Shown here: one piece after another, positions 1-64,000 of the stretch | Layout of the letters: each line of letters opens with the position of its first letter | Position numbering within the stretch: position 1 is the first letter of the stretch | Assembly: GCA_020634875.1 (NCBI GenBank) | Contig: JACKAX010000012.1 | Coordinates: 1-64,000 of the forward strand | Reading direction: 5' to 3' | Length of the DNA: 64,000 nucleotides | Origin: Anaerolineales bacterium | GTDB lineage: Bacteria; Chloroflexota; Anaerolineae; Anaerolineales; JABWBV01 | Made by a program: the position numbers and the translations under genes | The notes under the pieces: generated by a model | Databases searched by the model: none | What the model was told of the DNA's origin: nothing | What the model saw: only the letters and a program-made list of their open reading frames with translations

Positions 1-9
1 GGATCCCCC

Positions 10-435
10 ATGAAATCCCTCACTTCCGAAGAATGTCTCGAGTTTATGCTCGCCCAACCCCGCACGGCGAAACTTGCCACTGTCCGCGCGGATGGCCGCC
101 CGCATGTGGCCCCGATCTGGTTTGCGTTGGACGGGGATGTGCTGTATTTCACGACCTGGCACACCACCGTCAAAGCCGCCAACCTGAAACGCGACCCCCG
201 CGTTTGCCTCGTGGTGGACGATGAAACGCCCCCGTTCGGGTTTGTCCAATACGAGGGCGTGGCGCACTTCGTCGAAGATGCGGACGCGCTCCTGCATTGG
301 GCGACAGTGATCGGCGGGCGGTACATGGGCGCGGATCAGGCCGAGGCGTTTGGCAAACGGAATGCGGTGCCGGGAGAATATCTTTATCGGGTTGAACCCA
401 CCAAGATTATCGGGATGGATAAAATGTCGGAATAG
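10..435 (+). CDS. PPOX-class F420/flavin-dependent oxidoreductase
   Basis: A 141-residue protein with the split beta-barrel fold of the pyridoxamine-phosphate-oxidase-like superfamily. The signature 'ATVRADGRPHVAPIWF' (about residues 24-39) and the following 'KAANLKRDPRVCLVVDD' are typical of the small F420-dependent (FDOR-B) or FMN-binding branch. These enzymes carry out two-electron reductions on small molecules in the cytoplasm; the substrate cannot be read from sequence. The start is only 9 bases from the window edge, so the promoter and ribosome binding site are not visible. The gene stands alone: the next gene is on the opposite strand. Whether the cofactor is F420, FMN or haem is unresolved. 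Confidence 0.85.
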   Translation: MKSLTSEECLEFMLAQPRTAKLATVRADGRPHVAPIWFALDGDVLYFTTWHTTVKAANLKRDPRVCLVVDDETPPFGFVQYEGVAHFVEDADALLHWATVIGGRYMGADQAEAFGKRNAVPGEYLYRVEPTKIIGMDKMSE

Positions 436-460
436 AGGTGTGTTTTTGAGAAGATAAGGA

Positions 461-570
461 TGTCATTCCGAACGTAGTGAGGAATCCCTGATACGAGCCT
501 CGATTGATACGCGTAACAGGGATTTCTCGTCGCAAAGCGTCGGATGTACTCATCCGCACTCGAAATGACA
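461..570. repeat. Interspersed palindromic element with TGTCATTCCGA ends
   Basis: A 110-bp element bounded by TGTCATTCCGA at the left and TCGAAATGACA at the right, which are inverted copies with one mismatch. The inside contains shorter fold-back segments (AATCCCTG/CAGGGATT). It lies in the 230-bp gap between two convergent genes. Elements starting TGTCATT(C/G)CGA are a common non-coding dispersed type in bacterial genomes, and a relative sits at 51337-51430 in this window. No coding potential is evident. Confidence 0.6.
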
Positions 571-602
571 GAAAAAGGACTTAGCAACGCCGTTCCTTTT
601 TC
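571..602 (-). terminator. Hairpin, possible terminator of the phosphotransferase gene
   Basis: GAAAAAGGA (571-579) pairs perfectly with TCCTTTTTC (594-602) around a loop containing AACGCCGT. Read on the minus strand it follows the phosphotransferase gene by about 60 bases and gives a stem ending in a T-run. The stem is AT-rich, so terminator function is only a reasonable guess. The loop shares the AACGCCGTTCCTT word with repeats at 1894-1959 and 53445. Confidence 0.4.
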
Positions 603-665
603 GTTTAAAAAAGCTGTGTTCTTCTGTCCCCTCTGTGCTATCTGTGTACAATTCTTCCCCAAATC

Positions 666-1658
666 TTACGGCAGACTCTCCGCGATTTCGTCTAATTGCA
701 GAGTCGCCTGTTCCATCTCCTCTTCCCGCTTGTGCCGGAAACCCCAAATGGCGGCGAGGCCAATGTGCATGGCTTTGTAAATTTGTCGGCGCAGCAACGC
801 GTGGGAAGGCGCGGGGCTAATTTCCTCATTGTCCCCGTACCCCGCTTCAAAAGTGGCGATCCGGGCCTCCCATTGAGGATTCTCGCGGCGAAGGGCCAGC
901 AAAAACATGATCCAGTCCGCCCTCGGATCGCCCCACCAGGCACGTTCCATATCCAAAACTCCGGTGATGGTTGGGCCATCCTCCCCCCGTTCGACGAGAA
1001 AATTGAACGTCCATAGGTTGCCGTGCAGCAGACTGGGGCGCACAATTTCATCGAAAATGTGCGACTGGTTCCGAATGAACTTGAAAATCGCATCGAAGGT
1101 GGGAAGTTTCAGCTCGTGCGCTTCCATACTTTGCGAAATGCGTGAAAACCGTTCGAGAACGACATCGCTCCATTGGGCGTGAAAACCCGGAAAGGGATAC
1201 CCGAACCATTCGCCCGAGGTGGCGTGCATCCGCTGAACAATTTCCCCGCATTGCCGCCAAAGGGATAGATTTTCGTCGGGTGTCAGTTCGTGTTCGATCT
1301 CGCTCCACCGCTCGCCGGGTAGCACGCTCTGAAACATATAATCCCGGTCAATCAACTGGTGGGTGAAGTCGGTCAACAAAATCTTCGGAATGAGCGGCGA
1401 CAGCGAAGCAAAATAAGGAAACATGGCGTGTTCCCGCCGCATCAACACCACGTCGTCCCAAAAAAGATCGGGCCTGGGCTGAGGTGCGACGCGCAAGATC
1501 GCCTTGTTCCGGCCTCCCAGCTTGACGAGATACGTTTCGTTGAAGGTGCCGCCCCCCATTTCTTGAATCGCCCCTACCTTCACCTCTCTGCCAAACCCCC
1601 GCTGACACATTTGGACAATTTCATCTTTCGTAAGTTTTGCCAGTGGTTCGTCGAACAT
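666..1658 (-). CDS. Phosphotransferase-fold (APH/choline kinase-like) protein with altered catalytic loop
   Basis: A 330-residue protein of the aminoglycoside-phosphotransferase/choline-kinase fold. Visible landmarks are an N-lobe with 'GGGTFNETYLVKLG' (nucleotide loop), the catalytic-loop region 'LLHGNLWTFNFLV', and the metal-binding region 'GVLDMERAWWGDPRADW'. In the family the loop normally reads HGDLxxxN, the Asp being the catalytic base. Here the Asp is Asn (codon AAC), so activity may be lost or changed. Full length is normal for the family. It could be a small-molecule kinase or a pseudokinase; the target is unknown. The gene stands alone with an unusual perfect palindrome 56 bases upstream of its start. 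Confidence 0.8.
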   Translation of the reverse strand: MFDEPLAKLTKDEIVQMCQRGFGREVKVGAIQEMGGGTFNETYLVKLGGRNKAILRVAPQPRPDLFWDDVVLMRREHAMFPYFASLSPLIPKILLTDFTHQLIDRDYMFQSVLPGERWSEIEHELTPDENLSLWRQCGEIVQRMHATSGEWFGYPFPGFHAQWSDVVLERFSRISQSMEAHELKLPTFDAIFKFIRNQSHIFDEIVRPSLLHGNLWTFNFLVERGEDGPTITGVLDMERAWWGDPRADWIMFLLALRRENPQWEARIATFEAGYGDNEEISPAPSHALLRRQIYKAMHIGLAAIWGFRHKREEEMEQATLQLDEIAESLP

Positions 1659-1713
1659 TGTGATTTATTCTCGCATGATAGTTTATAGCTGCTCCTGCTT
1701 AAAGAGGATACTC

Positions 1714-1769
1714 CCCGGAAAAAAGGGTGAAAGGGGGATGTACATCCCCCTTTCACCCTTTTTTCCGGG
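1714..1769. repeat. Perfect 56-bp palindrome
   Basis: Two 28-base arms are exact inverted copies with no loop. The axis lies between 1741 and 1742, inside GGGGGATGTACATCCCCC. The outer part reads CCCGGAAAAAAGGGTG and its complement, resembling a rho-independent terminator with A and T tracts. It lies between two divergent genes (starts at 1658 on - and 2002 on +), where neither gene needs a terminator unless a small transcript is made here. No ORF of note is present in 1659-2001. Confidence 0.85.
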
Positions 1770-1893
1770 TTAACCGCTACTCTAGGTAGTGATGATATTT
1801 TTCCTGAACGCATCATCTGGCACATTATACTTCTGACAGTGCTATACTTTCAAAGTCCCCAATATCTTCCTACAAATCCTGATCTGGACACCG

Positions 1894-1959
1894 ACGAACG
1901 GCGTTCCTTCAAACGATCTCGCTGAATTCAAAAGACGCCTCTTAAGGAACGCCGTTCGT
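1894..1959. repeat. Inverted repeat with 16-bp perfect arms, upstream of peptidase gene
   Basis: ACGAACGGCGTTCCTT (1894-1909) and AAGGAACGCCGTTCGT (1944-1959) are exact inverted copies around a 34-base spacer, ending 42 bases before the M20 peptidase start. Near copies of the arm occur at 581-600 and 53445-53460, so this is probably a dispersed repeat rather than a gene-specific operator, although it could form a hairpin in the peptidase leader. Confidence 0.65.
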
Positions 1960-2001
1960 GCAAAATAAAACGAAACCCTTCACAACACAATCCTCAACCT
2001 C

Positions 2002-3327
2002 ATGACAAACTTCGCTTTCTATGCCCAATCCCCCGCCGCCCTCCTCCAAAAACTGATCCAATTTGACACCACCAACCCACCTGGGAACGAAATCGCGTGT
2101 GTCAGCTTCATCGGTGACCTGCTGACCCAGGCGGGTATCCCCTTCCAAACCTTTGCCCGCACTCCCGAACGCCCGAACCTGATCGCCCGCCTCCCCGGAC
2201 AAGGTCGTGCGGCCCCACTCCTCCTCTACGGCCACGTAGATGTTGTCACCACCGAAAACCAGCGCTGGACGCATCCCCCGTTTGAAGCCAAAATCGCCGA
2301 CGGCATGATCTGGGGCCGCGGCGCGCTCGACATGAAAGGCGGCGTTGCCATGATGGTTGCCGCCTTCCTCCGCGCGGCAGAACAGGCCAAAACCCACCCC
2401 CTTCCCGGAGATGTTGTCCTCACCATCCTCAGCGATGAAGAAGCGGGCGGCGACTACGGTGCAAAATTCCTTGTGGAAACTCATGCCGAACAATTTGCAG
2501 GCATCAAATACGCCATTGGCGAATTCGGCGGGTTTTCGCTCACGATTGGGGGCAAACGTTTTTACCCTATTCAAGTCTCCGAAAAACAAATCTGCTGGAT
2601 CAAAGCCTCCGTACGCGGCATGGGCGGTCACGGCTCAGCCCCTGTGCGCGGGCAAGCGATGGCCCGGCTCGCCACCCTCCTCCGCAATTTAGACCAAATC
2701 CCACTTCCCATCCACATCACCCCCACAGCAAAAGCGATGTTTGAAGCCATGGGCGCGGCGATGGGCAGCCTCAGCGGGTGGATGATCGCCCAGCTTGCGA
2801 ACCCCACCCTCGCGGGGCCGGTCCTCTCCATCCTCGGCACCCGCGGCCTGACATTTGGCCCCCTCGTGCGCCACACCGTCAGCCCGACGATTTTGCACGG
2901 CAGTTCCAAAATCAATGTCATCCCGAACGAAGTCTCCGTGGAACTGGACGGGCGGATGCTCCCCGGCTTCAAACCTGACGAAATGCTAGCCGAACTCCGT
3001 GCCGTTGTCGGCGACGGTGTCACCCTCGAAGTAGTCCGCCACGACCCGGGGCCGCGCGACCCCGACATGGGCTGGTTCGACACGCTCGCGGGCATCCTCC
3101 GCGAGGCCGATCCAACTGGCGTACCCGTTCCCCTACTGTTGAGCGGCGTCACCGATGGGCGATATTTCTCCCAATTGGGCATCCAGACTTACGGCTTTTT
3201 GCCGATGCCCCTTCCCAGTGATTTCAACTTCACTGGCATGATTCATGGCCCCGACGAGCGTGTGTCCGTGGATGCGATGGAGTTTGGCACCCGCGCGATT
3301 GGTGTAGCGTTGGAACGCGCAAAATAA
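2002..3327 (+). CDS. M20-family metallopeptidase (ArgE/DapE/ACY1-like)
   Basis: A 441-residue cytoplasmic zinc hydrolase. Expected metal ligands are visible: H78 in 'LLYGHVDVV' with D80 behind it, bridging D110 in 'GRGALDMKGG', and the catalytic/ligand pair E146-E147 in 'SDEEAGGDYG'. The dimerisation domain occupies roughly residues 195-330, and the last ligand is the His in 'MIHGPDERV' near the C-terminus. Family members remove acyl groups from amino acids or cleave dipeptides; the substrate is not predictable. It heads an operon: its stop overlaps the next start (TAATG). A 16-bp-arm inverted repeat sits just upstream. Confidence 0.9.
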   Translation: MTNFAFYAQSPAALLQKLIQFDTTNPPGNEIACVSFIGDLLTQAGIPFQTFARTPERPNLIARLPGQGRAAPLLLYGHVDVVTTENQRWTHPPFEAKIADGMIWGRGALDMKGGVAMMVAAFLRAAEQAKTHPLPGDVVLTILSDEEAGGDYGAKFLVETHAEQFAGIKYAIGEFGGFSLTIGGKRFYPIQVSEKQICWIKASVRGMGGHGSAPVRGQAMARLATLLRNLDQIPLPIHITPTAKAMFEAMGAAMGSLSGWMIAQLANPTLAGPVLSILGTRGLTFGPLVRHTVSPTILHGSSKINVIPNEVSVELDGRMLPGFKPDEMLAELRAVVGDGVTLEVVRHDPGPRDPDMGWFDTLAGILREADPTGVPVPLLLSGVTDGRYFSQLGIQTYGFLPMPLPSDFNFTGMIHGPDERVSVDAMEFGTRAIGVALERAK

Positions 3328-3782
3328 TGTTATCTTCCCCCAACATCCGCAGCGCCACGCCCGAAGACGCCGAAACGCTCACATCCCTGACAAACGCCGC
3401 CTACGAGAAATATATCCCCCTGCTCGGACGCCCGCCCCAACCGATGACGGCGGATTACCGCGAAATGGCAACCAACCATCCTGTCTGGCTCCTGGAATGG
3501 GAAGGGCAACCCGCGGGGCTGCTGGTATTGATACCCCATCCCGATCATTTGCTCATTTACAGCATCGCCATTCACCCGGATTACCAACGGCGCGGGTTGG
3601 GCAAAACGCTCCTCGCCTGGGCCGAAGAACAAGCACGGCAAGCAAATTTGGACGAGATTCGGTTGTACACAAACGAGAAAATGGCGGCAAATATCGCACT
3701 CTATCAACGAGTGGGATATGAGATCACAGCACGGGAAGCCTACCTCGGCGGAGTGCTTGTACACATGGCAAAGAGACTCTGA
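3327..3782 (+). CDS. GNAT-family N-acetyltransferase
   Basis: A 151-residue acetyltransferase. The acetyl-CoA-binding motif A is plain in 'IHPDYQRRGLGKTLL' (R-R-G-L-G-K), followed by the helix 'AWAEEQARQANLDEIRLYTNE' and the 'YQRVGYE' motif B. The start codon shares its A with the peptidase stop, which implies translational coupling. It probably acetylates an amine on a small molecule or peptide; pairing with an M20 deacylase suggests linked amino-acid derivative metabolism, but this is inference. Confidence 0.9.
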   Translation: MLSSPNIRSATPEDAETLTSLTNAAYEKYIPLLGRPPQPMTADYREMATNHPVWLLEWEGQPAGLLVLIPHPDHLLIYSIAIHPDYQRRGLGKTLLAWAEEQARQANLDEIRLYTNEKMAANIALYQRVGYEITAREAYLGGVLVHMAKRL

Positions 3783-3786
3783 GCGC

Positions 3787-4209
3787 ATGACCCTCCCAGA
3801 ATGGACATGCCCGGCTTGTGGACGCCGCTTCGCAAAACCCAACACCCAACACGTTTGCGCCAGATACACCGTCGAACACCATCTCGATCAGGCCACCCCG
3901 CACGCCCTGTCCCTGTATCGCCGGCTGTTGGCCCTGGCCGCCGAGTGTGGGGAGTTTTTTGAAGAAGCCACGAAAACGGGCATCATGCTCAAAACGCCAG
4001 GGATTTTTATGGCGATCACGTTGAAAAAGAAGGGGCTAAATTGCACGATCTGGTTGCCGGAACCGCTCCATCACAGCTGTGTTCGTGCAAATTATCTCGT
4101 GTCCAACAAGTATGCGGTTCATTTTCAAATCAAGGAATTGGGGGAGTTGGATAAAGAGTTGAAGGGGTGGCTGTGTAGGGCGTATTATTTTTTGGAGGCG
4201 GGAGTATAA
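3787..4209 (+). CDS. DUF5655 domain-containing protein
   Basis: A 140-residue protein. The N-terminus 'WTCPACGRRFAKPNTQHVC' looks like a small zinc-binding segment (C-x2-C and a later H/C), followed by a DUF5655-like domain ('FEEATKTGIMLKTPGIFMAITLKKKGLNCTIWL'). This start (4 bases after the upstream stop) is preferred over an earlier in-frame one that would overlap the acetyltransferase by 65 bases and add residues outside the domain. It is the third gene of the 2002-4852 operon. Family function is not established; some members look like transporters' or nucleic-acid-binding partners, but nothing here decides this. Confidence 0.75.
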   Translation: MTLPEWTCPACGRRFAKPNTQHVCARYTVEHHLDQATPHALSLYRRLLALAAECGEFFEEATKTGIMLKTPGIFMAITLKKKGLNCTIWLPEPLHHSCVRANYLVSNKYAVHFQIKELGELDKELKGWLCRAYYFLEAGV

Positions 4210-4219
4210 TCGCCCACTT

Positions 4220-4852
4220 ATGTTTAAACCCATCCGCTGGCGCACCTTTCCGCGCGACTTTCTTGTTATCCAATTCGCCTTCCTCATGTTTGGCTTTGCT
4301 ATCGCGACCATGATCCGCGCGAATATTGGCACCAGTCCGTGGGCTACGTTTGAGGTGGCGATGGCGAATATTTTGCACATCACGCCCGGTACGATGACAG
4401 TCATTGACGGGTTTATCGTGCTGTCCATTGCTTTGTCCCTGCGAGAGCAGATCGGGTGGGGGACGTTGGCGAATATTCTCAGCATTGGCCCGTGGGAGGA
4501 CCTGGCCCTGTCGTTGATCCGGCCCGCACATGATAACTTTCCCCTGCAATTGGCGATGCTGCTCGTGGCGATTGGGATGATGGGGATTGCGAGCGGGATT
4601 TATATCGGTGTCAGCGCGGGGGCGGGGCCGCGGGACACGTTGATGTTGGGGTTGCACCGGCGCATGGGGTGGAGTGTCCGCGCGGCGCGCAGTAGCATTG
4701 AGGGGGTGGTGGTAACGTTGGGGTGGTTGTTTGGTGGCCCAGTGGGGATCGGGACGTTGATTTTCGCGGTGTTGATTGGAACATCTGTGCAAACAGGGTT
4801 CAAGTTATTGAGAGTGCAGACACGGAAGACTGTTCCGGTAGGGACAGATTGA
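4220..4852 (+). CDS. YczE/YyaS/YitT-family integral membrane protein
   Basis: A 210-residue protein with about five hydrophobic segments, including 'FLVIQFAFLMFGFAIATMI' near the N-terminus and 'MLLVAIGMMGIASGIYIGV' in the middle. The motif 'ANIGTSPWATFEVAMA' after the first helix and 'SAGAGPRDTLMLGLHRR' later are characteristic of the YczE-like family. The role of this family is not well defined; it is a likely cytoplasmic-membrane protein. It starts 10 bases after the DUF5655 gene and closes the operon before a bidirectional terminator at 4858-4908. Confidence 0.8.
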   Translation: MFKPIRWRTFPRDFLVIQFAFLMFGFAIATMIRANIGTSPWATFEVAMANILHITPGTMTVIDGFIVLSIALSLREQIGWGTLANILSIGPWEDLALSLIRPAHDNFPLQLAMLLVAIGMMGIASGIYIGVSAGAGPRDTLMLGLHRRMGWSVRAARSSIEGVVVTLGWLFGGPVGIGTLIFAVLIGTSVQTGFKLLRVQTRKTVPVGTD

Positions 4853-4857
4853 GTTTA

Positions 4858-4908
4858 CCGAAAAAAAGAGACGGCTCGCAGGCCTGCGAGCCGTCTCTTT
4901 TTTTTCGG
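4858..4908. terminator. Bidirectional rho-independent terminator
   Basis: A nearly perfect palindrome: CCG, seven As, GAGACGGCTCGCAGG, then its complement, eight Ts and CGG. It sits between two convergent genes (stops at 4852 and 4921), exactly where a two-way terminator is needed. The outer words CCGAAAAAAAGA and TCTTTTTTTTCGG recur exactly in the hairpin at 46099-46149. Confidence 0.9.
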
Positions 4909-4920
4909 CGTAAATTTTTG

Positions 4921-5940
4921 TTACGGGCGTTTGGGCAGGGAGGCTTCAAAACCACCTACCCCACTGCGGGCGGCGGGAAGCTGGCCTTTGGCGATTTGCA
5001 CGGTGAGTTGATCCATTTGCCCGGCGAGGGCTTGGAGGGGCAGACCACCGTTCGCTTGAATGCCAGCGACGGAGTTGGCACGAGCCTGGGCGATGTCAGC
5101 CAGTTCCAAGGCGGAGATTTTGTTATCGGTCAGGGAGAATTTGACCAGGTCAAGGTAGGTGAAGAGGCTTTCGATGGTGGCGTTCCGGTCGGCGGGGATG
5201 TTGTTGGGGAGAACTTCGAGAACGGCGGTGCCGCGGGCTTCCAGGTTGGCTTGAAATTCGGTGAGCCAGGTTTGGGTTTGCGTTTGGACGGTGTCTGCTT
5301 TGGCCTGGATGGTTTGGGCGGTTGTTTCGAGTTGGGTGAGGGTTTCTTCGGCCAGTTCTACCCCGGCGGCGAGGGAGACTTGAATTTCGTTGAGAATATT
5401 GGAGATTTCATCCAGGCTGGAATCCAGGTCGTTGAGGTCGTTTTCCAATTCTTGCAGAAGGACAAGGGTTTCTTCGGCCAGTTCGCCGTACACATCGTAG
5501 TAGGCGTAAATCAAATCGTAGGCGGCTTGCAAATCTTCCTGGGCGGCGTAGTAGTCGGCATAGATGGCGTCTATTTCGTCGGTGGTGATTTGCCCGTCGG
5601 AGGCAGCTTCTGTGGAGGCTTCGGCAGCGCGGTTGCTGGCGTCGGCGGCGTTTTGGACGGCGGCATCCACTTCGTCAACGACTTCTTCTTCGGATAATTG
5701 GGAGATGTCCGAAGGTTGGGGGGTGATTTGGGCCTGAACGGTGGCTTGCACTGAAGCGTCAATGGTAGCCTGGACCGCAGTGGCGGCAACGTTGGTTGAG
5801 GCGATGGAGGCATCTACTGTGCCTTGCACATCGGGGGTTTCCGCGGGGGCGGGTTGAGCGGTGGGGGCGGCACTGCCACAGGCGAGCATGGCAATGAAAA
5901 GGGTGAGGGCGGTGAGGAGGAGGGAGAGGGTTCTTTTCAT
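4921..5940 (-). CDS. Coiled-coil lipoprotein of unknown function
   Basis: A 339-residue protein with a lipoprotein signal: 'MKRTLSLLLTALTLFIAMLAC', lipobox AMLAC with Cys21. A short Ala/Pro/Thr linker (about 22-40) is followed by several hundred residues of Ala/Glu/Gln/Thr-rich helix with heptad character (for example 'LLQELENDLNDLDSSLDEI'), predicting long coiled coils. No enzymatic motif is seen. It is expected on the outer face of the cytoplasmic membrane. It follows the ferritin gene by 58 bases but a terminator lies between, so co-transcription is partial at best. I do not recognise a family. Confidence 0.8.
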   Translation of the reverse strand: MKRTLSLLLTALTLFIAMLACGSAAPTAQPAPAETPDVQGTVDASIASTNVAATAVQATIDASVQATVQAQITPQPSDISQLSEEEVVDEVDAAVQNAADASNRAAEASTEAASDGQITTDEIDAIYADYYAAQEDLQAAYDLIYAYYDVYGELAEETLVLLQELENDLNDLDSSLDEISNILNEIQVSLAAGVELAEETLTQLETTAQTIQAKADTVQTQTQTWLTEFQANLEARGTAVLEVLPNNIPADRNATIESLFTYLDLVKFSLTDNKISALELADIAQARANSVAGIQANGGLPLQALAGQMDQLTVQIAKGQLPAARSGVGGFEASLPKRP

Positions 5941-5956
5941 GGGATTGGGAATAAAA

Positions 5957-5988
5957 AAAAGGATGCAATCGAGTGATCACATCCTTTT
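5957..5988 (-). terminator. Terminator of the ferritin gene
   Basis: On the minus strand, AAAAGGATG pairs with CATCCTTTT across a 14-base loop and is followed by further Ts. It begins 11 bases after the ferritin stop and ends before the lipoprotein start. Confidence 0.75.
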
Positions 5989-5998
5989 CAAGAAAAAA

Positions 5999-6517
5999 TT
6001 ATCCAGCTTCAGCGTCGGCCTCGGCCGCGTGGGGATCGGGGCGGCGGGCCAGATAGTCTTCGACCTGGAGGAGGTTGTCTTTTGCACGTTTGACGATGTT
6101 GAGCAGGGTGCTCATGGTGGAAACTTCTTCGCGTTGTTCAGTGATGAACCAACGCAGGAAATCCTGGCCCATGTAGTCGCGTTGGGCTACGGCGATGTCC
6201 ATCAAACCGTTGATCTGGCGGGTGACTTCGAGTTCCCAGTCGAGGGCAGCTTGGACGGCGTCTTCCGCGGATTGGAATTCGTAGCGGGTGGCGGGGATGG
6301 CGGGGATGCGAATCTGTCCGCCGGTGTCCAGCACGTAGTCTACGAATTTCATGGCGTGCATCCGTTCTTCTTCCGACTGGCGGGTGAAGAAGGCGGAGAG
6401 TTGTTCCAAGTCCTGATTGTTAAAGTATGCGGCGATGCTGACGTATTGGAGACTTGCGCCAAATTCATTACCAACTTGTTGGTTGATGGCTTGTTCGAGT
6501 TCGGGGGATATAAGCAT
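5999..6517 (-). CDS. Ferritin (non-haem, Ftn type)
   Basis: A 172-residue iron-storage protein of the four-helix ferritin family. Diiron-site residues are visible: Glu in 'NQQVGNEFGASLQY' (helix A), the 'EEERMHAMKFVDY' motif (helix B, E-x2-H), Glu in 'ALDWELEVTRQ' (helix C) and 'FLRWFITEQREEVSTM' (helix D). It should oxidise Fe(II) and store ferric mineral in a cytoplasmic 24-mer cage. The C-terminal tail (about residues 150-172) is Ala/Asp/Glu-rich and extends beyond the core. A GAGGT ribosome binding site precedes the start. No clear iron-regulator box was recognised in the 226-bp gap upstream. Confidence 0.93.
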   Translation of the reverse strand: MLISPELEQAINQQVGNEFGASLQYVSIAAYFNNQDLEQLSAFFTRQSEEERMHAMKFVDYVLDTGGQIRIPAIPATRYEFQSAEDAVQAALDWELEVTRQINGLMDIAVAQRDYMGQDFLRWFITEQREEVSTMSTLLNIVKRAKDNLLQVEDYLARRPDPHAAEADAEAG

Positions 6518-6589
6518 GTGTACCTCACATAAAATAATGACTTGCCAAATTTTGGAAGTCTAGGGAATATTTTTTGGCCTCCCACAATG

Positions 6590-6663
6590 AACGGGATTTG
6601 CCTGAATTTTGAAGGTGGATATAACGCTTGCACCTCCCCTCAAAATTCAGATAATTTCCCGTT
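6590..6663. repeat. Imperfect 74-bp palindrome between ferritin and regulator genes
   Basis: Left arm 6590-6617 (AACGGGATTTGCCTGAATTT...) and right arm 6631-6663 are inverted copies differing by a few substitutions and small insertions. The loop is 13 bases. It lies in the gap 6518-6743, between the end of the NB-ARC regulator gene and the start of ferritin, and could be a miniature dispersed element or end the upstream transcript. Nothing else was seen in this gap beyond the ferritin ribosome binding site. Confidence 0.5.
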
Positions 6664-6743
6664 GGAAACAGAAGAACCACATTTTTTAGACGGGAGTTTT
6701 CGTAAATGGTTACTTTGTATGGTCCGGTGAAGATTTCCAAAGT

Positions 6744-9362
6744 TCAGGAAAATTCTACCATTTTTACCTCTGACATTTCTAACATTTGGGTTAAGGTAAA
6801 TTGCGTTCCAGCCTGCCACGCTTCGGCAAAAGCAGCTTCCCCCAAGGCGGTGCGGATGCGCGCTTGTGTGACTTCATACCCGGCTTGTTCTCCAGGGGGG
6901 AGCGGGGAATGGATGGCCTCGCGGAGGGTGTGTGCGGCCCCGAGGAGGGACGCGGCCCGCGCGGGGTCGGTGACAGCCCAGGCTTCTGCCAACCCTTCCA
7001 GGGAAAAGGCCATCCGCCGTTTATCGCCCATTTCATGTGCTAACCGCAAAGCGCCTTGAAAATTCTGGACGGCCTGGGAAATATCCCCCAGCCCGAGATC
7101 AACCTGCCCCAGACCGGAGAGAACGAGTATTTCACCGCTGGGGCTTTCCGTGCTCCGGTAAATGGCGAGGCTTTCTTCAAGGAGGGGGCGACCCTGGGCG
7201 GGGTGCCCTAACTTGAACATCGCCATGCCTACGGTCTCCAGGGCAGAGGCCTGATTGAGTTTGCTTTTGAGCGCGCGGAAGATTTCCAGACTTTGTTGGG
7301 ATAAAGCGAGGGCGCGGGCATAATCTCCCGTCCAATAACAGTTGTTGCTCAGTTGAAGCAAGGAAAGCGCCACCCCGCGCTGGTGGTCGGTTGCCCGACA
7401 AAGGGCAAGGTTTTCTTCGAGGTAGGCGTTCGCCTGGGCAAATTGACCTTGTTCCTTGGCCGCCGCGTTTAGGATCATCCGCGCAGAGATGAGGCCGGGG
7501 GGATGGTTGAGTTGTTGGAAGAGAACGAGGGCTTCTTGGGCGTAAGCTTCAATTTGCTGGTATTGGTTTTCAAACAGGCAGACGTTGGCAAGGTTTACCA
7601 GGGTGTCGGCGATAGCTTTTTTGTCATCCAGGGTGCGGAAGAGACGGAGAGCCTCGGTGAGCAGGGTTCGGGCACGGAGGAGGTCATCTTGCAGGTTGGC
7701 AAGATGTCCGGCAACGAGGAGCGCGCGGGCACGGAGCGGGACGGGAACATTTTCGCTATGGAGAAGCAGTTCGCCCAACCAGGCACGGCTTTCGTTTAAG
7801 TAGCCAAAGTGTCCCCAGAAGATTTGCAGGGCCACTACCAGCTGCAACCCCATTTCGGGGGCGTGTGTAACGCACCAACGCAAGGCCGTACGGAAATTGT
7901 TGTGTTCCATTTCCAATTGTTGAAGGCGTTGGTGTTGTTGGGCGCTGCTGAGGTGGGGTTGGAGTTCTTCGGCAAAATGGGTGTAGTAGGTGGCGTGGCG
8001 GGCGCGGATGGCGTCAGCGTGGGGACTGAATTTGAGACGTTCGGCGGCAAACGCGCGGATGGTATCCAACATCCAGAGGCGTGGTTCTCCTTCAGGGGCG
8101 TGGTAGGGAGAACTGTATTGGACAAGGTTTTTGCGGGTGAGGGATTCTAGATCGGGGGGAAAAAATTCGCCGGTATCTTCGCTTTCGAGTACGAACGCGG
8201 CGGCTTCAAGTGAACAACCTCCGGCAAATACGGCAAGGCGTAGGAAGGCTTCGCTTTCAGACGGTTCCAATTGGTCGTAACTCCATTCAATAGCTCCGCG
8301 CAGGGATTGCTGGCGTTCGGGACGGTTTTGGGCGCGCCCTCGCAGGGAGGCGAGCCGGGCCTGAAGTTGGGCGAGGAGTTTTTCCGGGGGAAGCCACTGG
8401 GTTTGGGCGGCGGCCATTTCGAGGGCGAGGGGCAGGCCGTCAAGTTGAGTGCAGATGCGAGCAACGTCAGGGGCGTTGGCTGTGGTCAGGTGGAAATGCG
8501 GGGCGACGGCCTGGGCGCGTTGGACGAAGAGGATGATAGCGGGGTTAGCCTGAAGTGTGGGGAGGGGGGCGTCGGGGTCAGGGAGGTTAAGCGGGCCAAG
8601 AGGAAAGAGATGTTCGCCGTAAAGGCGCAGCGCCTCGCGACTGGTTACGAGGATTTTGAGGCTTTTGACGTGCTCCAGAATTTCGCTGATCAGCGGCGCA
8701 GCAGGGATGACCTGTTCAAAGTTGTCGAGGACAAGCAGTTTGGGCCGGTCTTGCAGGCGCATGAACAGGGCTTTGCGGAGCGGGCGATTGGGCGTTTCTC
8801 GAAGTTGAAAGGCCTGGGCGATGGCTTCCAACACCTGGCTGGGCGTGTTGAGGGGGGCAAGTTCGATAAAATGGATATGGGGGCCAAACACGGGGCGCAA
8901 GGCGAGCGAGGCTTGCAGACTGAGCCGGGTTTTGCCTGCGCCGGGGGGGCCGGTGAGGGTGAGCAGGCGTACTTCGGGGCGGCGCAGGCGTTCGAGAAGG
9001 GCGGCAAGTTCGCGTTCCCGTCCGATCAATTCGGTGAGGGGGGTGGGAACATGGAGATGGGTTTCTTCGACTTCGTGAACACCAGGGGTGAAGTGGGGGG
9101 AGAGGGTGAAGACACCGGTGTAGGGGCGTTGGGCGGCGCGGGCAAATTGTACGAAGGACTCGTGAGCGCCTTGTGGAATTTCAAGCGTGCCGGCCAGGAG
9201 TTCGGCCAATTGTCGCGAGGGATGCAGGTCCCCCTGTTCGATTTTTTTGATCGTAATGAGTGCGCAGGCAACTTTTTCGGCGAGGGTTGCCTGGGTCAAC
9301 CCCAAAATTTTGCGGCGTTGTTTAAGCCATTGGCCAAAGGGGAGGGAAGAGGGGGCAGTCAT
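6744..9362 (-). CDS. HTH / NB-ARC ATPase / TPR transcriptional regulator
   Basis: An 872-residue signal-transduction protein with three parts. Residues 8-70 are an XRE-type helix-turn-helix ('[19 protein letters not shown]'). Residues 108-420 are a STAND/NB-ARC ATPase with Walker A 'GPPGAGKT' at 138-145, Walker B '[10 protein letters not shown]' and the '[11 protein letters not shown]' motif. From about 460 to 860 are tetratricopeptide-like helical repeats. Such proteins (relatives of AfsR and MalT in architecture) switch on ATP and inducer binding. The inducer and targets are unknown. It is transcribed alone, divergent from a small gene at 9547. Confidence 0.9.
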
Positions 9363-9466
9363 GGTCCTGAAGCGGAAAAAGGAATGGGAGGGGATGAGGT
9401 GGGTCAGTATCCCTTTTTATATCCCATTAGTATATCTGCTTTTTGGGGCATATCTATTAAATTAGG

Positions 9467-9514
9467 GTAACTGCTCAGTGGGAGCAGAGAAACTTCATCT
9501 CCTATCCAAGTTAC
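9467..9514 (+). promoter_or_regulatory. Structured leader ahead of the small + strand gene
   Basis: GTAACT (9467-9472) can pair with AGTTAC (9509-9514). Enclosed is a tight hairpin CTGCTC-AGTGG-GAGCAG (9471-9487). The two stems share two bases and would compete. The region lies between the divergent regulator (start 9362) and the gene at 9547; AT-rich -10-like words occur around 9429-9460. It may be a leader structure or an operator; no known riboswitch is recognised. Confidence 0.35.
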
Positions 9515-9546
9515 AATTTTGGATGCTCTCGCCTTCAGGACCAGTC

Positions 9547-9891
9547 ATGAACAACCTAAAACAACTCAAAACTATTCAACGCCAAACCTGTGATGGGCCT
9601 GCCTACGCCATTTTGATGGCGCTTGACCTGTACGACCCGGAAAACGCTCGTGAATTTATCCATGAAACTTTAGAGAAATTCAAGATGCAATGGATGATTG
9701 GCCCGCCCCAAACCACCCATTTGCTTGTGACCTTAATAGGAGAAGTGCCCGCCGATGATTTTATTCGTTACTGGAACGAGAAGATGATTAATGATCCGGT
9801 TTTACGTACCATTATGTCGCTGATGCGCGTGGCTGACGTGTGGCGCGGCTCAATGACCGGAGAGATGTTGGAACAAGAAACGCTTTTATAA
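9547..9891 (+). CDS. Hypothetical protein, divergent from the NB-ARC regulator
   Basis: A 114-residue soluble protein ('MNNLKQLKTIQRQTCDGPAY...'). The start at 9547 follows an AGGA-like sequence; ATG codons at 9523 and 9478 are possible but the latter lies inside a hairpin. Sequence is mostly helical, with 'ALDLYDPENAREFIHETLEKF' and a conserved-looking 'MQWMIGPPQTTHLLVTLIGE'. I do not recognise the family. Divergence from a large STAND regulator makes it a candidate target, by inference only. Confidence 0.6.
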   Translation: MNNLKQLKTIQRQTCDGPAYAILMALDLYDPENAREFIHETLEKFKMQWMIGPPQTTHLLVTLIGEVPADDFIRYWNEKMINDPVLRTIMSLMRVADVWRGSMTGEMLEQETLL

Positions 9892-9905
9892 GCTTAAGCC
9901 TTGAC

Positions 9906-10000
9906 GAAAAACTGAGTTTTTGCTTTACAAGCTGGGCCTCCTTGCTTTTGATGAGCATTTTCTTGCAAGAAACAGCTGCTTTCAAAAAACTCGGTTTTTC
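9906..10000. repeat. Inverted repeat with GAAAAACTGAGTTTTT arms
   Basis: GAAAAACTGAGTTTTT (9906-9921) and the inverted copy ending at 10000 match at 15 of 16 positions; each arm is itself nearly palindromic. The 63-base interior shows a further short match (CAAGCTG / CAGCTGCT). It fills most of the gap 9892-10042, and may act as the terminator of the upstream gene or be a miniature dispersed element. Confidence 0.5.
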
Positions 10001-10042
10001 AGGCACGGTTAATTTACACTATTTTTTAGGAGATCTTTTTTT

Positions 10043-10714
10043 ATGTTTACCCCCAAAAACCTGAAACTGTTTGTCTTTTTTACCACGCTGATTCTCGCGG
10101 CGATGGCGTGTGCCATTCCGAATCTCGGCGGCAATAGCGATGGTTCGCTCTATCGCGATGATTTTTCTAATACCAAGACCAATTGGGGTGTCGGGACAGA
10201 TGCGGATAGCTCAGTGGAATATGTAAGCGATGGTTTGCAATTTTTTGTGACCACCCCCAATTATTTCACCTGGAGTAATCCAGGTGCCGAAACGGACTTT
10301 GAAAATATTCATGTTGAGGTTACTGTGATAAATCGCAGCACCGATCTGAATGCCGCGTTTGGGATTGTGTGTCACCAACAGGTTACGGACAGTGCACATT
10401 ATTACTTCGCCGTGACGCCCAACCAGCAATACGCCATTGCGAAAGCGGCGGTGGCTCAAAGCGATGTGTTTTTGACCAACAGTGATCAATGGGCTGATTC
10501 TGACTTGATTCCCCTCAACGCCAAATCCTACCAAATTGGCGCGGATTGCGGCAACGGTACCCTGACGCTGTACGTGAACGGCCAGCAAATCGCCACCGCA
10601 ACCGATACAACCTATACCAAAGGTGAAGTTGGTTTGTTTGCCTGGAGCGGTGAAGATACGGCAGGGACAACGGTCGTCTTTGATAACTTTGTTGTGACTT
10701 CGTTAGGCGAATAG
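10043..10714 (+). CDS. Lipoprotein with a concanavalin-like (LamG/3-keto-glycan-hydrolase-type) domain
   Basis: A 223-residue protein with a lipoprotein signal ending in the lipobox AAMAC (Cys about 27). The mature part starts 'SLYRDDFSN' and continues with beta-rich sequence ending 'GEVGLFAWSGEDTAGTTVVFDNFVV'. This is the pattern of concanavalin-like sandwich domains common in bacterial surface proteins ('DDFS...W' start, 'VDFDNFxV' end). It probably binds or presents a ligand at the cell surface; no catalytic residues can be assigned. A strong terminator follows at 10728-10763. Confidence 0.75.
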   Translation: MFTPKNLKLFVFFTTLILAAMACAIPNLGGNSDGSLYRDDFSNTKTNWGVGTDADSSVEYVSDGLQFFVTTPNYFTWSNPGAETDFENIHVEVTVINRSTDLNAAFGIVCHQQVTDSAHYYFAVTPNQQYAIAKAAVAQSDVFLTNSDQWADSDLIPLNAKSYQIGADCGNGTLTLYVNGQQIATATDTTYTKGEVGLFAWSGEDTAGTTVVFDNFVVTSLGE

Positions 10715-10727
10715 AGCATTCTTTCTT

Positions 10728-10763
10728 AAAAGCATGGGCTTTTTTTCGGCCCATGCTTTTTTT
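10728..10763 (+). terminator. Rho-independent terminator
   Basis: AAAAGCATGGGC (10728-10739) pairs perfectly with GCCCATGCTTTT (10749-10760), followed by more Ts, 13 bases after the upstream lipoprotein stop. The rest of the gap to 10980 contains a short fold-back near 10880-10928 (TACGGG / CCCGTA) but no gene. Confidence 0.9.
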
Positions 10764-10980
10764 ATTCCTTTATCCCCCCTTCTTCCCACATATTTTCTTT
10801 CAGCACACACCTCCCGGACGTATTTCGGACGCTCAATGGACGGTACGTTTATAAAATATAGCCATAGAGTGCTGACGAATTACGGGTCCCCTGTAATTAA
10901 CGGGATTGGGAGAATTTCCCGCCCGTAACGAAAAAGCCCGAATTACTTATGCATTCGACAAATCTCAAAGGTTGTATTCC

Positions 10981-13392
10981 ATGAAAATGAAGTTACGTTC
11001 CTTCTCAACAATCCTTATAGGCATGATCTTGACTGGGTTGTTCTCTCCCACCTACGTTCGCGCAGAAAAACCCACTCCCACCCCCACGGCCCCCCCCGCA
11101 ACAGAAGCAACGGAGGCTCCGGTCGCTGGCCCCCCGCCCACCCTCATCGCCGATCATCTGCTCAGCGTCCCCTCACCCCCACCTGGATGCACCTCTAACC
11201 CCTTGAACTTTTCCAGCGGCGTTCCCATCCCGATCCCCGATGAAGGGGTTATCACCGCAACCCTCAACGTGTCGGGCGCGGATGCTTACTTATGGGATTT
11301 GGACCTGACTACCCAAATTCAACATACCTATGTCGCTGACCTGGATATTTACCTCGTTTCGCCCTCTGGCACAGAAGTAACCATTACCACCGACAATGGC
11401 GCGAATCGTGATAATGTATTCGACGGCACAACTTGGGATGATCAATGGGTCGGCCCTTCTGTGGGAGATTACGTTTATGTGAACAATGTTGTCGTGCCAT
11501 TTATGTCCCCAGAAGAGGCAATGGGCGCATTCCGCGGCGAAAACCCCAATGGGGTCTGGAAATTGGTCATCCACGATGATGCCCAGTTGGATGTAGGCAC
11601 CTTGAATGGATGGGATCTTCAGTTCACAACATTTCCTACTGCGCCGGTCCAATTCACTACCAATGAGATAATCTGGTATACAAACCTCCCCATCCCAGAT
11701 GAAGGAACTTTGGTTGTCCCCTTTAACTTCTCCCCGCAATCCTATACCGACCTCTCTTTTGAAACCACCATTTTGCATCCTCGAAACGCGGATTTGGATG
11801 TGTACCTGGTCTCCCCCGGAGATTTGGTCACTGTCACCCTGACCACGGGCAACGGGGGAGCGTTTGGAAATGGCTTTCAAGGCACCCTTTGGACGGATAA
11901 AGCCGGGACATTTAACCCACCCGGAGCCGTTACGGACGCGACCTTTGAGGATGGGATCACCGAAAGCCCTCTGGTTCCCGAAAACGCCATGTCTGCTTTA
12001 ATCGGCAATTTTTCTGGCACCTGGAAATTGGTCATTGTAGATCATACAAGCGGGGAAACCGGAACGCTCACGGAATATGGTTTCTCTATCGCAATTGCTT
12101 CCTGTTTACCCGATTTAGGGGTCAGCCAAAATCAGAGTCCCTATCCAACCGCGCTCGACGCGCCCATTGAATATGCGATTAATGCACGCAACTATGGCAC
12201 GATCTCCGCACATAACATCTGGATGACCGACACCCTTCCCACCGGGATGCTTTTCCAAAGCTGGACCGCGCCGCCCGACTGGACCTGCCAAACCCCGCCT
12301 GTAGGAGGCACCGGGCAGATTACCTGCCAAACCGCGGAACTTGCGCCCTTGAGTATCGTCACCCACACCTTACAACTGAAACCGGGGGATGTGCCCCAAC
12401 CCATCCCCCACAATATCGTGGATCTTTACACCACCGAGACGGAGAGCGATTTTTATAGCAATCACTCTACCTACGAACAATTTGTGACCTATTTCTCGGC
12501 CAACGGCAACTACTGGGACCTTCAAGATAACTTGTACACCTGGACAACCAACGCCAACAATGACCCTATTGATGATGGGGCGCTAGATGATGGCGGTCAG
12601 GACGCGTTTGATGGCTGGGGGAGTCTCCGCGTGCGGATTTTGGACGCAAACGACACGGTTTTGACCGATGACACACCTTTAGTGAATTTCGACTTGGCCT
12701 ATGTTGGGGATAGGTGGGTTACGCATAACGCGCCTTCTTTTGATAGCGTCGCGTTCAACCGCGAAATCGCGGTTTCTACCGCGAATAACTATCTGCGGTA
12801 TCTCGATGCGTTTACGAACAATGCCAATAGCGTGCGGAAAATTTCTATCGCCTGGGGCGGTGATTTAGGGTCAGATAGTTCGACCACTCTCGCCGCGACT
12901 TCCTCGGGGAACCTCAACTTGACAGCCGCAGACCAATGGGCCGTCACCATCCAAAATAACCAGTTTAACCCGGCTGGCCCGGCCGGGGATCCACCTGTCG
13001 GCTACCTCCTGCACGGTCCTGGGGACACGAGTTATGTAGGCACAGGTGCTTATGATAACAACCCATTCGACAACGCCTGGGCGGGCAATGGGAACGATAA
13101 CCTTGCCCATGTCTTTACGTTCACCCTGCAACCCGGCGAAACGAAATACTTGATGTATTACGTGTACCGCGGGTTAGCGGAGGAGCAAGAAGGTCCGGAA
13201 AGCTGCACCACCAACTGCATCATCCCCCCCACCGGATCAGAAATCGCCCTGGCGCAAACCGTCCTCACCGCGCTAGCCGCTTCCCCGGACGTATGTGACC
13301 TGTCCGCCAGCGTGCGTGCCAATCTGATCAACTGGCCGGAATTGAATGTCGCTTGTTCGTACCCGGTGTATCTACCCAATGTAGTTCGCTGA
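10981..13392 (+). CDS. Secreted double P-domain protein with DUF11-like domain
   Basis: An 803-residue exported protein. The start at 10981 is chosen because a typical signal peptide follows ('MKMKLRSFSTILIGMILTGL', cleavage near 'VRA-EK'). After a Pro/Thr/Ala linker come two proprotein-convertase P-domain (P/Homo-B) repeats, about residues 75-215 and 222-365, each with 'DLDIYLVSP(S/G)' and 'GxWKLVI.D' motifs. A DUF11/CARDB-like domain follows at about 380-475, with a large unassigned C-terminal part. It ends 'YPVYLPNVVR'. No protease domain is present, so the P domains probably serve as adhesion modules. Confidence 0.85.
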   Translation: MKMKLRSFSTILIGMILTGLFSPTYVRAEKPTPTPTAPPATEATEAPVAGPPPTLIADHLLSVPSPPPGCTSNPLNFSSGVPIPIPDEGVITATLNVSGADAYLWDLDLTTQIQHTYVADLDIYLVSPSGTEVTITTDNGANRDNVFDGTTWDDQWVGPSVGDYVYVNNVVVPFMSPEEAMGAFRGENPNGVWKLVIHDDAQLDVGTLNGWDLQFTTFPTAPVQFTTNEIIWYTNLPIPDEGTLVVPFNFSPQSYTDLSFETTILHPRNADLDVYLVSPGDLVTVTLTTGNGGAFGNGFQGTLWTDKAGTFNPPGAVTDATFEDGITESPLVPENAMSALIGNFSGTWKLVIVDHTSGETGTLTEYGFSIAIASCLPDLGVSQNQSPYPTALDAPIEYAINARNYGTISAHNIWMTDTLPTGMLFQSWTAPPDWTCQTPPVGGTGQITCQTAELAPLSIVTHTLQLKPGDVPQPIPHNIVDLYTTETESDFYSNHSTYEQFVTYFSANGNYWDLQDNLYTWTTNANNDPIDDGALDDGGQDAFDGWGSLRVRILDANDTVLTDDTPLVNFDLAYVGDRWVTHNAPSFDSVAFNREIAVSTANNYLRYLDAFTNNANSVRKISIAWGGDLGSDSSTTLAATSSGNLNLTAADQWAVTIQNNQFNPAGPAGDPPVGYLLHGPGDTSYVGTGAYDNNPFDNAWAGNGNDNLAHVFTFTLQPGETKYLMYYVYRGLAEEQEGPESCTTNCIIPPTGSEIALAQTVLTALAASPDVCDLSASVRANLINWPELNVACSYPVYLPNVVR

Positions 13393-13452
13393 TTCATTTG
13401 GATGCGGAGCAACAGGACCGCCCCCAAACATTTTCAATTTAAGGAGTACATG

Positions 13453-14130
13453 ATGTACCACTACCCCCTCAAATTCACCTTCGCCAACGTGGCCGCCTCC
13501 CCCAAAATCACCGTCACCGACGCGGGCGGCAAAACCATCATGATCGCCAGTAAAACCCTGCTCTCGAACAAAGAAGAGTTCAAAGTCACCGCTAACGGGC
13601 AACCGCTCTACACCATCCTCAGCCAGGAAAGCCGCCTCACCGATATTCCCAGCAATTGGGATGTATATGCCGCAAATGGGCTAAAACTCGGCCTTGTGGA
13701 TGACGATTTTTACGCCGAAGACGCCGCCAACTACGTCAAAAACCGTACGGTCGCCACAAGCCTGAACATCTTGAAAGCCCACTATGTCCACGAACGTGCC
13801 CTTAAAATGTACTGGCTCAAAGACCTCGCCGGGAAAAAGGTTGGCCTCATCGCCCCGGACAAAAAATCCTTTTCCCTGCAACAACTCCCCCTCGCAGATT
13901 TCACCCGCAAAATGCCCTTCTTCTTCCGCTTCATCACCCCCAGCTATTACATCCAAATCGGGGATCGCCGGGTCATGTTCCTGCAAAAACAACGCACCTT
14001 CATGACCGACACCTATTCCCTCGAAGCCAACGGGCAATTCACCGCGGCGGAAGAACAACTGCTTGTGCCGAGTTTGTTATTGACCGTCTTTTACGAACGG
14101 CAACAGCTTAAAGCGTTATACGCAAATTAA
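13453..14130 (+). CDS. LURP-one/tubby-C-terminal-like protein
   Basis: A 225-residue protein with no signal peptide. The start at 13453 is favoured over the adjacent ATG at 13450 because AAGGAG (13441-13446) is 6 bases upstream. The sequence alternates beta strands with 'YHYPLKFTFANVAASPKITVTD', 'LYTILSQES' and 'YYIQIGDRRVMFLQKQ', resembling the 12-strand LURP-one/tubby-like barrel around a central helix. The assignment is by pattern only. It is followed after 13 bases by the L7/L12-like gene, forming a three-gene cluster to 14907. Confidence 0.55.
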   Translation: MYHYPLKFTFANVAASPKITVTDAGGKTIMIASKTLLSNKEEFKVTANGQPLYTILSQESRLTDIPSNWDVYAANGLKLGLVDDDFYAEDAANYVKNRTVATSLNILKAHYVHERALKMYWLKDLAGKKVGLIAPDKKSFSLQQLPLADFTRKMPFFFRFITPSYYIQIGDRRVMFLQKQRTFMTDTYSLEANGQFTAAEEQLLVPSLLLTVFYERQQLKALYAN

Positions 14131-14143
14131 AAAGGAGTCTGAC

Positions 14144-14401
14144 ATGAACGAAGACCTACAAGTCCAAGCCTTACGTACTCGCGTAGCCAAATTGGAAGCC
14201 GAAATGCGCTTCCTCTACAAACACCTCAACGTCACCTTTGTCCCCACCTTTGAAGTGGACCCCGCGGATGCAGAAGTGGTCGAATGGCTCAAGAAGAAAA
14301 ATGAAATTAAAGCCATCGCCGCCTACCGCGCCATTCATATGGTTAGTATGCCAGAAGCCAAAGCCGCGGTAGACGAAATCCGTGCAGGGCTAGGGCTTTA
14401 A
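14144..14401 (+). CDS. Small protein with ribosomal L7/L12 C-terminal-like domain
   Basis: An 85-residue protein. Residues 1-30 form a short coiled coil ('LQVQALRTRVAKLEAEMRFL'). The C-terminal half, 'EIKAIAAYRAIHMVSMPEAKAAVDEI', matches the pattern of the L7/L12 C-terminal domain ('K..AIK..R..TGL.L.EAK..VE'). This is not the ribosomal stalk protein itself, which is about 120-130 residues with a different N-terminus. A ribosome binding site AAGGAG lies upstream. Function unknown; perhaps a protein-interaction module for its neighbours. Confidence 0.65.
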   Translation: MNEDLQVQALRTRVAKLEAEMRFLYKHLNVTFVPTFEVDPADAEVVEWLKKKNEIKAIAAYRAIHMVSMPEAKAAVDEIRAGLGL

Positions 14402-14412
14402 AGGTGTCTCCC

Positions 14413-14907
14413 ATGCCCACGCCCTGGAACATCCTCGTCTTAACCTATGATTATTTAATCGAAGGCCAAATTGACGGCAGTGACATCATGCAACGCGCTG
14501 TCTTCACCCTCGCCGGACGCGGGGTGGATAGCCGGGCCGATGTTACGCTCACCAACGTAAAAATCTACCCGACCGGAAATCTTGCGGTTCCATCGGCGAA
14601 TATCCCCCATTGGACCGTGGGTGTTCCCAGCGGTGTGTTGGGCGCCATCCCCAATGATGCTTTAAGCGCGAAAGAGGCCATGAGCAAGCGTGACCTTGCC
14701 CCTGCGGAAATGGTCCTCGGCCCTTACCTGATCCGCGCCAATGTGTACGTCACCCCCAAATACAAATTCCGGGAAGTAGCCACCAATGGTATCACCCTCA
14801 AAGACGCCGAAATCACCCGGTTAAGCCCCGACAGCAAGCTCAAAGGATACAAGGTTCCGCTCATGATCATCAACACGTTTTGGTTACAAGGGCTGTGGTT
14901 CCGGTAA
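14413..14907 (+). CDS. Hypothetical protein, third gene of the LURP-like cluster
   Basis: A 164-residue protein beginning 'MPTPWNILVLTYDYLIEGQI'. The start at 14413 is preferred because AAAGG lies 8 bases upstream; a GTG at 14404 is the alternative. It looks like a beta-rich soluble protein, with 'ILVLTYDYLIEGQIDG', 'VTLTNVKIYPTGNLAVP' and 'MVLGPYLIRANVYVTPKYKF'. No signal peptide or membrane segment is visible and I do not recognise a family. Close spacing (11 bases after the preceding stop) suggests co-expression. Confidence 0.65.
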   Translation: MPTPWNILVLTYDYLIEGQIDGSDIMQRAVFTLAGRGVDSRADVTLTNVKIYPTGNLAVPSANIPHWTVGVPSGVLGAIPNDALSAKEAMSKRDLAPAEMVLGPYLIRANVYVTPKYKFREVATNGITLKDAEITRLSPDSKLKGYKVPLMIINTFWLQGLWFR

Positions 14908-14936
14908 TTATTAAGGCTCTTGCGGAGAATCTTGGA

Positions 14937-14966
14937 GGACTTTATAGGGACAGACTTCCAAAGTCC
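14937..14966. repeat. Small hairpin with GGACTTT/AAAGTCC arms
   Basis: GGACTTT (14937-14943) pairs with AAAGTCC (14960-14966) in the 121-bp gap between a hypothetical gene and a secreted haem protein. There is no T-run, so it is more likely a dispersed hairpin or leader structure than a terminator. Confidence 0.4.
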
Positions 14967-15028
14967 GCATCTTCTATACTTTTAGAATTCCTTTCAACCA
15001 CTTACAGTTTTCCTCAAAAGGTGTTCTT

Positions 15029-17236
15029 ATGCCCCTAAAACGATTCCCCAGCCTTATTTTCGTTTCTCTAACCTTGCTCATTTTTCTGGGCGGTGGTCGT
15101 GCGGAGGCCCAACCTGCTACGCCCCTTGCCCTCCCCTATCCCATCCTCTTCGTCACTCAAATCCCCGTTACCGCCGACTTCACCACCATCGGCTCCACGT
15201 TTGGCAATCACAAAGCGGCGATGAGCGATGTCGCCCGCGGCGGCGATCTTTGGATTCGCTACCCCGATGGCACGCTCAAAAATCTCACCCAGGCTGCGGG
15301 GTACGGGATGGAAGGCTTTCAGGGGGCGAACGCGATCGCAGTCCGCGACCCCTCAGTCTCGTGGGATGGGACCAAAGCCGTTTTCAGTATGGTCATCGGC
15401 GCACCTACCCAGCAATACCAGGTGCAAACCTACTACTGGCAACTTTACGAAATCACCGGTCTCGGTCCCACCGACACCCCTATCATTACCAAAGTCCCCA
15501 ACCAACCCGCCAATTTCAACAACATCAGCCCCATTTACGGGACCGATGGCCGGATCATCTTCACCACCGACCGCCCGCGCAATGGCGCGCTCCACCTCTA
15601 TCCCCAGCGCGATGAATACGAACTCGCCCCCACCGTCAGCGGCCTTTGGAGCCTCAACCCTGCCACGGGCGCTTTGCAACTCCTCAACCATGCCCCCTCG
15701 GGCGACTTTACCCCGACCATTGACAGCTACGGGCGCGTCATCTTCACCCAATGGGATCATCTCCAACGCGACCAGCAAGCCGATGCCGACGCCAATTACG
15801 GCACCGGCCAAAACTGTGACAGCGGCAACCAATACGGCACCTTCAACTACTCCGACGAAACCGCCAACGCCCAAATCCTCGACGACCGCACCGAAGTCTT
15901 TCCCGAACCCCGCAGTTGCCGAGGAGACCTGCTTGCCGGAACTAATCTCAACGGGCATAGCTTCAACCAGTTCTTTCCCTGGACGATCAATGAAGACGGC
16001 ACCAATGGTGAAGTCCTCAATCACCTGGGTCGCCATGATCTGCACGGCTATATCCCCGCGGCCATCAATGACGATCCCAACATCTTTGAGTATTATGGAC
16101 AGCTTTCCCGCTTCAATCAAAATAGTCTCGAAAACTTCTTCCAGGTCAAAGAAACTCCCCTCACCCCCGGCCTTTACTACGGCGTAGACGCCCCCGAATT
16201 TGCCACCCACGCCTCCGGGCAAATCGTCAGTATCTACGCCCCACCCTCGCTCGATGCTGATCACATCTCGGTGACCTATGTCACCGCGCCCAATACTACC
16301 CCCGGTCATTTCCGCGAACCCGTCCCCCTCTCCGACGGCACACTGATCGCCGTTCATGCCCCCACCTCCGAAGTCGAACAAGGCGGCTACCCTCATAACT
16401 CTACCTACGCCTTCCGTCTCAAAACCCTCACCCTTTCTGGCAGCTACTACCTTGCCGACCAGCCCCTCACGAGCGGCATTGTCGAAACCATCTCCTACTG
16501 GAGTCCTGACGAAATGATTACCTATACCGGGCCGCTTTGGGAACTGAACCCGGTCGAAGTCCGCCCACGTACCGTTCCCAATCCTGACCCGTTCAACCTC
16601 CCTCCCCCCGAACAGCAAATCTTTGACCAGGCCGGAGTCAACCTGACCGATCTTCAACTCTATCTCCACGCGAATAATCTTGCCCTCGCCGTCAGCCGCG
16701 ACGTCACCACCCGCGACGACTTCGACTTTCAACAACCATACAACCTCCATATCCCCGGCGGCGTGCAAACGATTGGCGATCCCGGCACGATTTACGATAT
16801 CGCCTTCATGCAGTTCTTCCAGGCAGAACAATTACGGGGATGGTTTGGCTGTTGCGGAGATGACCCTCTCCCTGGGCGGCGTGTCCTCGCCCAACCGATG
16901 CATGATGTCAATAATCCTGTTTCCTCCGGTCCGGAGGGGAGTGTCGTTCTCGCGCCTGATGGCTCGATGGCGGCGTTTGTCCCCGCGCAAAGGGCAATGA
17001 CCTGGCAGTTAACCGACCCTGATGGACAAGGTGTTGTTCGCGAACGGTACTGGATTACCTTCCAACCCGGCGAAATCCGCATCTGCACCTCCTGCCACGG
17101 CTTGAGCCAATACGATCAAGCAGGAGACACTGCCCCGACCAATCCGCCCCAGGCCTTGTTGACCTTGTTGGAATACTGGAAATTTATCGCTGACCCGCCT
17201 TACCGTACCTATTTGCCCGTCACTGTCTCTCCCTAA
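15029..17236 (+). CDS. Secreted c-type haem protein related to hydrazine-synthase-alpha-like family
   Basis: A 735-residue exported protein with an N-terminal signal peptide (cleavage near 'GRAEA-QPA'). Most of the chain has beta-propeller-like features: 'MSDVARGGDLWIRYPDGTLKNLTQ', 'YGTDGRIIFTTDRP', 'DSYGRVIFTQWDH'. The C-terminal region carries one covalent-haem motif, C686-T-S-C689-H690 in 'IRICTSCHG', followed by 'PTNPPQAL'. This arrangement resembles the HZS-alpha-like family, which is widespread outside anammox bacteria; hydrazine synthesis is not implied, as no HZS beta/gamma partner is visible. The protein ends 'YRTYLPVTVSP'. It probably takes part in extracytoplasmic electron transfer or redox catalysis. 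Confidence 0.75.
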   Translation: MPLKRFPSLIFVSLTLLIFLGGGRAEAQPATPLALPYPILFVTQIPVTADFTTIGSTFGNHKAAMSDVARGGDLWIRYPDGTLKNLTQAAGYGMEGFQGANAIAVRDPSVSWDGTKAVFSMVIGAPTQQYQVQTYYWQLYEITGLGPTDTPIITKVPNQPANFNNISPIYGTDGRIIFTTDRPRNGALHLYPQRDEYELAPTVSGLWSLNPATGALQLLNHAPSGDFTPTIDSYGRVIFTQWDHLQRDQQADADANYGTGQNCDSGNQYGTFNYSDETANAQILDDRTEVFPEPRSCRGDLLAGTNLNGHSFNQFFPWTINEDGTNGEVLNHLGRHDLHGYIPAAINDDPNIFEYYGQLSRFNQNSLENFFQVKETPLTPGLYYGVDAPEFATHASGQIVSIYAPPSLDADHISVTYVTAPNTTPGHFREPVPLSDGTLIAVHAPTSEVEQGGYPHNSTYAFRLKTLTLSGSYYLADQPLTSGIVETISYWSPDEMITYTGPLWELNPVEVRPRTVPNPDPFNLPPPEQQIFDQAGVNLTDLQLYLHANNLALAVSRDVTTRDDFDFQQPYNLHIPGGVQTIGDPGTIYDIAFMQFFQAEQLRGWFGCCGDDPLPGRRVLAQPMHDVNNPVSSGPEGSVVLAPDGSMAAFVPAQRAMTWQLTDPDGQGVVRERYWITFQPGEIRICTSCHGLSQYDQAGDTAPTNPPQALLTLLEYWKFIADPPYRTYLPVTVSP

Positions 17237-17761
17237 ATGATGATGAAACGCCACATTTTCGCGATCCTCATGTTCCTCTCCCTGGCCTGTGCTACGTTCC
17301 AGCCCATGCCAACCCCTACCGCGCCCCCTCCAGTTCTGGAACCCCCACTCATTCCGGCCACCCCCACCCCCATTCCCCTCGCTACGTCTTCGGTTCTGGA
17401 AATGGCCGATGCACTCCCCCTTGAATTCGACACCCCCTTCCAACTGCATGTGGGCCAGCGCGCGGTCCTGGCCTCCGCCGGATTAACCGTCGAACTACAA
17501 ACCATCCTCCGCGATTGGCGGTGTCCCAATCAGATGGAGTGTTCCGAAGCAGGGGCCGTAAATCTTGCTATTTACGCCTGGCTGACTGGCCTGGAACCTA
17601 CTCGCTTTGAACTGAGCACCAACCCACCCATCGAAAATTTTAGCGCCCCGTACAACGCCTACGAAATCCACCTTCTCGCCGTAGACCCCTATCCCGAAAC
17701 GCTTGACAACCCCGTCCCAATGGAGGATTATGTAGTGACGTTTATTGTGTCCATGAAATAA
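17237..17761 (+). CDS. Hypothetical lipoprotein with Pro/Thr linker
   Basis: A 174-residue protein whose ATG directly follows the stop of the haem-protein gene, indicating coupled translation. The signal 'MMMKRHIFAILMFLSLAC' ends in a lipobox (LSLAC). A Pro/Thr-rich linker to about residue 50 is followed by a globular domain containing 'LHVGQRAVLASAGLTVELQ' and two cysteines in 'DWRCPNQMECSEAG'. The domain is not recognised. Co-translation suggests it may act with the haem protein at the cell surface. Confidence 0.75.
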   Translation: MMMKRHIFAILMFLSLACATFQPMPTPTAPPPVLEPPLIPATPTPIPLATSSVLEMADALPLEFDTPFQLHVGQRAVLASAGLTVELQTILRDWRCPNQMECSEAGAVNLAIYAWLTGLEPTRFELSTNPPIENFSAPYNAYEIHLLAVDPYPETLDNPVPMEDYVVTFIVSMK

Positions 17762-17772
17762 CGGAAATTCTC

Positions 17773-18096
17773 ATGCTCCAAACTTTCTCCTGTCCCAACT
17801 GCGGGGGCACCCTCGAATACACTGGCGACGCTGCCCAAACCGGCGTGCAGACCATATCCTGTGGCTATTGCGGCAACCTTGTCGCGGTGCCCTATGAGTT
17901 TTGGCAACCCGTTGAAGAGGCCAAAAACGCCATGGTGATGCAACAATGGACGAAATATCTTATCATTTTTATCGTTATCGTCTTTGTCGTCCCTACTTGT
18001 TTGGGTGTGGTTGGCACATTGTTGGGAATCGGTGGCTCGATCATCGGTGGTATTGTGGCGATCCTTGCGTCTTTTTTGCCGTTTTTGTTTAGGTGA
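17773..18096 (+). CDS. Zinc-ribbon membrane protein
   Basis: A 107-residue protein. The N-terminus holds a four-cysteine zinc ribbon ('SCPNCGG' and 'SCGYCGN'). Residues from about 62 contain two hydrophobic segments ('YLIIFIVIVFVVPTCLGVV' and 'IIGGIVAILASFLPFLF'), so the ribbon should be anchored at the membrane. It starts 11 bases after the lipoprotein. Function unknown. Confidence 0.75.
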   Translation: MLQTFSCPNCGGTLEYTGDAAQTGVQTISCGYCGNLVAVPYEFWQPVEEAKNAMVMQQWTKYLIIFIVIVFVVPTCLGVVGTLLGIGGSIIGGIVAILASFLPFLFR

Positions 18097-18114
18097 TTGA
18101 CCTGTAATATGGCT

Positions 18115-18155
18115 AAAACAACAGGCTACTTTTTGTAAGTAGCCTGTTGTTTTTT
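18115..18155. terminator. Bidirectional rho-independent terminator
   Basis: AAAACAACAGGCTACT (18115-18130) pairs perfectly with its inverted copy (18138-18153), with A and T tracts on both sides. It separates the + strand zinc-ribbon gene from the convergent - strand ABC permease gene. Confidence 0.92.
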
Positions 18156-18179
18156 GCACGCTGTATGGAATATGAAAAA

Positions 18180-19403
18180 TTACTCGTACCGCAACGCCTC
18201 CACCGGCTCTAGACTCGCCGCGCGGTTGGCGGGGTAGATGCCAAAGAATAACCCAACCGCCGCGGAGAATACCGTCGCGAGCAGGATCGCATCCAGGCTG
18301 ATGATGGGGTTTAGTACGGTGCCGGTAGCAAGGGCAATTTGTCCAACTAAAACCGATAACCCCCAGCCCAGTAACATCCCAACAAACCCCCCAACCAGAC
18401 TCAGCACCGCCGACTCGGTCAGGAATTGCATCAAAATATCCATTTTCCGTGCTCCCAACGCTTTCCGTAGCCCGATCTCTCGCGTCCGTTCGGTGACGGA
18501 GACCAGCATAATGTTCATAATCCCGATCCCGCCAACGAGCAGGGAGATGCCTGCAATGCCGCCTAGCAAGATCGTGATCACGCCAAGTACGGAGGAGATG
18601 GTATCCAGGAGTTGGGTTTGTAGGAGGATACTAAAGTCATCCTGCCCGATCTTGGTGCGGTGGCGGGTTCGCAGAATTTGCGTGACTTGATCCTGTGCAG
18701 TATTGACGGATTCAGCATCTACCGCAGCGATAAAGATCGTGCCTACTTCATCCCGATTCGTGCGATGTGCCAGGCGGATTTGCGAAGTGGTGAGCGGGAC
18801 GAGAATTTGATCGTCTGCGCTGTTACCAAGCCCCGCACCCCCCTGGGTTTTTAGCACCCCGACCACTCGGAAGGGTTGCCCATCAATGCGAATGGTTTCA
18901 CCAGTTACGCCTTCGCTCCGGTCGAACAAAGAATTTGCGACATTTGTACCGATGACGGCTACCGACGCACGTCCTAACAGCTCTTCCTCGGTGATGAATT
19001 CGCCTTCCTGCACCGGGCTATTTCGCACGGTTTCGTAGGATGGGGTGACGCCAAGGACATTGTTGGTCAGGCTGTTGCTTTCATACGAGATTTCGTTGTT
19101 ACTCGAAATTTGAGGGGCGGTATCCAGTACGGATGGGGCGGCGAAAGGGTCTTTTAACGCTTCTGCGTCGGCGAGGGTGAGTGGCCTGGCATTGGTGACT
19201 TCATTATCCTGCATTACTATGAGCAGGTTGGTGCCGATGCCCTCGATGGAACTGGTCACGGACGCTTCTGTACCTTTGCCAATCGCGAGCATGGCGATCA
19301 CCGCTCCAACGCCGATCACGATCCCCAAAATTGTCAGACCGGAACGCATTTTGTTGGCTGTGAGGCTTTCGAGCGCCTCGATGAAAGATTGGAAGAAGTT
19401 CAT
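18180..19403 (-). CDS. MacB-type ABC transporter permease
   Basis: A 407-residue permease of the MacB/FtsX type. It has an N-terminal helix ('MRSGLTILGIVIGVGAVIAM'), a large extracytoplasmic MacB_PCD domain (about 45-245), then three C-terminal helices with 'TERTREIGLRKALGARKMDI' between them, ending 'PANRAASLEPVEALRYE'. These permeases use mechanotransmission to drive export of peptides, lipids or drugs through partner adaptors. It is the last gene of the adaptor-ATPase-permease operon (21809 to 18180). Confidence 0.93.
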   Translation of the reverse strand: MNFFQSFIEALESLTANKMRSGLTILGIVIGVGAVIAMLAIGKGTEASVTSSIEGIGTNLLIVMQDNEVTNARPLTLADAEALKDPFAAPSVLDTAPQISSNNEISYESNSLTNNVLGVTPSYETVRNSPVQEGEFITEEELLGRASVAVIGTNVANSLFDRSEGVTGETIRIDGQPFRVVGVLKTQGGAGLGNSADDQILVPLTTSQIRLAHRTNRDEVGTIFIAAVDAESVNTAQDQVTQILRTRHRTKIGQDDFSILLQTQLLDTISSVLGVITILLGGIAGISLLVGGIGIMNIMLVSVTERTREIGLRKALGARKMDILMQFLTESAVLSLVGGFVGMLLGWGLSVLVGQIALATGTVLNPIISLDAILLATVFSAAVGLFFGIYPANRAASLEPVEALRYE

Positions 19404-19417
19404 GGGGTTTCCTTTAG

Positions 19418-19489
19418 AAGTACACAGGTATACAAGAAAACAGGTGCACAGGGTTTGTTCACATGTGTACTTTGCATACTTGTATACCT
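19418..19489. repeat. Interlocked inverted repeats in the ATPase-permease gap
   Basis: Two inverted pairs alternate rather than nest: AAGTACACA (19418-19426) with TGTGTACTT (19464-19472), and AGGTATACAAG (19426-19436) with CTTGTATACCT (19479-19489). The words GTACACAGG and GTATACAAG are variants of each other, so this looks like a degenerate short tandem repeat that has become palindromic. As RNA it could form either stem or a pseudoknot between the ATPase and permease cistrons. Confidence 0.6.
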
Positions 19490-19491
19490 AT

Positions 19492-20184
19492 CTACTGTTC
19501 TACCTGCCCATCTCGGATTCGGATCGTCCGCTGAGCGCGGGCAGCGACTTCGGGGTCGTGGGTGACAATGACGAGGGTGGTGCCCCGGTCGTGGTTGAGT
19601 TTGAGCAAGAGTTGCATGATTTCCTCGCCGGATTTTGTGTCGAGGTTGCCGGTGGGTTCATCGGCGAGGATCATGGCGGGTTCATTGACGAGGGCGCGGG
19701 CGATGGCAACGCGTTGCTGTTGGCCGCCGGAGAGTTCGTTGGGGCGGTGATGGATCCGGTCGCCGAGGCCTACCGCTTCGAGGGCGGCTTTTGCTTTGGC
19801 TTTGCGGTCTTTGGTGGTACCGGAATAACGGATGGGCAGTTCTACGTTCGCGAGGGCGGTGGTCCGCGAGAGCAGGTTAAATTTCTGGAAGACGAAGCCG
19901 ATCTTTTGGTTACGAACGTAGGCAAGTTCATCATCTTTCAAATCAGAGACTTTTTTGCCATCGAGGTAATAAGCGCCGCTGGTAGGGCGGTCGAGTGCAC
20001 CAAGGGTATTCATCAGCGTGGATTTGCCGGAGCCGGATGGCCCCATGATGGCGACCACTTCGCCTCGGTGGATTTCCAGCGAAACCCCGCGCAGGGCATG
20101 GACTTCGATTTCGCCCATTTGGTACGTTTTTCTGACATTGTCCACACGGATGACGATGTCGGGAGAGGATGAATTTGCATGCAT
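19492..20184 (-). CDS. MacB/LolD-type ABC transporter ATP-binding protein
   Basis: A 230-residue ABC ATPase. Walker A 'GPSGSGKST', signature '[15 protein letters not shown]', Walker B '[10 protein letters not shown]' and H-loop 'LVIVTHD' are all present, with the 'NLD' D-loop after Walker B. Size and sequence are those of the family pairing with FtsX-like permeases. It powers the exporter encoded by its neighbours: adaptor upstream, permease downstream, in the same direction with repeat-bearing gaps of 56 and 88 bases. Confidence 0.95.
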
Positions 20185-20203
20185 GGTTTGGCCTTTGCGT
20201 ATT

Positions 20204-20240
20204 GTTCGTTCTACGTTCTACGTTTTGCGCTCTAAGTTCC
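20204..20240. repeat. Short tandem repeat TTCTACG in the adaptor-ATPase gap
   Basis: The gap between adaptor and ATPase genes contains CGTTCTACGTTCTACG followed by drifting copies (TTTTGCG, CTCTAAG). It is the same style of short-word repeat as in the other gaps of this operon. Confidence 0.5.
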
Positions 20241-21809
20241 CTACCCTCCTCCAAAAAGCCTCGCGCCGGGGCCACCGTCAGCACCGGGGCCGATGGTGAG
20301 TTCGGACGGTGGGTTGAGGATGAGTACGTTGCCTTCGGCCACATCGCCGGAGAGGATTTCGCTCATTGAGTCGGCAGAAGCGCCGAGGACTACGGGGACG
20401 GAGGTGGGAAGTCCGTTTTTCATCAGGTATACGACCAGTTGATTATTCACTGTGCGGATGGCGCGACTGGGGACGACGAGCACGTTTTCGAGGGTGCTGG
20501 TGACGATGCTGACGGCGGCGGTCATGCCGGGTTTGACCTGTCCATCGGGGTTCAGCAGTTCGACCGTAACCAGGAAATTGACGACGCCTTGCGCTTCTTC
20601 CCCAACCGGGCTGATTTCGGTCACTTTGCCCTGGTATTCACTGCCGATAATGGCGTCAAAGGTGAGTTGGACATCCTGTCCGAGTTTGACCTGGTTGATG
20701 TCCACCTCAGAGATTTCTACATCCACAAGCAGGCGAGATAGGTCATCGAGGCGGAAAGCTTGTGTGTTGGGCGTAACTTGATCGCCGGGGAGCGCTTTGA
20801 CAGCGGTGATTTCGCCATCGAACGGTGCGGCGATGGCAACCTGAGTGAGCGTAGCCTGGGCCGCGGCGACACGCGCTTCGGCAGCGGCGATGTCGTCCGG
20901 GTTGGGGCCGTTAGCGATGTCATCGTAGTTTTTCTGCGCGTCGGCGAGTTTGGCCTGGGCAAGGGCAACTTCCGCCTCGCTGGGGCCGTTTTTGATGTCT
21001 TCGTAATCGCGGTTAGCCTGATCCAGATTGGCCTGGGCTGTGGCGAGATCAGCCTGAGCGACCGCGAGGTCCACTGGGTTGGTTGTGTTTGCTAGCATCC
21101 CGTTCAGGTCGCGGACAGCTTTGTCGTATGCTTCCTGCGCGGCAGAGAGTTTGGCGAGCATGTTGGCGCGGATGATGTTGTCTTCGGGTTTATTTTCCCA
21201 GGGTGCATAGTTGTCTTTGGCACGGTTCAGGGCATCTTCGGCGAGGACAACTTGGGCTTTTTGGGCATCAATATCGGCCTGGCTGGCAGGAGATTGCAGA
21301 TAGCGCAAATTTCGTTCGGCGTTGTCCACGGTTTTTTGGGCGTCGGCGATGGCCTGGAGGGCTTTGGCTTGTTGGAGTTCAGGGTTCATCAGATCATCGA
21401 GATTCTTTTGGGCCTCTTCGACAGCTTGTTGCGCTTGAGCTTTTTGCAGGTCGGTGTCGTACAGGGCGTCGAGATTCTGTTGGGCGGTGACGAGATCAGC
21501 CTGGGCGAGGATAACGTTCTGGGACAGCGAGGTCTGTTCGAGAGAGGCCAGCACATCGCCTTTGATCACCTTCATGCCGACGAATCCGTCCACCTTTGCG
21601 ACAGTGCCAGACGTATCCCAGGTGAGCCACGCGCTTTGGTTGGAGCGTACGGTGCCGGTCGCCCCTACGATGGCGGTCAGTGTACCGCGGGAGACGGGCT
21701 GGGTCTGGTATGTGGTAGCGGTTTGGGCTTGGGCCTGACTTTGTTGGTAAAAGAAAAAGGCGGCGATCAGAACAAGCAGGATGATGAGGGGGGTGAGCCA
21801 TTTTTTCAT
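20241..21809 (-). CDS. HlyD/MacA-type efflux adaptor (membrane fusion protein)
   Basis: A 522-residue adaptor. The start at 21809 is chosen because AAGGAG precedes it and 'MKKWLTPLIILLVLIAAFFF' gives a clean membrane anchor. The biotinyl-lipoyl half-motif 'GATGTVRSNQSAWLTWDTSG' is followed by an unusually long Ala/Gln-rich coiled coil (about 90-320) with repeated 'LAQAxLxxAQxNLD' units. The second half-motif 'ATLTQVAIAAPFDGEITAV' and beta-barrel domains follow. It should bridge the MacB-type permease to an outer structure or the cell wall. First gene of its operon, divergent from a two-component system. Confidence 0.93.
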   Translation of the reverse strand: MKKWLTPLIILLVLIAAFFFYQQSQAQAQTATTYQTQPVSRGTLTAIVGATGTVRSNQSAWLTWDTSGTVAKVDGFVGMKVIKGDVLASLEQTSLSQNVILAQADLVTAQQNLDALYDTDLQKAQAQQAVEEAQKNLDDLMNPELQQAKALQAIADAQKTVDNAERNLRYLQSPASQADIDAQKAQVVLAEDALNRAKDNYAPWENKPEDNIIRANMLAKLSAAQEAYDKAVRDLNGMLANTTNPVDLAVAQADLATAQANLDQANRDYEDIKNGPSEAEVALAQAKLADAQKNYDDIANGPNPDDIAAAEARVAAAQATLTQVAIAAPFDGEITAVKALPGDQVTPNTQAFRLDDLSRLLVDVEISEVDINQVKLGQDVQLTFDAIIGSEYQGKVTEISPVGEEAQGVVNFLVTVELLNPDGQVKPGMTAAVSIVTSTLENVLVVPSRAIRTVNNQLVVYLMKNGLPTSVPVVLGASADSMSEILSGDVAEGNVLILNPPSELTIGPGADGGPGARLFGGG

Positions 21810-21830
21810 GGGAAACTCCTTGAGGGGGTA

Positions 21831-21861
21831 ATTGGTTAGTTGGTTGATCTGTTGGTGGGTG
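21831..21861. repeat. Short tandem repeat (TTGGTTA-type) upstream of the adaptor gene
   Basis: ATTGGTTAGTTGGTTGATC and following GTTGGTGGGTG consist of drifting 7-8-nt copies of TTGGTTA/G. They lie 22 bases upstream of the adaptor start, outside its ribosome binding site. Confidence 0.45.
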
Positions 21862-21943
21862 TGCAGACTGTCCAAAGGATACGCCTTCCCTTCTCAAAAT
21901 CGTAGTGAACGGACTCACCACTCCCCTGCTAACCCTCATAGGT

Positions 21944-21965
21944 TAAAATGACATTTGTCACTTTA
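21944..21965. promoter_or_regulatory. Candidate operator in the exporter / two-component divergent region
   Basis: A 22-bp inverted repeat: two 10-base arms with one mismatch and a TT spacer, core TGACATTTGTCA (21949-21960). It sits between the divergent exporter operon (start 21809) and the histidine kinase gene (start 22020). This is a natural place for a NarL-family response regulator dimer to bind; that link is inference. Confidence 0.55.
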
Positions 21966-22019
21966 ATGGGTGAGTCTTTTCTATTCGGAATAATCTCTGC
22001 CTGTGTTAAGATCGATGCG

Positions 22020-23369
22020 ATGAACCTGCTTTTTGGCTCTCTCCCTGATACGCCCCCGGCGCGCAAACCCACTTCCTATCCACTCGAGCCGGGCTTGATT
22101 CCCGTCTTTCGGGCGTTCACCTGGATTCGGGTAGTGGTGATGCTCTTGCCGTTGTTCATCGCCATCATTGTGGCCTTTATCATTTCCCGGACTGGGGTTG
22201 CAATGCCGGATACGGATACGTCTGCCTTCGCCAACAGTAGCGATGAAAGTTTCTTTCGCATCAACCGCATCCTGGCAATGGGCTCTCTGCTTCTGCTCCT
22301 GGTGTATCTGTACTGGCCGCGCTTGCCGGAGCAACTTGGGCGGTTCTATCTTCCTCTTGCCATCTTCATTGCCTCTTTTGAACCCATCCTCAGTCAAAAC
22401 CTGCTCATTGCCTTTACGGAAAACCGGTTTGCCAACATCACCGTTATCGGCGGGGCGTGGGCATTGCTCCCGATACTGTTCGCCCCGCTTGTCCTGGTGG
22501 CATGGCAGTATTCCCTCCGGTACGTCGTTCTTTTTGTGTTCATTACTACAACCGCCGATTTCGCCCTCTTGAGCATCTTGACGGGTACGGTGGCGGAAAC
22601 CTACCTCCCGATTTATAGCGCGATGGCGACTCGTACCCTCGCCATGCTTATTGCCGGATACCTGATCGTCCAGCTAATGAAAACCCAGCGTTCCCAACGT
22701 ACCGCCCTCCAAAAGGCGAACGCTGACCTGCAAGGCTACCTCGTCACGCAAGAACAGCTCACCACCAGCCGCGAGCGCAACCGCCTCGCCCGTGAACTCC
22801 ACGACACCCTCGCCCACACGCTCAGTATGCTCGCCGTGCAATTAGAAGCGACCAAAGCGGTGTGGGAAGATGACCCTGGCGAGGCCCATACGCTGCTCGA
22901 TCAATCCCTTTCCGCGACCCGTGCGGGGTTAACCGAGACCCGCCGCGCCTTACAAGCCCTCCGCGCTTCCCCTCTCGAAGACCTCGGCCTTGCCCTTGCC
23001 CTCCAAGCCCTGGCCGAATCTGTGTCCAATCGGAATGGCCTGCACGTTGAAGTCCAAATCCCCGAGAACCTCCCCGCCCTCTCCCCCCTCGCCGAACAAA
23101 CCCTCTACCGCACCGCGCAAGAATCCCTCGCCAACATCACCCAACACGCCGGCGCGACTCACGCCGCCCTCTATCTCTTGCACGCTGACAACGCCCTTAC
23201 CCTGACCATCTCCGATAACGGTCGCGGCTTCGACCCTGGCACCGTCGCCGGAGATGCCCACTTCGGTCTCCGCGGCCTGCAAGAACGCGCCGAAATGGCA
23301 GGTGGAAGATTCAGCATCCAAAGCAAACCTGGCCAGGGGACAGAAATCAAACTAACCATCCAACTTTAA
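22020..23369 (+). CDS. NarL-family sensor histidine kinase (HisKA_3)
   Basis: A 449-residue membrane sensor kinase. The start at 22020 is preferred; an upstream in-frame ATG at 21948 would run through the candidate operator. Residues 30-235 contain about six hydrophobic segments. The phospho-acceptor region 'NRLARELHDTLAHTLSMLA' places H261 in an HisKA_3 (DesK/NarX) type dimerisation domain. The HATPase_c domain follows with 'RTAQESLANITQHAGAT', 'ISDNGRGFD' and 'FGLRGLQERAEMAGG'. It should phosphorylate the response regulator encoded 40 bases downstream. Its position opposite a MacAB-type exporter suggests it senses an envelope-active compound. Confidence 0.93.
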   Translation: MNLLFGSLPDTPPARKPTSYPLEPGLIPVFRAFTWIRVVVMLLPLFIAIIVAFIISRTGVAMPDTDTSAFANSSDESFFRINRILAMGSLLLLLVYLYWPRLPEQLGRFYLPLAIFIASFEPILSQNLLIAFTENRFANITVIGGAWALLPILFAPLVLVAWQYSLRYVVLFVFITTTADFALLSILTGTVAETYLPIYSAMATRTLAMLIAGYLIVQLMKTQRSQRTALQKANADLQGYLVTQEQLTTSRERNRLARELHDTLAHTLSMLAVQLEATKAVWEDDPGEAHTLLDQSLSATRAGLTETRRALQALRASPLEDLGLALALQALAESVSNRNGLHVEVQIPENLPALSPLAEQTLYRTAQESLANITQHAGATHAALYLLHADNALTLTISDNGRGFDPGTVAGDAHFGLRGLQERAEMAGGRFSIQSKPGQGTEIKLTIQL

Positions 23370-23370
23370 C

Positions 23371-23398
23371 GCCACGAATTATTCTTTCAATTCGTGGC
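23371..23398. promoter_or_regulatory. Intercistronic hairpin between kinase and response regulator
   Basis: GCCACGAATT (23371-23380) pairs perfectly with AATTCGTGGC (23389-23398) around an 8-base loop, one base after the kinase stop and 11 bases before the regulator start. Without a T-run it more likely tunes mRNA stability or translation between the two cistrons than terminates. Confidence 0.6.
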
Positions 23399-23409
23399 AA
23401 AAGAAGCCC

Positions 23410-24063
23410 ATGATCCGTATCCTCCTCGTTGACGATCAAGAACTCGTCTGCTACGGCCTGCAAACCATCCTTAAAACCGCGCGTGACCTCGATGTCGTCG
23501 GCATGGCACACAACGGTATGCAGGCCCTCGAAAAAATCGCCGAAACATCCCCTGATGTCGTGCTGATGGATTTGAACATGCCCGTGATGAACGGCATCCA
23601 GGCTACGCGGGAAATCCGTGCCCGTTACCCCCACATTCAAGTCCTCGTCCTCACCACTTACGACGCCGACGAATGGGTGTTTGACGCCATCCGCAGCGGC
23701 GCGGCGGGCTACCTGCTCAAAGACACCCCACGCGAACAACTCATCCAGGGCATCCACGATGCCTACGCGGGCGAAACCCCCGTAGACCCTGCCATCGCCG
23801 GAAAGCTGTTCGCCTCTGTTGCCGAAAACCGTCCTCCCACCGAAACAAAAATCGCTCACGACTTCAACGATCGTGAGCGAGAAATTTTACGTTTGCTGGC
23901 AAAAGGCATGGGCAATAACGAAATCGCGGATGAACTCCACTTGTCCGAAGGCACGGTGCGGAATTACGTGACCGCGATGTTTACCAAGTTGGGGGTCACA
24001 AACCGCACGCAGGCGGCGATCATGGCGCTGCGGTATGGGGTGGTGAATTTGAATGAGGTTTGA
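23410..24063 (+). CDS. NarL/LuxR-family response regulator
   Basis: A 217-residue regulator. The receiver domain shows the acidic pair in 'ILLVDDQELV', phospho-acceptor D54 in 'VVLMDLNMPVMNG', a Thr in 'VLVLTTYDAD' and Lys in 'GYLLKDTPRE'. A LuxR-type helix-turn-helix covers about residues 150-212 ('LNDREREILRLLAKGMGNNEIADEL' pattern, then 'SEGTVRNYVTAMFTKLGV'). It is cognate to the upstream HisKA_3 kinase. The likely target is the divergent exporter operon via the inverted repeat at 21944-21965. Confidence 0.95.
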   Translation: MIRILLVDDQELVCYGLQTILKTARDLDVVGMAHNGMQALEKIAETSPDVVLMDLNMPVMNGIQATREIRARYPHIQVLVLTTYDADEWVFDAIRSGAAGYLLKDTPREQLIQGIHDAYAGETPVDPAIAGKLFASVAENRPPTETKIAHDFNDREREILRLLAKGMGNNEIADELHLSEGTVRNYVTAMFTKLGVTNRTQAAIMALRYGVVNLNEV

Positions 24064-24069
24064 GTTTCC

Positions 24070-25332
24070 CTAACCTGCCGGTTCCCCTGAAACCGCTTCA
24101 TCCAAATCCATATTCCGCAGTTTCGGCGCTTTCAACGCGGTAATCGCTACCACCAACAGTGTGACCGTTCCCCCCGCGACCACCGAGGGAATCGTACCCA
24201 GAAACTTCGCCGCAAACCCACTCTCAAACGCCCCAATCTCGTTGGATGACCCGATAAAAATCCAGTTCACCGCTGCGATCCGCCCGCGCAAGTGTTCGGG
24301 GGAATACAGGCGGAGCGTCGTACCCCGGATGACCATGCTGATCCCGTCCAGGAACCCGCTTAACGCCAGGGCTAACAGCGACAAGAAGAAGTTTTTCGAC
24401 AGGGCGAAGACGATGATCGCGACCCCAAATCCGCCAACCACGCCGAGCAGAATCTTCCCCGCGCGTTTGACGGGCGGGAACCGCGTCGCCCACAACATGC
24501 TCAACAACGCACCCGCCGACGGGGCCGCGGCCAAAATTCCCAACCCGCTCGGCCCGACGTTCAATATCTCAGTAGCAAAGATTGGCAGCAACGCCACTGC
24601 CCCGCCAAACAACACCGCGAACAAATCCAACGCCATCGAACCGACCAGAATCTGCTCCTGAAAGACATACCGCACCCCAAGCGAAATACTTTTCCAGATC
24701 GACTCGTGTTTTTCTACGGGCGGCATGGGTTTGGGACGAATGAACAAGATACACACAAACGCCAGCGCAAACAACGCTGCAATCATCAGGTACGTGTTCG
24801 TCACCCCCGCGAACGCATACACAAACCCGCCCAACGCCGGTCCCGCGATAGCTGTCACCTGCCCGACGCTGCCACCCCAGGTCGCCGCGTTCACGTATAC
24901 TGAGCGGGGCACGATCTGCGCTTCAAACGCCGAAGCGGCCGGGTCTGCAAACCCCCGCGCTAAGCCTGCCACAAACACGATGGCATACAGTGCGGCCAAC
25001 CCCTGTGCGTGCAGGGCAAACGAAATCCACGCAAACCCCAACGCCGAAAGGCTGGAAATCGCGCGGGTAACCACCACGATCCGGTGGCGGTTGTACCGGT
25101 CGGCCACGTGCCCGCCGAACAACGCCAGGCCAACGGACGGGATCGCCTCGACCAGGCCCAAAATGCCCAGAGCGAGCGGGTCTTTGGTCAGTTCGTAAAT
25201 CTGGTAGCCGAGCGCAACAGCCAGCGCGCGGCTCGCGAGCGTGGCGAAGCTGTTAGCCCCCAGCCAATATAAAAATTCGGGATACCGCAGGGCGGCATAC
25301 GGGTCGGTAGATTGTGTGGTAGAAGAAGTCAT
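24070..25332 (-). CDS. MFS transporter (EntS/DUF894-like exporter)
   Basis: A 420-residue 12-helix major-facilitator protein. The N-terminal 'YPEFLYWLGANSFATLASRA' and loop motif 'GGHVADRYNRHRIVVVTRA' (family motif A) are typical of the EntS-like group. The C-terminal half includes 'PEHLRGRIAAVNWIFIGSSNEIGAFESG', also typical of that group. Such proteins export siderophores or small toxic compounds; the substrate here is unknown. It converges on the response-regulator gene with only 6 bases between stops. Confidence 0.9.
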   Translation of the reverse strand: MTSSTTQSTDPYAALRYPEFLYWLGANSFATLASRALAVALGYQIYELTKDPLALGILGLVEAIPSVGLALFGGHVADRYNRHRIVVVTRAISSLSALGFAWISFALHAQGLAALYAIVFVAGLARGFADPAASAFEAQIVPRSVYVNAATWGGSVGQVTAIAGPALGGFVYAFAGVTNTYLMIAALFALAFVCILFIRPKPMPPVEKHESIWKSISLGVRYVFQEQILVGSMALDLFAVLFGGAVALLPIFATEILNVGPSGLGILAAAPSAGALLSMLWATRFPPVKRAGKILLGVVGGFGVAIIVFALSKNFFLSLLALALSGFLDGISMVIRGTTLRLYSPEHLRGRIAAVNWIFIGSSNEIGAFESGFAAKFLGTIPSVVAGGTVTLLVVAITALKAPKLRNMDLDEAVSGEPAG

Positions 25333-25504
25333 TCGTTTATAACGGAAGCACCCTGAGCGGAGCGGTAATTTATCAAAGTCTTGGCTTTGCTTTTTTTCCA
25401 GAGTAGTCGAAGGATGCGGATTCGAGTCATTCAGAAATACAGAAGGATAAGAAGTCGGGGATTATACTACCCACCTTGTTTTAAAACCCGTATTTGGAGT
25501 TCCC

Positions 25505-26269
25505 ATGAAACCGTTACAAGTTATCGGTGCAGGCTTTGGCCGCACTGGCACTCTCTCGCTTAAAATCGCCCTTGAAACCCTCGGCTTTGGCCCGTGCTAC
25601 CACATGACCGAAGTGATCAAACACCCCACTCATGTCGGGTTTTGGCACCGCGCCGTGCAGGGGGAGCACATGGACTGGGCGCGGATTTTCCGTGAGTATA
25701 ATGCGACGGTAGATTGGCCTGGCTGCACCTTTTACGAAGAATTGATGAGCGCGTACCCCGACGCCAAACTGATCCTGACCGTGCGCGACCCCAAAAAATG
25801 GTACGAGAGCACGCGGGACACCATTTTCATGAGTGTGCGTGCTGTCCCTCCACGTCTGAAGTGGCTTCTGCCCCCGTTTGCCCGTTTCATCGAAATGGTC
25901 ACCGCTCTGATCTGGCAAGGCACCTTCCACGGACGGTTTGACAACCGGGAATATGCTATTCAAATCTTCAACCAGCACATAGAAACCGTCAAACGCACCG
26001 TCCCCCCGGAAAGACTTCTGATTTTTGATGTGAAACAAGGCTGGGAACCGTTATGTGCGTTTCTCGATGTCCCCGTTCCCGAAGGGAAACCATTCCCCCA
26101 CGCCAATGACCGCCGAAAGATACTGGGGGCTATTCAAGCGGTGCGTGTGGCCGTGGTCGCCTTGCCCATCGGGTTTATCGCGGGGTTTGGGTACTGGGTC
26201 TGGAAACGGCGCAAAAAAGGAAACAATCCTGAGAATTTATTGAAGGAGCACGTGAATCCCTGCCCCTAA
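25505..26269 (+). CDS. Sulfotransferase-family protein with C-terminal membrane helix
   Basis: A 254-residue protein. The PAPS 5'-phosphosulfate loop is visible as 'GAGFGRTGTLSLKIALETLG' with 'GPCYHMTEV', the hallmark of the Sulfotransfer_4 group. The 3'-phosphate-binding region is 'AKLILTVRDPKKWYEST'. The C-terminus (about 215-238, 'VAVVALPIGFIAGFGYWVW') is a probable membrane anchor followed by basic residues. The acceptor is unknown. Its last 33 bases overlap the convergent permease gene. A -10-like TATACT lies at about 25464 in the otherwise empty 172-bp gap upstream. Confidence 0.85.
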   Translation: MKPLQVIGAGFGRTGTLSLKIALETLGFGPCYHMTEVIKHPTHVGFWHRAVQGEHMDWARIFREYNATVDWPGCTFYEELMSAYPDAKLILTVRDPKKWYESTRDTIFMSVRAVPPRLKWLLPPFARFIEMVTALIWQGTFHGRFDNREYAIQIFNQHIETVKRTVPPERLLIFDVKQGWEPLCAFLDVPVPEGKPFPHANDRRKILGAIQAVRVAVVALPIGFIAGFGYWVWKRRKKGNNPENLLKEHVNPCP

Positions 26270-27004
26270 AATCAATAACCCTAATACCGCCCGCACAATG
26301 CGCCGGTCAATTTTGTTGACGGTTCGCGCCCCAAGCCAGGCGCCGGGCAATGATCCGATCAGCATCGGCCCGACCAGCCCCCAATTTACCTTCCCCGCAA
26401 ATGCGTAAGTCACTGCGGGGACCGTCGCCAGCAATGCTCCATGTAAAACATCCATTCCCACCATCTGGTTGAGCGGGATCGAGAAAAAGACCAACAACAA
26501 CGCCATAATTACCGTTCCCCCACCGATGGATGTTAACCCCACCAGCGCACCCCCTAACGCCCCAATAAACACCATTGCAATTGGGGAGGGCCATCGAATT
26601 TCGATGTGCTCCTTCGGCCCAACCAACCGCGTAATCCGCGCTAAGATAATCAAGCTAACGACGATCAACATCCAGCCCAAAAATTTCGGTAACGTTTGGG
26701 AGACAAAGGAGCTATCTTCCCCCTGATGCAGAATGAATTGTGCTGCTAAATAAGAAGCCGGAAGACTGCCCGCAGCCATCCACGCGACCCGCCGGATAGA
26801 AACGTTGTTCTCCCGGCGATGTTGGATGCTCCCGACAATTTTTGTGACTGCGGCAAAGGTCAGGTCCGTACCGACCGCCAAAACAGGGTTGAGTTTCATA
26901 AAAATTAAGAGAAATGGGGTCATCAATGCGCCACCGCCCATTCCTGTTAACCCAATCAGAAACCCCACCACCAGGCCCGCGCCTATAGGAAGAAGGATAT
27001 TCAT
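26237..27004 (-). CDS. TauE/SafE-family sulfite exporter-like permease
   Basis: A 255-residue integral membrane protein with about eight helices. The paired family motifs 'VGFLIGLTGMGGGALMTPFL' and 'GGALVGLTSIGGGTVIMALL' are both present. The start at 27004 is chosen because TTGGAG precedes it; an in-frame extension to 27115 would overlap ggt and lacks a signal. The family moves sulfite or organosulfonates. The neighbouring sulfotransferase makes sulfur chemistry a reasonable shared theme, but no operon links them (they converge). Confidence 0.88.
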   Translation of the reverse strand: MNILLPIGAGLVVGFLIGLTGMGGGALMTPFLLIFMKLNPVLAVGTDLTFAAVTKIVGSIQHRRENNVSIRRVAWMAAGSLPASYLAAQFILHQGEDSSFVSQTLPKFLGWMLIVVSLIILARITRLVGPKEHIEIRWPSPIAMVFIGALGGALVGLTSIGGGTVIMALLLVFFSIPLNQMVGMDVLHGALLATVPAVTYAFAGKVNWGLVGPMLIGSLPGAWLGARTVNKIDRRIVRAVLGLLILGAGIHVLLQ

Positions 27005-27096
27005 CAAATACTCCAAATGTTTGGATAGAAAACCAGGTCTGGTTTTCGAGACGCTACTATACCACCTATTGCCTGGGAAGATCAAATTTGCGGAGA

Positions 27097-28761
27097 CTAC
27101 AAACTCATCGCACACCCATCCGCGCGGGGATCGCTCCCGCCCCAGAGGACACCGTTCCCCTCGCGGCGGATCACCTGCCCGCGTCCGAACAGCGCCCGCC
27201 CGTGCCCGGTCACGGGGGCGATGTTGTGCCCGCGCGCGGCCAATTCCGCGAGGGTGTCGAACCCGATCCCCTCTTCCAACGCCACGCGTCCGCCCGCTTC
27301 TCCATCATCAATACAAAACCGGGGCCGGTCCAGCGCCGCCTGCGGGTCCAGTGCATCGTCAATCAACCCGACCGCCACTTGCATGTGTCCCTGCGGCTGC
27401 ATGAACCCGCCCATGACGCCGTAGGAGGCAAATAATTCTTCACCACGTAGGGGCGTTGCATGCAACGCCCCTACCGCAGAAGATTTGGTAATCATCGCCG
27501 GAATAATCGTGTGGTAGGGACGTTTTCCGGGTGCGAGGGCGTTGGGGTGTGTGGGGTCGAGGGTGAAGTTATGACCGCGGTTTTGGAGGGTGAAGCCCCA
27601 GCCTTTGGGGACGATGCCTGTGCCAAAGCCCATGTAATTGCTGTTGATGAACGAACACGCGTTGCCCTCGCCATCTACGACGGAGAGGTACACGGTGTCG
27701 GAAGAAGACGTCGGCGTGCCGTGGACTTGATCGAGGGTGGCGCGGGTGGGATGGATAAGCGCGCGGCGTTCGGCGGCGTAGGTTTTGGAGAGGAGGTCTT
27801 CGAGGGGGGCGGGGTTAAATTTCGGGTCGGCGACGTACCAACGGGTGTCGGCAAAGGCCAGGCGCATGGCTTCGATCATCAGGTGGAAACGTTGGGTGGA
27901 CAGGGGCGCGTGTTCGGTCAGGTCAAAGCCTTCGAGGAGGTTGAGGGCGAGGAGGGCGGCCAAACCCTGTCCGTTCGGGGGACATTCCCAGATGCGGTAG
28001 CCGCGATAGGTGGTGGAGATGGGAGTATCCCAAGTGGAGGTGTGGGTTGCGAGGTCGTCCAGGGACATGACTCCGCCCGCGTCGCGTAAAACGCGGACGA
28101 TGGCTTCGGCGATGGGGCCGCGGTAGTAGGCATCTTTCCCACCCTCGGCAATCAGACGGAAGGTACGCGCGAGGCCGGGGTTGCGGAAAATTTCGCCCGC
28201 GCGGGGGGCGCGTCCATCAAGCGTTAGTTCGTGGCCATTGGGGGCGTGGGCGAGTTGGCGTTCGGCTCCGCGTGCCCAGTAATGGGCAGTGATGGGGGCG
28301 ACGGGGAAACCTTCTTCGGCAAGGCGAATGGCGGGCGCGAGGACATCCGCGAGGGGCAGGCGTCCGTGGCGTGCGACCAGATCGCACCAGCCCGCACACG
28401 CGCCGGGGACGGTGACGGTGTGAGGGTGGTAGGGGTCTGGAATTGTCAATTGTGAATGGTCAATTGACAATTGATCATTGAGCAGTTCAAGGGTCAAAGC
28501 TCCAGGGGCACGGCCGGAGGCGTTGAGGGCGGTGACTTGCCCAGTTTTGGCGTCAAAATAGAGGGCAAACGCATCCCCGCCGAGGCCGGTGGAGGTGGGT
28601 TCGGTGACGTTGAGGGCGGCGGCGGTGGCGATGGCGGCATCGGCGGCGTTACCGCCTTTGGACAGGATTTCCAGCCCGGCGGCAACGGCTAGCGGTTGGG
28701 AGGTGGCGACAATGCCACGGGTGGAGAGGACGGGGGAGCGGCGGGAGGTGAAGGGGAGCAT
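27097..28761 (-). CDS. ggt: Gamma-glutamyltransferase with two palindrome-derived in-frame insertions
   Basis: A 554-residue Ntn hydrolase of the gamma-glutamyltranspeptidase family. 'GGNAADAAIATAAALNVTEP' near the N-terminus is a family hallmark. The autoprocessing nucleophile is the Thr in 'SSSDTVYLSVVDGEGNACS', and 'YHTIIPAMI' and 'GVMGGFMQPQGHMQVAVGLI' mark the small subunit. No signal peptide is evident. Two translated stretches are encoded by palindromic DNA: about residues 97-108 ('DQLSIDHSQLTI') and about 425-442 ('VGALHATPLRGEE'). Both fall where the family normally has short loops, so activity may be retained. It hydrolyses or transfers gamma-glutamyl groups, as from glutathione. 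Confidence 0.93.
   Translation of the reverse strand: MLPFTSRRSPVLSTRGIVATSQPLAVAAGLEILSKGGNAADAAIATAAALNVTEPTSTGLGGDAFALYFDAKTGQVTALNASGRAPGALTLELLNDQLSIDHSQLTIPDPYHPHTVTVPGACAGWCDLVARHGRLPLADVLAPAIRLAEEGFPVAPITAHYWARGAERQLAHAPNGHELTLDGRAPRAGEIFRNPGLARTFRLIAEGGKDAYYRGPIAEAIVRVLRDAGGVMSLDDLATHTSTWDTPISTTYRGYRIWECPPNGQGLAALLALNLLEGFDLTEHAPLSTQRFHLMIEAMRLAFADTRWYVADPKFNPAPLEDLLSKTYAAERRALIHPTRATLDQVHGTPTSSSDTVYLSVVDGEGNACSFINSNYMGFGTGIVPKGWGFTLQNRGHNFTLDPTHPNALAPGKRPYHTIIPAMITKSSAVGALHATPLRGEELFASYGVMGGFMQPQGHMQVAVGLIDDALDPQAALDRPRFCIDDGEAGGRVALEEGIGFDTLAELAARGHNIAPVTGHGRALFGRGQVIRREGNGVLWGGSDPRADGCAMSL
27447..27474. repeat. Perfect 28-bp palindrome inside ggt
   Basis: GTAGGGGCGTTGCA and its exact complement (axis 27460/27461) are read in frame within ggt. 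Palindromes beginning GTAGGGGCG are a known style of dispersed repeat in filamentous and environmental bacteria, normally intergenic. Confidence 0.75.
28441..28472. repeat. 12-bp-arm inverted repeat inside ggt
   Basis: AATTGTCAATTG (28441-28452) and CAATTGACAATT (28461-28472) are exact inverted copies around an 8-base loop. The words ATTGTCA/ATTGACA are short-repeat style, and the stretch is translated in ggt. Confidence 0.7.
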
Positions 28762-28942
28762 GGGAGAGGGAGAAAAGGAGAAGGGGAGAAAAGGGGAAGA
28801 GGGGAAGAGGGGTATTTTAGCATGGATAGAGATGCGGAGTTTTGTTTGCGGGAGGGATTCGGGTAAAATATTTTCATCCCATTTTCACCTGGGGGTAAAT
28901 TACGAGCTCCCCCGTTTGCAAACCCGTTTTAGGAGGCCCATC

Positions 28943-31228
28943 ATGATCCGGCGTTTTGTGTTTTTATGTTTGCTTGCGCTTCTATTTAGCCTGAAAGGGG
29001 AAACAAAAACCCTGGCGATCCCTTCCACTCCTGAAATCTCTCAACCCGTTGTTTCTTACGTTCCCACCACTTTGGATGTTTGCCTGCCCTACGAACCCGA
29101 TACTCTTTATATGTATGGAGGCAGTACTTTAACCATGCACATCATCCAAGAAGCCATTTATGACGGCCCTATAGATACCGCCGCCTATGGATTCCAGCCC
29201 ATCATCCTGGAGCAAATTCCTACGGTGGAGAATGGCGGTGTCCTCATTCAGCCTGTAACTGTCCATGAAGGGGATACAATAGTCAATATAGCAGAGGATG
29301 TTGTCCCTTTGACATCCGGCGAACTGATTTTCCCTTCTGGCTGTTACAGCGACGCGTGTGCCATCCCCTATAATGGCGGGGAGGTGCTGATGGATCAGGT
29401 CAGTGCAACGTTTGATTTGCTTCCTGGCCTGACCTGGTCGGATGGCACGCCGCTTACCGCGGCGGACTCGGTATATTCTTATCAACTTCGTGCGGATCCT
29501 GCCACGCCAATGAGCAAGTACGTTGAAGACCGAACTGCTTCTTATCAGGCAAATTCTGACACCCAAACTGTTTGGGCGGGGTATCCCGGCTATCACCCGG
29601 CGTTGCAGTGGAATCAATATTATACGTTTTTTTGGCAGCCCTTACCCGAACATCTTTGGGGTTCCTATACAGCCGAAGAACTGCTTACCATCCCAATCAG
29701 CACCCGTATGCCATTGGGGTGGGGGGCCTACGTTATTGACGAGTGGGTTACAGGCAGCCATGTCTCCCTGCACAAAAATCCCTATTATTTCCGAGCTGAA
29801 GAGGGCTTGCCTGCTTTTGAAAATCTCATCTTTCACTTTTCTGCCCATCCCCTGGCCGACATCCTCAACGGGACCTGTGACCTTGTTGCCATTGATGCAC
29901 AGTTGGATGATTACCTCCCTTACGATGCGGCAGGCATCCTTGACCTGGTTATCTCCCCTAGCGCGATTTGGGAACACCTAGATTTCGGGATGCTCCCTGT
30001 TGAGACCTACACGGGCTTTGCTGGGCAGACTCTGGCCTTCCAAGACCCGAATATCCGCAAAGCCTTTGCTTATTGTCTTGACCGCGAAGCCTTGCAAGAA
30101 GACGTTTACGCAGGCTATGGCGAAATCTTTCACGCCTATATTTCGCCTAACCATCCCTACTATCCGGCGGATGCGACCGAGTATCCGTTCGACCCCGCGC
30201 AAGGACGTGCCTTGTTGGAGGCGGCAGGGTGGGTGGATACGAACGGCAATGGGATTCGCGAGAAGGAAGGGGTGGAATTTTCCGTAAATATGGTGACGAC
30301 CGACGCCCCCCACCGCTTGATTATGGTAGCAGCAATGGCCGCGCAAATGAATACCAACTGTGGGATTCAAATCATCCCTGAGCATCTTTCCACCAATGAA
30401 ACATTTGCCAGTTGGCCAGACGGTCCGATCTTTGGGCGGCAGTTTGATCTGGCAGAATATGCCTGGTTAAGCAACGGAACCCCAACCTGTGACTTGTTCA
30501 TCACGGAAGAAATCCCTGGCAATCTCAGCCCAGGGGGGAGTAATAATACTGGCTACAGCAACCCCTCCTACGACACAGCCTGTCAAACCGCGCTGGATGC
30601 CCTTTCTGAGACCGATAAGCAAACCTATCATGAGGCAGCAGTCCGCATTTTCACCCAGGATTTGCCCGTTTTGCCGCTTTTCTCCCGGCTTAACGTAGGC
30701 GCGTCCATCCCCTATCTCACCGGCTTTACCCTGGATCCCACAGAAACCCCGCTCTGGAACCTCGAAGAAATTCACTACTTCGTTGAAACGGCAGAGATTC
30801 CTCCTGAAGGCGGGAGCTTTACCTCCTCGCTTGACCAAACCACCTTCACCTTCCCTGCGGGCACTTTTACCGAGACTGTAACCCTGACCTACGTCCCGCT
30901 CTTTGACGCCCAAGCCCCCGATAGCAGCGAACTGGTTCCCATCCGGCACACCTTTGGCGTTTCCGCGGTCTACACGGCAAACGGCCAACCCGCTCATCCT
31001 ACCGATTCCCCCGTCTTCATGGTGTCTTATACGGATGCTGAATTAGGGGTTGTTATGGAAAACACCCTGGCAATTTACCGATGGGATGGAACTCAATGGG
31101 AGAGGGAACCCTGGTCCACCCTGGATGTTGAAAACAATGGTTTGGTAACGGCCTTCGAGCAGTTCTCCCTTTGGGCGGTCATGGGGGAGACGAACCATCT
31201 ATTCTTGCCAGTCGTCCACCATGAGTAG
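28943..31228 (+). CDS. Extracellular solute-binding protein (SBP_bac_5, peptide type) with extra C-terminal domain
   Basis: A 761-residue exported protein. The start at 28943 has AGGAGG 8 bases upstream and a signal peptide follows ('MIRRFVFLCLLALLFSLKG'). Residues about 30-580 resemble family-5 dipeptide/oligopeptide-binding proteins: 'WSDGTPLTAADSVYSYQL', 'NPYYFRAEEGLPAFENLIF', 'FQDPNIRKAFAYCLDREAL'. From about 615, 'IPPEGGSFTSSLDQTTFTF' begins a ZU5-like beta domain not normally found in these binders. The end is 'LFLPVVHHE'. No lipobox is seen and no permease or ATPase genes are nearby. It may be a surface receptor rather than a transporter component. Confidence 0.82.
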   Translation: MIRRFVFLCLLALLFSLKGETKTLAIPSTPEISQPVVSYVPTTLDVCLPYEPDTLYMYGGSTLTMHIIQEAIYDGPIDTAAYGFQPIILEQIPTVENGGVLIQPVTVHEGDTIVNIAEDVVPLTSGELIFPSGCYSDACAIPYNGGEVLMDQVSATFDLLPGLTWSDGTPLTAADSVYSYQLRADPATPMSKYVEDRTASYQANSDTQTVWAGYPGYHPALQWNQYYTFFWQPLPEHLWGSYTAEELLTIPISTRMPLGWGAYVIDEWVTGSHVSLHKNPYYFRAEEGLPAFENLIFHFSAHPLADILNGTCDLVAIDAQLDDYLPYDAAGILDLVISPSAIWEHLDFGMLPVETYTGFAGQTLAFQDPNIRKAFAYCLDREALQEDVYAGYGEIFHAYISPNHPYYPADATEYPFDPAQGRALLEAAGWVDTNGNGIREKEGVEFSVNMVTTDAPHRLIMVAAMAAQMNTNCGIQIIPEHLSTNETFASWPDGPIFGRQFDLAEYAWLSNGTPTCDLFITEEIPGNLSPGGSNNTGYSNPSYDTACQTALDALSETDKQTYHEAAVRIFTQDLPVLPLFSRLNVGASIPYLTGFTLDPTETPLWNLEEIHYFVETAEIPPEGGSFTSSLDQTTFTFPAGTFTETVTLTYVPLFDAQAPDSSELVPIRHTFGVSAVYTANGQPAHPTDSPVFMVSYTDAELGVVMENTLAIYRWDGTQWEREPWSTLDVENNGLVTAFEQFSLWAVMGETNHLFLPVVHHE

Positions 31229-31336
31229 TCCAAGCCCTATTTTTTCCAGAAAAAGGGCCTTGCGGATATATACGACTAGCTTTTCCTATAGAGAATACTA
31301 ATTAGTGCAGATAACAAGCTATATTTTCTATAGAAT

Positions 31337-31371
31337 TAGGCTGTTGTTGTTAACCTCAACGACCTAATTTT
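31337..31371. repeat. Imperfect hairpin in the 31229-31491 gap
   Basis: ATTAGGCTGTTG and CAACGACCTAAT (about 31337-31371) pair with two mismatches. AGGCTGTTG also has an inverted copy CAACAGCCT near 31400. The remainder of the 263-bp gap is AT-rich with a 'GCCTTGCGG' fold-back near 31257 and no coding signal. Confidence 0.35.
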
Positions 31372-31491
31372 ATAAAATTTACTACTTATTTCCTGCACCA
31401 ACAGCCTTTTTCCGTGAAAAATCCTGATTGTATTCAAACCTAAATTAGGATAAAATGGCGTAGCCGGGTTTGGATTTCCCTCTGGTGTTGG

Positions 31492-32274
31492 ATGATTCGT
31501 GATCCTTACGCCCGCCAGGGGATAAATGACCCTCATTTTTACCCTATGCTCTTCTACCGTCCCCCTCGTAACGACCTCGCGCGGCGCACCACGCTCTCTC
31601 AGATTACTGAAACCGGAGCTTCCCACCACGCCGCGGGACTCCACTACCTCTCACAGGAAACATTTGAAGCCATTCAGACGCTGTTGCCCGCGTTTGACGC
31701 AGCCCTGCACCGGGTCACAAGCGAACGCACGGCCTATTTGCGGGCAGCCAGGGAAGGGCGCGAGGCGTTAAGTCGGCTCAAGGATTATTTGCGGGATTTG
31801 TGGGAGGTAACGCGCCGCCGGGTCAGAAGGCATGGGGAACCCGCGTTTGTGTTGGGGTGTTACCAACTGTCCGCCAACGGTTCTCCGCCTCGGGTTGGGT
31901 CTTATGGGGAGTGGTTATTGATGGCGGACCGGGTGATTGCTGGGGAGGCTCAAGCGATCGCGCAGGGGTATCCTCCCGCCGTTTGCCCCAGTGTTGCGGA
32001 AATCCAAGCGGTGTTAACTGTTGCCCAAAATCAGCAAGTGGTGATTACGATGGCAGACCGGAAGTATGACGAAGCACAGGCAGCCCTCGCAACGCTCCGT
32101 TCCCAGGCCGACGCGTTGATCCACGATGCGATGGAGGAATTGCGGTTTGCCCTACGCAAGCTGGATGCGCCTTCGCAGCGGCGGATTATGCGGTTTTATG
32201 GGGCTACGTTTGTGTCGAGGCGGGGGAAGGGGGCAGGGGAGGAGGAAGGGGAGCCTGCTCAGGCGGATTTGTAA
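31492..32274 (+). CDS. Hypothetical helical protein
   Basis: A 260-residue soluble, helix-rich protein ('DAALHRVTSERTAYLRAARE', 'MADRKYDEAQAALATLRSQAD'). The middle has 'LSANGSPPRVGSYGEWLLMADRVIAGEAQAI'. No signal peptide. The start is uncertain: no strong ribosome binding site precedes 31492 and later in-frame ATGs exist (31546). The C-terminus is a charged tail (Gly/Glu/Lys-rich). I do not recognise a family. It is followed by a convergent recF with 63 bases between stops. Confidence 0.6.
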   Translation: MIRDPYARQGINDPHFYPMLFYRPPRNDLARRTTLSQITETGASHHAAGLHYLSQETFEAIQTLLPAFDAALHRVTSERTAYLRAAREGREALSRLKDYLRDLWEVTRRRVRRHGEPAFVLGCYQLSANGSPPRVGSYGEWLLMADRVIAGEAQAIAQGYPPAVCPSVAEIQAVLTVAQNQQVVITMADRKYDEAQAALATLRSQADALIHDAMEELRFALRKLDAPSQRRIMRFYGATFVSRRGKGAGEEEGEPAQADL

Positions 32275-32337
32275 CAGGCGTTGGCTCCTATCAGACAAAG
32301 GTGCGACGCACTTGAGGGGTTTGTTACTTGTAATTCG

Positions 32338-33546
32338 TCACTGACTCAGCCGCCCTTCTTGAATGTGCCAGGTTTGAGCTTGGGCGATGAATTCGGGGGC
32401 AAACAGATTCAAATCGGTGGTCGTCATCAACGCTTGCTCGGTGGTGACGAGGCGGGTGAGGAGGTCGGTGCGGCGTTGGCCGTCGAGTTCGGCGAGGACT
32501 TCGTCGAGGAGGAGGACGGGCCAGTGTCCGGTTTTTTGTTTCATCCAATGGACTTCGGCGAGCTTGAGGGTGAGGAGGGCAGTACGGATTTGGCCGCGGG
32601 AACCGTAGGTGCCGAGGTCAACGCCGTTGCTCAGGAATCGGAGTTCGTCGCGGTGCGGACCAATGGTGGTGACGCCGCGGGCGATCTCTTCCCGGCGCAG
32701 TTTTTGGAGGGCGGCGGCGTATCCCTTTTGGATTTGTTCGAGGGTGAAGGTTGTGCGGTCGCGGGGGTCGTCGAGGTTGAGGGTATATTGGCCTTGCGTG
32801 GCGGGGAGGGGATCGTAGGCGGGTTGGTAGTTCAGGCGGAGGACTTCGCGGCCCTGGGTGAGTTCGCGATGGGTGAGGGCGGCGAGAATTTCCATCTCTT
32901 GAATGGCATGGATGCGGGCGTGGATGAGGCGTGCGCCCAGGCCCGCGATTTGTTCGTCCCAGTAAGTGAGTTGGCCCTGATCGCCACTACGGTCATTGAG
33001 TTGTTTGAGGAGAGCGTTGCGCTGTTCGAGGGCGCGGGCGTAGCGGGAGAGGGTTTCGGAGTAACCGGGGATGACCTGGGCCAGGGCGAGGTCGAGATAA
33101 CGGCGGCGGTGGGAGGGGGAGCCGTCTATGATGCTCATCATCTGCGGGAGGAAGAGCACGGCGTTAAACTGGCCGACAACTTCGTTCACTTTTTGTTTGA
33201 CGCCGTCGAAGAGGACTTCTTTGCGGACGCGGGTGCTTTTGCCGTTGGTTTCCTGGATGATGCGGAGTTCGAGGTGGTGGAGGCGGGCGTCGGAGGTGTC
33301 GCCTTGCCGGAAGTCGGCTTTGATGCGGGCGACGGCGAGGGGTTCGCGGGCCGTGAAGAAGTTGATCAGTTCCCGGTCACTTTCCGCGTTGAACGCGTTG
33401 AGCGTAGCGAGCATGAAAATGGCTTCGAGCACGCTGGTTTTACCCTGCGCGTTATCCCCCACGAGGACAATGGTGCCAGAGGGGACTTCCACATCCAGCC
33501 GGGTGAGGCTGCGGAAGTTGGTGAGGGAGAGGTGTTTGAGGAACAT
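32338..33546 (-). CDS. recF: DNA replication and repair protein RecF
   Basis: A 402-residue SMC-like ATPase. The start at 33546 gives the canonical RecF N-terminus 'MFLKHLSLTNFRSLTRLDVE'. Walker A is 'VGDNAQGKTS' (about residues 30-39), the signature-like region is 'GSPSHRRRYLDLALAQV', and the C-terminus has 'GPHRDELRF', 'YGSRGQIRTALLTLKLAE' and the Walker B 'PVLLLDEVLAELD'. RecF loads RecA at single-strand gaps with RecO and RecR. It is not beside dnaA/dnaN/gyrB here, which is common in Chloroflexota-type genomes but cannot be checked further from the window. Confidence 0.95.
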   Translation of the reverse strand: MFLKHLSLTNFRSLTRLDVEVPSGTIVLVGDNAQGKTSVLEAIFMLATLNAFNAESDRELINFFTAREPLAVARIKADFRQGDTSDARLHHLELRIIQETNGKSTRVRKEVLFDGVKQKVNEVVGQFNAVLFLPQMMSIIDGSPSHRRRYLDLALAQVIPGYSETLSRYARALEQRNALLKQLNDRSGDQGQLTYWDEQIAGLGARLIHARIHAIQEMEILAALTHRELTQGREVLRLNYQPAYDPLPATQGQYTLNLDDPRDRTTFTLEQIQKGYAAALQKLRREEIARGVTTIGPHRDELRFLSNGVDLGTYGSRGQIRTALLTLKLAEVHWMKQKTGHWPVLLLDEVLAELDGQRRTDLLTRLVTTEQALMTTTDLNLFAPEFIAQAQTWHIQEGRLSQ

Positions 33547-33642
33547 AGGAACGGAGAACGAATTAAGGTGGGGTGGACGTAAGGGCATGTAGGGCGCAAA
33601 AAGTTTGGTTTTCACGTCTACCCCACCTGGTTAGGAAGGGGC

Positions 33643-33680
33643 ATAAAAAAGGGACGGTCACTGGGGGTGAACCGTCACCT
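33643..33680 (-). terminator. Terminator of the def operon
   Basis: GACGGT (33653-33658) pairs with ACCGTC (33671-33676), extended by a bulged CAC/GTG. On the minus strand it is followed by a run of six Ts. It lies about 50 bases after the def stop. Confidence 0.7.
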
Positions 33681-33685
33681 TATTG

Positions 33686-33716
33686 TCAAATCAGCAAGTC
33701 GGCAAATCAGCAAACC
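33686..33716. repeat. Short tandem repeat AAATCAGCA/AGTCGGC
   Basis: Drifting copies of CAAATCAGC and CAAGTCGGC between the def stop and its terminator. Same short-word style as repeats in the export operons. Confidence 0.45.
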
Positions 33717-33727
33717 AACGCTCCGCC

Positions 33728-34240
33728 TCAATCTGCCGCCGGAACCTCCGCATCCTCTTCCTTCTGTTGCCAGAGACGGGTGGCTTTGTCTACGTACAAA
33801 ACCCCGTTCAAATGATCAATTTCGTGCTGGAAGATGCGCGCCAGCCACCCTTCGGCTTTTATTTTCACGGGTTGGCCGCGGCGGTTTAACCCTTTGATTA
33901 ATGTTTTTTCGGACCGTTCTACTTCGCCGATAATGCCGGGAATGGACAAACACCCTTCCACGCCCACAACGGTTTCTTTAGAGAGCTTCACGATCTCGGG
34001 GTTAGCAAGCACATAGAGCTTTTTGGGGGCTTCTTCGTCCTCTTCCTCCCCAAATTCCACCACAATCAATTGTTGGGATATGTTCACCTGCGGCGCGGCC
34101 AGGCCTACACCTGGGGCCACGCGCATGGTTTCTACCATGTCATCAATCAGGGTTTGAAGTTCTGGCCCAAACTCGGTCACTTTGCGGGTTTTGCGCCGCA
34201 GGACAGGGTTGGGCATCGTTACAATTTCACGTATGGTCAT
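33728..34240 (-). CDS. def: Peptide deformylase
   Basis: A 170-residue metal hydrolase that removes the formyl group from nascent proteins. All three family motifs are present: I 'GVGLAAPQ', II 'EGCLSIPG' (Cys ligand) and III 'HEIDHLNG' (two His ligands and catalytic Glu). Between motifs I and II is a short acidic insert ('FGEEEDEEAPKK'). The gene begins 3 bases after the stop of the upstream cyclic-nucleotide-binding gene, so the two are co-transcribed. C-terminus ends 'EEDAEVPAAD'. Confidence 0.96.
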   Translation of the reverse strand: MTIREIVTMPNPVLRRKTRKVTEFGPELQTLIDDMVETMRVAPGVGLAAPQVNISQQLIVVEFGEEEDEEAPKKLYVLANPEIVKLSKETVVGVEGCLSIPGIIGEVERSEKTLIKGLNRRGQPVKIKAEGWLARIFQHEIDHLNGVLYVDKATRLWQQKEEDAEVPAAD

Positions 34241-34243
34241 ACT

Positions 34244-35929
34244 TTATCCTTCAGGGTTTTGCGCTGCCTGATCACGGCGCTTCTTTTCGATATATTCGGG
34301 GAGGTATTCTGCGTACACATCCACCAGCTTTTCTATGTGTTCCCGATTTGCTCTATCCTCATTGGCTTTTTTATTCGCCTTGTAACGGAAGCTAGCTTCG
34401 GAGATTTCGCTTTGCACAGCTGCTGGATTATACACGTCATCAAAGGACAGGCTTTCATTCCCAGCATTAATATTTACTGTGCCATAATTCAGGAACAAAG
34501 CAATAATTCCTTTGCGATCATGGGAAATGGAAAGAATGTGATCCAACGGAGCCACACGCTTCTTCTCTTCAAGAAATGGCTTTTTGTCAAAGTCAATTAC
34601 CTCGCGCCCGGTTAACTGGTAGCGGTCATCGCGCCAGTCCAGATATTGGTAAACGATATAAGGTAGGCTAACCAGAAGAATGCCGAAAAACAACCAGAGA
34701 AAATAGCCGGGAGGAATGAAGGTGAAGAAGCCCAAAACATCCGCCAACCATAAAAGGAAAAGGAATAGTTCACCCAAAAAAAACAGCCAGATTTTGACAA
34801 AGAAAATAAACCAGTGCCGGTGATAGGTGATCACATCGCCTTCTACCAGGCGGGCTTGTAGGAATGTTTCCAAAAACCCGGGAGCCGCTTGGGCTTTTGC
34901 GGGCGGGGGAGGCGGCGCACTGGCCGATTTGCCCGCCGCATCGAGACCCAGGCGTTGGCGTACTTCTTTCTTGATCCGGTCAACATCGGATTGCCGGACA
35001 GTGGTTTTTGCCCGATCCCAGTACTCGTTGAGCGCTTGTTCGATGCGGGCGGGGTCGCGGACCTGTTTCATCAGAATTTGCCCCCCGTATGTGTCTACCT
35101 GCACATTCCCGTAGCCTAACCACCGTTCAAAAAAATTGCCGGAACTCAACCGGACCGTTTGAATGGTCTCTAAAGGGGCTTCTTGAATCGTGTCATACAA
35201 AAAGATGATCTTCTCGACATACACCACGCGTTTATCCGTTACCACATAGTAGTCATTTTCCCAGTCTAAATACACCCAAATGCCAAAGCCAATAGCGGCG
35301 GCGATGCCTATTTCACCCAAAAAATTCAAAACAGATGCATTGATCCGTACCCCTAAAGAGAGCATCCCCAAACTCAGCAAAAGTGCCCCCAAGGGGCCTA
35401 GCATGTGCAAGAGCAGAATGGCAAAATCGCGCCGCGCCAACACATGGATCGTCTCATCGTCACGCAACCACTTGAACCGCTTGCGCCGGGCAATATCATA
35501 ACCGCCTGTACGCCGAACTAGGTCTTTATGCACCAAGGGATAAGTTTGTAACAGCCACTGAAAATTCTTTGCATTGATCTCTAGCAAAATGGTTGGCAGT
35601 TTCGCTCTCGCCTCCCCCGTTCGACGGGTGTGCTGAATGAGGGCGTATTCGCCAAAATAATCCCCCTTCATCATATTTGCCAATAAGTCCACTTCATCTT
35701 TATTGATCAGCCGTGTAATTTGCACATGGCCTTGCAATACAATGAAAAAGCTCTCGGCATAATCTCCCTCCCCAAAAATCCGCTCATCTGTCTTTACCTC
35801 GCGGGTGATGAACCGTGCCATAATCTTGTCCAGATCGCCATCCGTCAACCCCTTAAATAGATGCATCTGTTTAAACATCGCCTTTATTTTTTGCTTTTCA
35901 GCATCGGTTCGTTCAATTTCATCAGCCAT
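34244..35929 (-). CDS. Cyclic-nucleotide-binding-domain membrane protein with PH-like domains
   Basis: A 561-residue protein. Residues about 15-130 form a cNMP-binding domain ('MMKGDYFGEYALIQHTRRTGEARA', a variant of the phosphate-binding cassette). Two membrane-hairpin regions follow (about 185-230 and 390-445), each followed by a bacterial-PH-like beta segment: 'YYVVTDKRVVYVEKIIFLYDTIQEAPLETIQTV' pattern and 'RYQLTGREVIDFDKKPFLEEKKRVAPLDHI'. Between them is a Pro/Ala linker. There is no kinase or channel domain. It could be a cAMP-type or other nucleotide-responsive membrane scaffold. Upstream partner of def in one operon. Confidence 0.8.
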   Translation of the reverse strand: MADEIERTDAEKQKIKAMFKQMHLFKGLTDGDLDKIMARFITREVKTDERIFGEGDYAESFFIVLQGHVQITRLINKDEVDLLANMMKGDYFGEYALIQHTRRTGEARAKLPTILLEINAKNFQWLLQTYPLVHKDLVRRTGGYDIARRKRFKWLRDDETIHVLARRDFAILLLHMLGPLGALLLSLGMLSLGVRINASVLNFLGEIGIAAAIGFGIWVYLDWENDYYVVTDKRVVYVEKIIFLYDTIQEAPLETIQTVRLSSGNFFERWLGYGNVQVDTYGGQILMKQVRDPARIEQALNEYWDRAKTTVRQSDVDRIKKEVRQRLGLDAAGKSASAPPPPPAKAQAAPGFLETFLQARLVEGDVITYHRHWFIFFVKIWLFFLGELFLFLLWLADVLGFFTFIPPGYFLWLFFGILLVSLPYIVYQYLDWRDDRYQLTGREVIDFDKKPFLEEKKRVAPLDHILSISHDRKGIIALFLNYGTVNINAGNESLSFDDVYNPAAVQSEISEASFRYKANKKANEDRANREHIEKLVDVYAEYLPEYIEKKRRDQAAQNPEG

Positions 35930-36003
35930 AATCCGATTTTAACACGAGGTGATAAAATCCACCTTCAAAAACTCCGCGCAATTCTTAACCTTATAAATTA
36001 CTA

Positions 36004-36095
36004 AAACTTCGGAATTTTTATGGTCTTTTCGCTTTGAGAGGATTGTGTTCAAACAAGTTCTCTTGCCAAAGATATTCCAAAAAATTCCGAAGTTT
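36004..36095. repeat. 92-bp element with 16-bp perfect terminal inverted repeats
   Basis: AAACTTCGGAATTTTT (36004-36019) is exactly inverted at 36080-36095. Inside, CTTTGAGAG and CTCTTGCCAAAG can partly pair. It lies between divergent genes (35929 on - and 36145 on +) and resembles a miniature inverted-repeat element, or it may be a cruciform regulatory site. Confidence 0.65.
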
Positions 36096-36144
36096 GTCCC
36101 ATAAAAGTATTGCCGGAAATATCTTCCCAAAAATGGAGGAAACC

Positions 36145-37605
36145 ATGCCCATTCATTTTGGCACCGACGGCTGGCGTGCCGTCATCTCCGATACCTTCAC
36201 CTTTCACAACCTGCGAATGGTCTCCCAGGCCATCGCCGACGCGGTCGCCGCGGGGAATTGGGACGAAGGCAATCACGCCAAATATCAGGCCACCTCGCGT
36301 TCGATGGTCGTCGGCTTTGACACCCGTTTCCTGTCCGACCGGTACGCCATTGATGTGGCGCGGGTGCTGGCCGCCAACGGGTTCACCGCCTACCTATCCC
36401 AGTCGCAAGTACCCACCCCCGCCGTTTCCTACGCCGTGCGGCACCTCGGCGCAATGGCAGGTGTGATGATCACGGCCTCGCACAATGCCCCGCGCTACAA
36501 CGGCGTCAAACTCAAAGCCAGTTACGGTGGCTCTGCCCTCCCCGAACAGGCTCGCCGCGTCGAGATATATCTCAACGACAACGAAGAACGCGCCCGTGGC
36601 CCGAACCTCATTGACTATGACGTAGCGAAAGAAATGGGCAAGATCAAACGCTTCAACCCTATCCCTGCCTATTACGACCATCTCCGTACGCTCATTGACT
36701 TCGACGCTATCGCCGACCGGCGGATGCACGTTGTTGTGGACTCGATGTACGGCTCCGGCAAAGGGGTGATCAAAGGCATTTTGCAAGGAACCCCGTGCGA
36801 AGTCCACGAAATCCGCGGGGAACTGAACCCCGGCTTTGGGGGCGTTCACCCCGAACCGATTGCCCAAAACCTCGGTGCGTTGGCGGGTGCGATCGCGACT
36901 GGCATCGGCGCGTTTGGCATTGCAACGGACGGGGATGCCGACCGGACAGGGGCGATGGACGAACGTGGAAATTTTGTGGACCCGCACAAGATCATGGCCC
37001 TCGCGTTGCGCCACCTTGTCGAAAAACGGGGGATGACGGGGGCCGTTGTCCGCACAGTGTCCACCACCCGGATGTTGGACCGGCTCGCGGCGCGGTACGG
37101 AGTCCCGATCTACGAAACCCCAGTTGGGTTCAACCACATTGCCGACTACATGATGAAAGAAGATGTGTTGATCGGGGGCGAGGAATCCGGCGGGATTTCA
37201 TTCAAGGGTCACATTCCTGAGGGGGACGGAGTTTTGCTCGGTCTACTCATCATCGAGATCGTGGCAAAATCCGGTGGGACATTGTACGAGTTAGTGGAAG
37301 ACCTGCTCAAAGATGTCGGCCCGGCTTTTTACGCCCGGAAAGACTTGCGGTTAATTCACCCCGTTAACAAAAAAGTGATGACTCAACAACTGACTGATCA
37401 TGTTCCGGCTGCAATTGGCGGGGAAACGGTGCTGGAAGTTAACGCAATGGACGGTGTCAAATACATTATGAGCGACGACTCATGGTTGTTGATCCGTCCC
37501 TCTGGTACGGAACCCGTTCTTCGTGTTTACGCCGAGGGCCGTTCCGAAGCCATGCGGGATGCGTTGATGGCTTACGGCGCACAAGTCGCAAACAGCGTGT
37601 CTTAA
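36145..37605 (+). CDS. Phosphoglucomutase/phosphomannomutase family protein
   Basis: A 486-residue alpha-D-phosphohexomutase. The start at 36145 has GGAGG 5 bases upstream and gives the canonical 'MPIHFGTDGWRAVISDTFT'. The phospho-serine is S112 in 'ITASHNAPRYNGVK'. The metal loop is 'ATDGDADRTGAMD', sugar-binding 'GGEESGGISFKGH', and the phosphate-binding loop 'RPSGTEPVLRVY' is near the end. It interconverts hexose 1- and 6-phosphates for glycan synthesis. The exact sugar cannot be told from sequence. Confidence 0.95.
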   Translation: MPIHFGTDGWRAVISDTFTFHNLRMVSQAIADAVAAGNWDEGNHAKYQATSRSMVVGFDTRFLSDRYAIDVARVLAANGFTAYLSQSQVPTPAVSYAVRHLGAMAGVMITASHNAPRYNGVKLKASYGGSALPEQARRVEIYLNDNEERARGPNLIDYDVAKEMGKIKRFNPIPAYYDHLRTLIDFDAIADRRMHVVVDSMYGSGKGVIKGILQGTPCEVHEIRGELNPGFGGVHPEPIAQNLGALAGAIATGIGAFGIATDGDADRTGAMDERGNFVDPHKIMALALRHLVEKRGMTGAVVRTVSTTRMLDRLAARYGVPIYETPVGFNHIADYMMKEDVLIGGEESGGISFKGHIPEGDGVLLGLLIIEIVAKSGGTLYELVEDLLKDVGPAFYARKDLRLIHPVNKKVMTQQLTDHVPAAIGGETVLEVNAMDGVKYIMSDDSWLLIRPSGTEPVLRVYAEGRSEAMRDALMAYGAQVANSVS

Positions 37606-37610
37606 TTCTT

Positions 37611-37686
37611 AAAACACAAAGGATACGAAGGTTCACAAAGGAAAAAAATTTTAAATCCTTCGTGTTCCTTTGTGTCCTTCGTGTTT
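37611..37686. repeat. Palindromic short-word repeat (ACACAAAGG/ACACGAAGG)
   Basis: Left: AACACAAAGGATACGAAGG and TTCACAAAGG. Right: the inverted series CCTTCGTG, TTCCTTTGTG, TCCTTCGTGTTT. The centre is AAAAAAATTTTAAAT. It fills the whole gap between the convergent mutase and LLM genes and overlaps the LLM stop codon by two bases. It could serve as a two-way terminator. Confidence 0.65.
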
Positions 37687-38512
37687 AAAGCGCTGGGGGC
37701 CCCATTTCTAGTCGTTCCAATACCTGCTCCAAACCTTTACCCCACATCGATTCTATCCACCATGTCGCGCCTGCGTCGGCAAAGGGTTGGATAATTTCAG
37801 CCGGTTTTTCCGGTTCGTGCGCGGGGGTTTGTCCGTCTACGATGATGTCAAGCGGCGCGCTTCCTTTTTGGGTTGCATCCAACCAGGTACGCATCTCACG
37901 CACTTGTGGGGACAAGATCGGTTTCGGGCCGGGCGGTCCTTCTAGGATATTGGGGATCAGACCATCATAACGGAGGACACGGCGCATGGATTTTTCGCTA
38001 AACCATCCGCCAACGACCCAGGTGGGGATGTGGGGGATGCCGTTGCGGGTTTGGATTGGCGCGGGGGCGGGATTGAAGGCGTTTTCTTTGAGCGTGTAGT
38101 GTTTGCCCTGGAAGTTGAACGGTTGTCCTGCCCATAACCCGTTGATGATCTCCAACCCTTCATCCAGCCGTTCGGCGCGGGTACGGCGGTCGGTGGGCAG
38201 GGCGAAATTGGCGAATCCGGTGTCCGGCGCGCCTAGGCCTACCGCGAGGATCACGCGTCCGTTTGAAAGGGCGTCCAGCGTCGCGGTTTCGGCGGCGAGT
38301 TTCCAGGGGGAGAGAACGGGGAGGGGGGTGAGCATGGTGCCCAGACGAAGGCGTTCCGTGCGAGCGGCGATGTGGGCGAGTGTTACCCACGGATCGGTAC
38401 TCCAGACGGATTCGTACATGAAAAACGCATCCCATCCGGCTTTTTCGGCGAGGAGGGCGTATTCAACAGCCTTGAGAGGATCAGCAGCAGGATAAACGAA
38501 GCCAAATTTCAT
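37685..38512 (-). CDS. LLM-class flavin-dependent oxidoreductase
   Basis: A 275-residue bacterial-luciferase-like (F420- or FMN-dependent) enzyme. The start at 38512 follows AAGGAG and gives 'MKFGFVYPAADPLKAVEYAL'. Family features are 'AEKAGWDAFFMYESVWSTDPW' and 'RLRLGTMLTPLPVLSPWKLA', with 'GRVILAVGLGAPDTGF' for cofactor phosphate binding. It probably catalyses a flavin- or deazaflavin-dependent oxidation; the substrate is unknown. The PPOX-type gene at the window start would also fit an F420-using organism, but this is not proven. Confidence 0.88.
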   Translation of the reverse strand: MKFGFVYPAADPLKAVEYALLAEKAGWDAFFMYESVWSTDPWVTLAHIAARTERLRLGTMLTPLPVLSPWKLAAETATLDALSNGRVILAVGLGAPDTGFANFALPTDRRTRAERLDEGLEIINGLWAGQPFNFQGKHYTLKENAFNPAPAPIQTRNGIPHIPTWVVGGWFSEKSMRRVLRYDGLIPNILEGPPGPKPILSPQVREMRTWLDATQKGSAPLDIIVDGQTPAHEPEKPAEIIQPFADAGATWWIESMWGKGLEQVLERLEMGPPAL

Positions 38513-38658
38513 CGGGGAATCTCCTTTTTTACGAATGGAATATACAGCGAATTTGTGACACTTTTGAAAAATCAAATTGACTCTCATTCTAAACCTCTCT
38601 ATACTATATTTACCCATTTATCACTTATTACTTCATCCCTTTCCCACGGAGGCACAAC

Positions 38659-39342
38659 ATGACATTTAAATATACCTGGTATGGACACGGCACCCACGGC
38701 CTGGAAACGGGCGGCTACAAGATTTTGGTGGACCCGTTTTTGACCGGCAACCCCGCCGCCAGCACCACCGCTGACGCGGTCGAGTGCGACTTTATCCTCG
38801 TCAGCCACGGGCACGGCGATCATGTGGCCGACGCCGAAGCGGTTGCCAAACGCACAGGCGCGCTCGCAATTGCCAACTTTGAAATCGCCAATTGGCTGGG
38901 TGCAAAAGGTGTCCAAACCCACGGACAGCACATCGGTGGCGGATTCAACCATCCGTTTGGTTACCTCAAACTGACGCAGGCGATCCACGGTTCCGGCCTG
39001 CCCGATGGCTCGTATGGCGGAATGCCCGCGGGCTTTTTGCTCACCACCAAGGATAGGCTGAAAATTTATCTTTCTTGTGATACGGGTCTGTTCGCCGGGA
39101 TGTCATTGATTGGTGATGAAGGCATTGACCTGGCTGTTCTGCCTATCGGTGATAACTTCACGATGGGACCAGATGATGCGCTGCGTGCGGTCAAATTGCT
39201 TCGCCCCAAGCATGTCATCCCTACCCACTTTAACACCTGGGGCCTGATTGCCCAAGATGGCGATGCCTGGGCTGCGCGAGTCAACGGCGAAACCAGTGCC
39301 AAAGCCCATGTATTGAAGCCAGGGGAGAGTTTCACTTTTTAG
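38659..39342 (+). CDS. UPF0173 metal-dependent hydrolase (MBL fold)
   Basis: A 227-residue metallo-beta-lactamase-fold protein of the YtkL/UPF0173 group. Zinc ligands appear in 'VSHGHGDHVADAEAVAK' (HxHxDH), and the later 'YLSCDTGLFAGM' (Asp) and 'VIPTHFNTWG' (His). The N-terminus 'KYTWYGHGTHGLETGGYKILVDPFLTGNP' is typical. Ribosome binding site GGAGG lies ahead of the start. Substrate unknown. A terminator follows at 39364-39405. Confidence 0.93.
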   Translation: MTFKYTWYGHGTHGLETGGYKILVDPFLTGNPAASTTADAVECDFILVSHGHGDHVADAEAVAKRTGALAIANFEIANWLGAKGVQTHGQHIGGGFNHPFGYLKLTQAIHGSGLPDGSYGGMPAGFLLTTKDRLKIYLSCDTGLFAGMSLIGDEGIDLAVLPIGDNFTMGPDDALRAVKLLRPKHVIPTHFNTWGLIAQDGDAWAARVNGETSAKAHVLKPGESFTF

Positions 39343-39363
39343 GAGATAAAATCCCATTTTCTC

Positions 39364-39405
39364 AAAAGGAGAGCCTTGCATGTACACGGCTCTCTTTTTG
39401 TTTTG
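39364..39405 (+). terminator. Rho-independent terminator
   Basis: GGAGAGCC pairs with GGCTCTC across a TTGCATGTACAC loop, with an A tract before and five Ts after, 22 bases downstream of the UPF0173 gene. Confidence 0.85.
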
Positions 39406-39431
39406 GGGGATTCCCTTAATTTTTCTTCCTC

Positions 39432-39500
39432 TTGACAAAAAATATTAACTCGTATAATATTTTGCGCTGTTGCTAAATAATAACTCGTTTACTATTTTTT
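39432..39500 (+). promoter_or_regulatory. Promoter with tandem candidate PadR operators
   Basis: A TTGACA (39432-39437) and TATAAT (39453-39458, spacer 15) or the overlapping TAATAT (spacer 17) form a strong sigma-70-like promoter. Two direct copies of TAACTCGTWTAMTATTTT start at 39446 and 39481, exactly 35 bases apart. The first covers the -10 and the second the probable transcription start, which fits autorepression by the PadR protein encoded next. Confidence 0.6.
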
Positions 39501-39531
39501 GAGCAGCCACTTATCAAGATTTAATTACCTC

Positions 39532-40158
39532 ATGTCTGTTCGCCACGCTATCTTAGGTCTCCTTGCCCAAAAGCCCCGCCACGGGTATGAACTCCACACC
39601 GTATTTACTGCGGTGGTGGGGGAGGATGCCTGGGAAGTCAAACCTGCCCAAATTTATACAACCCTCAACCGTCTTGAAGAAGCCGGGTTGGTGGAAACGG
39701 CGTCTGACTTGGGTGAGGGTGAAGAACCCGACCGCCGCGTGTATGCCGTCACCAAAGATGGACAAACTGCCCTTCAGGAATGGTTCTCCGCTGGAAGCGC
39801 CCCTGATCACCAGCGGGATGAATTTTTCGTCAAGGTGATGGTCGCCCTCGTGTCTGGGGAAGCTGATCCCTGGCGTTTGATTCAGACCCAACGGGCGCAT
39901 ATCTTCCGGGAACTTCACGCGACCACCCGGCAACGGGATAGCTATAATCCACGTACCGAGATGGCACATATTCTTCTTATGGATAAAGTGATCATGCACC
40001 TTGAAGCGGATTTGCGTTGGCTGGATGTGGTCGAAAGCCGTATCGAGGCTGTCAAACGCCAACCCCTGCCCGAACCGGAAATTCGGCGGAGAGGGCGACC
40101 ACGGAAGGAAGTTGTCGAGATAGAGAATAGTAAAAAGGTAGAAAAAGTTAACAAGTAG
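39532..40158 (+). CDS. PadR-family transcriptional regulator
   Basis: A 208-residue repressor. The start at 39532 gives the canonical 'MSVRHAILGLLAQKPRHGYELH'. The winged helix continues with 'WEVKPAQIYTTLNRLEEAGLVE' and 'RRVYAVTKDGQTALQEWF'. The C-terminal helical domain (about 95-180) is the long vir-type dimerisation/effector domain; the tail is basic. It heads an operon with an SDR enzyme and a MacB-type ABC exporter, the usual arrangement for PadR control of efflux, with candidate operators overlapping its own promoter. Confidence 0.93.
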   Translation: MSVRHAILGLLAQKPRHGYELHTVFTAVVGEDAWEVKPAQIYTTLNRLEEAGLVETASDLGEGEEPDRRVYAVTKDGQTALQEWFSAGSAPDHQRDEFFVKVMVALVSGEADPWRLIQTQRAHIFRELHATTRQRDSYNPRTEMAHILLMDKVIMHLEADLRWLDVVESRIEAVKRQPLPEPEIRRRGRPRKEVVEIENSKKVEKVNK

Positions 40159-40183
40159 TCAATGTAGACCGGGAACATCCTTA

Positions 40184-40217
40184 TTTACCATGTGTACCCG
40201 TTTACCGTGTGTACCTG
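40184..40217. repeat. Tandem 17-bp repeat in the padR-SDR gap
   Basis: TTTACCATGTGTACCCG (40184-40200) is followed directly by TTTACCGTGTGTACCTG (40201-40217), 15 of 17 identical. It lies just ahead of the SDR ribosome binding site (AGGAA). Confidence 0.75.
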
Positions 40218-40239
40218 CCTTCATTTAGGAATTATTGCT

Positions 40240-41121
40240 ATGACCAAATACAACCTCACTAATAAAACCATCATCGTCACGGGTGCAAACTCAGGGATTG
40301 GCAAAGCCGCCGCCGTCCAGCTCGCCCAGTTGGGGGCCAACGTAATTATGGCTTGTCGCAGTCTGGAGCGGGGGCAGAAAGCGCTTGAGGAGGTTCGCAA
40401 GGCCAGTGAGTCGAACACCGTGGAACTCATGCAAGTTGATATGTCTTCGCAGAAATCCATTTGTGCCTTCGCCGATCAGTTCAAAGCTATCCACAATCGG
40501 CTCGATGTCCTCATCCATAACGCGGCGAACTTCGATCACACGTTGAAAAAAGCAACGATGACCGAAGATGGTGTTGAAACCATCTTTGCCACGAACCACC
40601 TCGGCCCGTTTTTGCTCACGGATTTGTTGTTGGATACGCTCAAAGCGAGCAAAGGCCGGATCATCACCGTGGCTTCAAAAGGCTTGATGACCTATCCATT
40701 TCTGGACATCGAATTCGACAACCTGCAAGGCGAACGGAAATTCAACACCCAACACGCTTATTATCTATCCAAACAGGCCCAAGTCATGTTCACCTTTGAC
40801 CTTGCTGAGCGGCTAAAAGGAACAGGCGTATCGGTAAATTGTGTGCGCGTTGGCAACGTTGCTATTCTCGACGAGCGGCTGACTCACCTGCCCGGCTGGA
40901 TGCTCAAAATGTACGAAATGAAGCGCAAATTTGCGATGACACCCGAAAAAATGGCTGAAACTTACGTCTGGCTTGCTGCTGATCCTATCGGAGCGAATAC
41001 AACTAGTGGCTATTTTGATGCCCCCAATGTCCCCGTCAAAGCGAACAAAAACGCCTACAACCGTGAGACGCAAAAGCGGTTGTGGGATGTTAGCGAAAAA
41101 ATGTTGAAGGTCAACAGATAA
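40240..41121 (+). CDS. SDR-family NAD(P)-dependent oxidoreductase (retinol-dehydrogenase-like)
   Basis: A 293-residue short-chain dehydrogenase. The start at 40240 is preferred over 40192, which runs through the tandem repeat. The cofactor motif is 'VTGANSGIGKAAAVQLAQLG' (TGxxxGIG) with 'ACRSLERGQKAL' favouring NADP. Active-site elements are 'LIHNAANF' (NAG-like), 'GRIITVASKG' (Ser) and 'AYYLSKQAQ' (YxxxK). It resembles the retinol dehydrogenase/WWOX-like group. Its position in a PadR-exporter operon suggests modification of the exported or inducing compound. Confidence 0.92.
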   Translation: MTKYNLTNKTIIVTGANSGIGKAAAVQLAQLGANVIMACRSLERGQKALEEVRKASESNTVELMQVDMSSQKSICAFADQFKAIHNRLDVLIHNAANFDHTLKKATMTEDGVETIFATNHLGPFLLTDLLLDTLKASKGRIITVASKGLMTYPFLDIEFDNLQGERKFNTQHAYYLSKQAQVMFTFDLAERLKGTGVSVNCVRVGNVAILDERLTHLPGWMLKMYEMKRKFAMTPEKMAETYVWLAADPIGANTTSGYFDAPNVPVKANKNAYNRETQKRLWDVSEKMLKVNR

Positions 41122-41180
41122 ACAAAATAAAGCATCCTGTTTACCCTAATTTCCATCTTTCCCCTCCAAAGGAACCTCTT

Positions 41181-41933
41181 ATGACCACCATTCAAACCCA
41201 ATTCCTCACAAAAATCTATGGCTCCGGTGCTACAGCTGTTACGGCGCTGGATCATGTTAGCCTGTCGATCAAGCCCGGCGAATTCGTCGCCATCATGGGG
41301 CCAAGCGGGTGTGGCAAATCCACGCTGCTCCATCTCCTGGGTGGGCTGGACAAGCCCACCGAAGGCAAGGTTCTCCTGGAAGGAACGCCAATAGAAACGA
41401 TGTCCGACGATAAACTGACTGAACTCCGCCGCCGCAAGATGGGTTTCATCTTTCAATTCTTCAACCTGATCCCGGTGTTGACGGCTGTCGAAAATGCAGC
41501 CTTACCCATCACCCTCGATGGAGCTAAACCCGCAGATGCCAAAGCCAGAGCGACCGAGTGGCTCACCCGATTTGGGTTGGGTGACCGCCTGAACAACCGC
41601 CCCGATCAGCTTTCTGGCGGCCAACAGCAGCGTGTCGCCATCGCCCGCGCCCTCGTTGCCGAACCGACCCTGATCCTCGCAGACGAACCTACCGGCAATC
41701 TTGATACCAGTTCCGGCGATGAAATTGCCAGTTTGCTTCGCAAGGTTTCGCAAGAATTCAATCGCACCGTCGTAATGGTCACACATGATCCCCGCATCGC
41801 TGCCTATGCGGACCGGATCATCTTCCTGAAAGATGGCAAGATGATTGACGAAACCGCTTTCACCCGAACGGGAAGCGATAACGGAAAAAATGCGAATGTC
41901 GTTGCGGAAAAGATGAAAGCGATAGGGGATTGA
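41181..41933 (+). CDS. ABC transporter ATP-binding protein (MacB/LolD type)
   Basis: A 250-residue ABC ATPase with Walker A 'GPSGCGKST', Q-loop '[17 protein letters not shown]', signature '[15 protein letters not shown]', Walker B 'LILADEPTG' and H-loop 'VVMVTHDPR'. The C-terminal 20-25 residues extend beyond the core. It powers the 851-residue permease at 42498, but the two are separated by a 564-bp gap carrying an opposite-strand gene in a palindromic cassette, an unusual interruption for a pair that is normally adjacent. A ribosome binding site AAGGAA precedes the start. Confidence 0.95.
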
Positions 41934-41934
41934 G

Positions 41935-42035
41935 GGATTGAGGAATTGAGTGATTGGGTGATTGAGTGAATGAGTGATTGAAGAATTTTCAATCACTCAT
42001 TCACTCAATCACCCAATCAAAAAATCACTCATTGT
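41935..42035. repeat. Left heptamer palindrome flanking the four-helix-bundle gene
   Basis: Drifting copies of GATTGAG/GAGTGATT form an almost perfect hairpin: 32-base arms 41951-41982 and 41988-42019 are exact inverted copies around a 5-base loop (GAATT). Additional partial copies extend on both sides (GATTGAGGAATTGAG left, AATCACTCATT right). It starts 2 bases after the ATPase stop and runs into the end of the reversed gene. Confidence 0.9.
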
Positions 42036-42376
42036 CTTGCGGTTTTACGAGAGGATGACATGATTTTCATAATTTGCTCTGCTTCATCCAGTAAATCTGT
42101 CAATAGTTCAGGCTTCACTAGCCCCGCATCGCGGATAAGCTCAAGCCAGAAAACACTTTCATCCGCCTCCTCAACAACAATGGAAAGTTTAGAAATAAAC
42201 ATGGCTTTGTTTTGCGCCCGACAGACCGCCCGATAATTCGCGCCAACCGAAGTCGCTGATCGCAAAAGTTGTTTTCCAAGCACCTCAGACACATTTGATT
42301 TTGGCAATGATTGAACCAACTTAATTACCCGCAATGAAAACTTCCGTGTCCTCGCCCGCAATTCATCAGGATCCAT
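42029..42376 (-). CDS. Four-helix-bundle protein (S23 / 23S rRNA intervening-sequence protein family)
   Basis: A 115-residue all-helical protein. 'LGKQLLRSATSVGANYRAVCRAQ' and 'KLSIVVEEADESVFWLELI' are hallmarks of the family first known from proteins encoded inside 23S rRNA intervening sequences in Leptospira, which also includes the Avd accessory protein of diversity-generating retroelements. The fold forms a basic pentamer that can bind nucleic acid. Here it lies opposite to the ABC operon that it interrupts and is flanked by related heptamer palindromes, giving a discrete unit of about 560 bp. No reverse transcriptase or rRNA is nearby. Confidence 0.93.
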   Translation of the reverse strand: MDPDELRARTRKFSLRVIKLVQSLPKSNVSEVLGKQLLRSATSVGANYRAVCRAQNKAMFISKLSIVVEEADESVFWLELIRDAGLVKPELLTDLLDEAEQIMKIMSSSRKTARQ

Positions 42377-42389
42377 TTTTACCTCCGAT

Positions 42390-42487
42390 TATTCAGTGAT
42401 TGTGTGATTGAGAGATTGAGTGATTGCAATTATAAATCACACAATCACTCATTCAAAAAATCACACAATCACCAAATCACCCAATTA
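42390..42487. repeat. Right heptamer palindrome flanking the four-helix-bundle gene
   Basis: Copies of GTGATTG/GAGATTGA on the left (GTGATTGTGTGATTGAGAG, ending near 42427) are inverted as CAATCACTCATTC and AATCACACAATCAC further right, giving arms of about 31 bases with a few mismatches. Words match the left flank (41935-42035). It ends 10 bases before the permease start, so the permease ribosome binding site (AAAGAAA, weak) lies at the cassette edge. Confidence 0.85.
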
Positions 42488-42497
42488 AAGAAATCCC

Positions 42498-45053
42498 ATG
42501 AACCTCCAATTCACCCTTGCGCTCCGCTACCTCGGCGGACGCAGACTACGAACCTTTTTGACCACCCTCGCCATTGTTTTTGGCGTTTTGCTCATCTTTG
42601 GCATGAACACTATCATGCCTGCGTTTTTAGCTGCTTTCACAACAAACATTAAAGCTGCTGCAGGACAGGTGGATGCGACTATCACCAACAAAGCTGGAGA
42701 ATCCTTCCCTGAGACGGTGGCGAATGATGTCGCCAGCGTGGATGGGGTTGTCTCCGTCAGCGCTACATTGGAACGAGCAATTAGCTTACCTGTGGATTAC
42801 TTCGATCAAGACCCCGCGACCCCTGACCGGATTTCTACCGTTTCCCTCGTGGGCGTCACCCCGGACGTTTACCGTTCCATGACCACCGTCAACGTGATCG
42901 AAGGACGTTATCTGGAAGCGAACGATGGTGCGAATGCCGTCATCGCCCAATCCCTGGCGGAACCTGGCAACCTCAAACTGGGCGACACCCTCTCCATCCC
43001 CACCCCGACCGGAACGGCGGAATTGACCATCGTCGGCATCACTCCCCAACGGCTGATTCCCGGCAACGAGGAAGTGCTTGTCACGCTGTCCGAAGCACAA
43101 ACGCTCCTCGATGCCGCGGGCAAAATCAACGTGATTGACGCGAACTTCAACACCGTAGATGCCACGCGCCGCACCGAGATCGAAAACGCCATCACGGCCA
43201 AACTGGGCAAAGCATACACCATCGGTGCCCTGCAAGCGGGCGCGGAAATCCTGCAAAATATCGGTGTCGCGCAGTCCATCTTCAACCTGTTGGGCGGGCT
43301 GGGGCTGTTGATGGGTGGCTTCATCATCTTCAACACCTTCCGCACCATCATCGCCGAACGCCGCCGCGACATCGGAATGCTCCGCGCGGTGGGGGCCAGC
43401 CGCAGCACGATCACCTGGCTAATTCTGATGGAAGGGGTGATTCAAGGCGTCATCGGTACCGCGGTGGGCATTTTGTTCGGCTATGGCTTTGGCGCAATGG
43501 CATTGAACGCGGTTGGTTCTATTGGACAACAATTTTTGAACGTGCAAGTTGGAAAACCCGCTGTAACCCCCGGCCTGTTGCTCGTTTCCATCATAATGGG
43601 GGTGGGAATTACCATTTTGGCGGGCGTGATCCCCGCGCGCGCGGCGAGCCGCATCACCCCGTTGGAGGCGTTGCGTCCCACAGTGGCCGAAGTATCGCTC
43701 AAGCGGATGGCAGGGTTTGGCTTTTGGGCTGGAGTGGTGATGATTGCTCTCGCGGTCGGGGCACTCCTTTCAGGCAATGCAGGATTGATCAGCCTGGGTG
43801 CGTTTTTGTTTACCCTGGGGCTGATCGTGATCGCCCCCGCGCTGGTGAACCCGATTGCGAATATCTTCGGCACTCTGACCGCGTACCTTTTCGCCCGGCA
43901 GGGGACGGCCCAACTCGCCGAGGGCAACCTTTCCCGCCAACCATCTCGCGCCGCGATCACCGCCTCCACGACGATGATCGCCCTGGCAATCCTGGTCATG
44001 GTCGGCACAATTCTGTCGAGCATCTCGCAGACCTTTACCAATATGCTGAGAAATAGCTTGTCTAGCGACTATCTCCTGGTTCCGCCTTCTGTATCCCTAT
44101 GGGGGTCGGACGTAGGCGCAAACCCGGAACTCGCGAACGATTTGCGTAAAGTTGACGGGGTGCAGGTGGTCAGCAGTTTGCGCTTCGCCGCGACGCAGAT
44201 CAACGAGGTGGCGGTTGGCTTGCTTGGCATCACGCCGGAAGATTATGTGCAAACGAGTGGCCTGACCTTCATGGAGGGGGATGAGGTCGCCGCGTTCCAA
44301 GCGATGGAATCGGGGCGGGCGATGATCGTCAACGGCATTCTGGCCTCGGGCGCGGGCATCAAGGTCGGAGATGAAGTCAGCCTCCTGACCCCTACGGGCG
44401 AGCAAACGTACAAAATTGTCGCGCTGGCCTCCGACTATTTGAACGCTAAGACCACGACCGGGTACATCTCCCAGGCGAATATGGCCACGGACTTTGGCCG
44501 CACGGAGGATGTCTTCATCCAACTAAACGTGAAAGACGGCGTGGATATCCCTGCTGTGGAAGCGGGCATCAAGAAAGCGATGGCCCAGTACCCGCAGTTC
44601 CGGCTGGTGTCGGGGCAGGAGTACCTGGACCAGAACATTGGTCTGTTCGATGCGATTTTTGTCGGTTTCTATGCTATGCTGGTGTTTCTGTCGATCCCGT
44701 CACTGATTGCGATGATCAATACGTTGGCGATTGGTGTGATCGAACGCACGCGCGAAATCGGGATGCTCCGGGCTGTCGGCGCGACGCGCAGACAGGTTCG
44801 CACGATTATCCTGGCGGAGGCGTTGATCCTTGCCGCGATTGGTACGGCGTTTGGGTTGCTTTCCGGCTTGTATCTGGGGGTGATGGCAGTGAAATCGTTT
44901 GCGGCGCTCGGCTTCCCGATTGAGTATCTGTTCCCCGCAAATAGTCTGATTGCCGCCGCGGCAGGGGGGCTGATCTTCGGCGTGATCGCGGCGATTATCC
45001 CCGCGCGGCAGGCGGCAAAGATGAATGTGGTAGCGGCGTTGCGATTTGAGTAA
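42498..45053 (+). CDS. Two-domain MacB/FtsX-type ABC transporter permease
   Basis: An 851-residue permease with two FtsX-type units. The first helix (about 22-40) is followed by an extracytoplasmic MacB_PCD domain (45-235), helices at about 260-400 with 'AERRRDIGMLRAVGASRSTI' and 'PARAASRITPLEALRP', a second start helix near 485, a second PCD-like domain (515-690), and final helices with 'IERTREIGMLRAVGATRRQV' ending 'PARQAAKMNVVAALRFE'. The duplication means one polypeptide supplies both transmembrane halves. Partner ATPase at 41181. A terminator follows. Confidence 0.95.
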   Translation: MNLQFTLALRYLGGRRLRTFLTTLAIVFGVLLIFGMNTIMPAFLAAFTTNIKAAAGQVDATITNKAGESFPETVANDVASVDGVVSVSATLERAISLPVDYFDQDPATPDRISTVSLVGVTPDVYRSMTTVNVIEGRYLEANDGANAVIAQSLAEPGNLKLGDTLSIPTPTGTAELTIVGITPQRLIPGNEEVLVTLSEAQTLLDAAGKINVIDANFNTVDATRRTEIENAITAKLGKAYTIGALQAGAEILQNIGVAQSIFNLLGGLGLLMGGFIIFNTFRTIIAERRRDIGMLRAVGASRSTITWLILMEGVIQGVIGTAVGILFGYGFGAMALNAVGSIGQQFLNVQVGKPAVTPGLLLVSIIMGVGITILAGVIPARAASRITPLEALRPTVAEVSLKRMAGFGFWAGVVMIALAVGALLSGNAGLISLGAFLFTLGLIVIAPALVNPIANIFGTLTAYLFARQGTAQLAEGNLSRQPSRAAITASTTMIALAILVMVGTILSSISQTFTNMLRNSLSSDYLLVPPSVSLWGSDVGANPELANDLRKVDGVQVVSSLRFAATQINEVAVGLLGITPEDYVQTSGLTFMEGDEVAAFQAMESGRAMIVNGILASGAGIKVGDEVSLLTPTGEQTYKIVALASDYLNAKTTTGYISQANMATDFGRTEDVFIQLNVKDGVDIPAVEAGIKKAMAQYPQFRLVSGQEYLDQNIGLFDAIFVGFYAMLVFLSIPSLIAMINTLAIGVIERTREIGMLRAVGATRRQVRTIILAEALILAAIGTAFGLLSGLYLGVMAVKSFAALGFPIEYLFPANSLIAAAAGGLIFGVIAAIIPARQAAKMNVVAALRFE

Positions 45054-45077
45054 AAACGTTTCCCGTATTGCCTAGAT

Positions 45078-45120
45078 GAAACATCCCATCCGGTTTTTTC
45101 CGAGTGGGATGTTTTTTATT
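45078..45120 (+). terminator. Terminator of the PadR/ABC operon
   Basis: AAACATCCCA pairs with TGGGATGTTT across a pyrimidine-rich loop, followed by TTTT. The remaining 45121-45434 is an AT-rich gap with no ORF, probably holding the promoter of the MEDS gene; no certain -35/-10 pair could be fixed. Confidence 0.85.
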
Positions 45121-45434
45121 TAGAGCATTGTGTTTTCCGTAAACCCAATGTTCAATGATAAAATTTAGATTAATAAAAACTTAATTTTTTGATGGGGTAT
45201 GTTCTATATTTATTGGGATTATTAAATTCTTATCCAGTTCATTTCATGGATGTGTTTAAGTACATTGATCACAATGCCTGAAATGTTGTTTTTGAAACGA
45301 GTTATGTTTTATCGAATGCTTTTCCCACTTAACTTTTTAAACTGATAAAAATAGGCCACCTGAAAAATCTTTTCTATTGTTTATTGGAAATCGTCTACAA
45401 ATGGAGCATTTTGTATCATTGAACGAGGCCTGTA

Positions 45435-46064
45435 ATGAATGCTAATACACAAGAGATCATCCTGGGTTTCACAGAGGAAGTCATTCCGGAATGTCACCAT
45501 GTGTGCTTAATCTATGATAATGAAGCGCAACGTCAAAAAATCGTTGTTGAATATCTAGCGGCTGGTTTCAGACAGGGAGACTTAGTACGCTATTTTGCAG
45601 ACACAACCTCACCAGAAGAGATTCGCCTTTGGCTCTCGGCAAGAGGTGTAGGATTTCAGGAAGCTGAGGAAAAAGGAAATTTCGGGATTGTCAAAGCTGA
45701 GCAAGCCTATTGCCCTAGTGGACGCTTTAACCCGGAAGAAGTGATCGAGAATATGCTTTCGCGCTATGCAATGGCGAAGGCGGCTGGCTATCATGGTTCA
45801 CGAGTTTGTGGTGAATTGACCTGGGTGTTACAAGACATTTCTGGGGCTGAGCGCTTTCTGGAATATGAAAGCCGCATCAATATGATCACCGAAAAATTTC
45901 CTTATATTGGGATGTGTCAATATGATGCCCGACGTTTCGACGGGGCGACTTTATTCAAAGTTCTCCAGGTGCATCCTTACATGATCGCAAAGGGCCGGGT
46001 AGTCAAAAATCCGTACTATTTGAAACCGGAAGAATTTTTTGGTCAAATAACAACGAAAGAATGA
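45435..46064 (+). CDS. MEDS-domain sensory protein
   Basis: A 209-residue soluble protein made of a single MEDS (methanogen/methylotroph, DcmR-like sensory) domain: 'ECHHVCLIYDNEAQRQKIVVEYLAAGF', 'GDLVRYFADTTSPEEIRLWL', 'GSRVCGELTWVLQDISGAERFLEYE' and 'MCQYDARRFDGATLFKVLQVHP'. The domain has a RecA-like core without an intact P-loop and is thought to sense small molecules. It lies upstream of, and in the same direction as, a very large PAS kinase, separated by a hairpin terminator. MEDS domains often occur with PAS/kinase modules, so the two may form one sensory pathway. Confidence 0.88.
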   Translation: MNANTQEIILGFTEEVIPECHHVCLIYDNEAQRQKIVVEYLAAGFRQGDLVRYFADTTSPEEIRLWLSARGVGFQEAEEKGNFGIVKAEQAYCPSGRFNPEEVIENMLSRYAMAKAAGYHGSRVCGELTWVLQDISGAERFLEYESRINMITEKFPYIGMCQYDARRFDGATLFKVLQVHPYMIAKGRVVKNPYYLKPEEFFGQITTKE

Positions 46065-46098
46065 AAAATTTTGATCAATTCAGCCTGACTCGAAAATT

Positions 46099-46149
46099 CC
46101 GAAAAAAAGAAGGCTGGGGGAAATACCCCCCAGCCTTCTTTTTTTTCGG
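46099..46149 (+). terminator. Strong hairpin terminator between MEDS and kinase genes
   Basis: CCG, seven As, GAAGGCTGGGGG pair with CCCCCAGCCTTC, eight Ts, CGG around a 6-base loop. It shares its outer 12 bases on each side with the terminator at 4858-4908. It suggests that the kinase has its own promoter or that readthrough is controlled. Confidence 0.85.
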
Positions 46150-46210
46150 GGCTTGTGTGTATTTTGAATACTGAATTTTTTCGACTCCATGATCGTGAGG
46201 AAAAGTGCCT

Positions 46211-49200
46211 ATGAATCAAGATAAGAGAAATGCTGGCAAGGAAGATTGGCAAACAGCCGATGCGCGGGTTCTGGGACAGCTTCTCGCGGCACAAAATATC
46301 CTGTTCACCTTGCCTGACAATCAAAGAATAGCCGAATTCTTTGCCCAGGCCCTGGTTACACTCCCTGGAGTTTCGTACTGCCGTGTTTGTTTGGGAGATG
46401 TGTCTATACAGGTCGGGGGAATACCGGATAACGTTTGTCTCAAATGTGAAGAACTTAGAAAAGCCATTAAAGAAACGATTACATTTTTCCCTGAAATCAA
46501 GTGTGAACTAAGTGAGAAACCCAATATCTATTCCCACACAATCCAGTCTGGTGAACACCATTTTGGTTTTTTTACTATCCAAGCCTCGGCTTCGAATATC
46601 TTTGATGTGTATTGGCCTTTTGTAGGGAACCTTGCAAATTATGTCGCCCTTTCATTGGAAAATAGATACCATAAGGACTTGTTACAAAAGGCTCACGATC
46701 AGATGGAAAAGAAGGTTGTAGAGCGCACCCTAGCATTGGAAAATGCCAATATCCATCTTCAACAAGAAATCGAGCTCAAACAACAGACAGCAGAGGCCTT
46801 ACGCGCAAGCGAGGAGCGTTACCGAACCCTGGTTGAACAAGCCAGTGACGGAATTTTTGTCGCCGATGCACAAGGGAATTACCTGGATGTCAACCCCACT
46901 GGTTGTAATATGTTGGGGTATACACGCGAGGAAATTCTCAAGTTGAATATGCGAGACCTGGCCAGTATGACCAGCCAGGCAGAGAGACCATTGCAGTTCG
47001 ACGATTTATATGCGGGGAAAGATCTTCTCTCAGAGCGATTACTGGTTACCAAAAGTGGCGCATTCCTCCCCGTTGAGATTAGCGGGAAAGCATTGGACAA
47101 CGGCCATCTCCTGGGCATTGTCCGCGATATCACCGAGCGGAAGCAAGCTGAACAGGCTCTTAAACGATTGAATCGTGAACTGCGCGCGATTAGCAACTGT
47201 AACCAGACCCTTCTCAGGGCAGAGGATGAACAAGCTCTATTGGACGATATTTGCAAGATCGTTTGTCACGAGGCAGGGTATGTTATGGCGTGGGTAGGGT
47301 ACGAGGAAGAGGACAAACGAATACGCCCGGTTTCCTGGGCTGGAGATGAGATGGGGTATCTGATGAATACAGAGATTTTCTGCGATGGGACAGACCAAAA
47401 CCCAGCTGGATTGGCCCTTAAGAGTGGTCAAAGTGTTTCTATCCAGGATTTCTTTGTCGTCACTAACAAAATCTGGGGTGAACAGGCGTTGCAACGTGGT
47501 TATCGTTCCTGTCTTGCGCTTCCTTTGTTAAATGAAAACAAAAAGACATTTGGCGTTTTTACAATTTACGCTACAGAATCTAACGTATTTACCCCGGAAG
47601 AAATCCAGCTTTTAGAAGAACTTGCGGGAGATTTAGCTTTTGGTATCACCGTTTTACGCGCACGCGCCGAGCGTAAACAAACAGATGAACAACTCCGTAA
47701 AAGTGAGCACCTTTTCCGTGCCCTGGTTGAGAACTCGCCAGATTTTATTGCCCGTTATGACCGCGAATACCGCCGGATTTACGTCAACCCGGCTATTCAG
47801 GCGCTATTCACGATCCCAGCGGGAGAAACACTTGGCCGGACCCCTACAGATCGGACACCGCTTTATGCACCCAAAGTCTATATTGAGCATCTCCAAAAAA
47901 CCATTGAGACCGCCAGTGAAAGTACTTTAGAGACTCCTTTTCGAACAGCCCAAGGCGAGATGCACTGGGGTCAAATTCGATTTGTGCCTGAATTCGACTC
48001 GGATGAAAACGTAACCTCTGTGCTTGCGATTGGGCGAGACATCCATGAAATTAAGGAAAATGAGCGCCGTTTTCGTATGCTGGCAGAAAATTTCCCCGAT
48101 TTCGTGATGCGGTTCGTTCGCGATGGGCGGTGTACCTATGCTAACCCTGCTGTTGAAGCTGCGCTTGGGAATATGGTCGGTCAAATGTTATCTGAATTTC
48201 TCCGATACGAGGATACAGACCAGAAAGATGTCATGTCAACGCAGATTCAACGTGTCTTTGACGAAGGTATTCCAAACCAATCAGAAAGATATTGGGATAC
48301 CGAAAGGGGTTCTCGAATCTTCGAAATTCGAAATGCACCAGAGAAAGATGCTGCTGGTGATGTCGTTAGTGTGCTGAGTATTGCCCGCGATGTTACTGAA
48401 CAAAAACGGATAGAACAGGAGCATCTGGCTCATTTACGGTTTCTAGAAAGTCTGGATATGGTTAACCGTGTGATCCAGGGAACCAATTATCTCGAAGAAA
48501 TGATGAGGAACGTCCTTGACGTTATTTTGTCCATCTTTGATTGTGATCGGGCCTGGCTTGTTTATCCATGTGACCCGGAAGTTCAGAAGTGGCAGACCCC
48601 GATGGAACGTACTCGCCCAGAATATCCTGGAGTGCTCCCCATTGGGGTAGAGCTTCCTTTAGACCCAGTTGGAGCCGAGGTTTTTCGTATTTTGAGAGCG
48701 GCAAATCGTCCAGTGCAATTTGGCATAGGGGGCGAACACCCTGTGCCAGAAGTGATGTTCCAAGTTTTTCGCGTGCAATCTTTTATCGCGATGGCGCTTT
48801 ATCCAAAAGTAGGATTGCCGTGGTCGTTTGGATTGCATCAGTGTACTTACGCGCGCATCTGGACTCTAGAAGAAGAAAGACTCTTACAAGAAATAGGACG
48901 CCGGTTGGCAGATGCCCTAACCAGTTTGTTGGCCTATCAAGACTTACAAGAAAGTGAACGTAAACTAGGGGAGGCAGAGCGCATGGCCCATGTGGGATAT
49001 TGGGTTCGAGATTACGTGACGGATTTGATCACCCTGTCCGATGAAGCCTGTCGTATCTTTGGCCTTCCCTTGGAGAGACAAAAAGAATATGACCTGAAGC
49101 GCTGGCATGAACAATGGCAAAACCTGATCTATCCGGAGGATCGGAGCAGAGCAGCTCAGGCCGCTCAAGAGGCTCTGCAAGGAGGTCCCCGTTATGAAGT

Positions 49201-51199
49201 TGAATATCGCGTGGTACGCCCCAACGGGGAGATCCGCATTGTTCGGTCGCAGGGAGATGTAACCTGGGATGAAACAGGCCAACCCCGCCGGATGTTTGGG
49301 ATCATGCAAGACATCACCGAACTTCGTTTGGCAGAAGATGAACTCCGTGCCAGCGAGGCTCGTTTCCGCATCTTTGTGAACCATGCCGCTGACGCTTTCT
49401 ACTTACATGATGCCAAAGGAAGCATATTAGATGTAAATCGGCAGGCTTGCGAGAGCTTGGGCTATAGTCGCGAGGAACTGGTTGGAATGACCCCAAGGGA
49501 TTTTGATGCGAGTATTGACCCATCCTTGCTCGATCAAATGGAACTTCGCCTGGATAAGGGCGAGGTCATTGCCTTTGATACTAAACACCGCCGGAAGGAT
49601 GGGCGTGTATTTCCAGTTGAACTTCGCGTCCGCCCGTTCTGGCAGGGCGAACACCGTTTTTCTGTTTCCTTGGCTCGGGATATTACTGAGCGCAAGCAAG
49701 CACAAGAAGCACTTGCCTTGTTCCGTTCTCTCATTGAACATGCCAGTGACATTATCGAGATTGCCGATCCTGAAACCGGGCGTTTTTTGGATGTAAACGA
49801 ACAAGCTTGCCGGGCTCATGGCTATACCCGCGAGGAATACCTCGCCCTTACGGTCAATCAGATTAATCCTGTCGCGGCTACCCGCTCCTGGAAAGAAACG
49901 GTGGATGAACTCCAGAATTTTGGTTCTATTGTCCGTGAGAGCAAACACCAGCGTAAAGATGGGTCTATCTTTCCTGTTGAAATCAATATCACTTACGTGC
50001 GGCTGGATCGAGATTATATTCTCTCGGTCGTTCGCGACATTACCAAACGCAAAAAGGCTGACGAAGCCCTGCGCGGTAGTGAAGAACGTTACCGTGCCTT
50101 GTATCATGAAAACCCATCGATGTTTTTTAGCCTGGACGTTAAAGGAACCATCATTTCATTAAATGACTTTGGGGCCAGTCAACTTGGGTACACAATCAAT
50201 GAACTTGAAGGAAAACCCGTTCTGGAAATATTTTATGAGGAGGATAAGCTTGCCGTGAGTGAGCAGCTCAACGCATGTTTGCATGATCCTTGGAAGGTAT
50301 ATCGTTGGCAGTTTCGCAAAGTCCGCAAAGATGGCAGTCTGATGTGGGTAGAAGAATTTGCACGGACAGTAAACGGGCCTGATGGAACTGTTTACATGTT
50401 GATTGTCTGTCAGGACATCAGTGAGCGTAAACATGTGGAACAACAAATCAGAAAGCTAAATCAGGAACTCGAAGAGCGGGTGACTGAGCGTACCGTCCAG
50501 TTAGAAGCTGCGAACAAAGAATTGGAAGCCTTTGCGTATTCTATTTCCCATGATCTGCGCGCACCTTTGCGTCATATTGGCGGTTTCCTGGAATTACTCA
50601 GGGTTTCCACAGAAACAACCCTGGATGAACAAAGCTTGCACTATTTAGCAACGATTTCTGACGCCTCCAGGCGCATGGGATTGATGATCGACGCATTGCT
50701 TTCTTTCTCACGAATGAGCCGGAGTAAAATGTCGGAGGTTGAGGTTGACCTGGAGATATTAGTTCAGGAGGTGCTTAACGATTTTGAATTGGACTTCGCA
50801 GGGAGAGATATTCAATGGCATCTTACAACTCTGCCAAAGGTCATCGGTGATCGAACCTTATTACGCATGGTTTTCGAAAACCTGATTTCAAACGCCTTGA
50901 AATTTACAAGGTCACGCGTACAAACCAAAATTGAGATCGGTTGGTTATACGGCCCTCAAGACGAGATCGTCATTTTTGTTCGTGACAACGGGGTTGGTTT
51001 TGATATGGATTACGCGGACAAACTGTTTGGCGTTTTTCAACGTTTGCACCGGACCGATGAATTTGAAGGAACCGGAATCGGCCTGGCAAACGTGCGCCGC
51101 ATTATTGAGCGGCACGGCGGTAAAACCTGGGCTGAAGCTCACCCCGGTGTTGGGGCTACTTTTTACTTTTCTTTTCCCAACCCGGAAACAATAATATAA
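46211..51199 (+). CDS. Multi-PAS/GAF sensor histidine kinase
   Basis: A 1662-residue soluble hybrid-sensor-like kinase without membrane segments. The ATG at 46211 is preferred (GAGG 10 bases upstream); a GTG at 46205 is possible. Approximate domains: PAS 200-320, GAF 336-485, PAS 497-620, PAS 617-740, GAF 740-910, PAS 917-1045, PAS 1045-1165, PAS 1170-1290, PAS 1288-1410, coiled coil, HisKA with H1447 in 'AYSISHDLRAPLRHIGGFL', HATPase_c 1545-1660 ('LISNALKFT', 'VRDNGVGFD', 'GTGIGLANVRRII'). The kinase end is of the bacteriophytochrome-like group. No receiver domain or response regulator is adjacent, so its partner is elsewhere. Confidence 0.95.
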   Translation: MNQDKRNAGKEDWQTADARVLGQLLAAQNILFTLPDNQRIAEFFAQALVTLPGVSYCRVCLGDVSIQVGGIPDNVCLKCEELRKAIKETITFFPEIKCELSEKPNIYSHTIQSGEHHFGFFTIQASASNIFDVYWPFVGNLANYVALSLENRYHKDLLQKAHDQMEKKVVERTLALENANIHLQQEIELKQQTAEALRASEERYRTLVEQASDGIFVADAQGNYLDVNPTGCNMLGYTREEILKLNMRDLASMTSQAERPLQFDDLYAGKDLLSERLLVTKSGAFLPVEISGKALDNGHLLGIVRDITERKQAEQALKRLNRELRAISNCNQTLLRAEDEQALLDDICKIVCHEAGYVMAWVGYEEEDKRIRPVSWAGDEMGYLMNTEIFCDGTDQNPAGLALKSGQSVSIQDFFVVTNKIWGEQALQRGYRSCLALPLLNENKKTFGVFTIYATESNVFTPEEIQLLEELAGDLAFGITVLRARAERKQTDEQLRKSEHLFRALVENSPDFIARYDREYRRIYVNPAIQALFTIPAGETLGRTPTDRTPLYAPKVYIEHLQKTIETASESTLETPFRTAQGEMHWGQIRFVPEFDSDENVTSVLAIGRDIHEIKENERRFRMLAENFPDFVMRFVRDGRCTYANPAVEAALGNMVGQMLSEFLRYEDTDQKDVMSTQIQRVFDEGIPNQSERYWDTERGSRIFEIRNAPEKDAAGDVVSVLSIARDVTEQKRIEQEHLAHLRFLESLDMVNRVIQGTNYLEEMMRNVLDVILSIFDCDRAWLVYPCDPEVQKWQTPMERTRPEYPGVLPIGVELPLDPVGAEVFRILRAANRPVQFGIGGEHPVPEVMFQVFRVQSFIAMALYPKVGLPWSFGLHQCTYARIWTLEEERLLQEIGRRLADALTSLLAYQDLQESERKLGEAERMAHVGYWVRDYVTDLITLSDEACRIFGLPLERQKEYDLKRWHEQWQNLIYPEDRSRAAQAAQEALQGGPRYEVEYRVVRPNGEIRIVRSQGDVTWDETGQPRRMFGIMQDITELRLAEDELRASEARFRIFVNHAADAFYLHDAKGSILDVNRQACESLGYSREELVGMTPRDFDASIDPSLLDQMELRLDKGEVIAFDTKHRRKDGRVFPVELRVRPFWQGEHRFSVSLARDITERKQAQEALALFRSLIEHASDIIEIADPETGRFLDVNEQACRAHGYTREEYLALTVNQINPVAATRSWKETVDELQNFGSIVRESKHQRKDGSIFPVEINITYVRLDRDYILSVVRDITKRKKADEALRGSEERYRALYHENPSMFFSLDVKGTIISLNDFGASQLGYTINELEGKPVLEIFYEEDKLAVSEQLNACLHDPWKVYRWQFRKVRKDGSLMWVEEFARTVNGPDGTVYMLIVCQDISERKHVEQQIRKLNQELEERVTERTVQLEAANKELEAFAYSISHDLRAPLRHIGGFLELLRVSTETTLDEQSLHYLATISDASRRMGLMIDALLSFSRMSRSKMSEVEVDLEILVQEVLNDFELDFAGRDIQWHLTTLPKVIGDRTLLRMVFENLISNALKFTRSRVQTKIEIGWLYGPQDEIVIFVRDNGVGFDMDYADKLFGVFQRLHRTDEFEGTGIGLANVRRIIERHGGKTWAEAHPGVGATFYFSFPNPETII

Positions 51200-51336
51200 A
51201 AGAATGGCTCTTCCGTTTGGAACGGGAAATTTGGTTTAATCCCGTCTAGGACTGTCACGTTCACAGTGAACTCCTATTACTCGTAACGCTATCGATAAGA
51301 AGTCGTCTTTATGGGGCAATCGTATATGAACTTTGC

Positions 51337-51430
51337 ATGTCATTGCGAGGGGTGCTTTTGACCCCGAAGCAATCTCCCTGCCCGAACTTGGGGGATTGCT
51401 TCGCTCCGAAGACTACGCTCGCAATGACAT
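51337..51430. repeat. Interspersed palindromic element with ATGTCATTGCGAG ends
   Basis: ATGTCATTGCGAG (51337-51349) is inverted at 51418-51430. Nested inside, CGAAGCAATC and GATTGCTTCG also pair. It is a well-known style of dispersed non-coding element and is related to 461-570. It lies in the gap 51200-51442 between the convergent kinase and WYL genes. Nothing else was seen there except an AT-rich stretch just after the kinase. Confidence 0.75.
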
Positions 51431-51442
51431 ATATTAACGGTT

Positions 51443-52399
51443 TTAGAGCGTAAGATGTGTGATTATATCTTGGGCCTGGGTTATCACGCCATCCCGAAGT
51501 TCATCCGGGGAAATAACTTGCACATAACCCGCCAAACCAAAAACCAGCATCTTCGCCAGTATATCGGAATCCATTGCCAACCGCATGGTCTCCCAGCCCG
51601 ATTCGTCTGCCTCCCCGAGAATTTCCCACCGTCCGGGCATCAGCCATTTGACAAAAGGTACACGTTCAGGATGAACGCGCACCGTACACTGGTATTCTGA
51701 AAACGAAGCGACAAAGCTTTGGAGTTGAGCTTGCCAATAGGTGGGCAAATCAAAATCCGCGCGGCGTGAAAACGATTGGTCGAGCACTTCCACAGAATGG
51801 AAACGGGACACCCGGTAGTTACGAAGTTCGCCCTCCTTTTCGGCCAGTAGGTACCACAGGCTGGATTTGCAAATCAGGCTGTAAGGGGCGAGGGTTCGTT
51901 TGGCAATTTCCCCATTGTAGTTTTCATAAGTGGTTTTAATCAGGCGATCCTCATACACCGCCCGTTGAAGATCATCCCAAAATGGTGGATTGGTGGAGTC
52001 GTTCCACCACCAGGTCGGGTCGATCATCAGGCGTTGGCGAATGTGATCGGCGGTGGAGTGTTGAGTTTTGGGCAAAGCCGCGAGAAGCTTCATTGCCAGC
52101 CGTTCTGCTGCATCCCCCAGCCCAACATCCTGCAACGCACGCTGATTGCTTGTGATAAACAGGCTTTGTACCTCCAGTGTGTTCAACCCCGTCAGCGAGG
52201 TGCGGTATTGTTCGTCCAGCGCAACCCCGCCACCGTGCCCACCTTCACAGTAAACAGGAATGCCCGAAAATGACAGTGCGTCAATATCGCGCAGGATCGT
52301 CCGGCGCGATACGCCGAGTTCTTCGGCCAGTCTTTTTGTCGTCATCTTGCCGCGGTTTTGTAATAACAAAATGAGGGATAGTAATCGGTCAGCTCGCAT
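51443..52399 (-). CDS. WYL-domain transcriptional regulator (YafY/DeoR-like)
   Basis: A 318-residue regulator. An N-terminal HTH_11 domain ('RADRLLSLILLLQNRGKMTTKRLAEELGVSRRTILRDI') is followed by a WYL ligand-sensing domain at about 140-230 ('KRTLAPYSLICKSSLWYLLAEKEGELRNYRVSRF') and the C-terminal WCX extension ('VRVHPERVPFVKWLMPG'). It is divergent from an alpha/beta hydrolase, the probable target, with an inverted repeat between them (52451-52467). Confidence 0.93.
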   Translation of the reverse strand: MRADRLLSLILLLQNRGKMTTKRLAEELGVSRRTILRDIDALSFSGIPVYCEGGHGGGVALDEQYRTSLTGLNTLEVQSLFITSNQRALQDVGLGDAAERLAMKLLAALPKTQHSTADHIRQRLMIDPTWWWNDSTNPPFWDDLQRAVYEDRLIKTTYENYNGEIAKRTLAPYSLICKSSLWYLLAEKEGELRNYRVSRFHSVEVLDQSFSRRADFDLPTYWQAQLQSFVASFSEYQCTVRVHPERVPFVKWLMPGRWEILGEADESGWETMRLAMDSDILAKMLVFGLAGYVQVISPDELRDGVITQAQDIITHLTL

Positions 52400-52450
52400 T
52401 GAAATCCTTTATTGATGAATTTTTCTGATTTTCGTTCTCCTAAATCTTGA

Positions 52451-52467
52451 GTGACAAAGGGTGTCAC
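52451..52467. promoter_or_regulatory. Candidate operator between WYL regulator and hydrolase
   Basis: GTGACA (52451-52456) and TGTCAC (52462-52467) form an inverted repeat with a 5-base spacer in the 114-bp divergent gap. Inverted GTGACA/TGTCAC repeats of this size are common for dimeric winged-helix repressors. A second function as part of a promoter cannot be excluded. Confidence 0.5.
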
Positions 52468-52513
52468 CCAATGGGTTGTATCATAGCATTAAATCAACAC
52501 AAGGAGAAACAAA

Positions 52514-53344
52514 ATGAATAACACTACGATCAACACCACAAAAGGCAAACTAGATTTGGGCGATGGGCAGTTGTATTACGAGGTCGCAGGCGAAGGAACG
52601 CCGCTCGTCCTCACTCACGCGGCGTTTCTGGATAGTCGGATGTTTGACGCAATTTGGGAGCCTCTGGCGCAGAATTTCCGCGTTATTCGCTACGATATGA
52701 TGGGCTTTGGCCAGTCCAGCCCTGTAACTGGCCCGCGCTGCCGGCGAGACGATCTGAACCAACTTCTGGATCACCTTAGCGTAACCCGCGCTCACCTGGC
52801 CGGATGCTCGAATGGGGGGCAAATCAGTCTCGATCTGGCATTGGAGCAACCAGACCGGGTTGCCTCACTGACGTTGGTTGACTCCACCCCAAGCGGTTTT
52901 GAACCCCAAGGGACACCTCCTCGATACATGTTTGAGATGTTTGACGCCTTACAACGCGGCGATATAGCTTATGGCAATGAACTTCAAATCCGCATCTGGC
53001 TGGACAGCGAGCATCGGAACCCGGAACAGGTTGATCCTGAATTGCGACAAAAGGCTTTGGAAATGAACCATATTGCTGTCTCGCAGGGCACATTCTTCAT
53101 CGCGGATATGCAGCCCGCGCGCCCATTAGACCCGCCCGGTCTCACATGTCTGGAGAGTGTAGCTTGCCCAACCCTGGTGGTAGCCGGATCATATGAGAAT
53201 GCTGAAATACTTCGTTCAGCAGATGAAATGGTGAACCGCATTCCCAATGCTCGAAAGGCGATTATCGAAGGCACCGGGCATGTGCCCAGTTACGAGAAGC
53301 CGAATGAATTTCTTCAATTGTTACGGGAATTTTTGAACGTGTAG
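52514..53344 (+). CDS. Alpha/beta hydrolase
   Basis: A 276-residue hydrolase. The oxyanion region 'PLVLTHAAFLDSRMFD', nucleophile elbow 'LAGCSNGGQ' (G-x-S-x-G), 'DYM/YDMMGFGQSSP' strand, acid-bearing 'VVAGSYENAEILRSADEM' and terminal 'EGTGHVPSYEKPNEF' (catalytic His) are in order. It lacks a signal peptide. Family members act on esters, lactones or carbon-carbon bonds; the substrate is unknown. It is divergent from and probably regulated by the WYL protein. AAGGAG precedes the start. Confidence 0.93.
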   Translation: MNNTTINTTKGKLDLGDGQLYYEVAGEGTPLVLTHAAFLDSRMFDAIWEPLAQNFRVIRYDMMGFGQSSPVTGPRCRRDDLNQLLDHLSVTRAHLAGCSNGGQISLDLALEQPDRVASLTLVDSTPSGFEPQGTPPRYMFEMFDALQRGDIAYGNELQIRIWLDSEHRNPEQVDPELRQKALEMNHIAVSQGTFFIADMQPARPLDPPGLTCLESVACPTLVVAGSYENAEILRSADEMVNRIPNARKAIIEGTGHVPSYEKPNEFLQLLREFLNV

Positions 53345-53358
53345 TGCCATTTTGGATG

Positions 53359-53400
53359 AAAAAAAAGACTGGTGAGGAGAAATCCTCACCAGTCTTTTTT
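53359..53400. terminator. Bidirectional rho-independent terminator
   Basis: AAAAAAGACTGGTGAGGA (53361-53378) is perfectly inverted at 53383-53400 with a 4-base loop. It separates the convergent hydrolase and alditol-oxidase genes. Just beyond it, at 53445-53460, is another copy of the ACGAACGCCGTTCCTT word seen at 1894-1959. Confidence 0.93.
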
Positions 53401-53468
53401 AGAAGAGGAATGGCGCCTTGTTTACCCTGTTGTTGATTTTTTCCTGACGAACGCCGTTCCTTGACTTC

Positions 53469-54734
53469 TTAATAAATGTTCATTTCTAAAAACGTATTCC
53501 GAAACTTTCCCTGTGGATCATAAGTTGCCAGCAATTGCCGGAAGTCCGATAATTTTTTGTAAAGCGACTGTAATCTTTCCGGGGACATTGTGAACAATTT
53601 TCCCCAATGTGGACGGGCATTGAAGGGGGCGAGTTGCGCTTCAAGCTTTGGGAGCAGTTCGCGGACACCGGGCCAGTCCATCTTCCAGGTGAAGTGAAAG
53701 GCAACGGAATCCTGCTGGTAGCATGGACTCATCCACAAATTATCCGCGGCGATGGTACGGACTTCGGAGATGAGGATGAGTGGGGAAATCTGGTCTCGGA
53801 TTTGACCGATAGCTTGAAAAGCCGCGAAAGCATCTTTATGTGCGACGAAATACTCGCTTTGCAGTTCCTCGCCGCTGCTGGGGGTGAAGGCCATGCGGAA
53901 GTGTGGCAGGCGTTCGTACCACGGACCGGGGATGCCCATCTGCTCGGTGCAGGGTTCTGCGGAAAGGTGGACGATGGGGTGGCGGCGGACGGGGGCGAGC
54001 GTCGCGCCGTGCCATTCGGGTCCGCCGATTCCGGGGGTGTTCTCAGTCAGGCGTTGTTTTAGCCAGACCTGGTTGATCACATCCCTACTCCAGTCGGTGA
54101 ATAGACTGACGCTGTATGAGTTGGACAGAATATCATCAAAATGGTTTGACAATTCGTTTAGGGGGAGATTTTCGTACACGTACTGACGCACGGAAAACGC
54201 GGACTGAAGCTCAAGCGTTATTTTTGTGACCACACCCAGCGCACCCAGCCCGACGACCATGCCGTTGAATGCCTCATCCTTGCGAGACACGTGGACAATT
54301 TCACCCATTCCCGTGACGAGTTCCATCGCAGAAACTACCGTCGCCAGGTTGCCATTTTCCACCCCCGAACCATGCGTGGCGGTTGCACAGGCTCCGGCAA
54401 CGGATATGTGCGGGAGAGAGGCCAGATTAGGTAGTGCGTACTCCGCGCGGTCCAGGATTTCGCAGAGTTGGCCGTACTTCATCCCGGCGTTGATCGTTGC
54501 TGTGTGATGTTCGCGGTCAATCGTAACGATATTCTCCAATGCTTCCAGCGAGATGTGTGTACCCGGTGTGTCTGCAATGGTATTGAACGAGTGACGGGAA
54601 CCAAGCACCCGCACTTTTTCACTCTGCCGGACGATTTCCTGAATTTCTTCAAGGGTTGTGGGTTTGTGCAGGTGGGCGGCGCGGTAGGTCAAGTTCCCTG
54701 CCCAGTTTTGTTTAGGTGTCATTTGGTTACTCAT
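53469..54734 (-). CDS. FAD-dependent alditol oxidase-like (ALO/VAO family) enzyme
   Basis: A 421-residue flavoprotein strongly resembling Streptomyces alditol oxidase (AldO) along its whole length. The FAD-binding half has 'VRVLGSRHSFNTIADT', where the His is the expected site of covalent FAD attachment, and 'SLPHISVAGACATATHGSG'. The ALO domain has 'SYSVSLFTDWSRD', 'CTEQMGIPGPWYERLPHFR', 'FTPSSGEELQSEYFV' and 'RPHWGKLF'. It should oxidise polyols or aldonolactones with oxygen, giving H2O2. The start at 54734 overlaps the preceding stop (ATGA), making it the third coupled gene after the P450 and the deoxyribosyltransferase-like gene. Confidence 0.9.
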   Translation of the reverse strand: MSNQMTPKQNWAGNLTYRAAHLHKPTTLEEIQEIVRQSEKVRVLGSRHSFNTIADTPGTHISLEALENIVTIDREHHTATINAGMKYGQLCEILDRAEYALPNLASLPHISVAGACATATHGSGVENGNLATVVSAMELVTGMGEIVHVSRKDEAFNGMVVGLGALGVVTKITLELQSAFSVRQYVYENLPLNELSNHFDDILSNSYSVSLFTDWSRDVINQVWLKQRLTENTPGIGGPEWHGATLAPVRRHPIVHLSAEPCTEQMGIPGPWYERLPHFRMAFTPSSGEELQSEYFVAHKDAFAAFQAIGQIRDQISPLILISEVRTIAADNLWMSPCYQQDSVAFHFTWKMDWPGVRELLPKLEAQLAPFNARPHWGKLFTMSPERLQSLYKKLSDFRQLLATYDPQGKFRNTFLEMNIY

Positions 54735-55207
54735 TTGGTTGGACGAATTGAATTCCGTGTAAGATGATCGCTCACCCATCGAATGGCCTCTTCTAATGAT
54801 TCTACCTGCTCGATCCCATACCGTTCACAAACAATGTCTACATTCCCCTTGCGCCAGAACCCTGGTGGGCAACAAACTACCATCTTGTCACTCCGCCCAA
54901 ACAATCCCAATTCCAGCAGGGAGATCGGAGACTTCGTTTCTGGCACCAGGTACATCACGATTAGGTTCGCCCGTTCCAGCGCGGCGAGTTCCCATTCTAC
55001 TTGCTCGCGGAAAAGGGGATTGTCTTTGGTCTGTTCCCACGAAGCGTCCCAGTTTTCCCGGCGGGGATTAAAGATGAGCACATCAAAAGCGGTTAGACTT
55101 GCCGCAATCCGTGCCTGCCAGTCCTCTGCCGTACCCATTTCAATACTGCCCGCGAGAAAGATTGAAAAACCTTCCTCCAAAAGGGCTGGGGGTTGGATGG
55201 ATTTCAT
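54731..55207 (-). CDS. Nucleoside 2-deoxyribosyltransferase-like protein
   Basis: A 158-residue protein with the NDT-like Rossmannoid fold: 'SIFLAGSIEMGTAEDWQARI' at the N-terminus, 'DVLIFNPRRENWDASWEQ', and the segment 'QVEWELAALERANLIVMYLVPETKSPISLLELGLF', where the Glu in 'LLELG' corresponds to the family's catalytic Glu region. Members act on N-glycosidic bonds of nucleotides, but some have other roles. It starts directly after the P450 stop and overlaps the oxidase by ATGA, so the three are translated together. Confidence 0.85.
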   Translation of the reverse strand: MKSIQPPALLEEGFSIFLAGSIEMGTAEDWQARIAASLTAFDVLIFNPRRENWDASWEQTKDNPLFREQVEWELAALERANLIVMYLVPETKSPISLLELGLFGRSDKMVVCCPPGFWRKGNVDIVCERYGIEQVESLEEAIRWVSDHLTRNSIRPTK

Positions 55208-56557
55208 CTACCCCACCCGCTTGAGCCGGAAGTTGTTTGCCGGGGCGTTGGTGGGGAGGGGGCGTACCTTGAGCGTGTAATCTGCGGGGGACATTTCAAA
55301 CCGCCCGTATCGGAGCATGGTCGCGATGGTCAACATGATTTGGGCTTCGGCGAGGCCCGCACCCAGGCAGGAGTGTGTGCCCAGCCCATAAGGCGCAAAC
55401 ACGCCGGGGGTTCGGTGTTCGTTGCGGGAGGGAAGATAACGGTCAATGTCGAATTTTTCAGGGTTGGGATAGTACGTTTCGTCGTAATGTACCGCAGTCG
55501 TTGCGATAAACAAACGCCCGCCCGCCTCCACGCGGTAACCATCGAATTCAAATGGCTCGGTCACTGTGCGCTGAATGGCGGGGACGACGGGGTAACAGCG
55601 TAAGGTTTCTAACGCGGTCCGGTGAAGCACATCCGTCTGACGCAAATCATTGGGTGAAGGTGTCCCATTGGCAAACATACCACTCACTTCGTTCTGAATC
55701 CCCGCCAGAATTTCGGGATATTTGAATACAGCGTATAGCATAAATGCAATAGAGTTGGAAGAGGTGTCCAGCCCGGCGATGTATGGGCCGAGAGCAAATG
55801 GGACCAGATCGTCATCGTTGAGAATGTGGCCCGCAGCCACGGCATCGAGCGCATCGTCAATCAGGTTGCGGGGACGGTTAGTAGGGGGATTAGCTCGGTG
55901 AAAGGCAATGATCTTTTCACCCAGTTCAAACGAACGGCGACGGGCGTTCTGATATGCGGGCATTTTGAGTAAAAAGCTGGGTCGTTGGCGTGTGATCAGA
56001 ACCAGCAGGGCGGTGCGGATGAAGTTGTATACATCTTTGCCATAATCACCTGGGGCTGTCCCAACAATGACGCGCCCTAATTGCTCGGTCACGACTTCCT
56101 GTACCCAGGGCACCACAGACCGTGTTTCGCCCACGGGCCATTCTTCTACTTTTTGCCGGGTGATCGTAATCACCTCGGCCATGTGGGCCTCGTACAGGCT
56201 CCGGCTGTACCCGCGTTTTGCAATTTGCCTGAGTTCGGCGTGTTCTGGCCCATCGGAACTGATCAGGGTGATGTTCGCTTCCATTTCTTGATCAATCCCG
56301 GCCCAAAATTCTTTGGAGCGCAAATGCTGGCCCTGTTCGCGGGAGAAAAACAAATTTGCTTTTGGCCCGGCGATCACAGTATATGTTTCATTCAGGGCAC
56401 GGATACGAAAGATAGAGCCGTGCGTGCGGTAGCCTTTCACCATACATTGGAGAACATCTTGCGCCATATCCAGCGCGTTGCCCAAAATAGGCAAACCTTG
56501 CATCATCGGGGGGAGCGGCGCCTGGGAAGGGCCGCTTTTCCAGAAAGCGGTTGTCAT
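55208..56557 (-). CDS. Cytochrome P450
   Basis: A 449-residue P450 mono-oxygenase with no membrane anchor. The start at 56557 gives 'MTTAFWKSGPSQAPLPPMMQGLPILGNALDM'; an upstream ATG would add an unlikely leader. The I-helix is 'GPYIAGLDTSSNSIAFML' (AGxDTS), K-helix 'ALETLRCYPV' (ExxR), and the haem loop 'FAPYGLGTHSCLGAGLAEAQ' with C397 as the thiolate ligand. The length and proline-rich N-terminus resemble CYP51/CYP120-type soluble enzymes. No ferredoxin partner is adjacent. It is the first gene of a three-gene operon with a deoxyribosyltransferase-like protein and an alditol oxidase. Confidence 0.95.
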   Translation of the reverse strand: MTTAFWKSGPSQAPLPPMMQGLPILGNALDMAQDVLQCMVKGYRTHGSIFRIRALNETYTVIAGPKANLFFSREQGQHLRSKEFWAGIDQEMEANITLISSDGPEHAELRQIAKRGYSRSLYEAHMAEVITITRQKVEEWPVGETRSVVPWVQEVVTEQLGRVIVGTAPGDYGKDVYNFIRTALLVLITRQRPSFLLKMPAYQNARRRSFELGEKIIAFHRANPPTNRPRNLIDDALDAVAAGHILNDDDLVPFALGPYIAGLDTSSNSIAFMLYAVFKYPEILAGIQNEVSGMFANGTPSPNDLRQTDVLHRTALETLRCYPVVPAIQRTVTEPFEFDGYRVEAGGRLFIATTAVHYDETYYPNPEKFDIDRYLPSRNEHRTPGVFAPYGLGTHSCLGAGLAEAQIMLTIATMLRYGRFEMSPADYTLKVRPLPTNAPANNFRLKRVG

Positions 56558-56710
56558 CGTAAACCTCGTAAAAAATATTTGCACATAGGCTTCGCGCAAA
56601 ACGCGCAAAAGGTCAGATCATCCGTGCAATGGTTAGATTATTCAAAAAAGCAGGAATTCATAGCACATCCGGGCCTGGTTTTTCCCCCCTGATGCCGGCC
56701 TTAACAACTC

Positions 56711-56968
56711 ATGGGCGGATTGGACATCGGAGGCGTTAGTTTAGAACCAGGCTGGTCCCCCTGGCGTAAATGGTGTGAACAGCTCACGGAAATCTAGCGT
56801 TGTTTTGAAAAAGATATGGTCTTTAAACCATTTGAAAGTTTTTCTTATCCGAAAGCAATAATGTGTGCGGGCACGGGAACACCTGCTTTGATGTCTTTGA
56901 AAGATACCACAATCAAGGGCGAAATTCCATTTCAGCCTGACTATCCCCACTTATCCCTGATCGGATGA
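56711..56968 (+). pseudogene. Probable degraded small ORF interrupted by an in-frame TAG
   Basis: Reading from ATG 56711 gives a protein-like sequence ('MGGLDIGGVSLEPGWSPWRK') that meets TAG at 56795 and continues in the same frame with 'RCFEKDMVFKPFESFSYPKA' and 'IMCAGTGTPALMSLKDTT', to a TGA ending at 56968. The composition looks coding on both sides of the stop. It could be a decayed gene or two chance ORFs (the second piece has its own ATG at 56816, 50 residues). I do not recognise the family. The rest of the 56558-57129 gap shows nothing clear. Confidence 0.35.
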
Positions 56969-57129
56969 AAGTACCACGTATCAATCTTCCTCATCAAATC
57001 AGGCTCGGCTCTTCTTATGCTCGGAACCCTTCAAAATTTTCTTCAAGCCCTATAAAAGTACACCGCCTCCCAACGCTGCCACCATGAGATATTCCCATTT
57101 GATTTTTCTAAAACCTTTGCCTTCCCCTT

Positions 57130-58323
57130 CTACTCGCTGAGCCAATATTCGTTAAATTGCCCGCGCATACAATGATTGGAACTACTTGCTGCCCCGTACC
57201 CTCCCACATTGAGCAAGGCAAGAAAATCTCCCTCCTCAAGAGGGGGCAACCACACCGCCTCTGCGAGCAAGTCTATGGCTTCATTAATGTTCCCTGCAAT
57301 CGTCGCGCAGGCAAGTGGCCCTTCGCGGGGCTTTAGCGGCACGACCACAAAAGGGGTTTTGTAATAAACCGCCAGATTTTGGATATTGAACCCGGCATTC
57401 ACCCCCACAAACTGTGTCCCGCCCTTTTCCTCTACCGTGTTGACTTCCACCAGTAAAATGCCCGCATCTTTGACAAGATAATCCCCTGGCTCTATATGGA
57501 TCGTGACCCCTCGCGCATGGGCATGGCGCGCGATGATCTGCGCCCACTGATCCAGGTCGAGCGGATCGCGGTCCTCGGTCACCGGCACGCCCAGTCCCCC
57601 GCCGATGTCCAACGTATCAATCTCCGGGCATTGGTTGAGAAACCAGTTGGTCCGTTCCAGCGCCTCTTCGAGTTGGGGCAATTGTGGGGTCAGATAGCCA
57701 GACCCAAAGTGGAAATGTAGTTGCTTAATTTTGAGATCATATTTCTTCGCCAATTCCACGGCTTCCTGAAACCGATCCGGGTAAATGCCAAACTTGGTTG
57801 CCTTTGCCCCGGAATAATGCAACTCCGCGTGATACCCGGCCCCAACCTGGGGATTAATCCTGATCCCAATCGTCCGTCCCGGACAGCGTTCGCCCAACCG
57901 CCGGATGGTGCTGAGTGCGTCACAGTTCACGTGAATCTCCGGGTAGTGTTGGATCACATCCAAATCCGCGTTGGAAACGGAAGTGCCCGTATAGGAAATG
58001 GATTCTTCAGGGAATCCCATTTGGCGTGCAAGTAACAGTTCGTTGGGAGAACAGACATCCAAGCCGCATAACCTCCACTGCCGGAACGCGGCGAGTAGAG
58101 GGGGATAGCGGTTCGCTTTAAGGGCGTAAAAAATTTTGTGGGGAACGTGGTACCGTGCAAGGGTTGCGTGTAACCGTTCAAGGTTGGTTCGCACCCGCGC
58201 AGCACTGTACACAAATGTAGGCGTGCCAGTTCGCCCAGCGATTTCTGCCAGGCTTTGTCCCGCAAAATGCAGCTGAGTGGAGAGGTAAGTAAGGTCGTCG
58301 CGTTGCCACCAAGTTAGGGTCAT
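57130..58323 (-). CDS. lysA: Diaminopimelate decarboxylase (group IV PLP decarboxylase)
   Basis: A 397-residue fold-type III PLP enzyme. K69 in 'KIFYALKANRYPPLLAAF' is the Schiff-base lysine; 'HFHFGSG' (phosphate/ring contacts), 'DIGGGLGVPV' and 'IEPGDYLVKDAGILL' follow in order, and the barrel domain ends with 'LNVGGYGAASSSNH' (the family's active-site Tyr region). The usual LysA 'CESxD' motif of the partner active site is not obvious; so a different amino-acid substrate in this family (ornithine, arginine or a carboxylated diamine) is an alternative. It would supply lysine. It is a single gene; the start at 58323 avoids an upstream in-frame leader. Confidence 0.8.
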   Translation of the reverse strand: MTLTWWQRDDLTYLSTQLHFAGQSLAEIAGRTGTPTFVYSAARVRTNLERLHATLARYHVPHKIFYALKANRYPPLLAAFRQWRLCGLDVCSPNELLLARQMGFPEESISYTGTSVSNADLDVIQHYPEIHVNCDALSTIRRLGERCPGRTIGIRINPQVGAGYHAELHYSGAKATKFGIYPDRFQEAVELAKKYDLKIKQLHFHFGSGYLTPQLPQLEEALERTNWFLNQCPEIDTLDIGGGLGVPVTEDRDPLDLDQWAQIIARHAHARGVTIHIEPGDYLVKDAGILLVEVNTVEEKGGTQFVGVNAGFNIQNLAVYYKTPFVVVPLKPREGPLACATIAGNINEAIDLLAEAVWLPPLEEGDFLALLNVGGYGAASSSNHCMRGQFNEYWLSE

Positions 58324-58360
58324 AGGGGAATACCTTTTTAGGGAGATAAAGGCATTATAC

Positions 58361-58400
58361 AAAAAGAAAGAGATGCGGCAACACCGCATCTCTTTCTTTA
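58361..58400 (-). terminator. Terminator of the second secreted paralogue
   Basis: AAAGAAAGAGATGCGG (58363-58378) is perfectly inverted at 58384-58399. On the minus strand it follows the 58423-60531 gene by 23 bases and precedes lysA. Confidence 0.9.
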
Positions 58401-58422
58401 ATGAAATTGGATGATGTTCTTC

Positions 58423-60531
58423 TTATGGGGCTTGAATAGTGATAGTGGTGCCGTTGCTGTCGCCATCGGGATCGTGATTGGCGGCGGAGTTATAGGCGTA
58501 GCCGGCTTTGGCCGCATTTGTTACCGTGAAGACTACGCTCCCGGTATTCGTACGGATATTGGCGCGGGTAATGCTACACTGTCCACTAGCGTTGGTGACA
58601 CAAGAGCCACTGCCACTTGCACCGTTACTCCAGACGCCCGTTACGGTAACCCCTGCTAATGGATTATCGGCGGAGTCGTGGACGGTGATCAGCACGGTCG
58701 CATTCCAGCGGCCAGGGTTCCCGGGTGTAGAGCTACCGTCCAAATCGCCAATGTGGAGGGTATCGCCTGCAACTGGGGTGGGTGTTTTGGTGGGGCGTCC
58801 GCCAGGGGTAGCGGTCATAGTGGGGCTGGGGGTGGGAGTGTTAGATGGGGTAGGTGTCGGTCCGGTGGGGGAAGGGGTGGGGGTAATGTTACCATCACAC
58901 TCGGGAAGTTTGAAAACGCCCACGCGTGTGTTCCAACCGAATCCAGAGTCGTTAACATCATGGTATTCAGTGGTAAACCAGAAGTGACAGCCGTCTACTG
59001 GGTCAACCGTCATGTTGGAATAGTCGCCCCAACGAACCACGCTGGTTTGGACGCCTGTGCCATTCCAAAGGGTGGCCTCGTTTTGAAGCGTGCCCAATGG
59101 ATCGGTGGTCAGACGGGTAGCATAGCGAATGGAGGGGATAACACTGGGGCTGGCATTGTTGGAGACGCTGTATCCCAGGGCAATGTTGCCGTTTTTGTCC
59201 ATGGCGATGCTACCCATCCAACGATTGGCATTGTCTGGGGCATACGTACCTTCCTGGTAGAGGCTGTAAGAACCGCCATTGCGGTGAATTTCAAACCAGC
59301 GGATTGCGGCTTTGTTGGTATTGTTGAGGTCCACGGTGAAGTTGCCGACCATACGTTCATCCGAGCCGCCGAAGTTCCGGTATTGGAAGCGGAACATGGG
59401 CCAGTAGGAGAGGGAGTCGATGGTGGCAGTGGTGCCGGGTTGGGTAATACAGTTTTGGATGAAGAACCCGCAGACCGTGTAGTTGTAAGGGCTAACAGGC
59501 AGCTCTTGAGCCAGCGAGAGGAAAGAGTTGGCAGGGGTGTTCCAATCTACGTGGAATTCGTAGAGAGCGATGCGATCGACACCAACGGGGTGGTTGGGAT
59601 AGCCCTGGTCATACATGGTATAGAAGACGCCCGGGGAACCTGCAGGGGGCGGGGTCGTGCCATCGGCATCAGCGGGCATAGGGAAGTTGGCGAGGTTGCC
59701 AAAACTCTGGCGGGTAGCGGGTAACCCGGCCAGCATTTTTACTCGATCAAACACATGGGCATAATACTGGTTTGGAGAGCCTGTGTTTGTACCCATGTAG
59801 TATCCATCGGGCCACACGCCGAATTTGAAATAATCGGGGAAAGCTGGGGTGGGAATATTGTAGAGGAAATAAGTGCCCGTGGGGTCAGGGGTGGTTGAGA
59901 TGGCGATACACATGCCTAACGTGCCATTGAGGTCAAACTGGCTCAATAACCAGCGATCAGCCATATCATCGTACATAACAACAGGATCACCGTAATTGTT
60001 TTGACAGCCACCGCCTACCGGGGCAAATAAGGTGCTCAATAAAGTAGGAGCTGTTAAGGCTGTGGGGGCAATGCCGTTATCAGGGTCGCCTTTATCCCAA
60101 ATCCTGAAAGAAAAGTTTGTCATTTGGATGTAATGGTTGGGTCCGACATCGCCATTAGTATCTGGTGGCGTTACCCCGGAGAGGGAAGGCACACCTTCAA
60201 AGGTAACTAAAACGGAGGGGGTCAACCCGTTATTGACGCTATTGGGGGCTAGGGCATCGAACTCGTTGGGAGTTCCTTCGGTGCCAATACCATCGCCGAA
60301 CCATTTGAGGGGGTTGATTTCTCTATCTAATTGTAGGCTTTCCTGGCTAGTAGGTAAGTCGCGCACCGCAAGACTGAGAACGGGCACAACCGGTGCACTG
60401 GCATCAAATGTCAGGCCATCTAAGGGCTTGGCGTCATTCGCAAATACGTTGACTTTAGCGTCGAGAATAACGAGTACCAGGGCTAGGCACAAGCTTAAAA
60501 AAGCCCAGGTTTTCCACTGGGGTCTGTTCAT
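58423..60531 (-). CDS. Secreted 'PPDTNGDVGPNHY' repeat-family protein with Ig-like C-terminal domain
   Basis: A 702-residue exported protein with a signal peptide ('WAFLSLCLALVLVILDAKVNVFA'). The main domain (about 100-545) has 'VTPPDTNGDVGPNHYIQMTN', 'NYGDPVVMYDDMADRWLLSQFD', 'FPDYFKFGVWPDGYYMGTN' and 'RWGDYSNMTVDPVDGCHFWF', a beta-propeller-like arrangement. A Pro/Thr/Ser linker (about 550-590, 'TPTPSNTPTPSPTMTATPGG') leads to a Big-1-like Ig domain ('HIGDLDGSSTPGNPGRWNAT'). It is a paralogue of 61076-63475. The protein ends 'TTITIQAP', without the YLP-type end seen elsewhere. Probably surface-exposed. A catalytic role is not evident. Confidence 0.85.
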   Translation of the reverse strand: MNRPQWKTWAFLSLCLALVLVILDAKVNVFANDAKPLDGLTFDASAPVVPVLSLAVRDLPTSQESLQLDREINPLKWFGDGIGTEGTPNEFDALAPNSVNNGLTPSVLVTFEGVPSLSGVTPPDTNGDVGPNHYIQMTNFSFRIWDKGDPDNGIAPTALTAPTLLSTLFAPVGGGCQNNYGDPVVMYDDMADRWLLSQFDLNGTLGMCIAISTTPDPTGTYFLYNIPTPAFPDYFKFGVWPDGYYMGTNTGSPNQYYAHVFDRVKMLAGLPATRQSFGNLANFPMPADADGTTPPPAGSPGVFYTMYDQGYPNHPVGVDRIALYEFHVDWNTPANSFLSLAQELPVSPYNYTVCGFFIQNCITQPGTTATIDSLSYWPMFRFQYRNFGGSDERMVGNFTVDLNNTNKAAIRWFEIHRNGGSYSLYQEGTYAPDNANRWMGSIAMDKNGNIALGYSVSNNASPSVIPSIRYATRLTTDPLGTLQNEATLWNGTGVQTSVVRWGDYSNMTVDPVDGCHFWFTTEYHDVNDSGFGWNTRVGVFKLPECDGNITPTPSPTGPTPTPSNTPTPSPTMTATPGGRPTKTPTPVAGDTLHIGDLDGSSTPGNPGRWNATVLITVHDSADNPLAGVTVTGVWSNGASGSGSCVTNASGQCSITRANIRTNTGSVVFTVTNAAKAGYAYNSAANHDPDGDSNGTTITIQAP

Positions 60532-61018
60532 GGGTATCTCTCCTTTTGTGTATCTTGATGGGGAATGGTTGAACGGATTGGGGGTGGTAACTTTGTAATC
60601 GTATTACACATCCGATATGGCAGGGAAAGAATTTAGAAGATATATGTTAAGAGACACCTCCTTTGTGAGGTAGAAACCGGATTTCTGCGTTTAAGCTGTG
60701 GTGTATTCAAATATGCGCTTATGAGATTTGGCTTATTTTACCGTGAAATAAGGGAATCCAAAATTGTTATGCAAATTCTATCGCCGTATAAAGGATACGA
60801 TGAAGAGGATGAAAACAGATTTATCAGCTTGCTCCTTTTTGGATTTCAGCCAAAACATTAATGTGCCTTCTTAATTTCGGCGGAATGTTCCAGATGAGGC
60901 GGCTGATACCTCCTTGATTAATTGTTGTTTTTGTAACTAAAAAGTTACTCTTAGAAGTTGAAAAAAGGATATTCTAATTTTTCAGAGAATAGGAGTGATA
61001 GGGTAGTACACCGGCCTA

Positions 61019-61066
61019 AATAAGAAGCGAGGCCATTAATATGGCCTCGCTTCTTATTATTTTGGT
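61019..61066 (-). terminator. Terminator of the first secreted paralogue
   Basis: AATAAGAAGCGAGGCCAT (61019-61036) is perfectly inverted at 61041-61058, with a T-run in the minus direction. The gap 60532-61018 upstream of the second paralogue is AT-rich and shows only AGAAACCGGATTTCT near 60673, a near-palindrome; no gene was seen. Confidence 0.9.
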
Positions 61067-61075
61067 TGTTTTAGC

Positions 61076-63475
61076 CTAAGGTTGATAGTAAACGTTAACC
61101 GCAACCCATTCAAGCGAAAAATCTCGGGCAGTGGAACTGGCCACATTAACAATTTGCACGCGGAAATTGAGATTGTTCAATTCGCCAGTTTGCCACAGAC
61201 GACCCCATGCATCCGCAGGACCACCTAATATGTATGTCATTTCGCTCGTAGACAGGGTGGGAGTGGATTTCGCAGCGGTCCATGTTGTTCCGCCATCCCA
61301 AGAGAGAAGGACACACATCTTTGGCGCATTGGCCGTGCTATCTACACGGGCATCCAGCCGAACTTCGATGCCACTGATAACAGCATTGGCGGGAAGGTTT
61401 ACGTTGAAATCGTAGTATAGATGGCTGTCTTTTCGCCGGTCTGTGCAGGAAGTGCTGTTACCGGTACCGCTGTTGTTATCTACGGCAAAAAGGCCGTCAT
61501 CCGCGTAACCATTCGTTGGGCTGACTTCAAACCCGTTATTGTCACCTGCGGGGATGACGGGCGCATTAGCATTCGGGCTGAGGAAGCCAGTGTTTGTAGG
61601 GTTGCCAGAGGGTGTCGCAGTTGGCGTAGTATTAATAGCCGTAGGTGTCGGGGAGGGCCCAATAGGAGTTGGGGTATTACGTCCCGAAGGGGTGGCAGTG
61701 GGCGTGCTATTAACAGGAGTTGCGGTTGGGCCAACGGGGGTGCTGGTGGCGCGCCCGGAGGGGGTGGAAGTAGGGGCTATACTGGTGTTTGTCGGAGTAG
61801 GCGTATCCGAGGGGGTCGGAGATGGGCCAGGGGTGTTGGTCGGTGGGGGGGTGCCCCCGCCTGTACAGCCGGGGATGGTGAATACGCCTACGCGGGTTTT
61901 CCATTGGTTAGTGGAATTTACGGTGTAGTACTCACCTGTATACCAAAAGCTACAATCATTCGCCGGGTCAACTACGAGAGAAGAGTAATCGCCCCAACGG
62001 TTGGAGCCGGTTTGCGAACCACCGCCATTGATGAGGACCGCCTCAGCCTGGAAAGTGCCTAGGGGATCGCTGGCTAAACGGGTGACGTAGCGTAAGCCAG
62101 GTTTGTTTGTGCTATTGGAGATGGAATACGCCAGGGCAATGTTACCCGAACCATCCATGGCGATACTGCCCATGAACCGGTCTAAACCATCGCCAGGGTC
62201 GTGAGTCCCTTCTTGATAAAGCGTCCAGCCACCCCCGGAATTTCGGAGTTCAAACCAACGGAGGGCCGCACCAGTTTCGCCCAAGCCACCGCCTACCGTA
62301 AAGGTGCCCACTAAAGCCTGGTGTGTGCCAAAGTTACGGTAAGGGAAATGGAACATTGGCCATTCCGAGACGGCGTCTACGCGTTGGGTCGTGCCTTGTT
62401 GTTTAATACAACTAAAGCTGAAGAACCCGCATACGGTGTAGGTAAATGAACTTATTGGAATACTCGCGTTCAGTGAAAAGGTGGAATTGCTGGGCGTGGT
62501 CCAATCCACATGGAAGGCGTAAACTTCCAGGCGATCTGTGCCCCCGTGGAAACTATTGTCTTTAAAGGTGTAAAAGTATTCCGGTGATCCGGCGGGAGGT
62601 GGCGTGGTGCCGTCTAAATCGCCGGGCATGTAGAAGTTCGTGCCACCAGTGAATTTCTGGAAGGTGGCGGGACTTCCGATGAGCATGTTCGCCCGGTTAA
62701 ATGCATACGCGGTGTAGGTGCTTTCGTTTGCCGACATGTAATAGGCATCGGGCCAGACACCAAATTTGAAATAATCGGGGAACTGGGTAACGTTGAAGGT
62801 GTAAGTGAAATAAGCTCCGGTTGGGTCAGGGGTTTGGGAGATCGCGACACACATGTGATTGGGATCGGCAAACTGGCTCAAAAGCCAGCGGTCAGCCTGG
62901 GCATCGTATAACACGACGGGATCGCCCGCGTTGCTCGCGCAATTGCCACTGGTCCAAAGGGTGCCCATGTTGAACGGAGTAGCCAGCAAGGTCCCAGTTT
63001 TGTTGTAAATGGCGATTTTGGTAGCGTTGACGGTTTGGACGTAATGATTGGGACCAACATCGCCGTTCGGATCGGGGGGGGAGCAGGAACCGCATCCGGT
63101 GGGGTTTCCGGTTCCGTCAAAACTCAGATCGAGGCCCGGCGTTTCGCCAGGGTTATCATTGGCCGTGAAAATAAGCGGATCGGTGGGCACATCCGTGCGG
63201 TTCCAGGTGCCGCGTTGGCCCTGATCGGCTTCAAACTGGAGCGGGTTATGCCGCGGGTTAATTTCTTTGTTAAGCGTTAGGTTATCTTGGTTAGCGGGAA
63301 GGTCACGCACTGCAAGGCTTTGACCGGGATAGGCCACTTCGCTAACGAATGGCCCTTGAATTGTGTCGTCGGTTTCTTGTGCGGCCTGGCTGATATTGGC
63401 AGCAGGCCGGAACAAAGCGTATAAAAGCAATACATAAGCTGCCCCTAAGACAAAAATAATGCGCTTAGATTTCAT
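61076..63475 (-). CDS. Secreted 'PPDPNGDVGPNHY' family protein, tandem paralogue
   Basis: A 799-residue exported protein ('MKSKRIIFVLGAAYVLLLYALF' signal). Residues about 130-555 match the neighbour at 58423 domain by domain: 'CSPPDPNGDVGPNHYVQTVN', 'NAGDPVVLYDAQADRWLLSQ', 'FPDYFKFGVWPDAYYMSANE' and 'SNRWGDYSSLVVDPANDCSFW'. The linker is longer (about 560-640) with repeated 'TPSGRxTxTPxGPTPTP' units. The C-terminus differs: 'HLYYDFNVNLPANAVISGIE...WVAVNVYYQP' looks like a carbohydrate-binding-type beta-sandwich. The pair arose by duplication with swap of the C-terminal module. Confidence 0.85.
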   Translation of the reverse strand: MKSKRIIFVLGAAYVLLLYALFRPAANISQAAQETDDTIQGPFVSEVAYPGQSLAVRDLPANQDNLTLNKEINPRHNPLQFEADQGQRGTWNRTDVPTDPLIFTANDNPGETPGLDLSFDGTGNPTGCGSCSPPDPNGDVGPNHYVQTVNATKIAIYNKTGTLLATPFNMGTLWTSGNCASNAGDPVVLYDAQADRWLLSQFADPNHMCVAISQTPDPTGAYFTYTFNVTQFPDYFKFGVWPDAYYMSANESTYTAYAFNRANMLIGSPATFQKFTGGTNFYMPGDLDGTTPPPAGSPEYFYTFKDNSFHGGTDRLEVYAFHVDWTTPSNSTFSLNASIPISSFTYTVCGFFSFSCIKQQGTTQRVDAVSEWPMFHFPYRNFGTHQALVGTFTVGGGLGETGAALRWFELRNSGGGWTLYQEGTHDPGDGLDRFMGSIAMDGSGNIALAYSISNSTNKPGLRYVTRLASDPLGTFQAEAVLINGGGSQTGSNRWGDYSSLVVDPANDCSFWYTGEYYTVNSTNQWKTRVGVFTIPGCTGGGTPPPTNTPGPSPTPSDTPTPTNTSIAPTSTPSGRATSTPVGPTATPVNSTPTATPSGRNTPTPIGPSPTPTAINTTPTATPSGNPTNTGFLSPNANAPVIPAGDNNGFEVSPTNGYADDGLFAVDNNSGTGNSTSCTDRRKDSHLYYDFNVNLPANAVISGIEVRLDARVDSTANAPKMCVLLSWDGGTTWTAAKSTPTLSTSEMTYILGGPADAWGRLWQTGELNNLNFRVQIVNVASSTARDFSLEWVAVNVYYQP

Positions 63476-63629
63476 GAGGTAATCCTTTTTACTGAAGATT
63501 TATTTGGTTGAAGGCTGGGGAACCGGGATAGGGTCTAATTTTACAAGAAAAACATAAAAAAAATCCTTCCACCATATTTCCTATGAAGAACTGTGACGGA
63601 TTGCCAGGCATGGGGAGATACCACCAATA

Positions 63630-63668
63630 AAAAAATGGCTGAGAAAGTTCTTTTTCAGCCATTTTTTG
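63630..63668 (-). terminator. Terminator of the AIM24-family gene
   Basis: AAAAAATGGCTGA (63630-63642) is perfectly inverted at 63655-63667, 29 bases after the stop of the AIM24-family gene on the minus strand. The remaining part of 63476-63629 holds only the promoter side of the secreted paralogue gene. Confidence 0.9.
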
Positions 63669-63696
63669 GGGGTTATGATGGGAATATGGGGAGGGA

Positions 63697-64000
63697 TTAT
63701 CCGCCACTGATTACGTTTTTCAAGATGTCACCACCCAAGCCAGCAATCCCGCGGGTTTCATCGCGGCCTTGAGAGAAGGATATCCCGGCTTTGATCCGGT
63801 CCACGAGACGGGAGAAGGGCAAACTTTGTACGTACACCGTGCCCGGGCCGGTCAGCGTCGCCAGGAACAAGCCTTCACCGCCAAACAACGCGTTCTTGAA
63901 CCCGCCGACGAACTGGATGTTGTAATCCACAGTGGGCGCAAACCCGACCACACAACCGGTATCCACGCGGAGCGTTTCCCCCGCGGCCAATTCTTTGCGA
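63697..64000 (-). CDS. AIM24/TIGR00266-family protein, C-terminal part
   Basis: The visible 101 residues ('RKELAAGETLRVDTGCVVGF' at the window edge, 'NIQFVGGFKNALFGGEGLFL' and 'LTGPGTVYVQSLPFSRLVDR') match the C-terminal half of AIM24/TIGR00266 proteins. The reading frame is open through the window end, so the gene starts beyond 64000. These beta-barrel proteins are of unresolved function in bacteria. The Gly-rich end 'GLGGDILKNVISGG' is typical. Confidence 0.85.
   Translation of the reverse strand, partial: RKELAAGETLRVDTGCVVGFAPTVDYNIQFVGGFKNALFGGEGLFLATLTGPGTVYVQSLPFSRLVDRIKAGISFSQGRDETRGIAGLGGDILKNVISGG

Follow-up and report, generated by a model that had tools for sequence, protein, structure and literature searches.

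An S23/IVP four-helix-bundle gene between inverted arms of octamer repeats in an ABC transporter operon of an Anaerolineales bacterium: a candidate copy of a widespread repeat-associated element

Introduction

S23-family genes reside in 23S rRNA intervening sequences. In the window, which is the whole analysed stretch of 64,000 nucleotides (contig JACKAX010000012.1 of an Anaerolineales bacterium), such a gene is located between the ATPase and permease genes of an ABC transporter and has palindromic repeats on both sides. The locus raises the question of what kind of unit this is, and what ties the repeats to the gene.

REP/RAYT elements are known as intergenic palindromes linked with a gene co-evolving with them. 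Tandem repeats are represented by the heptanucleotides of Calothrix, known as STRR. According to PMC4692102, bacteria have an excess of tandem heptamer repeats, which in 2015 were said to lack detailed study; Rehm and others mention the Calothrix heptanucleotides there and describe GGGAATC heptamers of Xanthomonas and GGGGATT heptamers of Nostoc. Heptamer arrays of Beggiatoaceae are described in the available part of PMC4679880. The terms ‘S23’ and ‘helix bundle’ are absent from PMC4692102, as are ‘S23’ and ‘four helix’ from PMC4679880.

The 23S rRNA intervening sequence of Coxiella burnetii contains an S23 ORF, described as decaying, a 28-bp terminal stem and tandem heptamers GACAGAT, the number of which varies between strains, and is excised by RNase III (PMC4990558, available part). 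In the same part of this source, S23 proteins are given as pentamers, the structure of one is said to be known from X. campestris, and S23/IVP proteins are described as lacking any known function. Avd, a protein of diversity-generating retroelements, is described as homologous to PF05635 proteins (PMC10053308, available part).

The locus in the window

The locus consists of the following parts.

41181..41933, plus strand: ABC ATPase, host gene and upstream neighbour, with orthologs in relatives; its last codons, GAT TGA, double as the first array unit
41926..41987, no strand: left palindrome, outer arm, degenerate octamers GATTGAGT
41988..42031, no strand: left palindrome, inner arm, complementary octamers TCAATCAC, containing the S23 stop codon
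42029..42376, minus strand: S23/IVP four-helix-bundle gene, 115 aa, intact (PF05635, 63.5 bits at a cut-off of 33.8; TIGR02436, 88.2 bits at a cut-off of 24)
42382..42386, minus strand: Shine–Dalgarno-like GGAGG, 5 nt ahead of the S23 start codon, read from the sequence
42391..42426, no strand: right palindrome, arm adjoining the S23 start, octamers ATTGAGTG
42429..42456, minus strand: promoter-like TTGAAT-16-TATAAT inside the right palindrome, 10/12 match, weak
42435..42485, no strand: right palindrome, outer arm, octamers AATCACAC, ending 12 nt short of the permease start
42498..45053, plus strand: MacB/FtsX permease, host gene and downstream neighbour

The first-pass annotation had described a reversed S23/IVP-type gene splitting an ABC ATPase/permease pair. 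Domain profiles confirmed both the gene and the split, identifying the ATPase and the permease, with 564 bases between them, as parts of a MacB/FtsX-type ABC transporter, to which S23 is antisense. The left array starts within the ATPase stop codon (..ATA GGG GAT TGA GG GATTGAGG..), and the S23 stop codon, 42029–42031, falls inside the same array. Two promoter-like sites were found in the S23 region, at 0.9 expected by shuffling. No terminator-like site was found at the element, no terminal inverted repeats beyond the arrays or target-site duplication were seen by eye at the site, an Rfam search of the window gave no match at gathering score, and none of 59 candidate stretches was confirmed in the viral contig scan.

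The domain scan of the window covered ORFs of at least 230 aa plus S23; the E-value limit was 1e-5, relaxed to 1e-3 for the ATPase and permease genes. The 32 long, largely non-overlapping ORFs gave no match to a reverse transcriptase or transposase domain, in agreement with the earlier statement that no reverse transcriptase is present. The absence of an RVT domain from these ORFs distinguishes the locus from diversity-generating retroelements.

The repeats had been read as heptamers; the period scan and the spacing gave a period of 8, and this reading was dropped. Units of the GATTGAGT type oppose units of the TCAATCAC type in palindromes of drifting octamers on both sides of S23. The left hairpin, earlier described as having 32-bp perfect arms, indeed has a stem of 32 bp without mismatch and a loop of 5 nt; since the units differ among themselves, drift in one left arm is mirrored in the other. 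Each side folds separately, with RNA folding z-scores of −11.7 (left) and −7.3 (right), and 0/200 shuffles fold as well. The outer arms, 41937–41993 and 42429–42485, can also pair across S23 (57 nt, 74% complementary). With as many as 3 mismatches allowed, a 15-mer of the repeat has 18 occurrences in the window, all of them within 41926–42480 (mean of shuffles 1.4, maximum 6).

S23/IVP proteins form a very large family, in which 7995 of 7999 scored candidates were significant. The window protein had been called basic, and its pI is 9.46; a pI above 8 was obtained for 83 of 142 S23 cores. A PDB comparison at E ≤ 0.01 gave a single relative, 2rld, which has 5 chains. The nearest named relative, 85% identical, belongs to an Anaerolineaceae bacterium (locus L001 of genome G001; L-numbers denote loci and G-numbers genomes of this survey). 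Comparison with L001 gave a dN/dS of 0.045, a rough ratio given the dS of 2.6, and comparison with L002 was saturated. By the L001 value the window protein is under strong constraint, unlike the ORF of the Coxiella intervening sequence, described as decaying in the available part of PMC4990558.

Several other features of the window were recorded. An S23-less heptamer array of the AATTGTC type, palindromic by eye, is located at 28441–28484. Repeats TCCTTCGTGT with a period of 9–10, palindromic by eye, are found at 37656–37685 and about 37615–37690, beside a gene for a luciferase-like monooxygenase. The intergenic stretch 51331–51441 forms a strong hairpin of the GCAATC...GATTGC type that may be a further dispersed repeat in this genome, and a similar sequence was seen upstream of the ATPase in L162. 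The 735-aa protein encoded at 15029–17236 has an unexpected match to the middle domain of the hydrazine synthase alpha subunit (39.8 bits, cut-off 26.6).

Orthologous transporter sites

Permease relatives were searched for in 120 genomes of the family of G001, and the 23 best loci, L151–L173, were inspected; leaving out the partial L173 gave 22 ATPase–permease pairs, in one of which (L166) the permease start is ambiguous. S23 is present between the two genes in two pairs (G001 and G002), with proteins 85% and 79% identical to that of the window. Octamer repeats lie beside the gene in both L001 and L002, and relatives with S23 at this site and without repeats, which the first-pass annotation had named as evidence against a cassette, were not found among the 22. 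The arm scores, as defined below, are 15 for L001 and 36 for L002.

The annotation had also proposed a search for empty sites, and orthologous pairs without S23 do exist. In the closest relative found, L151, with a permease 74% identical, the gap between ATPase and permease is 1 bp, and it is at most 9 bp in 7 of the 22 relatives. The window unit appears, from this comparison of sites, to have been inserted here or lost elsewhere. The last codons of the L151 ATPase (GGAGAC TAG) resemble a ribosome-binding site for the permease; the counterpart in the window, 41921–41933, lies about 565 bp ahead of the start of the permease, and nothing that clearly replaces it was seen.

Among the other 13 of the 22 pairs, several hold S23-less repeats of 7–8 bases at the same place, with different units. 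On DNA folding, the repeat of L161 forms a clear hairpin (z −4.3, 0/200 shuffles) and the GATT octamers of L157 a fair one (z −2.5, 2/200 shuffles); the repeats of L155 and L153 fold no better than chance (13 and 32 of 200 shuffles), and the CCCCCAAT octamers of L159 give no hairpin. Octamers CTAGGAGA in L167, L168 and L170 seem by eye to have expanded from the end of the ATPase gene itself; the borders of these arrays are vague. Pieces matching S23 (24 and 26 residues) were found upstream of the ATPase in L157 and L162.

Inverted arms around S23 genes in other genomes

A scan of species genomes with the protein alignment yielded 509 S23 relatives, the best 80 of which form the 80-locus set. 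The arm score compares the 200 bases preceding the gene with the reverse-complemented 200 bases that follow it. Gene borders were taken from the profile and set by hand at six loci (L025, L026, L034, L053, L059, L072), with none excluded; the use of ORF ends as borders cuts into the right arm, and only 47/80 loci then score at least 20, instead of 67/80.

Arm scores of at least 20 were found at 67 of these best 80 loci of 509, compared with 28 of 1195 control ORFs, i.e. other ORFs of the same loci, including a second S23 gene (L062), and 9 of 800 random boxes; 13 loci of the set, L001 among them, score below 20. The scoring of S23 flanks for palindromic repeats, suggested in the first-pass annotation, thus revealed strong enrichment of matched arms. 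The top-scoring 60 PF05635 hits of other genomes have such arms in 26 cases (3/277 boxes), and among 97 further distinct S23 genes, with copy families removed, 72 have arms of at least 18 and 53 of at least 20.

The array scan, stricter than the arm score, detected an array at 43 of the best 80 loci of 509. All 66 arrays within 200 bp of S23 at these loci have a period of 7 (46) or 8 (20), in a scan of periods 5–10, and their density beside S23 is 2.06 per kb, 33 times the 0.06 per kb measured over the remainder of these loci. The 74 tree members, drawn from the same best 80, span 8 phyla by record titles, where some bins may be mixed; 19 phylum changes were counted on the tree, the branch support of which is weak (minimum 7, shuffled mean 42).

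Matching, polarity and co-variation of arms

The mean score of a locus's own left and right arms is 25.3 in the best-80 set, versus 13.9 ± 0.5 for right arms shuffled among loci (maximum of 5000 shuffles, 15.7). The comparison was repeated within six genomes on 74 sampled elements (G019, 10/10; G003, 11/22; G022, 12/14; G024, 15/22; G107, 13/22; G117, 13/15): own arms score 22.9 (n = 74) versus 11.8 for other pairings (n = 854), and each genome lies beyond its 5000 shuffles. Left and right arms correspond inside each element, and those of separate elements in the same genome do not. Of 14 groups of loci that share a site, 10 have arms matching better within the locus than across species, one shows no difference, and in three the cross-species match is the better one; shared S23 sites show long vertical persistence.

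The arms have a fixed polarity. Among 69 loci of the best-80 set with arms of at least 18, GATT exceeds AATC on the arm at the 5′ side of S23 in 58, the reverse holds in 2, neither in 8, and one is tied. In a wider set, G exceeds C in the 5′ arm of 59 of 72 elements (4/4, 26/30 and 29/38).

Arm similarity co-varies with protein identity (Mantel r 0.49; maximum of 999 shuffles 0.12) over 132 distinct elements, after removal of duplicates, copy families and pairs with related flanks, which kept 8570 of 8646 pairs. This overall value rests largely on the GATT clade versus the rest: among the other subfamilies alone, r is 0.14 and does not exceed the best shuffle (0.16). Inside the set of the best 80 of 509 loci, r is 0.25 (shuffle maximum 0.12). 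GATT is kept between proteins from different phyla that are 50–61% identical to the window S23, and other letters of the unit change at shared sites (L024 versus L053, L039 versus L048 and L052). Co-inheritance explains part of the co-variation.

Arrays in genomes with and without S23

Of 120 genomes in the family of G001, 106 have a PF05635 score above the cut-off. In this family, one array of period 7 or 8 was found in 20 regions of 11 S23-free genomes (255 kb readable; 0.39 per 100 kb), versus 24 in 20 regions of 10 S23-rich genomes (388 kb; 6.2 per 100 kb), at least one of them beside S23; the regions, taken from contig starts, are not random, since some contigs of both groups came from earlier hit lists. 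The corresponding numbers are 14 arrays in 167 kb (S23-free) versus 36 in 200 kb (S23-rich) for the cyanobacterial order of G012, 0 in 180 kb versus 4 in 200 kb for the family of Mucilaginibacter G007, and 0 in 152 kb versus 13 in 200 kb for the planctomycete order of G003, where 12 of the 13 are from one genome. In these comparisons, which ignore kinship, arrays are strongly linked to S23 at the genome level in the family of G001, and the three other groups show a trend or an uneven link.

In the family of G001, 33 S23-less arrays were compared with S23 flanks and with control segments located 700–900 bp off S23: 27 reach a score of at least 24 with a flank, and 8 match the controls; the flank score is higher than the control score in 30 of the 33, with one tie. 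The S23 of the same genome gives the best match for 11 of 28 arrays among five genomes (5.6 expected); this preference is weak, and the reading of S23-less arrays as copies of the resident element of their own genome was rejected. The GATT octamer pattern alone was found in 17 of 120 genomes, where some cases are GATT microsatellites. In L241 (G033, contig C42, 1–9000, the contig of L053), several arrays of GGATTG octamers occupy consecutive gene junctions within about 4.6 kb, and one S23 gene is present. The legend to a figure in a CRISPR clustering survey (PMC10910872) lists ‘23S rRNA IVP’ as a domain, and S23 arrays were possibly mistaken there for CRISPR-like repeats.

Copies and genomic neighbourhood

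The 20 searched genomes behind the S23 loci contain 3 to 22 S23 matches each, and 14 control genomes contain none. The genome of the planctomycete Neorhodopirellula pilleata (L015, G003) contains seven copies of the element and two decayed ones at different sites; the seven have common outer ends, namely CGTTC on both sides in five, CGTTA on both sides in one and CATTC/CGTTC in one. Eleven near-identical S23 copies are located at different sites of the cyanobacterial genome G201, with an arm of 3 or 4 GGTTTCA repeats, varying by copy. Nine of the 11 aligned copies, together with a longer copy, L372, start with TAACTGACGTTACGCA, the inverse of which is present at four readable right ends (L364, L367, L370, L372); the G201 cassette thus sits in a terminal-inverted-repeat unit, and another enzyme may move these copies. 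Ten of the 11 S23 genes in G201 are interrupted by another dispersed repeat, and the repeat truncating the ORFs in L361 and L363–L371 itself has heptamers of the AGGCAAA type.

The first-pass annotation had proposed a small mobile or maintained unit. S23-free orthologous operons, the enrichment of arms and the amplified copies in other genomes support such a unit and suggest mobility, as do the octamer repeats beside the gene in both relatives that share the site. A need for reverse transcriptase was considered and rejected: RVT_1 was not found in the S23-rich genomes G001, G019, G024, G044 and G051, an absence that is provisional, since these are drafts.

Neighbours, taken as the longest nearby ORFs and not as curated genes, were resolved at 64 loci with arms (5 others unresolved). 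The stop codon of the left gene faces the 5′ arm in 53 of the 64, and in 32 of these 53 the arm starts at most 15 nt from it. The orientation classes are 37 >S>, 16 >S<, 7 <S< and 4 <S>, and the window element has the minority orientation <S<. A tRNA scan of 40 loci, five or six of which were chosen for their visible tRNAs, showed one element flanked by tRNA genes in each of L027 and L110 and two in L114, with tRNA genes on the strand opposite to S23 in L110 and L114; L007 and L012 abut tRNA-SeC, and L115 adjoins tRNA-Cys. A table for Flavobacterium columnare (PMC5524665, available part) has a four-helix-bundle gene between those of guanylate kinase and nicotinate-nucleotide adenylyltransferase, a placement that fits the junction pattern and says nothing on arms.

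Discussion

The chance is nearly even, in our estimation, that the window locus is one copy of a widespread selfish element, in which an S23 gene lies between inverted arms and encodes a protein matched to its own repeats. This reading draws on the enrichment of arms, their matching within elements, the period of 7 or 8, the polarity, the co-variation and the arrays linked to S23, and further on the vacant sites, the amplified copies, the constrained protein and the stop codon facing the 5′ arm. Points against it are the co-variation residing mainly in the GATT clade, the 13 of 80 loci with low arm scores, the smaller number of loci (43 of 80) with an array in the stricter scan, the mixed result at shared sites, the uneven link of arrays to S23, the weak preference of S23-less arrays for the S23 of their own genome and the terminal-inverted-repeat unit of G201.

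In such an element, a four-helix-bundle S23/IVP gene would travel between two inverted arms of degenerate tandem repeats of 7 or 8 bases. Recognition by the S23 protein of its own repeats or hairpins is inferred from the sequences: an oligomer might bind the repeat in the form of DNA or of a hairpin and so help to copy or spread it. Copying at the DNA level would keep both arms alike, by a presumed mirroring. Units with S23 would be the complete form, and S23-less arrays would be forms served in trans or relicts. The units would settle where they cause little harm, beside stop codons at the borders between genes and within some tRNA operons. A broader proposal, that S23/IVP is the protein half of the array element and that each subfamily recognises its own 7–8-base repeat and drives array growth, mirroring and spread, is possible and should be regarded as rather doubtful.

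It is unlikely that the locus represents an intervening sequence settled in mRNA operons, in which the arms would fold, RNase III would excise the S23 RNA and selection would act on the sense stem. The anatomy of the Coxiella 23S rRNA intervening sequence matches (PMC4990558, available part), the window hairpins are very stable, and most elements (the 53 of 64) share the direction of the upstream gene, some of them in tRNA operons. A sense-RNA stem under selection was nevertheless rejected, since arm mismatches show no excess of sense G-U over A-C: 79 versus 96 in the best 80 of 509 loci and, with the opposite lean, 110 versus 148 in other elements (p 0.02), or 144 versus 192 in the same elements with duplicates removed and another gap cost (p 0.01). 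This leaves the sense-RNA reading unsupported and makes copying at the DNA level more likely. S23 is, moreover, antisense to the window operon and opposite to the tRNA genes of L110 and L114, and the two sides of the window gene fold each on its own.

That arrays and S23 are two unrelated things sharing tolerant gaps, with arrays arising by slippage and strand switching, is improbable and disfavoured. Over-representation of heptamers has been attributed to slippage (PMC4692102, available part), many arrays occur without S23, and those of L161, L167, L168 and L170 look by eye like expansions of the stop-codon sequence of the host; against this, arms match inside an element and not between elements of one genome, the polarity is fixed, the repeat follows the protein clade, and the array density beside S23 far exceeds that over the remainder of these loci. 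Still less probable is S23 as a passenger of ordinary transposons, with the arms as part of transposon ends: the G201 copies with TAACTGACGTTACGCA ends and the seven G003 copies with common outer ends would fit, whereas no common ends past the arrays were apparent at most loci, as viewed without system in the flanks of 40 of the 80, and the long ORFs of the window contain no transposase domain. That the palindromes are hairpins serving a resident gene in regulation or termination is highly improbable and disfavoured. Strong hairpins do flank the gene on either side; no terminator-like site was found, however, and repeat families and S23-less arrays would be left unexplained.

The selfish S23-array element can be compared with known systems. 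The REP/RAYT elements are similar in that intergenic palindromes are tied to a co-varying gene; S23 arrays differ in being tandem and in having a four-helix-bundle gene between the arms, not a RAYT transposase. The arrays of Xanthomonas, Nostoc and Beggiatoaceae are likewise intergenic tandem units of 7 bases, some of them inverted (PMC4692102, PMC4679880, available parts). The anatomical resemblance to the Coxiella intervening sequence is close: in both, an S23 gene lies between terminal inverted repeats, with heptamers of variable number upstream of the gene in Coxiella and octamers in the window (PMC4990558, available part). The window element is not a 23S rRNA intervening sequence, since it is not in rRNA; it lies between protein genes, antisense to the operon, and, unlike the Coxiella sequence, has an intact gene with a GGAGG ribosome site, in a family without a general sense-stem signal. 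A search of the open-licence literature found no paper linking non-ribosomal S23 genes to such arms.

Matching arms around S23 genes in many bacteria suggest a widespread, little-noticed mobile or self-maintaining DNA unit. The link between S23 and the repeats provides a candidate ligand for the S23 protein and a candidate maker for the repeats, and it would place the rRNA-fragmenting 23S rRNA intervening sequence in a wider class. If the broader proposal is true, intergenic heptamer arrays of several phyla would be accounted for by S23/IVP proteins, and 23S rRNA intervening sequences, S23 cassettes of operons and perhaps the ancestor of Avd would be variants of one system.
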